From Persephonella sp. (GTDB taxonomy: Bacteria; Aquificota; Aquificia; Aquificales; Hydrogenothermaceae), in assembly GCF_015487465.1 (NCBI RefSeq), contig NZ_WFPS01000049.1, positions 1-48,275 on the forward strand: a stretch of DNA of 48,275 nucleotides, in the 5' to 3' direction. The translations under genes were made by a program, and so were the position numbers. Under the pieces are notes generated by a model. That model was not told the origin of the DNA and ran no database searches. It was given only the letters and a program-made list of their open reading frames with translations. Of this stretch, positions 1 through 48,275 are shown piece by piece (position 1 is the stretch's first letter; the number at the start of each line of letters is the position of its first letter).

Positions 1-819
1 AAAGAGCTACAGGAAAAGGGCGAAATTCCAACCCCTGCCCATGAAAAAGATATAAAGGATTACTTTTACAAAAAGTTTTTCACAAGATCTGCTATTGAGA
101 TCCTGAAGGAGTATAACCTTGATCCTGAAAAGGTTTATAAAGATATAGGCAAAAAAAGGATAGATAAAGGGGATCTGGAAAAATACATAAAAACAAAAAA
201 TATTCCCAGAGTGCAAAAACCAAGTGATATACAGAGCGTTTTAATAAAAAATCTCTCTAAAAGCACACAGATACCTGTTTATTACATAACCCATCAGTTT
301 GATATATCTCTGATACTGAAGCTGAAAAAATACACTGTAACATCTTATCTTATAAAAATATTCGGTGATGTTATGCAGGATCATCCGAAGGTCAGAACTG
401 TTTACAAAAACGGCATGTTTTATACATACCCATCATCAAACATCTCTGTTGCTATTTCTGTAGGTGAAGAACTTTTTAATCCCACAATAAAAAATGTTGA
501 GACAAAATCTTTGAAACAGGTTTATGAAGATCTGCAAAACCTTAGGAAAAAATCTGAAGAAAAAAAGCTGACAGTAGAAGACATACAGGGGGCAACATTT
601 TCAATCTCAAACCTTGGTATGTTTGGCATAAAACAGTTTTTTCCTGTTATCCCTCCATTTCACAGCGGTATAGCTGGGATAGGTGCTGCTGTTGATGGTG
701 TTATCTCTGTGGCTTTTACCTTTGATCACAGGGTTATAAACGGTGTTCAGGCAGCCCAATTTGTAATAGAACTTGAAAAAAAGATGAAAAATGAGAAATA
801 CATAAAATCACTTAAATAG
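1..819 (+). CDS. 2-oxoacid dehydrogenase E2 component (dihydrolipoyl acyltransferase), 3' part
   Basis: This frame is open from base 1 with no stop, so the gene begins upstream and the lipoyl domain is outside the window. The visible 272 residues contain a divergent peripheral subunit-binding segment (about residues 27-67, around FFTRSAIEILKEYNL) followed by the C-terminal part of the CoA-acyltransferase domain. Supporting motifs are SISNLGMFGIKQF, PPFHSGIAGIGA and DHRVINGVQAAQF. E2 enzymes move acyl groups from lipoyl-lysine to CoA in pyruvate, 2-oxoglutarate or branched-chain complexes; the substrate cannot be told here. The catalytic signature is usually HRxxDG, but here it reads HRVING, with Asn (codon 739-741) where Asp is expected. 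The subunit-binding segment also lacks the usual glycine-rich loop. A GTG at 211 is internal to the domain and is unlikely to be the start. The gene overlaps the convergent gene at 808 by 12 bases. Confidence 0.88.
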   Translation, partial: KELQEKGEIPTPAHEKDIKDYFYKKFFTRSAIEILKEYNLDPEKVYKDIGKKRIDKGDLEKYIKTKNIPRVQKPSDIQSVLIKNLSKSTQIPVYYITHQFDISLILKLKKYTVTSYLIKIFGDVMQDHPKVRTVYKNGMFYTYPSSNISVAISVGEELFNPTIKNVETKSLKQVYEDLQNLRKKSEEKKLTVEDIQGATFSISNLGMFGIKQFFPVIPPFHSGIAGIGAAVDGVISVAFTFDHRVINGVQAAQFVIELEKKMKNEKYIKSLK

Positions 820-3204
820 CTCTTCAAATGGTTTTGGTTTGCTTAGGAAAAATCCCTGAGAGTAATCTATGTTCAGAGCTTTTACCATCTCGTAAACATC
901 TTCGTTATGAACAAACTCGGCTATTGTTCTTATACCAAGTTTCTGGGCAAATCCTACAATTGTTTCAACAATTATCTGGGAATAAATGTCCGAATGTATG
1001 TTTCTTATCAGTGATGAATCTATTTTTATGTAGTCCACATCAAGTTTTAGTATATACTCAAAGTTTGAGTATCCTGCTCCAAAATCATCAAGGGATATCT
1101 GACCTCCAAGATTTTTTACCTCTTTTATGAAGCCTGACACTTCCTCATAATTTTCAATACCTTCTGATTCAAGAATTTCAAAAATAACCCTATTTTTGTA
1201 AACAGGCTGGCTCATATATTCAAAAATAAGCTCTGTGATTTCTCTGTTTGTAATATCTTTTACAGATAGATTTATTGAAAACTGATAAGGAAGGTTTTTA
1301 AAATCTGTGAATGTTTTTTTTATAGCTCTTTTAGTTATTTCAGGATAAAGTCTTGCTTTTTTTGATATTTCAAGAAACATTCCGGGAAGTATTACTGATC
1401 CATCTATATCTATTATTCTGACGAGTGATTCAAATTTTTCAGCTTTCCCTGTTTTGTTGTCAAAAATAGGCTGGTAAAAAACAGTAATTCTATTGTTTTT
1501 TAATGCTTCTTTTATTTTTCTTGTCATAAGGATATTTGTTTCATAAAGCTCTTTCATCTGGAGTTTTTCTGTGTAGTAAACTATCGGTTTTTTATTTTCT
1601 TTGGCGTATTTTAATGCCATATCAGCTTTGTTTAAGATGTTGTGATTTTCAAAAGATATACCTGCTGTAAGGCTGAGGTGTATTTCATAATCTTTGTAAG
1701 GAATTGGGTTTTCCTGCACTTGATAAATTATGTTGTTGATGATTTTTTCAAACTCTTTGGTCTGTATGTATCTAACCGATAATACGGCGAACTCATCTCC
1801 AGAAAGTCTGTAAACATTAAAATTTTTTTCAGGGAGAAAGCTTCTTATCGTTTCTCCCAGCTTTTTCAGGACATAGTCCCCGACTTTATGCCCGTAAAAA
1901 TCATTTATTTCTTTAAAGTCATCAATGTTCAAAATGGCAAGTTTTGGGTTTACCGTCGTTTTTAGATCCTCAATTAGCTTTATTCTATTGGGAAGGTTTG
2001 TGAGAGGGTCTGTATACAATCTTTTTTTCAGTTCTTCCTCTCTCTGGACAAGTTCCGTTATGTCTCTTTTTATACCTACATAATACCGAATATCACCTTT
2101 CTCATCTTCAACAGATATAGCAACGATATCAAGGTGTTTTACCTCCCCTTTACGGTTTTTTATTGTTGCCATAAATCTTAATCTTTTTTTTCTTTTTAGG
2201 TCTTCCCATACATCAATAGGATTTTCTATTTTTAATATTTCTGAGAAATGTTTTCCTCTTATTTCGTTTATGTTATACCCTAATAGTTCCTCGTTGGACC
2301 TGTTTTGGTCAACATACCTCCCTTCTGCATCTATTATTCCTATAGCATCAAGTGTGTTTTCAAATATTGTTTTATACAGCAGAAGTTTTTCTTCTTTTGC
2401 TTTTATGTCTGATATATCCTTTAGAATGATAATAAAGCCTGTTATACGGTTGTCGTGTATCAGTGGGGAAACAACCACAAACATGGGTATTTTTGAATGA
2501 AGATCTGTGTAAATACAGCTGTATGTTTTTGATCTGTCTTTTTCTTTAAAGTTATTGATAAACTCTTTTAGAGTTTTTTCTCCGTTTTCTGAGGTTGTTA
2601 CTTTTATGTTGTCCAGAAAGTTTTTATTTTTTTGAAATAGTTCCTGTGCAGACTTGTTAAGGAGAACCACATCGTTGTTTTTATTAATTACAACCAGCAT
2701 ATCTGGAGTGCTTGATATAACATCTTCAAGGAATGTTTTTATTTTTTTTAGCTGTTTCGTTCTGTTTTCAACAAGAAATTCTAATGATTCTGCATACTCT
2801 TCAAGTTTTTCTTTAAGAAGGTCAAGATAAACAAGATCTCTGGCGTTTACTATTATCTGTTTAAGGTTTCCTTCTTTATCCTTTATGCCTTTTACCTTCT
2901 TAATTACTCTGATTTTTTTTCCATTTTTAGTTTTTAGAAAAACCTCCTGATCAGGACAAAAATCCTTTTCTTCCACGATTTTTAAACATCTTTTGAAATC
3001 ATCTTCCCTTTCTATAATCTTTAACACAGGTTTTCCTATAATTTCTTCAGGTTTAAAACCGAGAACCTCTGTGAAAGACCTGTTTATGTAGGTGATGGTT
3101 CCATTTGCATCTATTGAGAATATAATATCCGGAGAATAATCTAATAAATTTTTAAAATCAATATATTTTTTGGATCTTTTCATAATAAATTCACTTTTTT
3201 TCAA
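808..3204 (-). CDS. PAS-PAS-PAS-GGDEF-EAL cyclic-di-GMP signalling protein
   Basis: Soluble 798-residue sensor with three PAS domains (about 15-125, 160-270 and 275-390; cores near YSPDIIFSIDANG, SSTPDMLVVINKN and TLDAIGIIDAEG). A charged helix joins the first two. A GGDEF domain (about 395-550) and an EAL domain (about 560-798) follow. The GGDEF signature is SGDEF (468-472) with no RxxD inhibitory site five residues upstream. The EAL signature is ESL (592-594). Other phosphodiesterase motifs look intact: NLSVKD, DDFGAGYS, KIDSSL, QGFFLSKP. It could make or degrade c-di-GMP; phosphodiesterase activity seems the better guess. The start used is TTG at 3204, preceded by AAGG and overlapping the upstream gene by 14 bases. 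An ATG at 3183 (residue 8) is a reasonable alternative but has no clear ribosome site. It is probably cotranscribed with the two small genes upstream. Confidence 0.9.
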   Translation of the reverse strand: MKKSEFIMKRSKKYIDFKNLLDYSPDIIFSIDANGTITYINRSFTEVLGFKPEEIIGKPVLKIIEREDDFKRCLKIVEEKDFCPDQEVFLKTKNGKKIRVIKKVKGIKDKEGNLKQIIVNARDLVYLDLLKEKLEEYAESLEFLVENRTKQLKKIKTFLEDVISSTPDMLVVINKNNDVVLLNKSAQELFQKNKNFLDNIKVTTSENGEKTLKEFINNFKEKDRSKTYSCIYTDLHSKIPMFVVVSPLIHDNRITGFIIILKDISDIKAKEEKLLLYKTIFENTLDAIGIIDAEGRYVDQNRSNEELLGYNINEIRGKHFSEILKIENPIDVWEDLKRKKRLRFMATIKNRKGEVKHLDIVAISVEDEKGDIRYYVGIKRDITELVQREEELKKRLYTDPLTNLPNRIKLIEDLKTTVNPKLAILNIDDFKEINDFYGHKVGDYVLKKLGETIRSFLPEKNFNVYRLSGDEFAVLSVRYIQTKEFEKIINNIIYQVQENPIPYKDYEIHLSLTAGISFENHNILNKADMALKYAKENKKPIVYYTEKLQMKELYETNILMTRKIKEALKNNRITVFYQPIFDNKTGKAEKFESLVRIIDIDGSVILPGMFLEISKKARLYPEITKRAIKKTFTDFKNLPYQFSINLSVKDITNREITELIFEYMSQPVYKNRVIFEILESEGIENYEEVSGFIKEVKNLGGQISLDDFGAGYSNFEYILKLDVDYIKIDSSLIRNIHSDIYSQIIVETIVGFAQKLGIRTIAEFVHNEDVYEMVKALNIDYSQGFFLSKPKPFEELFK

Positions 3205-3412
3205 GAAGATACCTTATGTTCTCAAACCATGAAACAGCATCTTCCTTGTTGTCAAACACTTTCCCGTAAAATACAGATTTATCTGTTGGAGAGGTTGTGT
3301 AAAAAACCCACTGGAAAGTTTCACCGTAGGGCTCAGAACTAATTGTTACAAGTTCAACAGCAACAATTGAATCTGTGTTGAGGTATGTGTTTTCCTCAAT
3401 CTGTATAAACAT
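3191..3412 (-). CDS. hypothetical protein, 73 aa
   Basis: Small soluble protein of unknown function. It begins at an ATG with a strong ribosome site (AAAGGAGAG) just upstream on the minus strand, which supports it as a real gene. The sequence mixes hydrophobic and acidic stretches (SIVAVELVTISSEPYGETF) and ends in a helix-like segment (KEDAVSWFENIRYLLEKK). There is no cysteine cluster, signal peptide or membrane segment. It lies 12 bases after the 75-residue membrane gene and overlaps the start of the PAS-GGDEF-EAL gene, so all three are probably translated from one message. Confidence 0.6.
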   Translation of the reverse strand: MFIQIEENTYLNTDSIVAVELVTISSEPYGETFQWVFYTTSPTDKSVFYGKVFDNKEDAVSWFENIRYLLEKK

Positions 3413-3424
3413 ACCACTCTCCTT

Positions 3425-3652
3425 TTATGCTGTTTGTTCTTCTTTTTTTAGCTCTTCTTTTTTCTTTTTAAACCACCTTATACTTGAATATACAAGTATA
3501 ATTCCAACAAGCAATCCTGAGATGATTTTTGCTGTAAAAACATCAACATCCCAAATCCTGACAACTGTAAACCACAGAAAAACATATATAAGGTAAGATC
3601 CGTATAAAAGTAGTAGAACTGAAAAAGCTTCCCATATTATTTTGGTAATCAT
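3425..3652 (-). CDS. small two-TM membrane protein, 75 aa
   Basis: Unrecognised short protein with two predicted membrane helices (about residues 8-30 and 40-60) and a very lysine/glutamate-rich tail (RWFKKKKEELKKEEQTA). The charge pattern suggests that the tail lies in the cytoplasm. It is the first gene of a three-gene minus-strand unit leading to the PAS-GGDEF-EAL protein and is divergent from panC across 57 bases. A membrane or accessory role for the downstream signalling protein is only a guess from position. Confidence 0.6.
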   Translation of the reverse strand: MITKIIWEAFSVLLLLYGSYLIYVFLWFTVVRIWDVDVFTAKIISGLLVGIILVYSSIRWFKKKKEELKKEEQTA

Positions 3653-3697
3653 TCACGAACCTCTTATTTTATTGGACTATACTATTATAATTCAGAT

Positions 3698-3703
3698 AGG
3701 AGG
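3698..3703 (+). promoter_or_regulatory. Shine-Dalgarno AGGAGG that fixes the TTG start of panC
   Basis: AGGAGG sits 6 bases before the TTG at 3710, and no in-frame ATG lies nearer the conserved N-terminus. A TATAAT at 3686-3691 could be the -10 box, but its -35 match is weak and it would leave a leader of only about a dozen bases. Confidence 0.7.
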
Positions 3704-3709
3704 TTTGAG

Positions 3710-4549
3710 TTGCTTATAAGAAAAATAAAAGATATGAAACAGATTGTAAAAAGATTAAAAAAAGAAGGTAAAACTATAGGTTTTGTTCCCACAATGGGAT
3801 ATCTCCATGAGGGTCATACCTCTTTGATAAGGTGCTCAAAGAAGGATAACGATATTACGGTAGTAAGCATATTTGTCAATCCTATACAGTTTGGGGAAAA
3901 TGAGGATTTGGACAGGTATCCAAGAGATTTAGATAGGGATATAAGGATATGTGAAAAAGAAGGTGTTGATTATGTTTTCTACCCGTCTGCCGGTGAGATG
4001 TATCCTGAAGGTTTCTCAACATTTGTTGAGGTTGAGGGGATAACAAAGAGGCTGTGCGGTGCTTTCAGACCGGGGCATTTTAGAGGTGTTACCACTGTTG
4101 TTAATAAACTTTTTAACATCGTTCAGCCAGATAGAGCATATTTTGGGGAGAAAGATTACCAGCAGTTAAAGGTTATTCAAAAAATGGTAAGAGATCTTAA
4201 TATAGATGTTGAGGTTAAAGGTTGTCCACTTATTAGAGAAAAAGACGGTCTTGCCCTGTCTTCAAGGAATAAATACCTCACCCCTGAGGAGAGAAAATCA
4301 GCCCTTGCTATAAGCAGAGCACTGTTTAGGGCAAAACAGATGTTTGAAAGAGGTGAAAGAGATCCTTCAAAAGTAGTAGATGAGATAAAAAGGATCATCT
4401 CTTCACAACCTTTGGTAAAAGAGATACAGTATGTTGAGGTTGTTGATCCAGAAGATTTAACACCTAAAAAAAAGTTAGAAAAAGGTGATGTTGTGGCTGT
4501 TGCGGTTTTTGTGGGAAACACAAGGCTTATAGATAATATAAAACTGTAA
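3710..4549 (+). CDS. panC: pantothenate synthetase (pantoate--beta-alanine ligase)
   Basis: Joins pantoate and beta-alanine with ATP to make pantothenate, the vitamin precursor of coenzyme A. At 279 residues it has the usual family length. Key motifs are FVPTMGYLHEGH (the HIGH-like ATP site, His33 and His36), VSIFVNPIQFG, RPGHFRGVTTVVNKLF, DRAYFGEKDYQQL and REKDGLALSSRNKYL. Translation starts at TTG 3710, set by a perfect ribosome site. It lies 10 bases before moxR and could share its transcript. The later CoA enzyme coaBC is also in this window, at 28136-29308, but in a separate operon. Confidence 0.97.
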   Translation: MLIRKIKDMKQIVKRLKKEGKTIGFVPTMGYLHEGHTSLIRCSKKDNDITVVSIFVNPIQFGENEDLDRYPRDLDRDIRICEKEGVDYVFYPSAGEMYPEGFSTFVEVEGITKRLCGAFRPGHFRGVTTVVNKLFNIVQPDRAYFGEKDYQQLKVIQKMVRDLNIDVEVKGCPLIREKDGLALSSRNKYLTPEERKSALAISRALFRAKQMFERGERDPSKVVDEIKRIISSQPLVKEIQYVEVVDPEDLTPKKKLEKGDVVAVAVFVGNTRLIDNIKL

Positions 4550-4559
4550 AGGAGTTTTT

Positions 4560-5489
4560 ATGGAAGTAAAGAATGAAAAGATAAAACAGATCATAAGCAC
4601 CCTCTCACAATTTCTTCAGGGTAAAGAGGAAGCTCTCAGGCTTTCTTTGATAACTTTTTTTTCTAACGGGCATCTTCTTATTGAGGATCTTCCGGGGCTG
4701 GGGAAAACAACACTTGCTGTTGGAATAGCGAAGATAACAGGACTGTCTTTTGGGAGAGTTCAGGCAACAAGTGATCTGCTTCCAACAGACATAACAGGAC
4801 TTTCTATTTACAACAAGCAGACTGAAAAGTTTGAGTTTCACCCGGGACCTATATTTAACAATGTTGTTCTTGTTGATGAGATTAACAGGGCAACACCAAA
4901 GACACAGAGCGCTCTCCTTGAGGCGATGGGAGAGAAGCAGGTAACGATAGAAGGGGAAACCTATAAACTTCCAAAACCTTTTTTTGTTATCGCAACACAG
5001 AACCCTGTAGAGCAGTACGGAACATTCCCACTTCCTGAATCACAGATGGACAGGTTCATGATGAAGATAAGCGTAGGGTATCCCTCAAGGGAGGCAGAAA
5101 GGGAGATACTCAAAGGCGGAAGTAAAAGGGAACAGCTTTATAAGATAAAGCCTATAATGGACAAAGATCAGGTTGTTGAAACACAAAAAGAGATAGATCA
5201 GGTGTATCTTTCAGACAAAATAGTTGAGTATATTCTTGATATAGCAGAGGCAACAAGAAGATCAAAATATTTTTCAGCCGGTCTTTCTATAAGAGGAACC
5301 CTTGCTCTGGTGAAAACAGCCAAGACAAGTGCATATTTTAACGGAAGAGATTACGTTATACCTGAAGATGTAAAAAGTCTCCTTCCCTATACAGTTGTCC
5401 ACAGGGTTCTGCTCCATGAGGTTTATGAAAATACAGATCACAGGGAGATTGTGCTATCGGTAGTGGAAAATATACCCGTACCGGCTTAA
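4560..5489 (+). CDS. MoxR-family AAA+ ATPase
   Basis: 309-residue MoxR-type ATPase. Visible motifs are Walker A (LPGLGKTT, about 45-51), Walker B (VVLVDEINRA, about 102-111), the conserved MoxR segment TPKTQSALLEAM, and the sensor segment VIATQNPVEQYGTFPLPESQMDRF (split here: VIATQNPVEQYG then TFPLPESQMDRF). MoxR proteins are thought to act as chaperone-like ATPases that help assemble or activate partner complexes. They usually sit beside DUF58 and transglutaminase-type membrane proteins, exactly as here. It is preceded by AAAGGAG and ends at a TAA (5487-5489) that abuts the next frame. The physiological client is unknown. Confidence 0.95.
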   Translation: MEVKNEKIKQIISTLSQFLQGKEEALRLSLITFFSNGHLLIEDLPGLGKTTLAVGIAKITGLSFGRVQATSDLLPTDITGLSIYNKQTEKFEFHPGPIFNNVVLVDEINRATPKTQSALLEAMGEKQVTIEGETYKLPKPFFVIATQNPVEQYGTFPLPESQMDRFMMKISVGYPSREAEREILKGGSKREQLYKIKPIMDKDQVVETQKEIDQVYLSDKIVEYILDIAEATRRSKYFSAGLSIRGTLALVKTAKTSAYFNGRDYVIPEDVKSLLPYTVVHRVLLHEVYENTDHREIVLSVVENIPVPA

Positions 5490-6349
5490 TAAAAATAACA
5501 AAAGCTGGCTGGATATACATAACTCTGACAATCCTGTTAGGGATTGCTGCTGTTAATACAGGGAATAACCTTGTTTACCTGATAGAGGCAGCAATGCTGA
5601 GCTTTATGGTAATTTCTGGCTTTATAGGAAGAAAAAACCTTTCTGGACTTGATCTTGAGATTGATCTTCCTGAGGAGATATTTGCAGGAGTAGAGTTTCC
5701 TGTAAAGATAAAACTGAAAAACAAAAAAAGATTTTTTCCGTCTTTTCTAATAGTTTTCCATTTTGAGGACAAAAAGTTTGTTGTTCCTTATATAGACCCT
5801 CAAGGCTCTTTTACATTTCATATAAACCATACTTATAGAAAAAGAGGAAAATTTTATCTAAGAGAATTTAATATCTGTTCTGTTTTCCCTTTTAACTTTT
5901 TTATCAGATGTATAATCTACATGAAAAAAATTCCTGTTGTTGTTTATCCCTTCCCAAGAAGATGTGGTTTTCCTTACGATTACTCAAAGGCAGGAAAAAG
6001 CGAAGGGACTGTCCATTCTGATAAAAGGGGACATCAGGGAGATATAATCTCCATAAGAGATTACTCAGAAGGGGATCCTCTGAAATACATACACTGGAAG
6101 GCATCGGCAAAAACAGGCAAGCTTAAAACTAAAGAGTTAGGAGAAATATCCCAGAGACCTGTGGTTATAGATCTTGATGCGATTGAAGGAGACATAGAAA
6201 GGAAGGTTTCATGCGGGGCATACCTTATTATAGAGTTATATAAAGCGTCTGTTCCTTTCGGGCTGAAATACGGCAAAAAGTTTTATAGACCTGAATGCTC
6301 AAGAAAACATAAAGCTTTACTACTTGGGGAGCTTGCACAGATAAAATGA
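5489..6349 (+). CDS. DUF58 membrane-anchored protein; start codon apparently ATA
   Basis: 286 residues if begun at 5489. The N-terminus is typical of DUF58 proteins: a hairpin of two membrane helices around ITKAGW, GIAAVNTGNNLVYL and LSFMVISGFIG. The C-terminal half carries the DUF58 core (DIISIRDYSEGDPLKYIHWK, then KTGKLKTKELGE). Between the in-frame TGA at 5426 and the ATG at 5594 this frame has no ATG, GTG or TTG. The conserved hairpin is nevertheless encoded there in frame. ATA at 5489 stands exactly where ATG would be expected, overlapping the moxR TAA. Starting at 5594 would remove most of the hairpin. Function is presumed linked to MoxR and the transglutaminase in a cell-envelope complex. 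The gene is certain; the start is not. Confidence 0.85.
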   Translation: MKITKAGWIYITLTILLGIAAVNTGNNLVYLIEAAMLSFMVISGFIGRKNLSGLDLEIDLPEEIFAGVEFPVKIKLKNKKRFFPSFLIVFHFEDKKFVVPYIDPQGSFTFHINHTYRKRGKFYLREFNICSVFPFNFFIRCIIYMKKIPVVVYPFPRRCGFPYDYSKAGKSEGTVHSDKRGHQGDIISIRDYSEGDPLKYIHWKASAKTGKLKTKELGEISQRPVVIDLDAIEGDIERKVSCGAYLIIELYKASVPFGLKYGKKFYRPECSRKHKALLLGELAQIK

Positions 6350-8244
6350 TAAAGGTAAAAAATGTTGTTTATATTCTGAGCTATCTGATAGGTTTTATAG
6401 GTTTTTTGGCTGTTTTCAGGTATGTTGGAGGATTGTATTCTGCTGTTTTTCTATCACTACTGATATTTGGGGTTTTTGTTGACAGAAATGAAAGGGAGGT
6501 AATCCCAAGAATTTTCCTTAACCTTATTTCTCTTGCTGTTGTTGTTTACCTGTTTTTCAGGGTTTCTGAGGAAGATCTTGTTGTCCCTGTTCTTGAGACA
6601 CTGCTACTTCTACTTGGGATAAAGTTTGCTGAGAAAAAAGAGTTCAGAGATTTTATGCAGATTTACACTATATCGGTCTTTCTTCTTGCAGGTTCTGCAC
6701 TTCTTACTATTGATATTTCTTTTATGTTTTTCTTTATGTTCCTTTTTTTCAGCACAGTTCTGGCAATCATACTGCTGACATACTACTGGCAGGACAGGGA
6801 TCTTTCTTTTGATAGGGATACTTTTAAAAAAATAATTAAAGGATCTTTAGCCATTCCACTTATGGCGATCCCTTTTACTGCTCTGCTTTTTGTCGTTCTT
6901 CCAAGAACAGAGCAGCCTGTTTTTAGCTTTTTCAATTTTGGTTCCCAGGGAAAGACAGGTTTTTCTGATATCGTTGAACTTGGTGATGTTTCAAATATAC
7001 AGGAAGTTGAGACTGTAGCTATGAGAATAAAGGTAAACGGAAAGATAGACCCTGAAAATGTTTACATCAGGGGTGTTGTTCTTAACTTTTTTGATGGAAA
7101 AAGATGGCTTAGAAAAAATATAGATGAGAATGATTATGTTGATATAAAAAATCCTGTTCTTCAGGAGATCATATTAGAGCCAACAGGTAGAAGATATATT
7201 CTTGCTTTTGATACACCTGTAAAAATAAACCTAAGAGGTGTTCAGAAAGATGGGGATTACGTTTTCAAATACAGTAAAAATATATATTCAAGAATAAAAT
7301 ACACAGCCATTTCTGATATAAAAGCTGTTATAAAATCTGATCAGATAGATCGCCTGATTTATACACAGCTTCCAAAGGATATACATCATGAAATCAGGAA
7401 ACTTGCTCAGAAATTAAAGGGAGAGAACACAAAAAAAACTGTTGACAATGTTGTCGGTTATCTAAGGAACAGCTACAGATACACATTAAAAAATCTACCT
7501 GCAGGTAATGATCCGGTTTACAGATTTTTATTTGTGGACAAAAAGGGAAACTGTGAGTATTTTGCTTCTTCTGCAGCAATGCTTTTGAGACTTAATAAAA
7601 TACCTGTAAGGCTTGTTGCAGGCTACAGGGGAATGAGGTATAACGAAATAGGGGATTATTATATTGTCCCTTACAAATATGCACACACATGGATAGAGGT
7701 TTATATGAATGGGGAATGGATCAGGTTTGATCCTACACCTTCCTACTCTGCTTATGTGATCGGAAAAAAAGAGGAAGGCTTATCTGAGAAGATCAGACTC
7801 ATTTTTGATGCTATAGAGTATGCTTACATTAACAGCATTATCAATTACGACATAAAAAATCAGTTGTCCCTTTTGAGAAAAACTGAAGGCTTTGTTTTTT
7901 CCTTTGGTAAAGATTTAAGAAAAGTAAAAGAGTTTCTACCTTATGTTTTGGTATTGATTGTTTTAAGTATGTTTGTATTTCTTTTCGTGAAAATCAAACT
8001 TGAGAGTTATGAGGAAAGGCTGATAAAAATTTTTAACAAAAAAATGGAAAAGTTAGGATACAAAAGAAAAGAGAATGAAGGGCTTGAGGAGTTTGCAGAA
8101 AGAATAAGAGATGATGAAATAAGAAAAAAAGCGTTAATTTTTGTAAAAGAATTTGAAAAAGTGTATTATACAGACAAAAAAATAGATAAGAACCTTTACA
8201 AAGAATTATTATCACATATTGATAATATCAATATAAAAGGTTGA
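6346..8244 (+). CDS. TgpA-like membrane transglutaminase
   Basis: 632-residue membrane protein. The N-terminus (about 1-190) has several hydrophobic helices of the DUF3488/TgpA type. A long non-cytoplasmic region follows, then a transglutaminase-like cysteine-protease fold and a final membrane helix near 540-560 with a charged cytoplasmic tail resembling DUF4129. The catalytic triad is visible: Cys403 (KKGNCEYFASSAAMLLR), His447 (YAHTWIEVY) and Asp462 (RFDPTPS). The start overlaps the DUF58 stop as ATGA, showing translational coupling within the MoxR-DUF58-TgpA operon. Substrates of these proteins are poorly known. The gene overlaps the convergent 8212-10572 gene by 33 bases. Confidence 0.92.
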   Translation: MIKVKNVVYILSYLIGFIGFLAVFRYVGGLYSAVFLSLLIFGVFVDRNEREVIPRIFLNLISLAVVVYLFFRVSEEDLVVPVLETLLLLLGIKFAEKKEFRDFMQIYTISVFLLAGSALLTIDISFMFFFMFLFFSTVLAIILLTYYWQDRDLSFDRDTFKKIIKGSLAIPLMAIPFTALLFVVLPRTEQPVFSFFNFGSQGKTGFSDIVELGDVSNIQEVETVAMRIKVNGKIDPENVYIRGVVLNFFDGKRWLRKNIDENDYVDIKNPVLQEIILEPTGRRYILAFDTPVKINLRGVQKDGDYVFKYSKNIYSRIKYTAISDIKAVIKSDQIDRLIYTQLPKDIHHEIRKLAQKLKGENTKKTVDNVVGYLRNSYRYTLKNLPAGNDPVYRFLFVDKKGNCEYFASSAAMLLRLNKIPVRLVAGYRGMRYNEIGDYYIVPYKYAHTWIEVYMNGEWIRFDPTPSYSAYVIGKKEEGLSEKIRLIFDAIEYAYINSIINYDIKNQLSLLRKTEGFVFSFGKDLRKVKEFLPYVLVLIVLSMFVFLFVKIKLESYEERLIKIFNKKMEKLGYKRKENEGLEEFAERIRDDEIRKKALIFVKEFEKVYYTDKKIDKNLYKELLSHIDNINIKG

Positions 8245-10572
8245 CCTATTTTTACCTGTAAGTTTTGAGTGGTACATGGCAAAATCTGCATTTTTCAGTA
8301 TTGATTCTATATCTTTAGAGTCTTCAGGGAATATGGATATTCCTATACTTACCCCTATTTTTATCTTTTTTTCGTCAACAGTATACTCACCGCCTACAAT
8401 TTTTATTATTTTGTCAGATATTTTCTTTAATACATCTTTGGTATAAACCCCTTCTATCAAAATAACAAATTCATCTCCAGCAAGCCTTGCAACAAAATCA
8501 TCTTTTCTTACTGAAGATTTAAGATTTTTTGCAACTTTTTGAAGAAGTTTGTCCCCTATTTCATGTCCGTAAGTATCGTTAACCTGTTTAAATCCGTCAA
8601 GATCAATAAAAAAGAGAGCGACCTTTCCGTTTTCATCTTCTGCTTTTTCAATAGATGTTTTTAGCTTATTAAAAAAGTAAACCCTATTTGGTAGTTTTGT
8701 GAGATTGTCGTAATAGGCAAGATTTTTAAGTTTTTTCTCTTTGTGCTTTCTTTGTGTTATGTCGGATATCATTATGATATAGTTTGTTGTTTCACCTTTG
8801 TTTTTAACCTTTATTACAGAAAGCCAGACAGGAAAAATCTCTCCTGATTTTTTCCTTCCTGATATTTCCCCTTGCCATTTACCTGTGGTATCTGCTGTTT
8901 TAAAAATCTCTTTGAAAGTTCCTTCATCATTCTTAAAGACAGGAAGCTGATCTATATTCCAGCCTAATATCTCTTTTTTTGTGAACCCTGTTATCTCAGA
9001 AAAAGATCTATTTACCCTTAGTATAGATCCTTTGTTGTCTGTAATAATTATTCCTTCAAGGGCATCTTCAAAAACCATAGATGCAAGTTTAAGTTCTTTT
9101 TCCACAAGTTTTCTTTCTGTAATGTCCCTTATGATCAGCTGTATAAATTTCTTTCCTTTGATCTCAAAAATGCTAGCAGATACTTCTGCTGGAAATGTGG
9201 ATTTTGTGCTGGTTACAACCTGTGCTTCAAATCTAATGTGCCCATTTATATACAATCTTTTCTGCCATTCTTTGTAAACCCTTGCGAACCTTTCTTCAAA
9301 TATATCCTTCAAATTAAGCAGCAGTATATCAAATTTGGAATATCCTAATTTGTAAACAGCCTTCTGATTTATGTCTTTTATGTTTCCGTCCATATCAGTT
9401 ATTATGATGGCGTCGTTTGAGAACTCAAACAGATTTCTGTATCTTTCCTCATTTTCAAGAACTTTCTGGTATACAAGATGTATGTCTGTAACATCTTGAA
9501 CAATGCCGAGAACTATAGGATTTTTTCCTTTTTCTTTTAGAACTTTTACCTTTTCTCTGATTATTTTTTCCTTTTCTCCTGAATAAATCCTGTATTCAGC
9601 CTCGTAGGGAACAAGCTGGGTTATTGAGAGAACTCTTTTTTCTTTGATCTCATTTCTGTATTCAGGAAGTATGTATTCAATAAACCTATCAAATGTCATT
9701 GAGCATCTTCTGTCCTGTCCACAGAATATAAACATCGCCTCTTCAGAAAGCTCAAATCTCATATCAGGAAGATGAACTTCCCAATATCCAACTTTAGCCA
9801 TTTTTTGGGCTTCTCTCAGTTTTTCTTTTGTTTCTTCAAGTTTTTCTTTTGTCCTTAGGAGTTCTTTTTCTCTTTTTATTTTTTCTGTTATATCCCTGAG
9901 AATACCAAGGACAGCATTTTTACCAGCATACATTATTAGAGAAGGGTTCACCTCAAAGATTTTGTCTTCTTTGTTTTTTGATTGGAGCTTGATAATCTTC
10001 TTTTTACCGTCTGGGGAGAGAAGTTTCTCAATGTCTTTGGCAGTAATAAATTTCTGGATATCTCTGCCGATTATCTCCTCAGGTTTGTATCCTAATGTTT
10101 CATAAATCCTTGGGTTTACATATTTTATACTGCTGTCCTGCACGATGATAACAATATCGTTTATCCCTTCAACAATACTTTTCCATTTTTCTTCCTGTTC
10201 TTTCAGTATCTTTTCCCTGTGCTCTTTTATATCAAGCCATTTTTTTATACCAATAAGGACAAGAGCTATACCGGGAAGTTTTATAAATATCTCTGTTATT
10301 GACAGGACATAAAGAGGTTGGTTTGTCAGGAAGAAGGATATCAGATTAGCCTGAGATATTGTGATAAAAAAGAAACCAAAATTTAGATTTTTGTAAACTG
10401 ATGGAAGATTTTTTAGCCTTTCAACAAGATGAAAGCCTATTAATATGGCAATGAAAGCAATAATATTTGGTATAAGTTGAGAATAGATTATTTGTTTTTG
10501 GATATTATAATAATATATATTTATTAATACAACTGTAATACCGAAGATGATAGCAGAGAGAATTTTTAACAT
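8212..10572 (-). CDS. membrane PASx4-GGDEF diguanylate cyclase
   Basis: 786 residues. About four membrane helices fill residues 1-110. Four PAS-like domains follow; three have clear cores (SIVEGINDIVIIVQD, LFEFSNDAIIITDMDG, FEDALEGIIITDNKG) and one is divergent, near QKMAKVGYWEVHLPD. The C-terminal domain is a GGDEF domain (about 620-780) with NLTKLPNR, FFIDLDGFKQVNDTYGHEIGD and the signature AGDEF (698-702). An RKDD inhibitory site (689-692) lies five residues upstream. These features fit an active, product-inhibited diguanylate cyclase responding to a membrane or redox/ligand signal. There is no EAL domain. A GGGGGAG ribosome site precedes the ATG closely. It is divergent from the ribbon-helix-helix protein at 10718. 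Confidence 0.92.
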   Translation of the reverse strand: MLKILSAIIFGITVVLINIYYYNIQKQIIYSQLIPNIIAFIAILIGFHLVERLKNLPSVYKNLNFGFFFITISQANLISFFLTNQPLYVLSITEIFIKLPGIALVLIGIKKWLDIKEHREKILKEQEEKWKSIVEGINDIVIIVQDSSIKYVNPRIYETLGYKPEEIIGRDIQKFITAKDIEKLLSPDGKKKIIKLQSKNKEDKIFEVNPSLIMYAGKNAVLGILRDITEKIKREKELLRTKEKLEETKEKLREAQKMAKVGYWEVHLPDMRFELSEEAMFIFCGQDRRCSMTFDRFIEYILPEYRNEIKEKRVLSITQLVPYEAEYRIYSGEKEKIIREKVKVLKEKGKNPIVLGIVQDVTDIHLVYQKVLENEERYRNLFEFSNDAIIITDMDGNIKDINQKAVYKLGYSKFDILLLNLKDIFEERFARVYKEWQKRLYINGHIRFEAQVVTSTKSTFPAEVSASIFEIKGKKFIQLIIRDITERKLVEKELKLASMVFEDALEGIIITDNKGSILRVNRSFSEITGFTKKEILGWNIDQLPVFKNDEGTFKEIFKTADTTGKWQGEISGRKKSGEIFPVWLSVIKVKNKGETTNYIIMISDITQRKHKEKKLKNLAYYDNLTKLPNRVYFFNKLKTSIEKAEDENGKVALFFIDLDGFKQVNDTYGHEIGDKLLQKVAKNLKSSVRKDDFVARLAGDEFVILIEGVYTKDVLKKISDKIIKIVGGEYTVDEKKIKIGVSIGISIFPEDSKDIESILKNADFAMYHSKLTGKNRSTFYIDIINM

Positions 10573-10620
10573 ACTCCCCCAGTTTTTATGAATTAATTAT
10601 TTATATTAACTTTTTTTAAC

Positions 10621-10655
10621 AAAATATACAAGAACATATTTTCAATTTAAAATAT
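10621..10655. promoter_or_regulatory. AAAATAT inverted repeats in the divergent GGDEF intergenic region
   Basis: AAAATAT (10621-10627) and ATATTTT (10636-10642) form perfect 7-base arms separated by 8 bases. A third AAAATAT lies at 10649-10655. The sites overlap the predicted -35 box of the plus-strand gene. They could be half-sites for a ribbon-helix-helix regulator, possibly the neighbouring gene product, but AT-rich DNA makes such matches easier by chance. Confidence 0.35.
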
Positions 10656-10667
10656 TTGTTATATAAT
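10639..10667 (+). promoter_or_regulatory. sigma-70-type promoter for the RHH-PAS-GGDEF/EAL-like gene
   Basis: TTTTCA (10639-10644), a 17-base spacer and a perfect TATAAT (10662-10667) predict transcription starting near 10674, about 45 bases before the chosen ATG at 10718. Confidence 0.5.
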
Positions 10668-10717
10668 TTTAAGGAGTGTTGTTAATAATTATCATTTTTA
10701 ATAAGGCGGGGAGGCTC

Positions 10718-12607
10718 ATGGCTGCAAAAAAGACTGTATTAAGTATAGCTATTGATAAGGGCTTACTAACAAAGCTCAAGGAGTTATCCAAAGAGAAAGG
10801 ATACTCTGTTTCTAAGTTGATCAGTAAGCTCCTTGAAGAAGCTCTGTACCTTGAAGAAAATGTTTTTAAAGATGAGATCTACAAAAATATTGACTGGCTT
10901 AGCGAAGAGTGGAAGGATAAACTTCAGGTTCTTTTTACAAAGGTTCTTGATACAACACCTGACCCTGTATGGATAAAAGATCTCAATTTGAGAATAATTT
11001 ATGTTAATCAGGCATTTGCTGATCTGTTTGGGGTTAAAAAGGAGGAGATTATCGGCAAAAGCGATATTGAGTTTTTACCCCCTGAAGTTGCTAAAGAATG
11101 TATTTACTCGGATATGAAAGCTCTTGAAAGTAAACAGTCGTCACACTCTGTAGAGAAAATAAAGGCGGCTGATGGAAGGGAGATAATATTTGATGTGATA
11201 AAAACCCCAATTTACGACAAAACAGGAAAAATTATAGCCATTTTAGGAATATCAAGGGACATAACAGAATTTGTCAGGATTCAGGAAGAACTTGAGGAGA
11301 AAAATAGGGAACTTGAAGAGGCTTACAGAAAACTTCAGGAAATATACGAGTATGACATAGTCACAGGTCTGATCAAAAAGAGAAGATTTCTTCAGACTGT
11401 AAAAGAAAGCTTAGAAGAACTTCCTGAGGGAGAACAGTACACTCTCATAAATATAGAGATATCAAACCTTGTTTATGCAAATGAGATGTATGGATATGAG
11501 TTTGGTAGCAAACTTCTGAAGGAATTTGCTAAAAAACTGAGAGAAAAGCTTGATGAGATGGGGTTTGAGTATGTTCTCGGTAAGATCGGTGGGGACAAGT
11601 TTGGGCTTCTTATTAAAGATGACATAGTAAACAGAAGCATACTTAAAAAATTCCTGAATTTTGTTAAATCTATAAGAGTTCCCACCCCAGATGAGGAGAG
11701 CTTTTTTGTGCCGAAAATAATTTTTGCTGTGAGAAAAGTTGCTAAACAGGATATACCGGATGTAGAGAAGATACTCCTACAGATGGAAGATGTCCTTCTC
11801 CACCTTAGGGAACACGCAAAAAGGAACTTTGTTATTTTGAAAAATCAGCCGACGATTTACAGAAAGGTTATAGAGTTTGAGAAAAAAATTAAGAAAAGCC
11901 TTGAAGAGAAAAAGTTTGATATAAAGCTGAAACCTGTAAATGATTTGAAAGACAATTCTGTCCACGGTTATCAGGTTGTTTGCGGTTTTGAAGACATTTC
12001 TGAAAGGGATATATGTCAGCTTCTTGAAAATGCGTATATAGACAGCGTTCTGAAGGTTGTTGATCAAAGGGTTTTTGAGTTTATTAAGAGGAAAATTTAT
12101 CCTAAAACAGATAAGACAATTTTCGTAAGGCTCCGGCAATCAACAATAGATAAAGTTTTTAATCTTCCTGAAGACAAAATAACAAAGGATATAATTTATA
12201 TTAAAGACAAATCTGTTTTTATGGTTTCGGAAAATATTTTTATAAATAACTACTCAAGCATACTTGAGCTTAAAAATTCTTATAACCTGAAGTTCTGTCT
12301 TGATAATTTTGGTGCAGGAAATACATCAATAAAAACGCTGACCAGAATGATAGAACACAATCTTTTCCAGTATCTTAAGATTAACGGCTCTTTTATAAAA
12401 ACATCAATAAATTCAGCAAAAAGGGAAAGAATACTTAGAGGCGTGATAACTGTTAGTAAGGAGTTTAATATAAAAACCATTGCTTCTGATGTTGATTCTG
12501 AAGAGATACTTGATTTTGTGAAGAATGTAGGTTTTGATCTTGCTGAAGGGGAGTATATTGGAGAAGCGGTAAGTCTGGAGAGTGCTATGCTACACCTGCA
12601 AGGTTAA
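10718..12607 (+). CDS. ribbon-helix-helix / PAS / degenerate GGDEF / degenerate EAL protein
   Basis: 629 residues from the ATG at 10718, which has GGGGAGG just upstream; GTG at 10676 would overlap a possible ribosome site. Residues 1-45 resemble a CopG/Arc ribbon-helix-helix DNA-binding domain (strand TVLSIAID, helices LLTKLKELSKEKG and SVSKLISKLLEEAL). A PAS domain (about 75-195, VWIKDLNLRIIYVNQAFADLFG) and a coiled-coil linker follow. The GGDEF-like domain has GGDKF (291-295): the catalytic Glu is Lys and no RxxD site is present. The EAL-like domain (about 395-629) lacks the EAL motif and also keeps only traces such as DNFGAGNTS and LKINGSF. It is probably a non-enzymatic nucleotide-binding regulator acting on DNA or another partner. 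It overlaps the end of recG by 23 bases. Confidence 0.88.
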   Translation: MAAKKTVLSIAIDKGLLTKLKELSKEKGYSVSKLISKLLEEALYLEENVFKDEIYKNIDWLSEEWKDKLQVLFTKVLDTTPDPVWIKDLNLRIIYVNQAFADLFGVKKEEIIGKSDIEFLPPEVAKECIYSDMKALESKQSSHSVEKIKAADGREIIFDVIKTPIYDKTGKIIAILGISRDITEFVRIQEELEEKNRELEEAYRKLQEIYEYDIVTGLIKKRRFLQTVKESLEELPEGEQYTLINIEISNLVYANEMYGYEFGSKLLKEFAKKLREKLDEMGFEYVLGKIGGDKFGLLIKDDIVNRSILKKFLNFVKSIRVPTPDEESFFVPKIIFAVRKVAKQDIPDVEKILLQMEDVLLHLREHAKRNFVILKNQPTIYRKVIEFEKKIKKSLEEKKFDIKLKPVNDLKDNSVHGYQVVCGFEDISERDICQLLENAYIDSVLKVVDQRVFEFIKRKIYPKTDKTIFVRLRQSTIDKVFNLPEDKITKDIIYIKDKSVFMVSENIFINNYSSILELKNSYNLKFCLDNFGAGNTSIKTLTRMIEHNLFQYLKINGSFIKTSINSAKRERILRGVITVSKEFNIKTIASDVDSEEILDFVKNVGFDLAEGEYIGEAVSLESAMLHLQG

Positions 12608-14987
12608 ATTTTTCCCCGTATTTTCTAAACACAAGTTTTTTCAGGAGAGGGTGCTTTTCAAGGTAAGGATCCTCTCCTATCAGCTTTTCTGCTTCTATTC
12701 TTGCATTATCAAGTATCTCTTTGTCTGTGTCCCTTGTGAGATCTGCAAGACCAAAGCTGAACCTTCCAGACTGGGCTGTTCCCATTATGTTCCCCATTCC
12801 TCTAAGATCCTTGTCTGCCTCAGCTATCTTAAATCCATCTGATGTTTTCACAAGTATTTTAAGCCTTTCCAATGCCTTTTCTCTTTTTTTCTCAAATTCA
12901 GGATTGTCAGATCTATATCTGAACTCTTCAGGAACAACTAAAAAGCAGTACCCTTCATAGTTTCCCCTTCCTATTCTTCCTCTAAGCTGGTGTATCTGTG
13001 ATAGACCGAACCTGTAAGCATCTTCAATAACCATCACCGAAGCGTTTGGTATGTCAACCCCAACCTCAATTACAGTTGTTGAGACAAGAATGTCTGCTTT
13101 CTGGTCTCTAAACTTTTCCATTATCCTGTCTTTTTCTTCCTGTGTCATTCTTCCATGTAGAAGGAGGATTTTTCTGTCTGGGAATGCTTCTTTCCACCTT
13201 TTGTAACCTTCTTCGGCAGATTTAAGATCTATTTTTTCAGATTCCTCAATCAATGGGTAAACAACAAAAACCTGTCTTCCTTTGTCAAGCTCTTTTTTTA
13301 TGAAAGAGTTCATTCTTTCCCTTTCATCTTCGTAGTATATTACTGTTTCAACCTTTTTTCTTCCTGCAGGCATCTGCTTTATCAGTGAAAGGTCAAGGTC
13401 TCCAAACTGTGTCAAGGAAAGGGTTCTCGGGATAGGTGTTGCAGTCATAACAAGAACATGGGGAACTTTTCCCGATTTTTCTATCAGGGCTTTTCGTTGT
13501 TCAACTCCAAACCTGTGCTGTTCGTCAACTATCACCAGTGCAAGCTCTTTGAACTTTACCTCGTCCTGAATAAGTGCATGTGTTCCGACAACAACTTTTG
13601 CTTCCCCTGTTTCCATTTTTTTGTATATCTCTCTTTTTTCCTTTTGGGGCGTGCTTCCTGTCAGAATATAAACATCTATCCCGAATTTTTCCATTATCTG
13701 TTTAAAATTCCTGTAGTGCTGTTTTGCAAGAATTTCGGTAGGAGCCATTACGGCAACCTGTTTTCCTGATTGTGCAACCGCTAAAGATGAGGCGACAGCA
13801 ACAACTGTTTTTCCACTGCCTACATCTCCCTGAACCATTCTGTTCATAGGAAAAGGTTTTGATATGTCATTCAGAATGTCCCTTATTGCTTTTTTTTGAT
13901 CTAAGGTTAGATCAAAGGGCAGTGAACTTTCAAACTTCTGGATAAAATTCTTTTCTGTTTTTATTACAGGAGCTGGGTTTTCTTTAAGCATATTTTTCCT
14001 GTAAAAACAGGCAAGTTCAAGGATAAAAAGATCATCAAATATTATTCTCCTTTGATGTCTTGTATTAAACTGATTTAATTTATTAATATCTGTAATATAA
14101 TCAGGAAAATGGGTTTTTATAAGGGCTTCATGTAAAGAAGGGAAGTTATTCCTGATTTTTATAGGTTCAGGCAGGTATTCTGGGAAGGATTTTATGTATT
14201 TTTTTAAAATTTTAAATAAAGCCCTTCTTAGATGGTTGATGGTCTGTGAGGTTATTTTGACCGTAGTATCTCCTCTAAGAGAGTAAACAGGCAAAATTCT
14301 GTCAAGTATTATCTTATCAAACTGGTTAAAAATCTCCGGCTGTATCATGGATATATCTTTTCCGTAAACTGAGACTCTGCCGAACAGATAGACCTTTTTT
14401 CCTTTCCGGAAAAATGTGAATAAAAAAGGTCTGTCGTGAACAAAGTAAGCATTCAAAAACCTGTTTCCTTGTTTCAGAATAACCTGAGCCTTAAGTTTTC
14501 CTCTTTTTATTTTTTTAACCTCAACAACCTCCAGCTCAAGAAGGGCTGTTTCTCCATCTTTGATATTTGAGATTTTTTTAAGCCTTTTGTCTTCATACCT
14601 TTTAGGAAAGAAAAAAAGGGCGTCGTATAAGGTCTGAATTCCTACCTTTTTTAATGCTTTTTTCTCAACAGGCTTTAAAAAAGGTATCTGGTTTACCTCT
14701 ATTTTGAAAAAATCTTCAAATGATAACTTTTCTATCTCTTCCTGTTTTTTTTCTTGATTTTTCTGTGGTTTTATCTGCTGAAGGGTTTTAAGGGTGTAGT
14801 CTATGAGGGCTCTTTTTTTCTGAGGAGTTATCCTGTCTATATTTTTTATGTCTTCAAGCATTCCTTCAGGAAGATGATCTTTCAGCAGTGCAAAGAGGGT
14901 ATCAGAAACTTTTGTTCTTGAAAGGAGTGTGTCATCGTAATTTTTGATCTTTTCTAATATTGTTTTAGCCTGTTTTAGATTTTTCAT
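12585..14987 (-). CDS. recG: ATP-dependent DNA helicase RecG
   Basis: Branch-migrating helicase that remodels stalled replication forks and recombination junctions. At 800 residues it is longer than the roughly 690-residue E. coli type; the extra length is an N-terminal helical extension (about 1-110), as in RecG of deep-branching thermophiles. The wedge domain follows (KKISNIKDGETALLELEVVE region). Helicase motifs are clear: QGDVGSGKTVVA (Walker A), VIVDEQHRFGVEQR (DExH), VMTATPIPRTL and QLRGRIGRG. The C-terminal RecG domain contains DLRGMGNIMGTAQSG. Its ATG lies inside the upstream DUF1858 gene (23-base overlap), so it is translationally coupled to it. Confidence 0.98.
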   Translation of the reverse strand: MKNLKQAKTILEKIKNYDDTLLSRTKVSDTLFALLKDHLPEGMLEDIKNIDRITPQKKRALIDYTLKTLQQIKPQKNQEKKQEEIEKLSFEDFFKIEVNQIPFLKPVEKKALKKVGIQTLYDALFFFPKRYEDKRLKKISNIKDGETALLELEVVEVKKIKRGKLKAQVILKQGNRFLNAYFVHDRPFLFTFFRKGKKVYLFGRVSVYGKDISMIQPEIFNQFDKIILDRILPVYSLRGDTTVKITSQTINHLRRALFKILKKYIKSFPEYLPEPIKIRNNFPSLHEALIKTHFPDYITDINKLNQFNTRHQRRIIFDDLFILELACFYRKNMLKENPAPVIKTEKNFIQKFESSLPFDLTLDQKKAIRDILNDISKPFPMNRMVQGDVGSGKTVVAVASSLAVAQSGKQVAVMAPTEILAKQHYRNFKQIMEKFGIDVYILTGSTPQKEKREIYKKMETGEAKVVVGTHALIQDEVKFKELALVIVDEQHRFGVEQRKALIEKSGKVPHVLVMTATPIPRTLSLTQFGDLDLSLIKQMPAGRKKVETVIYYEDERERMNSFIKKELDKGRQVFVVYPLIEESEKIDLKSAEEGYKRWKEAFPDRKILLLHGRMTQEEKDRIMEKFRDQKADILVSTTVIEVGVDIPNASVMVIEDAYRFGLSQIHQLRGRIGRGNYEGYCFLVVPEEFRYRSDNPEFEKKREKALERLKILVKTSDGFKIAEADKDLRGMGNIMGTAQSGRFSFGLADLTRDTDKEILDNARIEAEKLIGEDPYLEKHPLLKKLVFRKYGEKFNLAGVA

Positions 14988-15186
14988 GTTCTGATATAAA
15001 ACCTTTCAGTTCTTTCAAAAATTGTTCTGGATCATGACCATAGTTAACAGCAGCCTGAAATATCGTTTCATGTTTTTTGCAGGAGCATATGTTGCAGTAC
15101 ATATTCTTACTGTTGAAAAATTTCTGTGCAAATGGATACTTTCTTAAAACCTGCTGTATTGTTGTTTTCATATTTATTGTTTTCAT
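14965..15186 (-). CDS. DUF1858-like small cysteine protein
   Basis: 73 residues. The body matches the DUF1858 pattern: TIQQVLRKYPFAQKFF, a short cysteine-bearing turn (YCNICSCKKHE) and a helix with NYGHDPEQFLKELKGF. Family members are small helical proteins, often with a Cys pair, found alone or fused to redox enzymes; their role is unclear. The three closely spaced cysteines could bind metal or undergo redox change. The ATG at 15186 has AGGAGG about five bases upstream; another ATG at 15171 is less well placed. It lies between ispF and recG in the rpiB-to-recG operon. Confidence 0.75.
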   Translation of the reverse strand: MKTINMKTTIQQVLRKYPFAQKFFNSKNMYCNICSCKKHETIFQAAVNYGHDPEQFLKELKGFISEHEKSKTG

Positions 15187-15225
15187 TTTTTCCTCCTGAT
15201 TATAACTATATTTCCTTTTAAGAAA

Positions 15226-15711
15226 TCAGCAATTATCTGTTTTTTTCAGCAAAACTACAACCTCTGCAAGTCCCGCTTCTCCTTCTCCTATATCTCCAAC
15301 TTTCTCATAGGTTTTTCCTTTAATAAAAATCTGTTCTTCATTTATGTTAAGGATTTTTGCGGTATTTTTTATGATCTTTTCCCTGTAAGGGAGTATCTTA
15401 GGCTCTTGAAGAACAATGTAGCCGTCTATGTTTACTATTTTGTAGCCTTTTTCTTTTATTATTCTATCTGCTTCTTTTAGGAATATACTGCTGTCTGCAT
15501 CTTTCCATTTTTGCAAGCTATCGGGAAAAAGCTGTCCTATGTCCCCGTATCCAACAGCGCCTAAAAGGGCATCTGTTAACGCATGGAAAAAAATATCACC
15601 ATCTGAATGGGCTTTAAACCCTTTTTCTGAGGGTATTTCTACACCTCCTATTACAAGCTTTCTTCCTTTTACAAGCCTGTGGATATCAAAGCCAATACCT
15701 ATCCTGAACAT
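15226..15711 (-). CDS. ispF: 2-C-methyl-D-erythritol 2,4-cyclodiphosphate synthase
   Basis: Catalyses ring closure of CDP-methylerythritol phosphate to MEcPP in the non-mevalonate isoprenoid pathway, giving precursors for quinone tails and undecaprenyl carriers. Its 161 residues match the family. Metal ligands are Asp9 and His11 (IGFDIHRL) and His43 (GDIFFHALTDALLGA). The segment AHSDGD and the cytidine-binding C-terminal region (EAGLAEVVVLLKK) are also present. The ATG is one base past the nadK stop, so the two genes are almost certainly coupled. Confidence 0.97.
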   Translation of the reverse strand: MFRIGIGFDIHRLVKGRKLVIGGVEIPSEKGFKAHSDGDIFFHALTDALLGAVGYGDIGQLFPDSLQKWKDADSSIFLKEADRIIKEKGYKIVNIDGYIVLQEPKILPYREKIIKNTAKILNINEEQIFIKGKTYEKVGDIGEGEAGLAEVVVLLKKTDNC

Positions 15712-15712
15712 A

Positions 15713-16555
15713 TTATTTCCAGTCTAACTTTTCTCTGAGAATGTCAAAGTAATTTTTATTAGGGGTTCTTACAAGGTAAGCATAATGGGGAGACTGTTTT
15801 ACAATAATTTTGTCTCCGTATTTTAGCTGAGTTCCTTCCTGTCCGTCCAGCGTAAGCCATGCATCTTTTTCTTCTGCAACAAGCTCTATTGTTATAGGTT
15901 CAAATGGGGGAAGAATAAGAGGTCTGTCTGTGAGTGTGTGGGGACATATTGGAACAACAAGGAATATCTCCATCATCGGATATACTATAGGACCTCCTGC
16001 TGATAATGCGTAGGCTGTTGAACCGTTAGGAGTTGCTATTATGATACCGTCACCGTTATAAGTTGTTATGTAAGTATCTCCCTGATACACAGCAACATCA
16101 ACAATTCTTGCAAGAATAGCTTTGTTTACAACAACATCGTTCAGGACATCAGCCTCTAATATCTTTTTTCCATCTCTTATAAGAGAAGCTCTAAGCATCA
16201 TTCTTCTTGATATGCAAAGGGGTTTAGATAGTATATCTTCCAGTTTTTCAAACGCCTCATCTGCGTTAATCTCTGTCAGAAAACCAAGTCTTCCCAGATT
16301 AATGCCAAGAACAGGGAGCTGGTATTTTGCAACCCTTCTTGTTGCTATCAGGAGAGAACCGTCTCCACCGACAACAATCAACATATCTGTATTTTTCATG
16401 TCCTGTTCATGTTCAAGTTCAGCAAGATTTTCAAATACCTCAGATTCTATAGCATAGCTGTTAAGCCAGTTTTTCAGCCTTCTTGAAAACTCTCTCGCCT
16501 CATCACTTGCCTTTGTAAATATGTTTATTTTTTTGTAAAAGGGTAAAACATTCAT
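15713..16555 (-). CDS. nadK: NAD kinase
   Basis: Phosphorylates NAD to NADP using ATP or polyphosphate. 280 residues. Diagnostic motifs are VVGGDGSLLIATRRV (GGDG at about 63-66), INLGRLGFLTEI, YNGDGIIIATPNGSTAYALSAGGP and WLTLDGQEG. The start is three bases after the glyA stop within the same minus-strand operon. Confidence 0.97.
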   Translation of the reverse strand: MNVLPFYKKINIFTKASDEAREFSRRLKNWLNSYAIESEVFENLAELEHEQDMKNTDMLIVVGGDGSLLIATRRVAKYQLPVLGINLGRLGFLTEINADEAFEKLEDILSKPLCISRRMMLRASLIRDGKKILEADVLNDVVVNKAILARIVDVAVYQGDTYITTYNGDGIIIATPNGSTAYALSAGGPIVYPMMEIFLVVPICPHTLTDRPLILPPFEPITIELVAEEKDAWLTLDGQEGTQLKYGDKIIVKQSPHYAYLVRTPNKNYFDILREKLDWK

Positions 16556-16558
16556 TTT

Positions 16559-17821
16559 TTAACCCAAATAGTCCTTTGTCCATTCAGGATATAGAGGGTA
16601 TGATGAACACAAAGATAAAACATCTTCTTTAACTTCTTGCAGTATTTTTTCGTTATCAAGGTTTTTCAGAACTTTAACTATATTTTTAGCTATCCTTCTC
16701 ATGTCTTTTTCTTTCATACCTCTCGTTGTTAAGGCAGCCGTTCCAAGCCTTATACCTGAAGTTACCATTGGCTTTTCAGGATCGAAGGGGATAGCATTTT
16801 TATTTACTGTTATGTTTGCCTTTCCCAGAGCTTCCTCAGCCTGATTTCCTTTGACGTTTAACGGTCTAAGATCCACAAGGATAATGTGGGAATCTGTTCC
16901 CCCCGAAACTATTCTCAGACCTTCTGCTTTCAGTTCTTCTGCCAAGGCTTTTGCATTTTTTACAGTCTGGTGGGCATACTCTTTAAACTCAGGAGTCATC
17001 GCCTCTTTGAAGGCAACAGCTTTAGCAGCTATCACATGCATAAGGGGTCCACCCTGAATACGAGGGAATACCCATTTGTCTATATCTTTGGCATACTGTT
17101 CTTTACACAGGATAAACCCTCCTCTGGGACCTCTTAGAGTTTTGTGGGTTGTTGAGGTGACAAAATCAGCATATGGCACCGGAGACGGATATGCTTCTCC
17201 TGCGATCAGACCAGCGTAATGTGCCATATCAACCATTAGGAGAGCTCCAACCTGATCTGCTATCTCCTTGAATTTATCCCAATGTATCACCCTTGAGTAT
17301 GCTGATGCTCCGGCTATTATCATCTTTGGCTTGTGTTCTTTTGCAAGTTTGTAAACCTGATCGTAATCTATAAGCTCTGTTTCAGGATTAACCCCATACT
17401 GGACAGAGTTAAAGACTATTCCTGATAGATTTACCTTTGCTCCGTGGGTCAGATGCCCACCGTGTGCAAGGCTCATACCTAAAATTGTGTCTCCCGGTTT
17501 AAGCTGGGAGAAAAAAACAGCCTGATTTGCCTGTGATCCTGAGTGGGGCTGGACATTGGCATGGTCAGCACCGAAGATCTCTTTTACTCTTTTTATAGCA
17601 AGATCCTCAGCTATATCAACATACTCACAGCCCCCGTAATATCTTTTGTGGGGAAGACCTTCAGCATATTTATTTGTGAGAACAGAACCTTGAGCTTCCA
17701 TTACTGCATAAGATGTGTAATTTTCAGATGCTATCATCTCAAGGTGTTCCTGTTGTCTTTTGAACTCTAAGGAGAGAGAGTGGAAAATTTCCGGATCAAC
17801 AGATTTTACATGTTCTAACAA
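16559..17821 (-). CDS. glyA: serine hydroxymethyltransferase
   Basis: PLP enzyme interconverting serine and glycine while charging tetrahydrofolate with a one-carbon unit. 420 residues, the normal bacterial length. The PLP lysine is K227 in [13 protein letters not shown]. Other motifs are [36 protein letters not shown]-like [13 protein letters not shown] and [12 protein letters not shown]. The start is TTG with a perfect ribosome site 6 bases upstream. It follows rpiB by 31 bases and precedes nadK by 3. Confidence 0.98.
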
Positions 17822-17827
17822 TTAACG

Positions 17828-17834
17828 ACCTCCT
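17828..17834 (-). promoter_or_regulatory. Shine-Dalgarno AGGAGGT setting the TTG start of glyA
   Basis: On the minus strand AGGAGGT is followed by 6 bases and then TTG (17821-17819). This supports TTG as the start; no ATG lies nearby. Confidence 0.75.
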
Positions 17835-17852
17835 GATTTTTTGTAAGTTTGA

Positions 17853-18302
17853 TTATCTGCATACCTCTTTTTCTATATCCATTATCAGGTTTACCCTTCT
17901 TTCGTGTCTTCCCCCTTCAAACTCTGTGTTAAAGAACTGATCAATAATTCCCAGTGCCACATCAATACCTAAAACTCTCGCTCCAAAAGCCAGAACATTT
18001 GCGTTGTTGTGTTTCCTTGCCATTCTTGCCATATATTCATTAGTGCACAGAGCAGCTCTTACTCCGGGAATTTTGTTTGCAGATATTGATATTCCAATTC
18101 CTGTTCCACATATAACAATTCCCATATCAGCCTCACCAGAAGCAACAGCCTTCCCGACAGCCTCCCCAAAAACAGGGTAATCGACACTTTCTTTAGAGTA
18201 TGTTCCTTTATCTATAATTTGGTAGCCTTTGTCTTCAAGATATTTTTTTACTATCTCTTTGTAATCAAATCCTGCATGGTCACTTCCAACAGCTACTTTC
18301 AT
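17853..18302 (-). CDS. rpiB: ribose 5-phosphate isomerase B
   Basis: Interconverts ribose 5-phosphate and ribulose 5-phosphate in the pentose phosphate pathway. 149 residues, normal for RpiB/LacA-B proteins. Motifs: VAVGSDHAGFDYKE at the N-terminus, the active-site Cys65 in GIVICGTGIGISI, and ANKIPGVRAALCTNEYMARMARKHNNANVL. It is the first gene of the six-gene operon running to recG, with GGAGG before its ATG. Confidence 0.97.
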   Translation of the reverse strand: MKVAVGSDHAGFDYKEIVKKYLEDKGYQIIDKGTYSKESVDYPVFGEAVGKAVASGEADMGIVICGTGIGISISANKIPGVRAALCTNEYMARMARKHNNANVLAFGARVLGIDVALGIIDQFFNTEFEGGRHERRVNLIMDIEKEVCR

Positions 18303-18380
18303 TCTGCCTCCAGCATTAAATCACAAAATCTTCACAGAAATATTATACTATATTAAAAAATTGGTAAATGGAGGATACTT

Positions 18381-19277
18381 ATGAAAAAATTAATCTTCGG
18401 GGTGTTTCTTTCTGTTGTTCTGGCAGGTCAGGTTTTTGCAGTTCAAAACGGTTGCAAAGAAAAACCTGATGTTAACCAGATAAAACAATCTCTTGAGCCT
18501 GTTCTGGGAGGGGCAAAGGTTATAAAGGTTAATCAGTCTCCTGTGAAAGGTCTTTATGAGATTATAGTGGAAGCAAGGGGAAGAATGATCCCGGTTTATA
18601 TGGACTGTTCAAAAAGATACCTGATAACAGGAGAGATCATTGATCTTAAAGAAAAAAAGAGCATAACAAGGGAAAAGGCAAGACAGCTTGCAAAAGAAGC
18701 TGTTGAGAAGAAAATGAAGAAGCTTGAAAAAGCTATAGGAAAAGAAAAGATAGAAAAGCTTAAAAAGGCTTTAGGGGAAAGATTTGCTGATGTGAAGATT
18801 ATAGATCTGTCAAAAATTCCAAAGGAAAATCTTGTAACTTATGGAAATCCAGCTGCTAAGATGACTGTTTATGTGGTAACAGATCCTGAGTGTCCTTTCT
18901 GTGCAAAATTTGATACAGAGATGAAAAAGGTTCTGAAAAACAGAAAGGATGTTAAGTTTGAACTTATTTTATTCCCTCTACCGTTCCACAAGCATGCCCA
19001 AAAAATAGTTCAGAGGGTTATATGTGAAAAATCTGTAAGCAAAAAGAAAGAAATACTTGAGGAGAGCTTTAAAGCTGTTAGAGAAAGAGATGAGAAAAAG
19101 CTTAAAGAGTTAGGAAAAGAGTGTAAAGAAGGAAAAGATGTAATACAGGAGCATTTCAAATTCGGAAGTGAAGCAGGGATCGGTGGAACGCCAGCTATTA
19201 TTTTCCCCCACGGGATAATGGTTTCAGGTTGGATGACAGCTGATCAGATAAATAGAGTGCTTGATGCATTAAAATGA
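18381..19277 (+). CDS. periplasmic DsbC/DsbG-like thiol-disulfide protein
   Basis: 298 residues with a clear signal peptide (MKKLIFGVFLSVVLAGQVFA). A DsbC-type N-terminal region (about 25-85) is followed by a very lysine-rich helical linker (about 90-140) and a thioredoxin-fold domain. The active site is Cys171-Pro-Phe-Cys174 in TDPECPFCAKF, and the cis-proline motif is GGTPAIIFP. Such proteins reshuffle or form disulfides in secreted proteins; whether this one acts as isomerase or oxidase is not visible. The active site differs from the CGYC of E. coli DsbC, and the helical linker is longer than I would expect. GGAGG precedes the ATG. Its stop overlaps the next gene by ATGA. Confidence 0.88.
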   Translation: MKKLIFGVFLSVVLAGQVFAVQNGCKEKPDVNQIKQSLEPVLGGAKVIKVNQSPVKGLYEIIVEARGRMIPVYMDCSKRYLITGEIIDLKEKKSITREKARQLAKEAVEKKMKKLEKAIGKEKIEKLKKALGERFADVKIIDLSKIPKENLVTYGNPAAKMTVYVVTDPECPFCAKFDTEMKKVLKNRKDVKFELILFPLPFHKHAQKIVQRVICEKSVSKKKEILEESFKAVRERDEKKLKELGKECKEGKDVIQEHFKFGSEAGIGGTPAIIFPHGIMVSGWMTADQINRVLDALK

Positions 19278-20101
19278 AAAACACAAAAAGGGACGGTTCT
19301 CCCGTCCTCTCTGTAAAAAATCTTAAGGTGTCTTTTGAAATAGAAAATAAAACTGTGGAAGCTCTTAAGGGAATATCATTTGATATATACCCTAAAGAGA
19401 TTGTAGCCCTTGTTGGTGAGTCAGGTTCAGGTAAAAGTGTTACATGCTATTCCATATTAAATATACTACCGAAAAATGCATCTGTGTCGGGACAGATCTT
19501 TCTAAAAGAGGGAGATAAGTTAACAGATATACTTACCTGTGACAGTAAAAAACTGAGAGATATAAGAGGAAATAAGGTTTCTATGATATTTCAAGAGCCT
19601 TCAGCCGTGCTTAATCCCCTTATGAAGGTTGGAGATCAGATTGTTGAAGCAGTGACGGCTCACAAAAAGGTTCCATACAATAAGGCAAAAGAGCTGGCAG
19701 TTAAATCTATGGAAAAGGCAAGGATCCCTGATCCTGAAAGAAGGTTCTACCAATACCCCCATGAACTTTCAGGGGGGCTTAAACAGAGGGTAGTTATAGC
19801 TATAGGCATTGCAAACAATCCTTTAATTTTACTTGCAGATGAGCCAACCACAGCACTTGATGTTACAGTTTCTGCCCAGATTTTGAAACTTTTTGAGGAT
19901 CTAAAAAATCAGCTTGGCGTCAGTATTTTGCTTATAACCCATGATCTTGGAATAGTTGCAGAGATTGCAGACAGGGTTCTTGTTATCTACAAAGGACAGA
20001 TTGTTGAAGAAGGAGATGTTTTTGAGATATTTGAAAATCCGAAACACCCTTACACAAAGAAACTCCTAAAATCAAGACCTACACTGGAAAATATCATTTA
20101 A
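19274..20101 (+). CDS. ABC transporter ATP-binding protein, oligopeptide (DppD/OppD) type
   Basis: 275 residues. Walker A is GESGSGKSV (48-56), the Q-loop segment is MIFQEPSAVLNPL, the signature is LSGGLKQRVVIAIG, Walker B is LLADEPTTALD, and the switch is ITHDLG. The end (FENPKHPYTKKLL) is typical of peptide and nickel importers, but the protein stops soon after and lacks most of the usual C-terminal cysteine-bearing extension of OppD. No permease, binding protein or second ATPase gene is adjacent. It overlaps the dsbC-like gene by four bases, and by four bases the convergent gene at 20098. Confidence 0.93.
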   Translation: MKNTKRDGSPVLSVKNLKVSFEIENKTVEALKGISFDIYPKEIVALVGESGSGKSVTCYSILNILPKNASVSGQIFLKEGDKLTDILTCDSKKLRDIRGNKVSMIFQEPSAVLNPLMKVGDQIVEAVTAHKKVPYNKAKELAVKSMEKARIPDPERRFYQYPHELSGGLKQRVVIAIGIANNPLILLADEPTTALDVTVSAQILKLFEDLKNQLGVSILLITHDLGIVAEIADRVLVIYKGQIVEEGDVFEIFENPKHPYTKKLLKSRPTLENII

Positions 20102-20958
20102 TCTTTTTTGAAAATTGCCTTAGAGATCTGTGATAAAAAGCTAAGAGAATAAGGAATAGTTTTTTTCAGCAGATCGTAAAGTTTCTCAGGGTCAAATTCC
20201 TTCGTGGGATCTGCAAATATATTCCGGTGTTTTAAAAGGATTTCCAGATTTTCTGCCGTTTCTTTGTCTATAAAACCTTCCTTGTGAAGCTGTTGGAAAC
20301 AACTTTTTTCTACTTTTTTACCTGACTTTCTTAGTATGTGCCTGCATATCCAGAGTAAGCTGTCAATCAAAACAACAGAAAAATACCGTGCCCTGTCAAT
20401 AAAAAGGGGTGTAGAGGCAAATTCTTCTTTAGGAAAGTTAAGGAAGTTTGAGATTTTTCTGACAGAGGATTTAATGGCTTTTGCATGATCCTGCAGTTTT
20501 TTTACATTAACAGGTATAGAAAGTTTTGGCTCTTTTGCCTTTATCTCCTTTACCACAGAGGAAAGCTCTTTTATAAACCGTTCTAAAAGAGTTGTTGTTA
20601 TCTGTGATCCGATGATGTATATCTCTTTTGGGGTGTATTTGTAGTTGCTTTCCATAACGCCTTTAATATAAGATGAGAAATCAATCAGCACCCTGTTTAT
20701 TTTTTCTGAAAAGAGCTGTTCCTTTACTATTTTTTCAACACAGCCCCCTTTGAGTTTTTCCCCTGTAACCTCTTTAAGCAGATGGCAACATATCTCCTCA
20801 AGCTCGTTATAAGCAGATATAAGATAATACTGTGTTCTGTCGGGATACATCGGAATTTTTAAAAACTGTTCCTCCCCGTTTTTTAGTATTTTGTCTGCTT
20901 TTTTTAAAAACAGCACAAGTTTAGACGCCTTATCGTTTAGAAACTGAATATCTAACAT
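20098..20958 (-). CDS. tandem degenerate HepT/HEPN-like repeat protein, function unknown
   Basis: 286 residues made of two homologous halves, about 7-137 and 155-285. They align at an offset of 148 residues and, after one gap, 147: LNDKASK/LQDHAKA, PDRTQYY/IDRARYF, ICCHLL/ICRHIL and GGCVEKIVKE/KSCFQQLHKE. The second half resembles HepT (DUF86) toxins: helical pattern, a short KEGFI segment, then HRNIFADPTKEFD where HepT has RNxxxHxY. The catalytic His and Tyr are replaced (R245 retained, His to Asp, Tyr to Thr). The first half lacks the whole motif. No MntA-type nucleotidyltransferase gene is next to it. Its ATG overlaps the upstream stop, so it is coupled to the TM-hairpin gene. It is probably a structural or RNA/protein-binding helical protein, not a ribonuclease. 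Confidence 0.82.
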   Translation of the reverse strand: MLDIQFLNDKASKLVLFLKKADKILKNGEEQFLKIPMYPDRTQYYLISAYNELEEICCHLLKEVTGEKLKGGCVEKIVKEQLFSEKINRVLIDFSSYIKGVMESNYKYTPKEIYIIGSQITTTLLERFIKELSSVVKEIKAKEPKLSIPVNVKKLQDHAKAIKSSVRKISNFLNFPKEEFASTPLFIDRARYFSVVLIDSLLWICRHILRKSGKKVEKSCFQQLHKEGFIDKETAENLEILLKHRNIFADPTKEFDPEKLYDLLKKTIPYSLSFLSQISKAIFKKD

Positions 20959-22211
20959 TAATTCTCCTCTGACAGCTCAAGATCAAGATCTTTTTTGATA
21001 TTAGAAATGACCAGTATATGTTTTTCTATGTTGTTTCTCAGATTTATAAGGAAGTTTTCAAACTCCTTTATAGTTTTTGTTTCTCTGTTCACTATGGAGA
21101 TAGCAATCTGTTCCGCTTTTATTGTTGATCTGAGAATTTTTTCTTTCATTGTTGATAACAGCATTTCGGTGCTTTTTTCAACATCATCTTTTATGTTCTC
21201 CCTGACCTGCTTTATATATTTTTTTATGTAAAATCTGTTAAAAAATGCTGAATCAAAAAAGGAGTAAATGCTTATAAAAAATCCTGTAAGAACTATAAGT
21301 TCTTTTATCCCTTCAGGTAGAGGAAGAAAAAGACCGATTATAAAAATTCCAAGACCGACTGCTAAAATTCCCAGAAATCTTGGACTTTCCAGGTTTCCTA
21401 TAATAATATCTATCCTGCTTTGATCTGCACCTAAATCCCTGAAATGCTTTCTTATGTCCGGTAAAGTATAGTGAACTACATGTCTGGTAAGCTGTATTTC
21501 ATCAAGACTGTTTTTTATTTCGTCTATCACTTTTTGTTTTGCTTTACTGCTTTTTATATACCCTCCAATATATTTTGTTATCTCTTTAAAAAGTTCATTT
21601 TTGTATTTTTCAAAAATTTTGGATAATTTTTCTGTTCCTTTTTGGGAGAGGTATATATTAACTTCCCTCTCATAGGTTTTTAGAAAGTTGATAATCCCGT
21701 TGTAGTCGTCGTATCTGTAAATAAAGTGGAGTTTTTCTTTCAGCTTTTCAATGTCAGGTTTTATTTCCTTTTTTATCTCTTTATCAAGCATGCTGTCTAT
21801 CTTTGCTTTCACATTAGCGATGTAAGACTCAAAAGGCAGATTTTCTTCTTCCCCTGATATTTTGTGTATAAATTCATTTATCTTTTTTACTGTTTTTGAT
21901 AGATTTGAAACAGCTTCTGAGATTGCACTGTTAATGTTTTCAATCTCTGTGTAGTATATCTCCTCAGTATCTCCTGATAACGGTTTTTCAAGGAGGTTTA
22001 CATACTCTGTGATCATTTTGTTAAGTCTTGAGTATTCAAAATCCCTAAAGAATATCCCAAACTCCTCTGATTCTGGGATGGATTCAATAATAGGGAGGTT
22101 TTTTACAGCATTGCTTAAATCTTTCTTTATAAGGTTGAGCTCCTGTATAAGATCTTTTTTTATCTTATATATTCTGCTCAGTTTTAACCGGAGATTGGTT
22201 TCTTTATCCAT
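20958..22211 (-). CDS. coiled-coil protein with a central membrane hairpin, function unknown
   Basis: 417 residues, unrecognised. A long, highly charged, mostly helical region (1-275) precedes two close membrane helices (about 279-298, GILAVGLGIFIIGLFLPL, and 303-322, ELIVLTGFFISIYSFF). A second charged helical arm (about 328-417) completes it. There is no P-loop or other enzymatic motif. The arm-hairpin-arm arrangement recalls the stalk and membrane paddle of bacterial dynamin-like proteins, but without a GTPase domain; this is an architectural analogy only. A minus-strand TATAAT (22242-22237) could serve as its -10 box. It is coupled to the tandem HepT-like gene and divergent from lpxC. Confidence 0.8.
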   Translation of the reverse strand: MDKETNLRLKLSRIYKIKKDLIQELNLIKKDLSNAVKNLPIIESIPESEEFGIFFRDFEYSRLNKMITEYVNLLEKPLSGDTEEIYYTEIENINSAISEAVSNLSKTVKKINEFIHKISGEEENLPFESYIANVKAKIDSMLDKEIKKEIKPDIEKLKEKLHFIYRYDDYNGIINFLKTYEREVNIYLSQKGTEKLSKIFEKYKNELFKEITKYIGGYIKSSKAKQKVIDEIKNSLDEIQLTRHVVHYTLPDIRKHFRDLGADQSRIDIIIGNLESPRFLGILAVGLGIFIIGLFLPLPEGIKELIVLTGFFISIYSFFDSAFFNRFYIKKYIKQVRENIKDDVEKSTEMLLSTMKEKILRSTIKAEQIAISIVNRETKTIKEFENFLINLRNNIEKHILVISNIKKDLDLELSEEN

Positions 22212-22261
22212 TTCTTTTTACCTGTTTTTGTCTAATATTATATTCCAGTTTGTTTGGACAA

Positions 22262-22294
22262 TTTGCAAAAAAACATATTTTTTCTTTTGCAAAA
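22262..22294. promoter_or_regulatory. paired TTTGCAAA palindromes upstream of lpxC
   Basis: TTTGCAAA (22262-22269) and TTTTGCAAAA (22285-22294) are perfect palindromes whose centres lie 24 bases apart, separated by T-rich DNA. They fall about 80 and 56 bases before the predicted lpxC start site, suitable for an activator, and close to the start of the divergent 417-residue gene. Confidence 0.45.
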
Positions 22295-22319
22295 TACTTG
22301 TTTTAAGGCTCTTTTTTTA

Positions 22320-22335
22320 TGGCATATATCTTGCT
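22320..22335 (+). promoter_or_regulatory. sigma-54-type -24/-12 promoter for lpxC
   Basis: TGGCATATATCTTGCT matches the sigma-54 consensus TGGCAC-N5-TTGCW at all key positions except the final C of the -24 element, with the exact GG-to-GC spacing. Transcription would start near 22346, leaving about 26 bases before the lpxC ATG. A TATAAA at 22336-22341 could instead be a sigma-70 -10 box, but it has no good -35 partner. Confidence 0.55.
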
Positions 22336-22371
22336 TATAAATACAACAGTAATACAAAACGGAGAGGAAAA

Positions 22372-23253
22372 ATGTTTTGTATAAATCAAAGAACAGTGAA
22401 AAAAGAGATAAAAATAAAGGGTATAGGGCTTCATTCAGGCCAGCCTGTTAATCTTAAATTAATACCAGCAGAGGCAAATGAAGGTATTAATTTTGTTAAG
22501 GAAGGTAATATAATTCCTGCTGTTATAGATTATGCAACAGGTTTTGAGTTCTCAACAACCTTGTCAAAAGGAAACACCAGGGTGTCAACCGTTGAGCATT
22601 TGATGTCTGCCCTTTATTTTACAGGTATTGATAACATTTATATAGAAATTGATGCTGAAGAGGTGCCGATTCTTGACGGCAGTGCGATAAAGTTTGTTGA
22701 GAAGATAAAACAGGCAGGAATAAAAATTCTGAATGAGGAAAAGATGTATGCTGTTTTAAACAAAGAGATAGCAGTTTATGAAAATGGAAAGTTTATAAAG
22801 GGAAAACCTTCAGACACATTTACTGCCACATACCACGCCCAGTATAACAACAGAATAATTGGTAATAGGAAATACACATACTCTAACCTTAAGGCTGATT
22901 TTGAAAATGTGGCAAAGGCAAGAACTTACTGTTTCCTTGAAGAGGTTGAGATGCTTCAGAAGATGGGGCTTGCTAAGGGGGGATCCCTTGATAATGCTGT
23001 TGTTTTTGAGGGGGATTCGGTGCTGAACCCTGGAGGTCTTAGATTTGATGATGAACCTGTAAAGCATAAAGTGCTTGATCTGATCGGTGATCTTTATCTT
23101 CTTGGTTTTCCATTAATAGGAGATGTTTATTCCTACAAAGGAGGACATAAATTAAACGCCGCTTTTGTAAGAAAGATTATTGATGAAAAAGCCTTTGATC
23201 TAAAATATTCCTCACAGATAGGTTTTAACAATCAGGGTAGTTTAGTTGCTTAA
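22372..23253 (+). CDS. lpxC: UDP-3-O-acyl-N-acetylglucosamine deacetylase
   Basis: Zinc enzyme for the first committed step of lipid A synthesis, showing that the cell has an outer membrane with lipid A. 293 residues. Motifs: KGIGLHSGQPV, STVEHLMSALYF (zinc ligand His76), AEEVPILDGSA, KGGSLDNAVVF, KHKVLDLIGDLYLLG (His and Asp ligands) and YKGGHKLNAAF. The start is the ATG after GGAGAGG; the reading frame is open further upstream, but that part runs antisense to another gene and is not conserved. The 3' end overlaps hemD by 29 bases. Confidence 0.97.
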   Translation: MFCINQRTVKKEIKIKGIGLHSGQPVNLKLIPAEANEGINFVKEGNIIPAVIDYATGFEFSTTLSKGNTRVSTVEHLMSALYFTGIDNIYIEIDAEEVPILDGSAIKFVEKIKQAGIKILNEEKMYAVLNKEIAVYENGKFIKGKPSDTFTATYHAQYNNRIIGNRKYTYSNLKADFENVAKARTYCFLEEVEMLQKMGLAKGGSLDNAVVFEGDSVLNPGGLRFDDEPVKHKVLDLIGDLYLLGFPLIGDVYSYKGGHKLNAAFVRKIIDEKAFDLKYSSQIGFNNQGSLVA

Positions 23254-23959
23254 GGTTTTTGATCAGATGATCAAGGGTAAATTTCTGTGGAATAACGTCA
23301 GGATTTATTCCCATTTTTAATAAAGCCTGAGCTGTTGTGGTTCCTATTACAGCTGTTTTTGTTTTTTTCAGCAGATCTTTCCAGCTGTCAGGAAATATCC
23401 TAATGAAGTTTTCAAATGTGGAGGGGCTTGTGAATATTACGGCATATATCTGACCTTTTTCAAGCTCTTTTTTTATCTGGTCTTTATTTTCAGGTGTATT
23501 GGGAACTGTTTTATAAACAGGAAGGGGTTTAATCTCAAGGTAACTTTCCAGCTCATCAATAAGGGTGTTTAACCCTTCAACAGGTCTTACGGCAACAGCT
23601 TTTTTACCTTTAAACTCTTTTTTTGATTTAATTAAGTTAGCAACACCTTCTGCCGAGTAAATCTCAGGTATGATCACATTTTTTATCCCTTTTTTCTTAA
23701 GGGCTTTTTCTGTTTTTTCGCCTGTGGCGATAATAGTTTTCCCTTTCAGATGGTTTATGTCTATTTCACTTAGGAGAAACTCTACAGCGTTTTGACTTGA
23801 GAATATTACAATATCTGCTTTTACCAGATCTTTTTTGTCAAAGCTCACCTTTTCAAACCTTATAGTTGGAAATAATATAGGCTTAAAACCCTCCTTTTCT
23901 AAAAGCTGTGCAGTTTTCCTTGCCTGTTTTTCTTCTCTTGTGATTAAAACTTTTTTCAT
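23225..23959 (-). CDS. hemD: uroporphyrinogen-III synthase
   Basis: Closes and rearranges hydroxymethylbilane into uroporphyrinogen III for haem, sirohaem and cobalamin. 244 residues. The family is poorly conserved, but VLITREEKQARKTAQLLEKEG, IVIFSSQNAVEFLL, IATGEKTEKALKKKG, IFTSPSTFENFI and TAVIGTTTAQALLKMG give the expected two-lobed pattern. It is the last gene of the ten-gene minus-strand run, with its ATG overlapping the K+ channel stop by one base. Confidence 0.93.
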   Translation of the reverse strand: MKKVLITREEKQARKTAQLLEKEGFKPILFPTIRFEKVSFDKKDLVKADIVIFSSQNAVEFLLSEIDINHLKGKTIIATGEKTEKALKKKGIKNVIIPEIYSAEGVANLIKSKKEFKGKKAVAVRPVEGLNTLIDELESYLEIKPLPVYKTVPNTPENKDQIKKELEKGQIYAVIFTSPSTFENFIRIFPDSWKDLLKKTKTAVIGTTTAQALLKMGINPDVIPQKFTLDHLIKNLKQLNYPDC

Positions 23960-25506
23960 TATTCAACACCTGAAGGAAGTAAAAACACAAAGTCTGTATC
24001 CTCAAGTATAAATTCGTCAGGTGGATTTAGTATAGTCTCACCACCTCTTTCCACAGCAATAGGCAGATACTTATGTTGTCTTGCAAAATGCAGAAGACTT
24101 CCAAATGTTTCAAACTTACCTATATCCGAGACTTTAATCTTCTGAAATCCTCTTTCTTTGTCAACAAGCGATTTCATTAGTGTCGTGGCTCCGGGGTTCA
24201 TTATGCTGGAGAACATTATCTTACCTATTATCTGACCGTGGATTATGATCTCTTTTATGTTAATTCTCTTGGTGAAAATGTCTGCATCTTCATCTAAGAG
24301 AACCTCAACATATATGTTTGCATCAGGGTTTAGATTTTTTACAAGCATCGCAGCAAGAGCTGTTCTTGCGTCTATATTTCTCTCTGAAAGCCCTTCCTCC
24401 CTTTCTGCAACGATAACAACATGTTCTGCTTTATCTATCCCAACCTCAAGAAGGATATGTTCGTGTATAAAATCTCCTCTCTTGTAAAAGATATCCCTGG
24501 GCAGTTCTATCTCAAACTCCTTTTTCGGAACATTGGTGACTATAACAACAGGTTTTTCTTTATCTATCTTCTGGCTTATTATCTGTTCTACAATTTCTTC
24601 TGCTGTCTCATTCCAGCCGCATATTACAATATGCTTCTCTAACTTTTCCATCTTTAGCTCTCCTTCCTTTAGTACAAGTAATCTGTTTACAAGGGCTGCA
24701 GAAAATGCACCTGTCATTGTAGCTACAATAATTACCCCCCCTATAATCATAAATGTTGTTATAAACCTTCCTGCATCAGATACAGGGTGTATATCACCAA
24801 ATCCAACTGTTGATATTGTCACTACTCCCCAGTACATAGCATGCCACATTGATTTGAACATCTCTTGATTACCGTAATGGTATTCAACTATGTAAACTAT
24901 TTGTGAAAATGTTGTTACCCATAAAAATAAAAGCCCAAAAATAATCCCAAAAAGGTAGCTTTCTTCCTTTAATGCCCCGAATATACTTTTCAGTGCTGTT
25001 CCGTATCTGACTACTTTAAGTATCCTTAAAACCCTTATTATTCTGATAGCTCTCAAAGGTCTGATAACAGGTAGTATGGCAAGTAAATCAATAATGGCGT
25101 ATGGTGTTTTCATCCACATCAGTTTTGGTTTGAAACCCTCTTTTAATCCGCACCAGATTCTTTTTATGAAATCTTCGTGTTCCGAGGAGTAATAACCTTT
25201 TTTAAAGTCATGAGAGAAATCTGATACAGCCCACCATCTGAGAATATATTCAGCAACAAAAAACCACAGAACAACCTCTTCGTAATCGTCAAGGAACAGT
25301 TTTAGATCAGGTGGAATTTTTATCTCAAGATTGAGCAGTTCAATAAAAATTCCTATTGTTGATGTTATGATCAGGAAAAGAGCAAAAACATTGTAAAGCT
25401 GGTTGTAAATGCTGTTTTCATTTTCAAGTATGTTGTAAACCCAGATTTTCAGAGTTTTAAACCTTTTTTTTGGAACTATGTATCTTTTTTTATTAATCAG
25501 ATCCAA
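23959..25506 (-). CDS. voltage-sensor-type potassium channel with RCK domain
   Basis: 515 residues. Six membrane helices are followed by a cytoplasmic RCK (TrkA-N, about 291-410) and an RCK-C domain. The S4 helix has positive charges exactly every third residue: R149, R152, R155, R158, R161, K164, R167. The filter is TVGFGD (233-238) in WGVVTISTVGFGDIHP. The RCK begins KHIVICGWNETAEEI. This fits a ligand-gated, possibly voltage-sensitive K+ channel. TTG at 25506 is the start; it lies within the end of epmA (10-base overlap). Nearby K+/H+ antiporter genes suggest a shared role in K+ homeostasis. Confidence 0.93.
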   Translation of the reverse strand: MDLINKKRYIVPKKRFKTLKIWVYNILENENSIYNQLYNVFALFLIITSTIGIFIELLNLEIKIPPDLKLFLDDYEEVVLWFFVAEYILRWWAVSDFSHDFKKGYYSSEHEDFIKRIWCGLKEGFKPKLMWMKTPYAIIDLLAILPVIRPLRAIRIIRVLRILKVVRYGTALKSIFGALKEESYLFGIIFGLLFLWVTTFSQIVYIVEYHYGNQEMFKSMWHAMYWGVVTISTVGFGDIHPVSDAGRFITTFMIIGGVIIVATMTGAFSAALVNRLLVLKEGELKMEKLEKHIVICGWNETAEEIVEQIISQKIDKEKPVVIVTNVPKKEFEIELPRDIFYKRGDFIHEHILLEVGIDKAEHVVIVAEREEGLSERNIDARTALAAMLVKNLNPDANIYVEVLLDEDADIFTKRINIKEIIIHGQIIGKIMFSSIMNPGATTLMKSLVDKERGFQKIKVSDIGKFETFGSLLHFARQHKYLPIAVERGGETILNPPDEFILEDTDFVFLLPSGVE

Positions 25507-26459
25507 TTTAAACCCTGTGTCTGCTTAATATTTTCTTTATTTAATAAAACCATCAAAAGTCTGTCAATTCCAAGGGAAGCCCCTGAGCACTCCGGCATGT
25601 CCTTCACAGCTTCCAGAAACTCACGGTCTAAAGGATAATTAAATCCCTTTTTTTGTTTTTCGGCTCTATCTTTTTCAATCCTTATCTTAAGTTGAACAGG
25701 ATCTGTCAGTTCTTGATAACCGTTAACAAGCTCAATTCCTCCGATATATGCTTCAAATCTTTTGCCTTTTCCATCTATTATTCTGGAAAGGGCAGAAAAT
25801 TCTGGAGGGTAGTCATAGATGAATGTTGGTTTTTCTTTTCCGAGATTTGGCTCAACATAAAAAGCGTAAACAGTAAAGAAAATATCTTCATACTCTTCTA
25901 TCTTAAGACCGGTATGTTTTATGCCGGAATTTCTTAAAAAGTTGTAAAGCTTATCTTTTTGATCCGGGTAAATACCTGTGTATCTGTAAAAAGCTTCATC
26001 AACAGTGATCTTTTCCCAGTCTGTAAGATTATAAGTTTTTCCTCTGAATACTACAGATGGTTTTCCGGATATCTCCTGAGAAACTTCTACAAATATATTT
26101 TTTGTGTCCTCCATAAGCATATCAAGATCAAAACCTACCCTATACCACTCAAGCATCATAAACTCTACTGTGTGGAGTTTTGAGCCTTCATAATTTCTGA
26201 ACACATGAGAAATTTGGTATATATCTTTTTTCAGTTCTGCCAGTAATTTTTTCATGTTGTATTCAGGTGACGTGTGCAGGTAGGCTTTTATTTTTTTCCC
26301 ATCAGATTTTTGAACATACAGTTCAACAGGATATATGTTAGGGTCAAGGTTAGGGTAGAGGCTGATACAGGGGGTGAAAACCTCCACAGCCCCTGTTTTA
26401 TCAAAATATTCTCTTATTTTTTTCACAGCTCTGTGTTTTGTTATAAACAGGTCAGTCAA
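25497..26459 (-). CDS. epmA: elongation factor P lysine-ligase (EpmA/PoxA/GenX)
   Basis: 320-residue class II lysyl-tRNA synthetase-like enzyme lacking the anticodon-binding domain. It attaches (beta-)lysine to EF-P, helping ribosomes through polyproline stretches. Motifs: VKKIREYFDKTGAVEVFTP (class II motif 1 region), LHTSPEYNMKKLLAEL, QISHVFRNYEG...EFMMLEWYR (motif 2) and ASLGIDRLLMVLLN (motif 3). A full lysS would be longer. TTG start with GAGG about seven bases upstream; it overlaps the antiporter gene by 8 bases. EF-P and EpmB genes are not in the window. Confidence 0.92.
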   Translation of the reverse strand: MTDLFITKHRAVKKIREYFDKTGAVEVFTPCISLYPNLDPNIYPVELYVQKSDGKKIKAYLHTSPEYNMKKLLAELKKDIYQISHVFRNYEGSKLHTVEFMMLEWYRVGFDLDMLMEDTKNIFVEVSQEISGKPSVVFRGKTYNLTDWEKITVDEAFYRYTGIYPDQKDKLYNFLRNSGIKHTGLKIEEYEDIFFTVYAFYVEPNLGKEKPTFIYDYPPEFSALSRIIDGKGKRFEAYIGGIELVNGYQELTDPVQLKIRIEKDRAEKQKKGFNYPLDREFLEAVKDMPECSGASLGIDRLLMVLLNKENIKQTQGLNWI

Positions 26460-27648
26460 TTATAGCCTCATCAATAACCTTTCTTTTTTTCTTCTTTTTC
26501 TTTTTAGGTATTATAAGGTTTGACAGTTTTGGTGCAAACTGGGCGGTCAGTATCCCAATAAATGACATGGAAAGGACATATATCCCAATAAAAGGGATCA
26601 TATAAACAGGGGAGAATTTGGACATCACTATTGAGAACTCACCTCTGTTGATTATAGAAAATCCGGTCTCAAGGGCTTTTCTCTTGGAAAGTCCGTATAT
26701 CAGACCCCCTAAAAAGCCTGTGAGGAATTTTCCTATTATTGAGATTATTATCATGAGCACCAGAGCTATCAGCATTTTCTGGGTAAACTCTCCACCAAAC
26801 TGTATTCCTGCCCCAAACAGAAAGAAAAATATTGCAACGGCAAGATCTCTGATGGTGAACATAACCTTTTCTATCTCATGGGACTTTCCAGATTCTGAAA
26901 CAATCATTCCCATTAAAAAAGCCCCCAGAGCTTCTGATAGCCCCAGATACTGTGTAAACCCTGCAAAGAATATCAGACCGCCCAGAGAAAAAAGGGTAAA
27001 TATGTCCTCGTCTATAAATTTGTCTATAAACTGGGCTATTCTGTCTTTGAAGTAGTATGCTACAGCGATTGAGAAGGCGAATACTGCTGCTATTTTTAGG
27101 AAAATAATACCAAAAGTTAGTGGCGTAAGGTCATTTCCTGTTGACATACCTGCAATCACAGCAAGCAAAATAGGAGCGGCGATATCTTCAAAAACCATAA
27201 GACCTAATATCAGCTCTGTTTCTGGGTTTGCTATTCTGTGGTTATCAACGATAATCTTGGTTGTAATTGCTGATGATGATGCGTATGCCACACCGCCGGC
27301 AAGTATAGATGTAAACAGATCAAACCCTAAAAGTAGCATAAGTCCAAAAACAAGAAAAAAGTTGAAAAACAGATCAAGCAGTCCCACAGACCAGATTTTT
27401 TTTGCAGTAGAAAATGCTCTGCTTAGATTAAACTCAAGTCCAAGATAAAAAAACAGCAAGACAATTCCTATCTCGCTGAATATCTCTATCGCCTCTTCTG
27501 CGTGTATAAGTTTGCCAAGAACCATTCCGGCTATTATGTAAAACAGGATTGCAGGAAATCTGAAAAGCCTTCCAAGTAAGCCTGCGAAAAACAGGGCAAG
27601 GTTTAAAAAACCGAACAGCATAAGAAAAGGTATAGCCTGTTCATGCAT
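26452..27648 (-). CDS. KefB/KhtU-like K+(Na+)/H+ antiporter, membrane subunit
   Basis: 398 residues, almost entirely hydrophobic, with roughly 12 helices and a short lysine-rich C-terminus (PKKKKKKKRK). It belongs to the CPA2 family: LLFFYLGLEFNLSR, GGVAYASSSAITTKII, ELILGLMVFEDIAAP and SEALGAFLMGMIVSES. There is no fused RCK domain; the regulatory domain is probably supplied by the preceding gene, whose stop overlaps its ATG by 8 bases. That arrangement resembles KhtT-KhtU of Bacillus. Ion choice between K+ and Na+ cannot be read with certainty. Confidence 0.92.
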   Translation of the reverse strand: MHEQAIPFLMLFGFLNLALFFAGLLGRLFRFPAILFYIIAGMVLGKLIHAEEAIEIFSEIGIVLLFFYLGLEFNLSRAFSTAKKIWSVGLLDLFFNFFLVFGLMLLLGFDLFTSILAGGVAYASSSAITTKIIVDNHRIANPETELILGLMVFEDIAAPILLAVIAGMSTGNDLTPLTFGIIFLKIAAVFAFSIAVAYYFKDRIAQFIDKFIDEDIFTLFSLGGLIFFAGFTQYLGLSEALGAFLMGMIVSESGKSHEIEKVMFTIRDLAVAIFFFLFGAGIQFGGEFTQKMLIALVLMIIISIIGKFLTGFLGGLIYGLSKRKALETGFSIINRGEFSIVMSKFSPVYMIPFIGIYVLSMSFIGILTAQFAPKLSNLIIPKKKKKKKRKVIDEAIID

Positions 27649-28129
27649 TTATCTGATACTCCCTCATAAAGTTATCCACCTGTTCTCTCGTCCCTACTAC
27701 CACAACTGTATCCCCTGCCGAGATTACCTCTTCAGGTTTTGGGTTAACTATGGTTTCATTTTCTTTTATTATGGCTATAACTGTTACACCTGCTCTTCTT
27801 CTTATGTCTGCCTCTTTTATGCTTTTTCCAGATAGAGAAGATGTGGGAGGTATTTTAACCCATTCAATCGCAAGATTTTCAATAAGAACTTCTTTTTCTT
27901 TTTCCTGTTCAGGTCTGTAATAGGCTCCCATTAAAACAGATCCAAGCTGATTTGCTTCTTCTTCCGTCAAAACAATATCGCAGGAGGGTTCATCAAAATC
28001 ATCAGGCTCAAAAACAAATATCTCCCTTTTACCGGTAACATGCATCACAACGGTGATCTTATCACCTGCTGATGTTACTATTGAGTACTTTTTTCCAATT
28101 CCAGGAAGATCGCTTTCTTTAAACTCCAT
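27641..28129 (-). CDS. KhtT-like RCK-C regulatory subunit of the antiporter
   Basis: 162 residues. The N-terminal part (1-80, GKKYSIVTSAGDKITVVMH) resembles the KhtT regulatory domain. The C-terminal part (about 85-162) is a TrkA-C/RCK-C domain: LSGKSIKEADIRRRAGVTVIAII and SAGDTVVVVGTREQVDNF. In KhtT-KhtU pairs this subunit gates the antiporter in response to nucleotides and pH. It lies 6 bases after coaBC and overlaps the antiporter gene. Confidence 0.88.
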   Translation of the reverse strand: MEFKESDLPGIGKKYSIVTSAGDKITVVMHVTGKREIFVFEPDDFDEPSCDIVLTEEEANQLGSVLMGAYYRPEQEKEKEVLIENLAIEWVKIPPTSSLSGKSIKEADIRRRAGVTVIAIIKENETIVNPKPEEVISAGDTVVVVGTREQVDNFMREYQINA

Positions 28130-28135
28130 GCCTCT

Positions 28136-29308
28136 TCACCTCTTAAAGATTTTTTCAAGTATAAAGAAGGCTGATAACTCTTTGTCCATTTTTGGAATCT
28201 GGATAGCCTCTCCTTCTTTTGTTATTATCCAGCCTTCATGGGTTTCTTTACTGAAAACATCAACCTTGTTGGCTATTATGTAATCTAAATTTTTTCTTTT
28301 TAGTTTTTCCTCTGCGTTTTTGATTATATCCTGACTTTCTGCTGCAAAACCTACAAGGATCTGATCTTTTCTTTTTTTCTTCCCCAACTCTTTTAGTATG
28401 TCCGGATTTGAAACAAGATTTATTACAGGTTTCTCTGTTGATTTTTTCAGTTTTTCACCGCTGTAGGTCTCAGGTCTAAAATCGGCAACAGCAGAGTTCA
28501 TTATAACTATGTCAGCATCAGAAAAGTTTTCCATAACAGCTTTGTGCATATCCCTTGCAGATACGACATCAACAGTTTTTACCCCGTAAGGTTTTTTTAA
28601 ACAGGTTGGGGCAGATATTAATGTGACATCACCTCCAAGTGCATATGCTATCTTTGCGAGGGCATATCCCATCTGACCAGAGGAGGCGTTAGATATATAT
28701 CTAATAGGATCAAAGAACTCTCTTGTTCCACCTGCTGTAACAACAACTTTTTTACCTTTTAGGTATTTGGGCAGTAATGCATAAAGTATCTGTGTGATAA
28801 TATCATCAACATCTGCAAGTTTCCCTTCTCCTTCTTCCCCACATGCAAGCTCCCCTTCTGACGGTTCAACAAAAATGTGTCCCCAGCTTTTTAATTTTTT
28901 TATGTTTTCCTGTGTCTGTGGAGAGTTATACATAATTGTGTTCATTGCAGGTGCAAATACTATAGGTCTGTCGTAGGCAAGAGCTACAGAGTTTAAAAAG
29001 TTGTCGGCTATCCCTACGGTTATTTTTGCTATGGTGTTTGCCGTTGCAGGTGCTATAACAAAAGCATCAGCCCATCTTGCCCAGAATATATGCTCAAGCC
29101 CTGTTTTTCCGTCTTTCCATTCTGACAGGACATCTTCTCCTGTTAATGCCCTGAATGTTAACTTTCCAATAAACTCCTCCGCTGAAGGAGTTAAACAAAC
29201 CCTCACTTTTGCCCCTTTTTTCTGCAATTGCCTCACTATCTCACAGGACTTGTAGGCTGCTATTGATCCTGTTAAACCTAAAAGAATATTCTTGTCTTTA
29301 AACAGCAT
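28136..29308 (-). CDS. coaBC: bifunctional phosphopantothenoylcysteine decarboxylase/synthase
   Basis: Makes phosphopantothenoylcysteine and decarboxylates it on the way to coenzyme A. 390 residues. The N-terminal flavoprotein CoaC domain has LGLTGSIAAYKSCEIVRQL, an ATANTIAK-type site and FAPAMNTIMYNSP, with the catalytic cysteine in EGELACGEEGEGKLAD. The C-terminal CoaB domain begins KKVVVTAGGTREFFDPIRYI and continues NASSGQMGYALA. A biosynthetic gene in the middle of an ion-transport operon is unexpected. Confidence 0.97.
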   Translation of the reverse strand: MLFKDKNILLGLTGSIAAYKSCEIVRQLQKKGAKVRVCLTPSAEEFIGKLTFRALTGEDVLSEWKDGKTGLEHIFWARWADAFVIAPATANTIAKITVGIADNFLNSVALAYDRPIVFAPAMNTIMYNSPQTQENIKKLKSWGHIFVEPSEGELACGEEGEGKLADVDDIITQILYALLPKYLKGKKVVVTAGGTREFFDPIRYISNASSGQMGYALAKIAYALGGDVTLISAPTCLKKPYGVKTVDVVSARDMHKAVMENFSDADIVIMNSAVADFRPETYSGEKLKKSTEKPVINLVSNPDILKELGKKKRKDQILVGFAAESQDIIKNAEEKLKRKNLDYIIANKVDVFSKETHEGWIITKEGEAIQIPKMDKELSAFFILEKIFKR

Positions 29309-29327
29309 TATTTACCTCTCTTAGATT

Positions 29328-30317
29328 TTAAAGCCTAAAAATAATTATAATACCTGTAAAGTAGATCATGATAAGGGCTATTGACTCATAGGCAAGCCTT
29401 AACCTTTTTCTCTCTGCCCTGTATATCAGACCAAGAATTACCGTTGCTGTCATAAGAACAGCGATGCCTCCACTCCACAGGTTGTTGTAATTCATATGTT
29501 CAAATATTGATCCTTTAGTGTAAAAAAAGTCATCAACAGCAAGAATAAATATGTTGAAAATATTGCTTCCAAGAAGATTTGCCACAGAGATGGTGATCAT
29601 GTTCATTTTTACGGCAGCTATTGAAACGGCGATCTCTGGTAGAGAGGTTGATAGAGCAACAAATAATGTTCCGAAAGATGTTTCTGTAAATCCGTAAAGA
29701 TGGGCTATATCCTTTGAAACTTTTGGTAGAAATGTGGAAGACAGAATAATAATAACAGCATTAATTCCATACTTAAAAACAGTTTCCCTCAGGCTGATCT
29801 CTTGGTATAAAAATGCAACCTCTTTTACAGTTTTTGATATAAGCTTCTTTTCGTATCTGGTTATTATCCAGACTGCAAGTAAATAAACAAAAATTATTAT
29901 AAATGAGCCTCCGGAGATCCACCCTAAAACAGGTATTTTATTTCCCAGAAATATTGTCAGAAGGGATAATGTTATAAGGATAATCCCAAAGGCGGCAGAC
30001 AGGGTTAAACCGTGGTGAACCTTTGTTGTAAGGGGAGTGTCCCTGAAAAAGCCGTCAAGGAGAGCGAGTATTAAAAGATTGAACATACAGCTACCAAAAA
30101 CGTCTCCTGCGGCGATATCCGGTGAATTTGCAAATGTGACGGCACTTATGCCTGTTATAAGCTCCGGAAGTGATGTGATAGAGGCAACAAATACTATTCC
30201 CACAACAGTTTTCCCAAGCTGGAGTTTTTCTGCCAGAATGTCCCCGTACTTAACAAGATTTTTTCCGGAGAAAAAAATAATAAGTGTTAGAGCAATAAAT
30301 ATTAACCACAGTGTCAT
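29328..30317 (-). CDS. CaCA-family Na+/Ca2+ (cation) exchanger
   Basis: 329-residue membrane protein with about ten helices. The two inverted alpha-repeats are clear: FVASITSLPELITGISAVTF with GDVFGSCMFNLLILALLD, and FVALSTSLPEIAVSIAAVKM with ANLLGSNIFNIFILAVDD. The acidic residues in the SLPE motifs bind the cation. YrbG-like exchangers export Ca2+ using Na+ or H+. The ATG overlaps the P-type ATPase stop as ATGA, so the two Ca2+-type transporters are coupled. Confidence 0.94.
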   Translation of the reverse strand: MTLWLIFIALTLIIFFSGKNLVKYGDILAEKLQLGKTVVGIVFVASITSLPELITGISAVTFANSPDIAAGDVFGSCMFNLLILALLDGFFRDTPLTTKVHHGLTLSAAFGIILITLSLLTIFLGNKIPVLGWISGGSFIIIFVYLLAVWIITRYEKKLISKTVKEVAFLYQEISLRETVFKYGINAVIIILSSTFLPKVSKDIAHLYGFTETSFGTLFVALSTSLPEIAVSIAAVKMNMITISVANLLGSNIFNIFILAVDDFFYTKGSIFEHMNYNNLWSGGIAVLMTATVILGLIYRAERKRLRLAYESIALIMIYFTGIIIIFRL

Positions 30318-32824
30318 CTTTTATCTAACCTGTACTGAACCCATTTTTTTATCTCTATTAGCAGAAAAACGGATACAGACGTCCCAAGAACATACAACCA
30401 GTCTTTCAGATCAAGGGGGACTGTGTGTATCCATTGGGGGAATACATACACAGCACCAAGCTGGAGAATAAAACCAATTCCTGCTCCTAAATACATGTAA
30501 GGGTTTACTGTAAGGCTCTTGGAAATATTTTTAAAAAAAGGCTCTTCTGTAATCGCCTGAAAGCCGTTAAACCACTGGTTAGCTATAAGTGAACTGAAAG
30601 TGATAGTAACAGCCTTTTCGTAAGAAACGATCCCAAGCAGATACATAAATAACATAAAGTTAATCAAACCCATAACACCGGCAGCAAAAAATATGTCAAA
30701 CAGCTGTCTCCTATCAAAAAATGTTTTTTCGGGCTTTTTAGGTTTTTCTTCCATAAAATTTTTTTCATCTTTTCCAAATGCAAATGTTTTGTCCTGAACA
30801 CCTTCTGTAACAAGGTTTATCCACAGTATCTGGATAGGATACAGAGGAAGGGGAAGTTTAAATAAAAATGCTGTGGTAAGGAGTGTAATCTCTCCAAAAC
30901 TGCAGGATAGAAGGTAGTATATCACTTTCCTTATGTTGTGTGAAATTGCCCTTCCCTGTTTTACAGCATCAACTATAACCGACAGATTGTTGTCTGTTAT
31001 TATCATTTTTGCCACATCTTTGGCTGCTTCTGTTCCACTCCCCATAGCTATTCCTAGATCGGCTATCTTTAACGCAGGAACATCATTAACCCCGTCTCCG
31101 GTAACAGCTACAATCTCACGGTGTCTTTGAAGAACTTTTACTATTCTGAATTTGTCTTCAGGGGTTGCCCGTGCAACAACAGATGTCATCTTCAGCAGGT
31201 TGTAGAGTTCATCATCAGAGTATTCAGATAATTTACTTCCTGATAATGCCAGATCTCTCTCTTTGTATATTGAAACCATTTCTGCCACTGCGGTAGCGGT
31301 TTTCAGGTTATCCCCGGTAACCATTATTACCCTTATACCGGCTTTTCTCGCCGTTTCAACAGCTTCTTTTACACCTTTTTTGGGGGGATCAATAAAACCC
31401 ACCAGTCCTATAATCTCTATTTTTGCCTTTTCAATATCATCAGGTATATCCTTTACTTTAGAGAACCCAAATGCAAGAACCCTTAACCCCTTCTGAGCCA
31501 TCTCGTCATGCTGTTTTTCAAAGGGAGAAACATCATTAACAGCCATTTTTGATAATGTTTCAAAAGCACCTTTAACGAAAAGGTATTCTTCTGTGTCTAT
31601 TTTGTTGATGGTTGCCATAAGTCTCAGATGCGTATCAAATGGGTGCTCCCAAATTCTTTTGTATGCCTTTCTTGCTTTTTTCCAGTCAAAACCTGTTTCT
31701 GAAAGCCACTTTAACAGGGCTATCTCAAGGGGGTCTCCCTTTTCTTCATCTGCATCGTTGCATAAAGCTGCTGCAAGATATAAAACCTCTTTATCTGTTG
31801 CTGTGAAATCCTCAACTCTGAGCTTTCCTTCTGTTATCGTTCCGGTTTTGTCAGAAACTATGTATGTCGCACTTCCTAAGGTTTCTACAGCCGGAAGATA
31901 CTTAACAAGGGTTTTCTTTCTTGCCAGAGCGAGGGCTCCCATTACCAGAACAAATGTAACAACAAGGGGCAGACCTTCTGGAACTGCCGACACAAGCTCA
32001 GAAATGATAAGCAGGAATACTTTATAAAGATCTCTGCCCTGAACTATCCCTAAAAACAGAATAAAACCCAGTATTATAAAAAGGGTTACCATCCATTTTA
32101 AAGAAAAGGTTTTTAATGCTTTGTTTAGAGGACTGTCTGGAGATTTTTCTTTTATTTTTTCAGCTATCTTACCTATCTGTGTGTTTTTTCCTGTGGCAAA
32201 GACAACCCCTTTGCCTTTTCCCCTTACAACGATAGTTCCTTTGAACAAAATGTTGCTTCTTTTGTAAAGAGGGGTATCTTCAGGTAGAACAATGTCCGCT
32301 TTTTTCTCTACAGGGATAGACTCTCCTGTCAGGATAGATTCATCAACAAGCAAGCCTGAAGCCTCTATCAGCCTAATGTCTGCAGGAACCACATCTCCCT
32401 CAACCACGACGATTATATCTCCCGGAACCACGTTGGAAACGGATACCGTTTCTTCTTTACCATTCCTGATCACTCGGGCTTTTGTTTCTGTCATTTTTTT
32501 CAGGGATTCTACCGATGCCCTTGCCTTAACCTCCTGAAAAAATCCCAGCAGACCGTTTATAAGGACGATAACTCCTATAATTGCAGAGTCAAGCCTGTCA
32601 CCCATATAGAACGTTATCCCGATAGCAACAAGCAAAATATAGACGAGAGGGTTATTAAACTGCCTGAGAAAAATAGAAAGAAGGCTTTCTTTTTTATCCT
32701 GAATGCTGTTGTATCCGTATTTCTTAAGCCGTATTACAGCCTCTTCTTCAGAAAGACCCTTTATACTGCTTCCCAGAATTTTAAGGGCTTCCTCTCCAGT
32801 CAGGCTGTGAAAACTGTTTTTCAT
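30314..32824 (-). CDS. Ca2+-type (P2) cation-transporting P-type ATPase
   Basis: 836 residues. Cation ATPase N-terminal segment, actuator motif LTGESIPVEKK, phosphorylation site Asp325 in DKTGTIT, hinge VTGDGVNDVPALK. The TM4 motif VPEGLPLVVT contains the transport glutamate of Ca2+ pumps. TM6 reads NLVTEGVQDKT, with Glu in place of the Asp of SERCA's NLVTDG, and the TM5 Asn of SERCA is Ser (CSFGE). One Ca2+ site may therefore be altered and the true substrate is uncertain. It overlaps TRIC and the CaCA exchanger by four bases on either side. Confidence 0.94.
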   Translation of the reverse strand: MKNSFHSLTGEEALKILGSSIKGLSEEEAVIRLKKYGYNSIQDKKESLLSIFLRQFNNPLVYILLVAIGITFYMGDRLDSAIIGVIVLINGLLGFFQEVKARASVESLKKMTETKARVIRNGKEETVSVSNVVPGDIIVVVEGDVVPADIRLIEASGLLVDESILTGESIPVEKKADIVLPEDTPLYKRSNILFKGTIVVRGKGKGVVFATGKNTQIGKIAEKIKEKSPDSPLNKALKTFSLKWMVTLFIILGFILFLGIVQGRDLYKVFLLIISELVSAVPEGLPLVVTFVLVMGALALARKKTLVKYLPAVETLGSATYIVSDKTGTITEGKLRVEDFTATDKEVLYLAAALCNDADEEKGDPLEIALLKWLSETGFDWKKARKAYKRIWEHPFDTHLRLMATINKIDTEEYLFVKGAFETLSKMAVNDVSPFEKQHDEMAQKGLRVLAFGFSKVKDIPDDIEKAKIEIIGLVGFIDPPKKGVKEAVETARKAGIRVIMVTGDNLKTATAVAEMVSIYKERDLALSGSKLSEYSDDELYNLLKMTSVVARATPEDKFRIVKVLQRHREIVAVTGDGVNDVPALKIADLGIAMGSGTEAAKDVAKMIITDNNLSVIVDAVKQGRAISHNIRKVIYYLLSCSFGEITLLTTAFLFKLPLPLYPIQILWINLVTEGVQDKTFAFGKDEKNFMEEKPKKPEKTFFDRRQLFDIFFAAGVMGLINFMLFMYLLGIVSYEKAVTITFSSLIANQWFNGFQAITEEPFFKNISKSLTVNPYMYLGAGIGFILQLGAVYVFPQWIHTVPLDLKDWLYVLGTSVSVFLLIEIKKWVQYRLDKR

Positions 32825-33435
32825 GAGAATTTGGGCAATCTCCAGTTATATAAAATAGCAAGTATTCTTATCATAAGAACAACTGTGGCGCATATAACAG
32901 CACTAACATTCAGATCAACTCCTGAATGAACAGATATATAAAACGCTGTTGCTCCTATTATGGCACATGATGCGTAAAAGTCGTCCTTAAGGACATTAGG
33001 TATTTTCCCTAAAAATATATCGCTTATCATACCTCCCCCTATTCCGGTCAAAGTTGCCAGAATAATAATTCCAAAAAATGATACACCTGCATCATACGCT
33101 ATCAAGGCTCCTGTTGTTGTAAATGCTGACAACCCTATCGCATCAGGGATTAATATAAAAAACTTACTGCTTATATCTTTTTTGAATATACGGTAAAGAA
33201 CGATAGCAAGCCATACCCCTAAAAGGGCAAATGAAAAATCTGTGTAAGACTTAAGTGCATAAGGAACCTGATTAACAAGAAGATCCCTTGTTATTCCACC
33301 GCCTAAAGCTGTTAAAACCCCCAGAACTGTTATGCCAAAAAGATCAAGATTTTCCCTTAAAGCCTTAAAAGAACCAACTACAGCAAACGCTATCAATCCC
33401 ACCACATTCATAAATAGGAACATCTCAGTTATCAT
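32821..33435 (-). CDS. TRIC-family (UPF0126) cation channel
   Basis: 204 residues, about seven helices in two repeated halves. Glycine-rich repeats FGITVLGVLTALGGGITRDLL and FFGIIILATLTGIGGGMISDIFL are split across halves and typify the YicG/TRIC family. Eukaryotic and prokaryotic TRIC proteins conduct monovalent cations, balancing charge during Ca2+ flux. AGGTGA precedes the ATG, 3 bases after the sfsA stop, and its stop overlaps the P-type ATPase ATG. Confidence 0.93.
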   Translation of the reverse strand: MITEMFLFMNVVGLIAFAVVGSFKALRENLDLFGITVLGVLTALGGGITRDLLVNQVPYALKSYTDFSFALLGVWLAIVLYRIFKKDISSKFFILIPDAIGLSAFTTTGALIAYDAGVSFFGIIILATLTGIGGGMISDIFLGKIPNVLKDDFYASCAIIGATAFYISVHSGVDLNVSAVICATVVLMIRILAILYNWRLPKFS

Positions 33436-33438
33436 TTT

Positions 33439-34125
33439 TCACCTGCAAAGACCGATTTTTCCTTTCAGAACCAGATTCAGATCTTTGTCTATTTCTACCT
33501 TGAATCCTGCAAATTTTACCCCTTCCTTCAGGGCTTTCGCAAATGTATCTGAAAAAGCCGGATCAAGTCTTTTGTTTGTTTCAAAACAACTGCAGTCTCT
33601 CAGCACCATAATTAGAATAAAAGCCTGATAACCCTCTTTTACAGCTTTTATAAGCTCCTCAAGATGCCTTTTTCCCCTTGAAGTAGGGGCATCAGGAAAA
33701 AGACATTTTCTTCCCACTAAAAGATTGCTTCCTTTCAGCTCAATCAGGATATTTTCATCAACAAGAAAATCAATCCTGCTGTTTCCGTATTTTACTTCAG
33801 ACCTGATTTTTTTAGGTTTAAAGCCTAATACTCCCTTTTCTATAGCTTTCTTTCCTATTTTTGAGTGAATTGAAGTGTTGAGGAGAATCCAGCCTTCTTC
33901 CATTCTTGCTGCCAGGATTTTGTAATCTGTTTTCATACCTTCAGGGTTTTTAACAACAAGGAGTTTTCTTCCTTCTGTTAGTATCTCCTTTAGCCTTCCA
34001 GAATCAGCAATATGGCATCTTTTGATTGAACCGTTTATCCTGCAAAGACCAACAAATCTGTTAGGTCTTTCTATAAATTCAGCCTCTTCCAATTTTCCTA
34101 ATTTTTTGAGATCAAAAAGAACCAT
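33439..34125 (-). CDS. sfsA: SfsA family DNA-binding/nuclease protein
   Basis: 228 residues. SfsA motifs: RPNRFVGLCRINGSIKRCHIADSGRLKEIL (read in two parts) at the N-terminus, EVKYGNSRIDFLVDENILIELKG (nuclease-like acidic residues), FPDAPTSRGKRHLEEL and DPAFSDTFAKALKEGVKFAGF. E. coli SfsA was linked to sugar fermentation; the fold suggests a PD-(D/E)XK-like nuclease. It is the first gene of the minus-strand ten-gene run, with its ATG facing ubiE across 161 bases. Confidence 0.95.
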   Translation of the reverse strand: MVLFDLKKLGKLEEAEFIERPNRFVGLCRINGSIKRCHIADSGRLKEILTEGRKLLVVKNPEGMKTDYKILAARMEEGWILLNTSIHSKIGKKAIEKGVLGFKPKKIRSEVKYGNSRIDFLVDENILIELKGSNLLVGRKCLFPDAPTSRGKRHLEELIKAVKEGYQAFILIMVLRDCSCFETNKRLDPAFSDTFAKALKEGVKFAGFKVEIDKDLNLVLKGKIGLCR

Positions 34126-34204
34126 TTGTTTTCCGATTTTAATATACTCTTTGAAAATATTTTATATGAGTTTTTGTGGCTGATCCCTTTTTTTGAGCAG
34201 TAAC

Positions 34205-34218
34205 TTAACTTAAGTTAA
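34205..34218. promoter_or_regulatory. 14-base perfect palindrome TTAACTTAAGTTAA
   Basis: TTAACTTAAGTTAA lies in the sfsA-ubiE intergenic region, 11 bases before the ubiE -35 box. It may be an operator for one or both divergent units. It is AT-rich, so significance is moderate. Confidence 0.4.
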
Positions 34219-34229
34219 AGGTAAGATGT

Positions 34230-34258
34230 TTGACTGCATTCATTTTTAATTATATATT
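34230..34258 (+). promoter_or_regulatory. sigma-70-type promoter for ubiE
   Basis: TTGACT (34230-34235), a 17-base spacer and TATATT (34253-34258) match the consensus well (5/6 each). Transcription would start near 34265, about 20 bases before the ATG at 34287. Confidence 0.65.
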
Positions 34259-34286
34259 TATATGCGAATAGCTAATTAAGGCAGAG

Positions 34287-34973
34287 ATGAGGAAATCAAA
34301 GAGATTTAAGGTTATAAAAACGTTTGACGCCATAGCTGACAGATACATTTTGGCAAATCATGTTCTCAGTTTCTGGCAGGATGTATGCTGGAGAAAAAGT
34401 TTTTTTAATCATATCTCTGACAGCCTTGAAAAAAGAGAAATATTTCTTGATGTTGCAACAGGAACAGGAGAAAACTTCAGGTACTGTCCCTGTGATTTTA
34501 AGCTGAGGGTAGGGATTGATCCTTCAAGAAATATGTTAAAGATAGCAAAAAACAGGTATCCTGATGCTGTTTTTTTAGAAGGTATAGCTGAAGAACTTCC
34601 CATAAAAAACAGCAGTGTGGATCTTATAGCTGTTTCTTTTGGTGTAAGAAACTTTGAGGACAGAATAAGGGCTTTTGGTGAGTTTTCAAGGGTTTTGAAG
34701 GTAGGGGGAGTTCTTGGGATACTTGAGTTTTTTCCAATGGAAAATGGGAGCTTTATAAACAAAGCGGCATCTATGTATATACACCACATAATCCCCTATT
34801 TGGGAGGTGCTATAACAGGTAACTTCAAGGCTTACCGTTATTTATCAACATCAATAAAGAATTTTATCCTTCCAGGAATGATGAAGGTTGAGCTTGAAAG
34901 TAAAGGGTTTAAGGTGGTAAAAATAGACAGACTTTTTCCTAATGTTTATATATTTGTAGCAAAAAAGGTTTAG
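34287..34973 (+). CDS. ubiE: UbiE/MenG-type quinone C-methyltransferase
   Basis: 228 residues. Motifs: FLDVATGTGENF (SAM motif I), VGIDPSRNMLKIAK, LIAVSFGVRNFEDRI, GGVLGILEFFPME and AYRYLSTSIKNF. It probably methylates the naphthoquinone ring in menaquinone-type synthesis. AAGG lies upstream of the ATG. A UbiD decarboxylase gene occurs at the window end. It overlaps convergent hisC by four bases. Confidence 0.93.
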   Translation: MRKSKRFKVIKTFDAIADRYILANHVLSFWQDVCWRKSFFNHISDSLEKREIFLDVATGTGENFRYCPCDFKLRVGIDPSRNMLKIAKNRYPDAVFLEGIAEELPIKNSSVDLIAVSFGVRNFEDRIRAFGEFSRVLKVGGVLGILEFFPMENGSFINKAASMYIHHIIPYLGGAITGNFKAYRYLSTSIKNFILPGMMKVELESKGFKVVKIDRLFPNVYIFVAKKV

Positions 34974-36019
34974 ATCTTTTCCATAACATTTTTTATGGCT
35001 TTGATAAATTCATCATTTTCTTCTGGTTTTCCCACTGATACCCTCAGGCAGTTTTCCATCATCGGAAGGTGGGACATATTTCTCACAAGGACACCTTCTT
35101 CAATAAGCATTCTGTGGACTTTGTTTCCGTCTGGAACTTTTATCAAAAAGAAATTCGCATCAGAAGGAAATACTGTTATTTCCTTTACGGTTTTTAACTG
35201 CTCCATAACCCTTTTTCTCTCTGACACTATCTTTTGTATCTGGTTTTTTATGATCTCCCTTCCATCTGTAAGAACTATTTTGCCGATTACCTGGGTAGGG
35301 AATGTTATATTAAACGGCTGTCTTGCTCTGTCCAACAGGGAGGCTACCTCTTTATTTGCTACAAGAACACCCAGTCTTATTCCAGCAAGACCGATTTTTG
35401 ACATTGTTCTGATAACAACAATCCTGTCAGAGCTTACAGCCTCGTCTAAAAAATCTTTTTTGTCGGAAAAATGTATGTAAGCCTCATCAACAGCCGTAAA
35501 AACTCCCTTTTCCGCTGTATAAAGTATAAGATCCCTTTCAAAACTGTTACCGGTAGGATTGTTTGGGGAAGCGAAAAATGCAAGCTGGGGTTTACTTTCA
35601 AGAGCTCTGTCTATCTCTTTTTTGTCAAGCTGAAAGTTTTTATCCAGAGGGAACTCAGATTTAGGTCTTCCAATCACATCTGCAGAAACCTGATACATTG
35701 GGAATGTGGGAATCGGGTACATTACAGGTCTGTCAATCTGCCCAACCACTGTAATAAGGAGATGTATAAGTTCATCAGACCCGTTTCCAAGAACGAGGTT
35801 TTCTGGGCTGACCCCGTAAAAGTCTGCTACTGCTTCTTTTAGCTCATGGGACTGGGGATCAGGATATCTGTTCAGGGGGATATCCTTCACAGCTTTACCG
35901 ATCTTCTCTTTTAACCAGGCTGGAAAATCATAAGGATTTTCATTTGAAGAAAGTTTAACCCTGCAGGGGGTTATTTCTGTCTTGTAACTTTTAAAGTTTT
36001 TTAATCTATCTAAAAACAT
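34970..36019 (-). CDS. hisC: histidinol-phosphate aminotransferase
   Basis: PLP aminotransferase of histidine synthesis. 349 residues. The PLP lysine is K208 in TMSKIGLAGIRLGV. Other motifs are LSSNENPYDFP, LNRYPDPQSHELKEAVA, GNGSDELI and FFASPNNPTGN. AGGAGG is near the ATG. It stands alone on the minus strand, between ubiE and the fadL unit; other his genes are not in the window. Related aminotransferases sometimes act on other substrates, but the sequence fits HisC well. Confidence 0.94.
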   Translation of the reverse strand: MFLDRLKNFKSYKTEITPCRVKLSSNENPYDFPAWLKEKIGKAVKDIPLNRYPDPQSHELKEAVADFYGVSPENLVLGNGSDELIHLLITVVGQIDRPVMYPIPTFPMYQVSADVIGRPKSEFPLDKNFQLDKKEIDRALESKPQLAFFASPNNPTGNSFERDLILYTAEKGVFTAVDEAYIHFSDKKDFLDEAVSSDRIVVIRTMSKIGLAGIRLGVLVANKEVASLLDRARQPFNITFPTQVIGKIVLTDGREIIKNQIQKIVSERKRVMEQLKTVKEITVFPSDANFFLIKVPDGNKVHRMLIEEGVLVRNMSHLPMMENCLRVSVGKPEENDEFIKAIKNVMEKI

Positions 36020-36061
36020 TAACTCCTCCTTCTGGGCTTAAGCATTAAAATATTATAAACA

Positions 36062-36091
36062 TTGTTAAAAACAACCTAAATGTTTTAGAAT
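36062..36091 (+). promoter_or_regulatory. possible sigma-70 promoter for fadL
   Basis: TTGTTA (36062-36067), 18 bases, then TAGAAT (36086-36091). The -35 box is also one arm of a short inverted repeat TTGTT-AAA-AACAA (36062-36074) that could be an operator. Confidence 0.4.
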
Positions 36092-36116
36092 GTTTAAAAA
36101 TATGGAGGTTAGGAGA

Positions 36117-37340
36117 ATGAAAAAGATATCCCTTACTCTAACAGGTCTTTTTGTGTTTGCGACAGCTTACGGAGCAGCATACAAAATTCCTGAGCAGTCA
36201 ACAAGATCTATGGGGACATCAGCAGCTTACTTTGCAGGTGCAGACTCTGCAGATACAGCTTATTATAACCCTGCCGGTATGGTATGGATAGAAGATAAAG
36301 ATAAAACCCTTATGGAATTAGGTGCAAAATATATATTCCTTCCAAGGATTAATTTTTATGGTGTGGCAAGGGATCCTCTTGGTTCAACACCTCCTGTTAC
36401 AAACGCAAAAACACTAAAAGAGGAATTTGTGGTTCCTTACTTTCACTTTATCCTGCCTGCGGGAGACAGAACAAGGTTCGGTTTTTCGTTTGTAACCCCT
36501 TTTGGTCTTTCAAAACGATGGTCTGCAGACTTTCAGAGGGCAACAGCTGAAGAGTTTACGCTGAAAACTTTTGAATTTGACACAACTGTTGCCTATCAGA
36601 TTGATGATAGGCTGTCTTTAGGTGCTGGTATAAGGGCACTTTACTCAACCGGAGAGATAAAGTATAGGAGAGAGCCTAACTACAGGATAAATATGAATGG
36701 AGAGAGCGGAATTTATTTTGGTTATCTTCTTTCTGCAGCTTTAAAACTAAGTGACGATCTGAGAGCTGCCACCATTTACAGATCAGAGATTAAACCTGAG
36801 ATAAACGGAATGGCGTATGGTCATCTTGGTTTATACCCAATATCAACAGAAGGAAGTGTTAAGGTTGTTTTACCTGCAGAATGGAGGCTTGGTATATCTT
36901 ACGATTATTCTGAAAACACAACTGTTGATCTAACATATGAGATAACATTCTGGGGAGAATACAAAAAGCTTGATATAAATTTTGAAGATCCTGTTGCTGA
37001 AAACAATCTTGGAAGACCTAAACCAAAAAATTGGCATGACTCAAAGACTGTCCGTTTAGGTTTGAAACATAAGTTTAATCAGAAATTCACAGGGCTTTTC
37101 GGTATAGCCTATGATGAAACGCCTATTCCCCAGTCAACACAGGGCTTTGAACTTCCTGACTCAAACGGCTGGATATTTTCAGTAGGAGGTTTATGGAATC
37201 CAAAACCAAACCTTGAGTTGGGGTTTGCGTATCTGTATGTCCAGAAGTTTGATAGGAAAGTTAACAACTCATATATGAACGGAGAATTTTCAGACCTAAA
37301 AGCTCATCTTTTGAATGTATCTTTAGGATATAGGTTTTAG
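36117..37340 (+). CDS. FadL/OmpP1/TodX-family outer membrane transporter
   Basis: 407 residues from the ATG at 36117, which has GGAGGTTAGGAG upstream; an upstream in-frame start would put extra residues before the signal peptide. The signal peptide is about residues 1-19 (ending ATAYG). The mature N-terminus has the FadL pattern (YKIPEQSTRSMG and TAYYNPAGM). A 14-strand-type beta-barrel with alternating hydrophobic residues follows, ending in an aromatic residue (LGYRF). FadL proteins let fatty acids or hydrophobic compounds cross the outer membrane. It is 8 bases before an acyl-CoA synthetase gene, forming an uptake-activation pair. Confidence 0.92.
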   Translation: MKKISLTLTGLFVFATAYGAAYKIPEQSTRSMGTSAAYFAGADSADTAYYNPAGMVWIEDKDKTLMELGAKYIFLPRINFYGVARDPLGSTPPVTNAKTLKEEFVVPYFHFILPAGDRTRFGFSFVTPFGLSKRWSADFQRATAEEFTLKTFEFDTTVAYQIDDRLSLGAGIRALYSTGEIKYRREPNYRINMNGESGIYFGYLLSAALKLSDDLRAATIYRSEIKPEINGMAYGHLGLYPISTEGSVKVVLPAEWRLGISYDYSENTTVDLTYEITFWGEYKKLDINFEDPVAENNLGRPKPKNWHDSKTVRLGLKHKFNQKFTGLFGIAYDETPIPQSTQGFELPDSNGWIFSVGGLWNPKPNLELGFAYLYVQKFDRKVNNSYMNGEFSDLKAHLLNVSLGYRF

Positions 37341-37348
37341 GGGAACAG

Positions 37349-38905
37349 ATGGAAAGTAAATATCCTTATAAGAACTTTTATGAGCTTGTGCAAAAGAATG
37401 CTGAAAAGTTTGGGAAAAAACCTGCTTTGTTTGAGGATAATCAGAAAATAACCCACAGACAGCTTAAAGAGTATGTTGATTCATTTGCAAGGTATCTTGA
37501 GCTTATAGGAGTTCAGAAAGGGGATCACGTTTCAATTCTTATGGGGAATTCTAAGGAGTTCATTATTTCAATGCTGGCAGTTGGCAAGTTAGGTGCAGCT
37601 GCTGTTCCTGTGAACACATTTTTAAAAAAGGAAGAAATAGAATACATACTTGATCACAGCGACTCAAAAGTTCTGATAACACAAGATAAATTCAGTAAAG
37701 AGCTTGTTGATGTTTTTCAGAAAACAAAAATAGAAAAGATAATATGGCACGGGGATTACAAAAATTTTGATCAAAGGAATTTGTCATTTGAGGAAGGACT
37801 GACAGTTAAGGATTATGAACATATTAAACCCCAGTCTGATTTAGACGACACAGCTGTAATCATATACACATCTGGAACAACAGGAAGACCAAAAGGTGTG
37901 ATGCTTTCTTACAGGAATATTTTTTCAAACCTGATAAATATTGAAAAAGTTGTTCCCTTATCCCACAAAGACAGATTTATAGTTTATCTTCCTATGTTCC
38001 ATACATTTACTCTGACAGCTACAGTCCTTCTTCCCCTTTATTTTGGGTCGCCAATAGTTATAATCAGATCAATACTACCTTTTTCAAACATACTTAAGCA
38101 GACCCTTTTGAAAAGGGTTACTATTTTTATGGGCGTTCCTGAAGTTTTTAACGCACTTTCAAAGGCGAAACTTCCCTGGTATTTTATGTGGTTTAATAAA
38201 CTTAGAGCTTTTGTGTCAGGGGCTGCACCCCTTCCAGAATCAACACTTGAAAGAATGAGAAAAAAATTTCCAAAGGTTCCCCTTCTTGAAGGGTATGGAT
38301 TATCAGAGGCTTCTCCCGTTGTTTCAATAAACAGACTGGAAAAACAAAAACCCTTATCTGTGGGTCCTCCCCTTCCAGATTATCAGGTAAAAATAGTTGA
38401 TGACGAGCTGATAGAACTGCCTGAAGGAGAGATTGGTGAGATTATAGTGAAAGGTGATAACGTGATGAAGGGCTACTATAAAGATCCTACAGCAACTGAA
38501 GAAACTGTGATCAACGGCTGGCTTCTGACAGGAGATATGGGCTATGTTGATGAGGAGGGCTACATATATATAGTTGACAGAAAAAAAGACCTGATAATAT
38601 CAAAAGGTATTAATATATACCCCAGAGAGATAGAGGAAGTTCTGACATCTCACCCTGAAGTTGAGGAAGCTGCTGTCGTTGGCAAAAAAGATGAAACCCA
38701 CGGTGAGATACCTGTTGCTTTTGTCAGACTGACTGAAAACTCAGATTTGGAAGAAAAGGATCTAAGGGCGTTTCTCAAAGAAAAACTGGCGAATTACAAA
38801 ATACCAAAGGCTTTCTATTTTGTTGATGACCTTCCCAGAAATGCCACTGGAAAAATTCTGAAAAGGGTTCTCAGGGAAAAGGTAAACAAAGGTGATTATG
38901 ACTGA
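37349..38905 (+). CDS. long-chain acyl-CoA synthetase (AMP-binding)
   Basis: 518 residues. Motifs: IIYTSGTTGRPKGVMLSY (AMP P-loop, about 171-188), LLEGYGLSEASPVVS, GWLLTGDMGYVDEEGYIYIVDR, KDLIISKGINIYPREIEEVL and the C-terminal lysine motif PRNATGKILKRVL. It activates fatty acids or similar carboxylates with ATP and CoA. It probably works on material admitted by the FadL porin just upstream. No beta-oxidation genes are adjacent, so fatty acids may be recycled into lipid. Confidence 0.93.
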   Translation: MESKYPYKNFYELVQKNAEKFGKKPALFEDNQKITHRQLKEYVDSFARYLELIGVQKGDHVSILMGNSKEFIISMLAVGKLGAAAVPVNTFLKKEEIEYILDHSDSKVLITQDKFSKELVDVFQKTKIEKIIWHGDYKNFDQRNLSFEEGLTVKDYEHIKPQSDLDDTAVIIYTSGTTGRPKGVMLSYRNIFSNLINIEKVVPLSHKDRFIVYLPMFHTFTLTATVLLPLYFGSPIVIIRSILPFSNILKQTLLKRVTIFMGVPEVFNALSKAKLPWYFMWFNKLRAFVSGAAPLPESTLERMRKKFPKVPLLEGYGLSEASPVVSINRLEKQKPLSVGPPLPDYQVKIVDDELIELPEGEIGEIIVKGDNVMKGYYKDPTATEETVINGWLLTGDMGYVDEEGYIYIVDRKKDLIISKGINIYPREIEEVLTSHPEVEEAAVVGKKDETHGEIPVAFVRLTENSDLEEKDLRAFLKEKLANYKIPKAFYFVDDLPRNATGKILKRVLREKVNKGDYD

Positions 38906-38980
38906 TACAGGGTATATCCTTAATAAAATTTTCTAAAAATCCGAAAGATTTAATTAAATAAATCCTTCAAGGGTAGAAAA

Positions 38981-41900
38981 ATGTCAAAGGCTTACATTGA
39001 GAGGATCAATGTTTACGGTTTTAAATCTTACGGAAACAGAAGGTTATCTATACCTGTTGGAAATGGGTTTGTAGGTATTGTTGGTCCAAACGGTTCAGGT
39101 AAGAGTAATATAGGTGATGCGATTGTATTTGCACTTGGACTTGCAACGGCAAAATCAATGAGAGCATTAAAACTTTCTGATCTGATTTTCTCATCAAGGG
39201 GAAAATCTGCAGAGTATGCTGAGGTTGAAGTCATATTCAAAAATGAAGGGGCATTCCCCCTCAATGATGATTATGTTTCCATTTACAGAAAGATTGAGCA
39301 CAACGGAAAATCAACATACAAGATAAATGGAAGACCTGCGAAACAGTATGAGGTGGAGGATATCTTGTCTTACGCAGGTATCCCAAAACAGGGATACAAC
39401 ATAGTAACGCAGGGGGACATATTCAAGTTCATCAAGATGACCCCCTCAGAAAGAAGGGATCTGATCAGTGAGATCGCAGGGATTACAGAATATGAAGAAA
39501 GAAAGGAAAAAGCTGTAAAAGACCTTCAGGAAACAGAAGAAAAGATATCATCGGCAAGATTGATACTAAAAGAGGTGAGGGCAAACCTTAAAAGGCTTGA
39601 GGAAGAAAGGGAAAACGCCCTTATAGCATCACAGCTTGAAGAAAAGATAGCCCAGATACAGGATAAAATAAAAGGTGTAAAGCTTTACTTTCTTCTGACA
39701 GAGCAGGAAAAAGCATTAAAAGAGCTTGAAGATGTAGAACAGAAGATTAACAGCCTTTACCTTGAGAAAGAAAGATCAATAGAAAAACAGAAAGAGAAGA
39801 TACAACAGATAAAACAGATTGAAAACAGACTAAATCAGCTTCAGGAGTCCCTACTGCCTGTCAAAGAAAAAGAAGGATCAATAACCTCACAGATAAGACA
39901 TTTAAATGAAAAGAAATCTGAGATAGAACATGAGCTTGAGAGCCTGAGAGAACTTCTTAAAGACCTTGCAAAAGAAAAGGAAGATCACATAAAAGAGGTT
40001 ATATCTATAGAAGAGGAGATAAAAAACCTGAAAAAGAAGCTTCCCCAGATAAAAAGGGAGCTTGAAGAGGCTGAAAAAGAGCTTGAAGAAAAAAATGAAA
40101 AGCTAAAAGAGATAGAGATAGGAGGGTCAAAGGCAAAGTTAGATCTTGGGGAGGTTGAAAAAGAGGAAAAAGAGCTCATAGAAAAACAGGGCTACCTCCA
40201 CAAAGAAAAGCTCCATCTTGAGATGGAACTGTCAAGAGTGCTTGAAAAGGTGCAGAGCTACAAAAATGAGATAGAACAGCTCTCAGCAGAGATAGAAGGA
40301 TTGAGAAACTCAAAAAACAACATAAAATCATTTGTTGAAACACAGGAGAGAAAGATAAAAAGTCTCCACAGTGAGCTCCAGAGACTAAAAATCAGAAAAG
40401 AGAGCATAACAAAAAAGCTCAGAGAAAATCGGGACAAAATAGAAGCAAACTTTCAGAGGCTTGCCCAGATACTTGCCCAGCTCTCGCAGGTCAGGGAAGA
40501 CAAGGTAATGGCACTTATAAGGGATATAAAAGGCGTTTACGGTCAGGTTGCGGATCTTATAGGTGTTAAAGACCCAGAATACTCAAAAGCTGTTGAGTCT
40601 GCAGGAGGTGGAAGATTAAGAAATATAGTGGTTGAGGACGATAGGGTTGCACAGGAATGTATAAAAGCTCTGAAGGAAAACAAAGGAGGAAAGGCAACAT
40701 TTATCCCACTGAATAGAATAAGGGTTCCATCTGTCAGCAGACCCCCTATGATGAGAGGTGTTTTAGGTCTTGCTGTTAACTTTGTTGAATATGATCCTGC
40801 CGTTGAAAAAGCTATAAGGTATGTGTTTGGGGACACGGTTATAGTTCAGGATTTTGATTCAGCAAGGAATTTAGGCATAGGGACATACAGAATGGTTACA
40901 TTAGACGGGGATATATTTGAAAAAAGCGGAACTATTACAGGAGGGGCAGATAAAGGCAAAACAGGTGTATTAGGAAGGGGAAATCTTGAACAGGAAAAGA
41001 TTAGGCTTGAAAAAGAGGACGACAGGCTGAAAGCAGAAGAAAAAGCTATGGAAGAAGAACTGAAAAAGTTAGAAGAAAAAATATCACTTACAGAAAAAGA
41101 GCTTTACCAGCTCCAAAGCGAAAGCCAGAATGTTCTTGAGAGAAACCGAGAAATTGAGGAGAAACTCCAGCACAACATAAGCAGAATAAACATCCTTGAG
41201 GAAGAGATTGTAAACCTGAAGAAAAAACAGTTTGAGATAGAAAACAAGCTTGAAAATGCAGAAAAGCACTTGAATGAGGTTGAGAAACAGATAAGCTCAG
41301 TCAAGCAGAAAAAAAGATCAATCCTTGAAAAGATGGAAAGTGAAGGTCTGCACAAGCTTAGAAAGGAGTGGGAGGAGGCAACGCAGAAGGTTTACTCCCT
41401 CAGAGAAAAGAAAAATGAGATTGAAAATCAGATAGAAAAACTCACAGATAGGCTTGAAAACAGTCTGAAGGTCAGAATATTCCAGATAGAAAATGAAAAG
41501 ATGAAGATTGAGGACACGGTAAAAAATAAAACAGCTCAAATACAGCAGATTAAAGACCAGATAGAAAATCTTAGCAAACAGCTTTCAGATCTGTGGAAGG
41601 GGCTGAAAGAGAAGGAAAAAGAGAGGGATAAACTCCTTGAGGATATTGAAAATCTTAAAGAAGAGCTGAAAGTCCTCAGATACGAAGAGGAGAACATAAA
41701 CAAACAGATAACCTATCTTCTTGAGGATAAAGGAAAACACGAGCAAAAGATTGAGGATCTGAAAGAGGAACTTATGCTTCTTAGGGAAGAATACGACGGG
41801 GAAGCTATAGAAGGGGATTTAAAACAGCTTCAGAAAAACCTGAAAGAGTATCAGGAAAAAAGACAGCAGATAGGAGCTGTAAACCAGAAAGCTGTTGAAG

Positions 41901-42469
41901 ATTATCAGGAGATAAAGGAAAGATACGATGATCTGAGTGAGAAACTGAAGGTTCTTATTGATGAGAAAAAATCTATTGAAGAATTGATACAAAACCTTGA
42001 GGAGAAAAAAGTAAGGGCTTTTATGGAAGTTTATGAGGCTGTAAACAAAAACTTAGGGAAGATATTCAGAAGACTATCCCCTGGAGGAAAGGCATACCTT
42101 GAGATAGAAAATGAGGAAGATCCCCTTTCTGGAGGAATTCTCCTTAAGGCAAGACCAAGGGGGAAAGATGTAAAAAGACTTGAGATAATGTCCGGTGGAG
42201 AAAAAACATTGACAGCTCTTGCCTTTCTTTTTGCTGTTCAGCAATACAGACCTGCACCATTTTATTACTTTGATGAGGTTGATGCCCATCTTGATGACGC
42301 AAACGCAAGAAAGATCGCAGAGCTTATGAAAGAGCTGTCTCAAGAGGCACAGTTTATAGTGGTAACCCTTAGAGACACTATGGCATCTTATGCAGACAGA
42401 CTTCTTGGAGTTTCTGCGAGGGAAGGAATATCAAACGTTTACAGCCTTGAACTTGCTGAAGTTTTATAA
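38981..42469 (+). CDS. smc: chromosome segregation ATPase Smc (archaeal-like)
   Basis: 1162-residue condensin core. Walker A is GPNGSGKSN (35-43). Two long coiled coils flank a hinge (about 510-665, with GVYGQVADLIGV and GGGRLRN). The C-terminal head has MSGGEKTLTALAF (Ser1071) and Walker B YYFDEVDAHLDDANA (Asp1098). The wording of the N-terminal head (GLATAKSMRALKLSDLIF) resembles archaeal Smc more than typical bacterial Smc, consistent with reports of archaeal-type Smc in Aquificales; the window alone cannot prove transfer. No scpA or scpB is adjacent. It is followed by the small GTPase, dnaN and gyrB. Confidence 0.97.
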   Translation: MSKAYIERINVYGFKSYGNRRLSIPVGNGFVGIVGPNGSGKSNIGDAIVFALGLATAKSMRALKLSDLIFSSRGKSAEYAEVEVIFKNEGAFPLNDDYVSIYRKIEHNGKSTYKINGRPAKQYEVEDILSYAGIPKQGYNIVTQGDIFKFIKMTPSERRDLISEIAGITEYEERKEKAVKDLQETEEKISSARLILKEVRANLKRLEEERENALIASQLEEKIAQIQDKIKGVKLYFLLTEQEKALKELEDVEQKINSLYLEKERSIEKQKEKIQQIKQIENRLNQLQESLLPVKEKEGSITSQIRHLNEKKSEIEHELESLRELLKDLAKEKEDHIKEVISIEEEIKNLKKKLPQIKRELEEAEKELEEKNEKLKEIEIGGSKAKLDLGEVEKEEKELIEKQGYLHKEKLHLEMELSRVLEKVQSYKNEIEQLSAEIEGLRNSKNNIKSFVETQERKIKSLHSELQRLKIRKESITKKLRENRDKIEANFQRLAQILAQLSQVREDKVMALIRDIKGVYGQVADLIGVKDPEYSKAVESAGGGRLRNIVVEDDRVAQECIKALKENKGGKATFIPLNRIRVPSVSRPPMMRGVLGLAVNFVEYDPAVEKAIRYVFGDTVIVQDFDSARNLGIGTYRMVTLDGDIFEKSGTITGGADKGKTGVLGRGNLEQEKIRLEKEDDRLKAEEKAMEEELKKLEEKISLTEKELYQLQSESQNVLERNREIEEKLQHNISRINILEEEIVNLKKKQFEIENKLENAEKHLNEVEKQISSVKQKKRSILEKMESEGLHKLRKEWEEATQKVYSLREKKNEIENQIEKLTDRLENSLKVRIFQIENEKMKIEDTVKNKTAQIQQIKDQIENLSKQLSDLWKGLKEKEKERDKLLEDIENLKEELKVLRYEEENINKQITYLLEDKGKHEQKIEDLKEELMLLREEYDGEAIEGDLKQLQKNLKEYQEKRQQIGAVNQKAVEDYQEIKERYDDLSEKLKVLIDEKKSIEELIQNLEEKKVRAFMEVYEAVNKNLGKIFRRLSPGGKAYLEIENEEDPLSGGILLKARPRGKDVKRLEIMSGGEKTLTALAFLFAVQQYRPAPFYYFDEVDAHLDDANARKIAELMKELSQEAQFIVVTLRDTMASYADRLLGVSAREGISNVYSLELAEVL

Positions 42470-42483
42470 AAAGGGAGGGAACC

Positions 42484-43002
42484 ATGACAACAAAAATACT
42501 TGTTACAGGACATTTTTCTGCAGGAAAGACCCAGTTCATACAGACCCTTTCAGGTAGATCCATTTCAACTGAAGTAAAGATAAGCTCTGAGAAGGAAATG
42601 ATAAAGAAAACAACAACGGTAGCTATGGATTACGGAAAAATAAAAGCCTCAGATCTTGATATACATCTTTTTGGAACACCGGGTCAGGAAAGATTTGATT
42701 TTATGCTTGACATTTTGGGAAAAGATCATGACGGAGCTGTTGTTATAATAGACAGTTCTGACATAATAAACATAGAAAAATCAGTAAGGTTTATAGATTT
42801 TCTAAGAAAACATGGAAAGCCTTTTGTTGTTGCATGCAACAAACAGGATAAGGTCGGCAGTATGGCTCCTGACGAAGTTTCCTCAATTTTAGACCTTCCG
42901 TCTGATATAGTCCTTCCACTAACTGCATACGACAAACACAGCTGTTGGAATGTTATTGATAAAATAATCAATCATATTTCTTCCAGCAAAATGGCAGCTT
43001 AA
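42484..43002 (+). CDS. CvnD/MglA-like small GTPase
   Basis: 172 residues, a complete Ras-like fold. G1 is GHFSAGKT (9-16). The G3 position is LFGTPGQERF (62-71), with Gly64 where canonical DxxG has Asp. G4 is NKQD (119-122). The FGTPGQ signature is typical of the CvnD-like GTPases encoded in actinobacterial conservons and relatives. In that family the GTPase works with Roadblock/LC7 proteins, but none is visible here. It lies 14 bases after smc with GGGAGGG upstream. Its role is unknown. Confidence 0.9.
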   Translation: MTTKILVTGHFSAGKTQFIQTLSGRSISTEVKISSEKEMIKKTTTVAMDYGKIKASDLDIHLFGTPGQERFDFMLDILGKDHDGAVVIIDSSDIINIEKSVRFIDFLRKHGKPFVVACNKQDKVGSMAPDEVSSILDLPSDIVLPLTAYDKHSCWNVIDKIINHISSSKMAA

Positions 43003-43048
43003 AGGATAAAGCCTTCAGATAAATGGTAAAATATTTATTATAAAATCT

Positions 43049-43054
43049 GGAGGT
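43049..43054 (+). promoter_or_regulatory. Shine-Dalgarno GGAGGT setting the TTG start of dnaN
   Basis: GGAGGT stands 6 bases before the TTG at 43061. A TATAAA just upstream (43039-43044) could be a -10 box for dnaN. Confidence 0.7.
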
Positions 43055-43060
43055 AAGCCT

Positions 43061-44155
43061 TTGGAACTAATTATAGATAAAACAGATCTTCAGAATGTTC
43101 TCAAAAAAGCTATATCTGCAACAGAAAAAAAGTCAGCACTTCCCATTCTTTTAAACTTCCTTCTTGAAGCAAAGGACGACAAACTTACCGTTCAAGGAAC
43201 AGACCTTGAGGTTCATGTTTCTGTTTCTGTGTTTGCAAAAGTTGAAAATGAAGGGAAGGCATGTGTAAATGCAAAAAAATTGACAGATATATCAAGGCTT
43301 CTTCCAAGTAACGAGGTATATATAAAGCTTGAGGATAATGTTTTAAAAATAAAATCAGGTAAAACAAAATACAATCTTCCTGTCGTTTCATCTGAAGATT
43401 TTCCGATGATGTATCCATTTCCTGAGGACAATGCCTTTATTGTTTCAGGAGACGAACTACAGAAGGGTATATCAAAAACTTCTTACGCATCATCAAAAGA
43501 AGAAACAGGATACGCACTTCAGGGGGTTTTGTTTAAATCCCTTGACGGAGAGATTGATCTTGTTGCTACAGATGGACATAGATTGGCTCTCTACACCATA
43601 AAGAGAAACGGAAATGGTGAGGTGAATATAATAGCCCCCCAAAAAGCATTAAACGAGCTAAAAAAACTACTAACAGGTCTTGAAGATGTTGAGATGGCAT
43701 CAACAGATCAGTATGTTTTTTTCAGGACGAAAGAGTGGATACTTATGTCAAGGCTTCTTGAAGGAACATTCCCTGATTACACAAAGGTAATACCTGGGGA
43801 ATACAGCATACAGATAAAATTAGACAAAAAAGAGTTTTTAGATGCTGTAAAAAGGGTTTCAGCTGTTGTTGAGGGGGATCCAAAGCCTATAAAAATAACT
43901 CTGAAGGAAAACAGCCTTGAGCTTGTATCAAGGTCTGCAGAGTATGGTGAAGCTGTTGATGAGATACCTGTAGACTACTCAGGAGAAGAGTTTTCAATAG
44001 GTTTTAACGCAAGATATCTGATAGAAGCTGTTGATGTTATAGATGGGGATGGTGTGATAATCAGGTTTACAACTCCAAACGCACAGACATTAATAATTCC
44101 AGAAGATCAAAACGATAGATATAAGGCTATTGTAATGCCTATGGAAGTTGCATAA
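43061..44155 (+). CDS. dnaN: DNA polymerase III beta sliding clamp
   Basis: 364 residues, standard for the three-domain clamp that tethers polymerase to DNA. Motifs: SALPILLNFLLEAKDDKLTVQGTDLEV (in two parts), FPMMYPFPEDNAF, LVATDGHRLALYTI, FNARYLIEAVDVIDGD and the C-terminal YKAIVMPME. TTG start with a strong ribosome site. dnaA and recF are absent; gyrB follows 34 bases later. Confidence 0.98.
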   Translation: MELIIDKTDLQNVLKKAISATEKKSALPILLNFLLEAKDDKLTVQGTDLEVHVSVSVFAKVENEGKACVNAKKLTDISRLLPSNEVYIKLEDNVLKIKSGKTKYNLPVVSSEDFPMMYPFPEDNAFIVSGDELQKGISKTSYASSKEETGYALQGVLFKSLDGEIDLVATDGHRLALYTIKRNGNGEVNIIAPQKALNELKKLLTGLEDVEMASTDQYVFFRTKEWILMSRLLEGTFPDYTKVIPGEYSIQIKLDKKEFLDAVKRVSAVVEGDPKPIKITLKENSLELVSRSAEYGEAVDEIPVDYSGEEFSIGFNARYLIEAVDVIDGDGVIIRFTTPNAQTLIIPEDQNDRYKAIVMPMEVA

Positions 44156-44165
44156 ATTAGAATGA

Positions 44166-46607
<2,442 letters not shown>

Positions 46608-46633
46608 ATAGTTTTTTCAGGGGGGAGTTGTTT

Positions 46634-47101
46634 ATGGTAATCTGCTATGATCCTTCTGACGGGAGTATATATGATTTTGAAAGTGTAAAAAGAAGAACAA
46701 AAAATCTTGATATAAATCTTAAAACAAGCGATTTTACACTTGAGATTACTATACAAAAAAATTATCAATTCACCCTTTCTTGTTTTTATGAAAGCAACGC
46801 AGGAAGTATATCTGTCTACAGAAACTTAGGCTCAGATTTTTCTAACCTACAGCAGATATTTACTATTTTTATTAATTTTGGAGAAAAAAAGGTCAAGAAT
46901 CTATATCTGAAAAGGATATGGGATTACATTGAGGAAAAAGTTTTTCTTAAATATGGCAAGATATTATCAGACCTTAAGCCTCCTTTTGTAATAATATATA
47001 GGCATAGAGGATTTTTTGAGCTTCCTGAGAATGTATCAGCTGAAATTCTGGAGACTACCCTTTCTTTAACCTCAAAGATGGAAGAAAAACTGAAAAAATA
47101 A
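46634..47101 (+). CDS. hypothetical protein, 155 aa
   Basis: Unrecognised soluble protein. ATG at 46634 has GGGGGAG about six bases upstream; a TTG two codons earlier overlaps the ribosome site. It shows alternating strands at the start (VICYDPSDGSIYDFESV), a mid segment SCFYESNAGSISVYRNLG, and a helical C-terminus (ILETTLSLTSKMEEKLKK). No signal peptide, TM helix or metal motif. It is 26 bases after gyrB and in the same frame as ubiD downstream, separated by a TAA. Confidence 0.65.
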   Translation: MVICYDPSDGSIYDFESVKRRTKNLDINLKTSDFTLEITIQKNYQFTLSCFYESNAGSISVYRNLGSDFSNLQQIFTIFINFGEKKVKNLYLKRIWDYIEEKVFLKYGKILSDLKPPFVIIYRHRGFFELPENVSAEILETTLSLTSKMEEKLKK

Positions 47102-47107
47102 AGTTAA

Positions 47108-48275
47108 TATATTTATATGGAGAACTTTTTAAAATCAGTAAAACAGCTTGGTAGATTAAAAGTTATTGAAGAGCCTTTAGATGTTGAGCTTGAAATTCCC
47201 CACATAGCATATATTGAGATAAAAAAGGAAAAACCGAATGTTTTGCTTTTTACAACTCCTGTAGATGGAAAAAAAGGTTATAAATACGACATTCCTGTTG
47301 TTATGAATGCTTTTGCAGGATTTGATATAACACAGAAAGTTTTTGGAAAACACCCTGATGAGATAGCCGTAGATATAGAAAAACTTCTTCACCTGAAACC
47401 CCCTTCATCATTCAAAGAAAAGATAGACACATTTAAACTTCTGTTGAAACTAAAAAATTTATTGCCAAAAAGGAGAAAAAAAGAAGGCTTATCCCAGAAA
47501 ATAAAAATAACAGCTCAAGAAGTAGATCTTTTTAAGCTCCCCATATTAAAAACATGGGAAAAAGATGGAGGAAGGTTTATAACAGCAGGACAGGTTTACA
47601 CAAAAAGCCTTGACGGTAAACTGCAGAACCTGGGACTTTACAGACTTCAAGTTGTTTCAAAGAATGAGATGCTTATGCACTGGCAGGTGCATAAAGACGC
47701 AAGCCATTTTTTTGATCAGTATTACAGGTCAGGAAAAAAGATGCCTGTTACTGTTGCAATAGGGGGAGATCCCCTTTATACATGGTGCGGTCAAGCACCG
47801 CTTCCTTACGGTATATTTGAGATACTCCTTTACGGCTTCATAAAACAGGAAAATCCAGTTCTGGTTAAGTCAATTACGAACGACATTTATATCCCTGAAG
47901 ATGCAGATATTGTGATAGAAGGTGAGGTGGATCCTTCCGACTTTAGACCTGAGGGACCTTTTGGGGATCATACAGGATACTATACACCTGTAGAGAACTT
48001 TCCTGTAATGAAAGTTAAGATGATAACGATGAAAGAAAACCCATATTACTATGCAACTGTTGTTGGAAAACCTCCACTGGAAGATAAATACATGGGCTGG
48101 GCAACGGAAAGGATATTTTTCCCCCTTTTAAAAACAACAGCCCCTGACCTTGTAGACTACCACATGCCTGAAAACGGGGTTTTCCACAACCTTATACTTG
48201 CCAAGATAAAACCGATGTATAAGGGGCATGCAAAACAGATAATGCATGCATTCTGGGGTGTAGGTCAGATGAGCT
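47108..48275 (+). CDS. ubiD: UbiD-family decarboxylase (3' end beyond window); start unclear
   Basis: The frame is open to the window end. UbiD motifs: LKVIEEPLDVELEIPHIA near the N-terminus, NLGLYRLQVVSKNEMLMHWQ (split), GGDPLYTWCGQAPLP and EGPFGDHTGYYTP with the catalytic glutamate. UbiD enzymes decarboxylate aromatic acids with prenylated FMN, often in quinone synthesis. The ATG at 47118 reads MENF then stops at TAA (47130), because the T-run has four T's where five would keep the frame. The only in-frame start near the conserved N-terminus is ATA at 47108. Either an unusual ATA start or a one-base shift near the start is implied; the remainder is intact. Confidence 0.85.

Follow-up and report, generated by a model that had tools for sequence, protein, structure and literature searches.

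A ribbon-helix-helix-PAS protein with degenerate GGDEF and EAL domains in Persephonella, a candidate one-component transcription regulator

The fusion of a DNA-binding domain to an EAL domain and the binding of c-di-GMP by a ribbon-helix-helix (RHH) domain are each known singly. The former is found in PdeL (YahA) of E. coli, a trigger phosphodiesterase of LuxR-type helix-turn-helix (HTH)-EAL architecture; it recognizes an imperfect palindrome within the promoter region of its own gene, and c-di-GMP inhibits its activation (PMC5052742). The latter is found in CdbA of Myxococcus xanthus, a small RHH nucleoid protein whose RHH domain itself binds c-di-GMP, with K8, S10 and Y12 of the strand exposed (PMC7156744). 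The trifunctional proline utilization A protein (PutA) is an autogenous repressor in which an RHH domain is fused to enzymes (PMC5293562), and an Arc-type RHH-HisKA-REC architecture has been reported for Lokiarchaeum (PMC5847659). We found no described family with the order RHH-PAS-GGDEF-EAL in the open-licence literature, which bears out the original prediction on this point, although this is weak evidence of absence because only open-licence papers were covered. We consider the architecture new and its working principle known.

We analyzed a stretch of 48,275 nucleotides from the genome of a heat-loving Persephonella (hereafter the window), in which the forward strand from 10718 to 12607 encodes a protein of 629 amino acids with this domain order. 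The ATG at 10718, preceded by GGGGAGG, is the start common to 20 orthologs, and the stop codon ends at 12607. The original prediction had placed the gene at 10573-12607; its end is retained and its start is not, since 10573 is the first base past the neighboring gene and 10573-10717 is thus intergenic. In the full-length protein, Pfam profiles identified PAS_4 (residues 77-187, 2.6e-22), GGDEF (212-327, 8e-11) and EAL (390-616, 3.7e-24), and these sequence-based identities are certain. The resulting layout, all on the forward strand, comprises an RHH domain (residues 1-48, 10718-10861), a linker (49-74, 10862-10939), the PAS domain (75-187, 10940-11278), a predicted helical connector (188-211, 11279-11350, within a predicted helix spanning 183-211), a degenerate GGDEF domain (212-372, 11351-11833) with GGDKF at 11588-11602, and a degenerate EAL domain (390-616, 11885-12565) in which QVV takes the place of the EAL motif (residues 419-421). 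The convergent recG gene (12585-14987, reverse strand) extends 23 bases into the end of this gene, and this overlap or close contact is conserved in several genera. Elsewhere in the window, 808-3204 (reverse strand) encodes a second PAS-GGDEF-EAL protein of 798 amino acids with strong GGDEF and EAL matches, adjoining panC (3710-4549).

The window protein shares with PdeL an N-terminal DNA-binding domain on an EAL protein; however, PdeL carries an HTH instead of an RHH, lacks PAS and GGDEF domains, and has an active EAL domain and a response to c-di-GMP. With CdbA it shares an RHH fold tied to the c-di-GMP field, but CdbA is small and stands alone without PAS, GGDEF or EAL domains, whereas the window protein is a large fusion with V7, S9 and A11 on its strand. 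PutA likewise has an N-terminal RHH on large enzyme domains, but these are active flavoenzyme domains unrelated to c-di-GMP, and it has no PAS domain (PMC5293562). The Lokiarchaeum protein also places an RHH at the head of a signaling protein, although it is followed by two-component domains rather than PAS-GGDEF-EAL. DosP, PA0861 (RbdA), FimX and LapD have the same C-terminal domain order as the window protein, and FimX and LapD are likewise degenerate; in contrast to it, none of the four has a DNA-binding domain; DosP and PA0861 have catalytic activity, and c-di-GMP is bound by FimX and LapD. A full-length model found its best PDB matches in the PAS-GGDEF-EAL proteins DosP and PA0861, the outcome to be expected from the C-terminal part; given the pTM of 0.46, the placement of domains in this model is not reliable.

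The N-terminus had been predicted to be a CopG-like RHH domain (residues 1-45), and this was confirmed by profile comparisons and a predicted fold. In the full-length Pfam scan, RHH families fell below their cut-offs (RHH_3, 16.7 versus 21.6 bits; DUF6364, 21.1 versus 27.3 bits). When the N-terminal 75 amino acids were scanned alone, RHH_3 passed (22.6 versus 21.6 bits) and DUF6364 just passed (27.6 versus 27.3), whereas RHH_1, the profile named in the original prediction, stayed below its cut-off (14.7 versus 20.5). Of 15 orthologs, 14 also gave an RHH_3 match at E<=1. We then aligned 26 RHH_1 proteins of related genomes and used hhalign to compare this alignment with the N-terminal segment (residues 1-50) of the orthologs. 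The match of 96.9% (E 1.4e-10) was collinear from residue 3 to residue 45, whereas five control segments taken from elsewhere in the protein reached only 0.2-2.5%. The AlphaFold model of residues 1-75 (pLDDT of about 71-86 in this block) contained an extended segment, with the strand at about residues 6-12, followed by helices at 14-27 and 31-48, which is the order of an RHH fold; strand pairing would require dimerization. Foldseek returned no match at E<=0.001 for this small model, with the RHH proteins MatP, Reg576 and VapB among the weak top matches, a result to which we give little weight. By sequence, the top PDB chain for the N-terminus was CopG (2cpg), at a non-significant E value of 0.93. 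Taken together, the profiles and the modeled strand-helix-helix order place the N-terminus in the RHH (CopG/MetJ/Arc) superfamily. Stand-alone RHH proteins also occur in this group: those of L137, a close relative, and L156 (match at 1501) have the strand ILSITV and are the nearest to the fused RHH, which may have originated from them. The L137 protein is 44% identical to it over 36 residues.

Membership in this superfamily leaves two uses of the domain to be weighed, DNA binding and dimerization or protein docking alone, the latter implying that the protein acts by protein contact, for example on the neighboring diguanylate cyclase, without binding DNA. In the CopG register, L8, I10 and I12 form the core and V7, S9 and A11 face the DNA, aligned with R4, T6 and T8 of CopG; these three residues are weakly polar, less so than the R-T-T of CopG, which favors a docking role. 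The adjoining linker, as the most conserved stretch, would offer a possible docking surface. However, K5, S9, S30 and S32 were invariant in 19 sequences, at positions that in RHH proteins lie close to the DNA or point toward it, with S30-x-S32 at a helix start in the phosphate-contact region, and the close stand-alone RHH proteins of the same genomes also count against docking alone, which we therefore consider unlikely.

The C-terminal domains appear to have lost catalysis. Residue-by-residue comparison found 5 of the 8 expected catalytic positions preserved in the GGDEF domain of the window protein and 3 of the 9 in its EAL domain, which upholds the prediction that a PAS, a GGDKF-type and an EAL-like domain are fused here with catalytic residues lost. 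In the GGDEF domain, GGDKF replaces GGDEF, the first metal-binding Asp is Glu and the Asp of YGHxxGD is Ser, unlike an active diguanylate cyclase. In the EAL domain, Gln takes the place of the Glu of the EAL motif, and the site residues N, E, D, E and Q are replaced by R, M, N, S and E, unlike an active phosphodiesterase. The routes of loss differ among relatives: GG[DNS][KR]F and SG[NY]KF are seen in Persephonella, and GDDLF, SGRTF and GEDEF elsewhere. At the fourth position of the GGDEF motif (residue 294, 11597-11599), all 11 Persephonella orthologs carry Lys or Arg, a conserved basic residue in place of the catalytic Glu. One ortholog alone, that of genome G080, is near-intact, with 7 of 8 GGDEF and 8 of 9 EAL positions. 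This ortholog would fit a trigger enzyme comparable with PdeL, that is, an active or weakly active phosphodiesterase or diguanylate cyclase that also binds DNA; for the window protein this is extremely unlikely, given its lower counts and the loss of both the EAL Glu and the GGDEF catalytic Glu. The dead domains are kept rather than decaying, as indicated by purifying selection on GGDEF and EAL (dN/dS of 0.03-0.07 for pairs where it was computable, rough values because dS is near saturation).

Such retention could also mean that the GGDEF-EAL pair binds c-di-GMP without cleaving it, as in FimX and LapD, and thereby turns the DNA binding of the RHH on or off. There are known cases of c-di-GMP binding by degenerate GGDEF-EAL proteins (PMC5052742), both FimX and LapD came up when the window protein was matched by structure and by sequence, and a diguanylate cyclase gene lies head-to-head with its gene. 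Of the features expected of receptors of the FimX/LapD type, the window protein shows, by sequence, the loss of catalysis but not the retention of c-di-GMP contact residues or an I-site. The RxxD I-site is absent from the GGDEF domain of the window protein (MGFEYVLGKIGGDKF at this place), and E419Q, E590S and Q610E change the ligand site of its EAL domain. Several of the lost EAL-site residues contact c-di-GMP in EAL receptors. In Persephonella the I-site is absent. Of the 11 Persephonella proteins, 5, the window protein among them, carry another residue instead of the EAL Glu, and all 11 have R or K instead of the EAL N and lack both the iAEgve Glu and the aQG Gln. A relative without the GGDEF and EAL domains, described below, also argues against this reading, which we judge improbable. 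The label of a c-di-GMP effector given in the original prediction is accordingly unsupported, because the window protein lacks the I-site and has lost most of the ligand residues of its EAL domain. If a nucleotide is bound, GTP is the better-motivated ligand, since N255, the guanine-contacting Asn, which reads guanine in PleD, was invariant in all 20 sequences compared. The degenerate GEDEF-type domain of Caulobacter PdeA binds GTP. Between the two inputs originally proposed, c-di-GMP or a PAS ligand, the latter fits better, with GTP as a possible second ligand.

We examined the distribution of the family with a profile of the first 190 residues across 136 Aquificota genomes. The RHH-PAS combination was found in 23 of them, in 6 genera of one family only, which we take to be the Hydrogenothermaceae; several genera of this family lack the gene. 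A scan of GTDB species contigs with six peptide patterns, which reaches close relatives only, gave 9 loci, all from Persephonella or Aquificota. Among the matches listed for plasmids and phages, all were PAS-only or GGDEF/EAL-only, and none covered the RHH start. Apparent paralogs matching residues 16-79 were also considered; the one inspected (L038) was a radC-like ORF of 237 amino acids and not an RHH-PAS protein. Mean pairwise identity among ten Persephonella proteins was 84% for RHH, 92% for the linker, 82% for PAS, 74% for the coil, 59% for GGDEF and 56% for EAL; the conserved part of the protein is its N-terminal half. The 26-residue linker (NVFKDEIYKNIDWLSEEWKDKLQVLF) exceeds both flanking domains in conservation within Persephonella, and it is shortened or absent in genus g4.

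The relative without the enzyme domains comes from a single assembly, G069 (99% complete), in which the syntenic gene encodes RHH-PAS alone (186 amino acids) and is flanked by cytochrome bc genes and recG, the arrangement also seen in G066 and G068. On its contig (L113), a gene for a HAMP-GGDEF protein (3770-5605, reverse strand) with GGEEF, an apparently active diguanylate cyclase, stands head-to-head with the RHH-PAS gene (5705-6265, forward strand), with 99 bp between them. G066 and G068 have no diguanylate cyclase at this place.

A divergent neighbor is also present in the window, where 8212-10572 (reverse strand) encodes a PAS-PAS-PAS-GGDEF protein with AGDEF and an RxxD motif, apparently an active diguanylate cyclase. 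Such a gene adjoins the RHH-PAS gene in Persephonella and G080, and in G069; the two arrangements look independent because the G069 cyclase resembles that of the window in the GGDEF domain only. The link between the two genes is only suggestive, because in other genera and in one genome of the Persephonella clade ribD or genes for an aminotransferase, a PALP enzyme or a cytochrome take this place. Flanking genes in general vary between genera, so that the RHH-PAS gene belongs to no fixed operon.

The 145-bp intergenic region (10573-10717) between the divergent genes contains a 22-base block (AACATATTTTCAATTTAAAATA) that is identical in six Persephonella genomes and is followed by the nearly invariant TTGTTATATAATTT, whereas coding dS is about 1 or more. 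The best sigma-70-like promoter of the RHH-PAS gene, TTTTCA-17-TATAAT (10639-10667, forward strand), is conserved and matches at 10 of 12 positions. A 20-bp near-perfect palindrome, ATATTTTCAATTTAAAATAT (ATATTTTCAA/TTTAAAATAT, 10636-10655), spans the -35 box and part of the spacer, a usual place for a repressor operator. This conserved, single-copy palindrome is our candidate operator: the block had no second copy in its own genome when up to 3 mismatches of a 38-mer or 2 of a 23-mer were allowed. The block may equally be a promoter only, and it is unrecognizable beyond close Persephonella. In G083, G088 and G092, the 23-mer recurs with two mismatches near unrelated genes, and we took these sites as promoter look-alikes. 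We also enumerated k-mers in 12 upstream regions for an operator motif across all lineages; the candidate GTTAATAAT was no better than dinucleotide shuffles, and only the -10 word TTGTTATATAAT beat them (lengths 11-12). The failure to find an operator motif shared across lineages, and a gene context that is not conserved between genera, would suit a nucleoid-associated or global DNA-binding protein like CdbA, with many sites and modest specificity. However, the window protein is a large sensor protein, unlike the small and abundant nucleoid proteins, the gene is missing in several genera of the same family, and K8 and Y12 of the CdbA-type strand are absent; we regard such a role as very unlikely. 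The likeliest target suggested by the sequence is local, namely the divergent promoter that the gene shares with the cyclase.

The RHH evidence, the conserved N-terminal half, the retention of dead domains and the RHH-PAS form in G069 support the reading as a one-component regulator; RHH and PAS are joined in one chain, and no HisKA or REC domain was found in the full-length protein by Pfam. The original prediction of a one-component regulator thus stands as the best reading, with DNA binding as a probable property; its proposed response to c-di-GMP is not supported. We propose a soluble one-component transcription regulator of Hydrogenothermaceae, whose N-terminal RHH would dimerize and bind an operator, most likely the palindrome at 10636-10655. 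The PAS domain would sense a ligand or redox state, and the signal would be relayed through the highly conserved 26-residue linker. The GGDEF-EAL pair would be a pseudo-enzyme that serves as a dimer scaffold and perhaps binds GTP, and would no longer make or break c-di-GMP. With its operator in the divergent promoter, the protein would control both its own gene and the apparently active diguanylate cyclase. DNA binding, ligand, target and direction of regulation are the parts of this model that we infer, and on balance we think that the model as a whole probably holds, with modest confidence.

These results suggest that a signaling enzyme has turned gene regulator, since the domains of c-di-GMP metabolism are present without their active sites. 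More tentatively, and with less confidence than in the model itself, we suggest that the ancestor was an RHH-PAS-GGDEF-EAL enzyme, of which G080 alone has a near-intact form. It may have lost catalysis by several lineage-specific routes, become an RHH regulator that is gated by PAS or GTP and acts on a divergent active diguanylate cyclase, and shed its enzyme part in G069. If this is true, the family would offer a natural series that leads from a trigger enzyme through a pseudo-enzyme to a simple one-component regulator. Should the protein work as we propose, some two dozen related genomes would allow this transition from enzyme to regulator to be traced and tested. It would also suggest a use for a conserved but dead GGDEF-EAL pair, namely the allosteric control of DNA binding.

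What the first reader, a model, noticed from the sequence alone, without database searches (positions are those of the whole stretch)
22250..22372. Sigma-54-type promoter and paired TTTGCAAA palindromes before lpxC
TGGCAT-N5-TTGCT at 22320-22335 fits the sigma-54 consensus with exact spacing, and two TTTGCAAA palindromes lie about 24 bases apart at roughly -80 and -56. If real, lipid A synthesis would depend on an enhancer-binding activator, which would be unusual for an essential envelope gene.
Basis: partly seen in the sequence, partly recalled or inferred. Interest (0 to 1): 0.55.

Follow-up and report, generated by a model that had tools for sequence, protein, structure and literature searches.

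The report
Sigma-54 promoter driving lipid A gene
In this heat-loving bacterium the gene for the committed step of outer-membrane lipid A synthesis carries a conserved sigma-54 promoter with an activator site, and a second gene, probably also for lipid A, carries the same arrangement, so an essential envelope pathway appears to be run by a system usually reserved for optional responses.

Summary
Comparison supports the promoter: a match with at most 2 mismatches lies upstream of lpxC in 34 of 34 genomes examined of the same family and 28 of 28 of a second family. It is found in 0 of 4 genomes of a family without detected rpoN, and in 4 of 21 of another family, those 4 being the only ones there with an NtrC4 orthologue at the cut-off used. 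The distal palindrome is conserved in 33 of 33 same-family genomes, in 25 of them 56-59 bp upstream of the -24 element. The proximal palindrome is private to this genome, so the "pair" is not the unit. The own genome has two composite matches: lpxC and a gnnA-like gene followed by an aminotransferase gene, probably for lipid A sugar supply. Likely mechanism: NtrC4 binds about 80 bp upstream of the start and activates sigma-54 polymerase at both. Sigma-54/NtrC4 control of lpxC was reported for Aquifex aeolicus (recalled; paper not held): a new member of a known kind, with gnnA as an apparently new target.

The parts
22212..22371 (.). intergenic region between a divergent 417-aa ORF and lpxC, holding the regulatory elements
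22254..22277 (+). extended activator site: across the family mostly TT at -8/-7 and G at -5 before TTTGCAAA, then mostly NNNNCANA after it; degenerate form of TTTGCA-N4-TGCAAA
   Evidence: position counts over 33 same-family lpxC sites and 21 gnnA-like sites
22262..22269 (.). distal TTTGCAAA, core of the conserved activator site, 58 bp upstream of the -24 element
   Evidence: 33 of 33 same-family genomes have TTTGCAAA within 130 bp, 25 of 33 at 54-60 bp
22286..22293 (.). proximal TTTGCAAA, private to this genome; possible accessory site or chance
22320..22335 (+). sigma-54 promoter, -24 (TGGCAT) and -12 (TTGCT) elements
22346..22346 (+). predicted transcription start (12 nt downstream of the C of the -12 TTGC)
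   Evidence: inference from general sigma-54 promoter geometry (recalled); no TSS data
22361..22367 (+). GGAGAGG, ribosome-binding-like sequence
   Evidence: read directly
22372..23253 (+). lpxC, UDP-3-O-acyl-GlcNAc deacetylase, 293 aa
   Evidence: TIGR00325 283.6 bits over cut-off 187.25; PF03331; start chosen from the conserved N-terminus; the mechanical ORF opens further upstream
20958..22211 (-). divergent 417-aa ORF, no Pfam match; not the constant neighbour of lpxC across the family

Best explanation
lpxC is transcribed from a sigma-54 promoter at 22320-22335 (predicted start about 22346). The response regulator and enhancer-binding protein NtrC4 (G000:C65:11528-12886) binds a site built on TTTGCA-N4-TGCAAA, here in degenerate form around the distal TTTGCAAA at 22262-22269, and its AAA+ ring opens the closed RpoN polymerase complex. 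The same protein and promoter type drive a gnnA-like gene followed by a DegT aminotransferase gene (G000:C23), so the regulon couples supply of the lipid A sugar precursor to the committed deacetylation step. Shown: the elements, their conservation, the two composite matches in the genome, and the co-distribution with NtrC4 and RpoN. Inferred: that NtrC4 itself binds this site, that transcription starts here, that the second gene pair is GnnA/GnnB, and that RpoN is therefore needed for growth.
For: Promoter: <=2 mismatches of 11 fixed positions in 34 of 34 f1 and <=1 in 28 of 28 f2 lpxC upstreams; 4 of 21 f5, 0 of 4 f3, 0 of 1 f4. rpoN is in the own genome and found in 112 of 136 genomes of the phylum; all 7 f3 genomes are among those without a match. 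Within f5 the NtrC4 orthologue is in the 4 genomes of g26 (442-497 bits; other hits in the 15 f5 genomes searched at the lower threshold <=339; no other f5 genome at E<=1e-105), and exactly those 4 have the promoter. The tree puts f1, f2 and g26 proteins in one clade (support 100/99) apart from the other f5 EBPs and from the five other own EBPs that entered it. The member L270 (G001) equals PDB 3dzd over 366 aligned residues, and the own DBD matches the DNA-bound structure 4fth best. The last helix reads DLSSLYRK/DLSNLYRK or close to it in the NtrC4 members and differently in nine other f5 EBPs shown. Site: 33 of 33; it stays with lpxC while the upstream neighbour gene changes. Composite pattern: 31 of 41 family genomes match, 0 control matches, two places in the own genome, both with 58 bp from TTTGCAAA to TGG. 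Exact TTTGCA-N4-TGCAAA occurs once per genome in 13 of 14 genus genomes, and each of these 13 places lies about 110-120 bp before the gnnA-like hit. Sigma-70-like sites near lpxC are not above chance.
Against: No expression, TSS or binding data for this organism. Seven of 66 genomes with the promoter lack a full-length NtrC4 at the cut-off: G086, G094, G067, G006, G004, G038, G024. G024, G038 and G004 show short fragments that could be a broken NtrC4 (not verified); the other four showed only paralogue-level hits; G024 and G038 are listed at 99% completeness. In f2 the TTGCAA-rich site lies inside hemD coding sequence (G001), and 4 of 4 f3 genomes, without detected rpoN, keep TTGCAA in the corresponding stretch, so coding constraint may explain it. 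My recollection of the published A. aeolicus site positions (-145, -85) does not fit that palindrome, about -185 from the ATG. None of 16 f2 gnnA-like upstreams has the promoter at <=1 mismatch (two have a 2-mismatch match) and none has TTTGCAAA, so the second target is family-specific. Eight of 29 f1 gnnA-like upstreams lack an exact TTTGCAAA (two of them, G072 and G073, have the variant palindrome). In f1 the lpxC site is not at the usual distance in 8 of 33 genomes (nearest copy 68-109 bp).
Confidence: 0.82

Rival explanations
1. The sigma-54 promoter is real but the TTTGCAAA site belongs to another EBP or to a separate repressor or nucleoid protein, NtrC4 being a bystander.
For: Six other strong EBP genes in the genome. 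TGCAA-N2-TTGCA motifs also sit upstream of a TATAAT-like sequence in several f5 genomes without NtrC4 (by eye). G001 has the exact palindrome beside a gene whose promoter looks sigma-70 by eye. The co-distribution of the other own EBPs was not tested.
Against: Within f5 NtrC4 tracks the promoter; in 25 of 33 genomes the site sits 56-59 bp from -24 as an enhancer might; the recalled literature names NtrC4 at A. aeolicus lpxC.
Confidence: 0.14
2. lpxC also has a housekeeping sigma-70 promoter, and the sigma-54 promoter is an auxiliary, conditional one.
For: lpxC is expected to be essential; one 9-of-12 sigma-70-like site at 22217-22244; several f5 genomes show a TATAAT-like sequence before lpxC (by eye).
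Against: The sigma-70-like count in 21900-22600 is not above shuffles (2 against a mean of 2.9) and that site ends 128 bp upstream of the ATG.
Confidence: 0.25
3. Chance resemblance: -24/-12 and palindromes arise by AT-rich composition.
For: In the window alone the counts are at chance level.
Against: Conservation across genera with shuffled controls and 0 control matches in 41 genomes.
Confidence: 0.02

Closest known systems
NtrC4 / sigma-54 control of lpxC in Aquifex aeolicus (Vidangos et al. 2014, J Mol Biol 426:3553; seen only as a reference in PMC10590331 and PMC11407668; content recalled)
   Same: same gene, orthologous activator, -24/-12 upstream of lpxC (G001: TGGCACGTGATTTGCA)
   Different: here the site is intergenic and 58 bp from the -24 element; in G001 the TTTGCAAATTTGCAAA is about 160 bp away inside hemD; the recalled site positions could not be matched; the gnnA-like target was seen in this family only
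DVU2934 - lpxC in Desulfovibrio vulgaris (PMC3333781, passages)
   Same: a response regulator with lpxC as its single mapped target, in a study where 22 of 29 DNA-binding response regulators are NtrC-family
   Different: different phylum; regulator sits in an operon with a histidine kinase and an HD-GYP protein; its motif was not compared here
Predicted sigma-54 promoter of lpxC in Leptospira interrogans (PMC12655853, passages)
   Same: putative sigma-54 promoter upstream of lpxC; alr is on the same list
   Different: prediction only; other EBPs (EbpA, EbpB)
GnnA/GnnB pathway to UDP-GlcNAc3N (PMC7663294, passages)
   Same: Gfo/Idh/MocA oxidoreductase gene next to a DegT aminotransferase gene; that paper gives the GlcN3N backbone for Aquifex pyrophilus lipid A
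   Different: identity not proven here: best NCBIfam match UDP-GlcNAc 3-dehydrogenase at 56 bits, far below its cut-off of 450; that known GnnA/GnnB belong to these two protein families is recalled

Membership tests
sigma-54-dependent promoter | GG at -24 and GC at -12 with fixed spacing (TGGCAY-N5-TTGCW) | tested here: met
   exact match
sigma-54-dependent promoter | conserved at the orthologous place | tested here: met
   34 of 34 f1 (<=2 mismatches) and 28 of 28 f2 (<=1)
sigma-54-dependent promoter | rpoN in the genome | tested here: met
   G000:C68:12960-13430
sigma-54-dependent promoter | transcription starts about 12 nt downstream of -12 and needs RpoN plus an ATPase activator | not testable with these tools
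   no expression data
NtrC4 regulon | NtrC4 orthologue in the genome (receiver, AAA+, Fis-type HTH) | tested here: met
NtrC4 regulon | conserved upstream activator site shared by targets | tested here: met
   lpxC and gnnA-like gene
NtrC4 regulon | same DNA site as the one published for A. aeolicus lpxC | tested here: inconclusive
   paper not held; recalled positions do not match the palindrome in G001
NtrC4 regulon | NtrC4 binds the site and activates in vitro or in vivo | not testable with these tools
   inference from co-distribution only
GnnA/GnnB | Gfo/Idh/MocA dehydrogenase gene followed by a DegT-family aminotransferase gene | tested here: met
   PF01408 and PF01041 in the own genome; an aminotransferase motif follows in 24 of 29 f1 loci long enough to look, 1 further locus too short
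GnnA/GnnB | curated equivalog score for UDP-GlcNAc 3-dehydrogenase | tested here: not met
   56.1 bits against a cut-off of 450, an archaeal model; so it is called gnnA-like only

The most novel reading that the evidence does not exclude
In this family (Persephonella and kin) RpoN and NtrC4 form a dedicated, growth-essential lipid A regulon that sets the flux through both precursor supply (gnnAB) and the committed step (lpxC). The wiring of lpxC is old in the phylum and is replaced by a sigma-70-type promoter where NtrC4 or RpoN is absent. Sigma-54, in most bacteria dispensable (general knowledge, recalled), would then be essential here.
Probability: 0.45. Interest if true: 0.65.

Novelty: new member of a known kind. 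Interest (0 to 1): 0.45.

Why it matters
PMC3333781 (passages) says that in E. coli and Pseudomonas lipid A synthesis is regulated primarily through LpxC protein levels. A transcriptional switch through sigma-54, which cannot fire without an ATP-driven activator, is another logic for an essential gene and predicts that rpoN and ntrC4 are essential in these thermophiles. It also suggests a function for NtrC4, known to me mostly as a structural model protein (recalled), and gives a second candidate target, gnnA, that would make the regulon a coherent lipid A pathway.

Tried and rejected
Rejected: the two TTTGCAAA as a conserved pair. Rejected as clean evidence: the f2 site upstream of lpxC, because in G001 it lies in hemD codons (...FANLQ..., PF02602) and 4 of 4 f3 genomes without detected rpoN keep TTGCAA in the like place. 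Rejected: sigma-54 control of gnnA as phylum-wide. Considered and set aside: the site serving the divergent ORF; across the family the neighbour changes but the site stays with lpxC. A first search for the aminotransferase motif found 0 of 29 through my own wrong regular expression and was repeated with a corrected one (24 of 29). Nine sequences did not enter the EBP tree because of my P-loop pattern: one own EBP (L051), three f3 and two f5 EBPs, one f2 NtrC4 (L279) and two paralogues (L280, L281). The long own-EBP branches L045, L047 and L048 are unsurely placed. Literature: NtrC4+lpxC and Vidangos+lpxC gave no held paper; NtrC4+Aquifex aeolicus gave 13, lpxC+RpoN+NtrC+promoter 8, lpxC+sigma54+lipid A+promoter 9, Persephonella+sigma-54 none. 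No search was aimed exactly at sigma-54 control of gnnA; (at least 2 of GnnA, GnnB, lipid A, Aquifex; 177 papers, 12 listed) is the nearest, so "new target" means only that I saw no report.

Samples: of 124 genomes with an lpxC match in the phylum I took 89 upstream stretches (35 of 38 f1, 28 of 55 f2, 4 of 7 f3, 1 of 2 f4, 21 of 22 f5), chosen from the hit list before seeing the upstream sequence. One (G066, 42 bp) was dropped for shortness, and G090 too for the site count. Of 30 f1 gnnA-like loci one (G068, 27 bp upstream) was dropped.

Full report
Observation. The window is contig C49 of a 1.83-Mb, 89-contig genome. Its closest named lpxC relatives are Persephonella MAGs, the two nearest 91-92% identical at protein level. 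The -24/-12 sequence and both palindromes are exactly where stated. Taken alone they are unremarkable for the window, so the case rests on comparison. f1 to f5 are the unnamed families of the genome collection, f1 the window's own.

Promoter. The exact consensus TGGCAY-N5-TTGCW occurs 7 times in the genome against 0 for the reversed control. Upstream of lpxC, the best match in the last 150 bases has <=2 mismatches in 34 of 34 genomes of f1 (17 exact), <=1 in 28 of 28 of f2 (17 exact), <=1 in 4 of 21 of f5, and none at <=3 in 4 of f3 and 1 of f4; shuffles reach <=2 in 1-8%. In f1 it begins 46-74 bases before the assumed start codon. Sigma-70-like sites in 21900-22600 are not above chance.

Activator site. 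In f1, TTTGCAAA lies within 130 bp upstream of the -24 element in 33 of 33 genomes, in 25 of 33 at 54-60 bp (all 25 at 56-59; shuffles 4.5% and 0.3%); in the other 8 it lies 68 bp or more away. Position counts show a longer site: TT at -8/-7 (31 and 32 of 33), G at -5 (24 of 33), C at +12 (25), A at +13 and +15 (28 each). The site at the gnnA-like gene is cleaner, close to TTTGCA-N4-TGCAAA. The proximal TTTGCAAA of the window has no exact counterpart in the other 33 genomes checked. The site stays with lpxC although the upstream neighbour differs between genera (a 417-aa divergent ORF, a HepT-like ORF, others; most names by eye). In 21 of 32 genomes no ORF of 80 aa or more covers it; in 7 a mechanically extended divergent ORF does, and in 4 an antisense or lpxC-frame ORF does.

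Second target. TTTGCAAA-N40..70-TGGYAY-N5-TTGC is found in 31 of 41 f1 genomes with 0 control matches, and at two places in the own genome: lpxC and C23:10681-10753, both with 58 bp from TTTGCAAA to TGG. The second precedes a Gfo/Idh/MocA oxidoreductase gene (PF01408) followed by a DegT aminotransferase gene (PF01041). The best NCBIfam match of the first is UDP-GlcNAc 3-dehydrogenase, far below its cut-off. With the GlcN3N lipid A backbone given for Aquifex pyrophilus (PMC7663294, passages), gnnA/gnnB is the likely identity; this is an inference. All 29 usable f1 gnnA-like upstreams have -24/-12 with <=2 mismatches (12 exact), and 21 of 29 have TTTGCAAA. Five of the 8 without it are the five loci where the aminotransferase motif does not follow (G066, G067, G094, G095, G096). 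The exact TTTGCA-N4-TGCAAA occurs once per genome in 13 of 14 genus genomes and not in G089, each time about 110-120 bp before the gnnA-like hit (positions compared by hand). None of 16 f2 and two f3 gnnA-like upstreams has TTTGCAAA or the promoter at <=1 mismatch. Of the seven exact sigma-54 matches of the genome, only lpxC and the gnnA-like gene have TTTGCAAA within 200 bp.

Activator. The genome has seven strong Sigma54_activat matches (238-253 bits) and two weak ones. One (C65:11528-12886) has PDB 3dzd as its best solved relative (417 bits against 360 for the next), and its DNA-binding domain matches 4fth and 3e7l best; 4fth is the A. aeolicus NtrC4 DBD bound to DNA (PMC11407668, passages); that 3dzd and 3e7l are NtrC4 is recalled. 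The G001 orthologue equals 3dzd over 366 aligned residues, which with its contig length (recalled to be that of A. aeolicus VF5) identifies the reference. The tree groups f1, f2 and g26 (f5) proteins in one clade at 100/99, apart from other f5 EBPs. The last helix carries DLSSLYRK/DLSNLYRK-like letters in NtrC4 members and different ones in nine other f5 EBPs. ntrC4 of this genome overlaps the end of alr by 4 bases.

Co-distribution. In 88 genomes: NtrC4 and promoter 59, neither 22, promoter without detected NtrC4 7, NtrC4 without promoter 0. The seven exceptions were searched again at a lower threshold: G024, G038 and G004 show short fragments that may be a broken NtrC4 (not verified), the others only paralogue-level hits. 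These counts are not phylogenetically independent; the informative contrasts are f5 (g26 against the rest) and f3 (no rpoN in 7 of 7). Other EBPs were not tested in the same way.

Literature. From memory, Vidangos et al. 2014 reported two NtrC4 sites upstream of A. aeolicus lpxC and called it the first evidence for sigma-54 regulation of lpxC. I saw only the citation; the paper is not held. The positions I recall (-145, -85) do not fit the TTTGCAAATTTGCAAA of G001 (about -185 from the ATG), so I do not claim that it is the same site. Desulfovibrio DVU2934 targets lpxC (PMC3333781, passages) and a Leptospira lpxC sigma-54 promoter is predicted (PMC12655853, passages).

Verdict. What appears new is the depth of conservation, its absence where NtrC4 or RpoN is missing, and the gnnA-like second target.

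Noticed in passing
L216:1160-1175 (G001:C1:1313159-1313174): The second exact TTTGCA-N4-TGCAAA of the A. aeolicus-like genome (the other is at lpxC) lies between a divergent porin-like gene (by eye; no Pfam match) with a TTGACA/TATAAT-like promoter and an ion-channel gene (PF07885, TrkA_N).
   Followed up: partly
f5 lpxC upstreams, e.g. L071, L074, L075, L077: These genomes without NtrC4 carry TGCAA-N2-TTGCA about 80 bases before lpxC, followed by a TATAAT-like sequence (by eye): perhaps a different regulator on a sigma-70 promoter.
   Followed up: no
G106, G107, G111 (f3): No rpoN detected, yet each keeps an EBP-like match to NtrC4 at 264-275 bits.
   Followed up: no
L115:398-2862: alr and ntrC4 overlap by 4 bases; an alr-like frame precedes ntrC4 in 11 of 12 genus loci looked at, hinting at a link to the cell wall.
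   Followed up: partly
window 20098-22211: A HepT-like protein gene (PF01934) and a 417-aa ORF run divergently from lpxC; similar ORFs by eye recur upstream of lpxC in several genera of the family.
   Followed up: partly
window 23225-23253: lpxC and the convergent hemD (PF02602; ORF 23225-23959) overlap at their 3' ends; in G001 hemD instead precedes lpxC in the same direction and its end covers the -24/-12 element.
   Followed up: partly
G097:C1:393910-393981: rpoN shows only a 24-residue match in a single-contig genome: frameshift, assembly error or decay; its lpxC promoter has 2 mismatches.
   Followed up: no
L146, L147, L173: The composite activator-promoter pattern also precedes a porin-like gene in two f1 genomes and a small lipoprotein-like gene in a third (by eye), suggesting a wider envelope regulon.
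   Followed up: no
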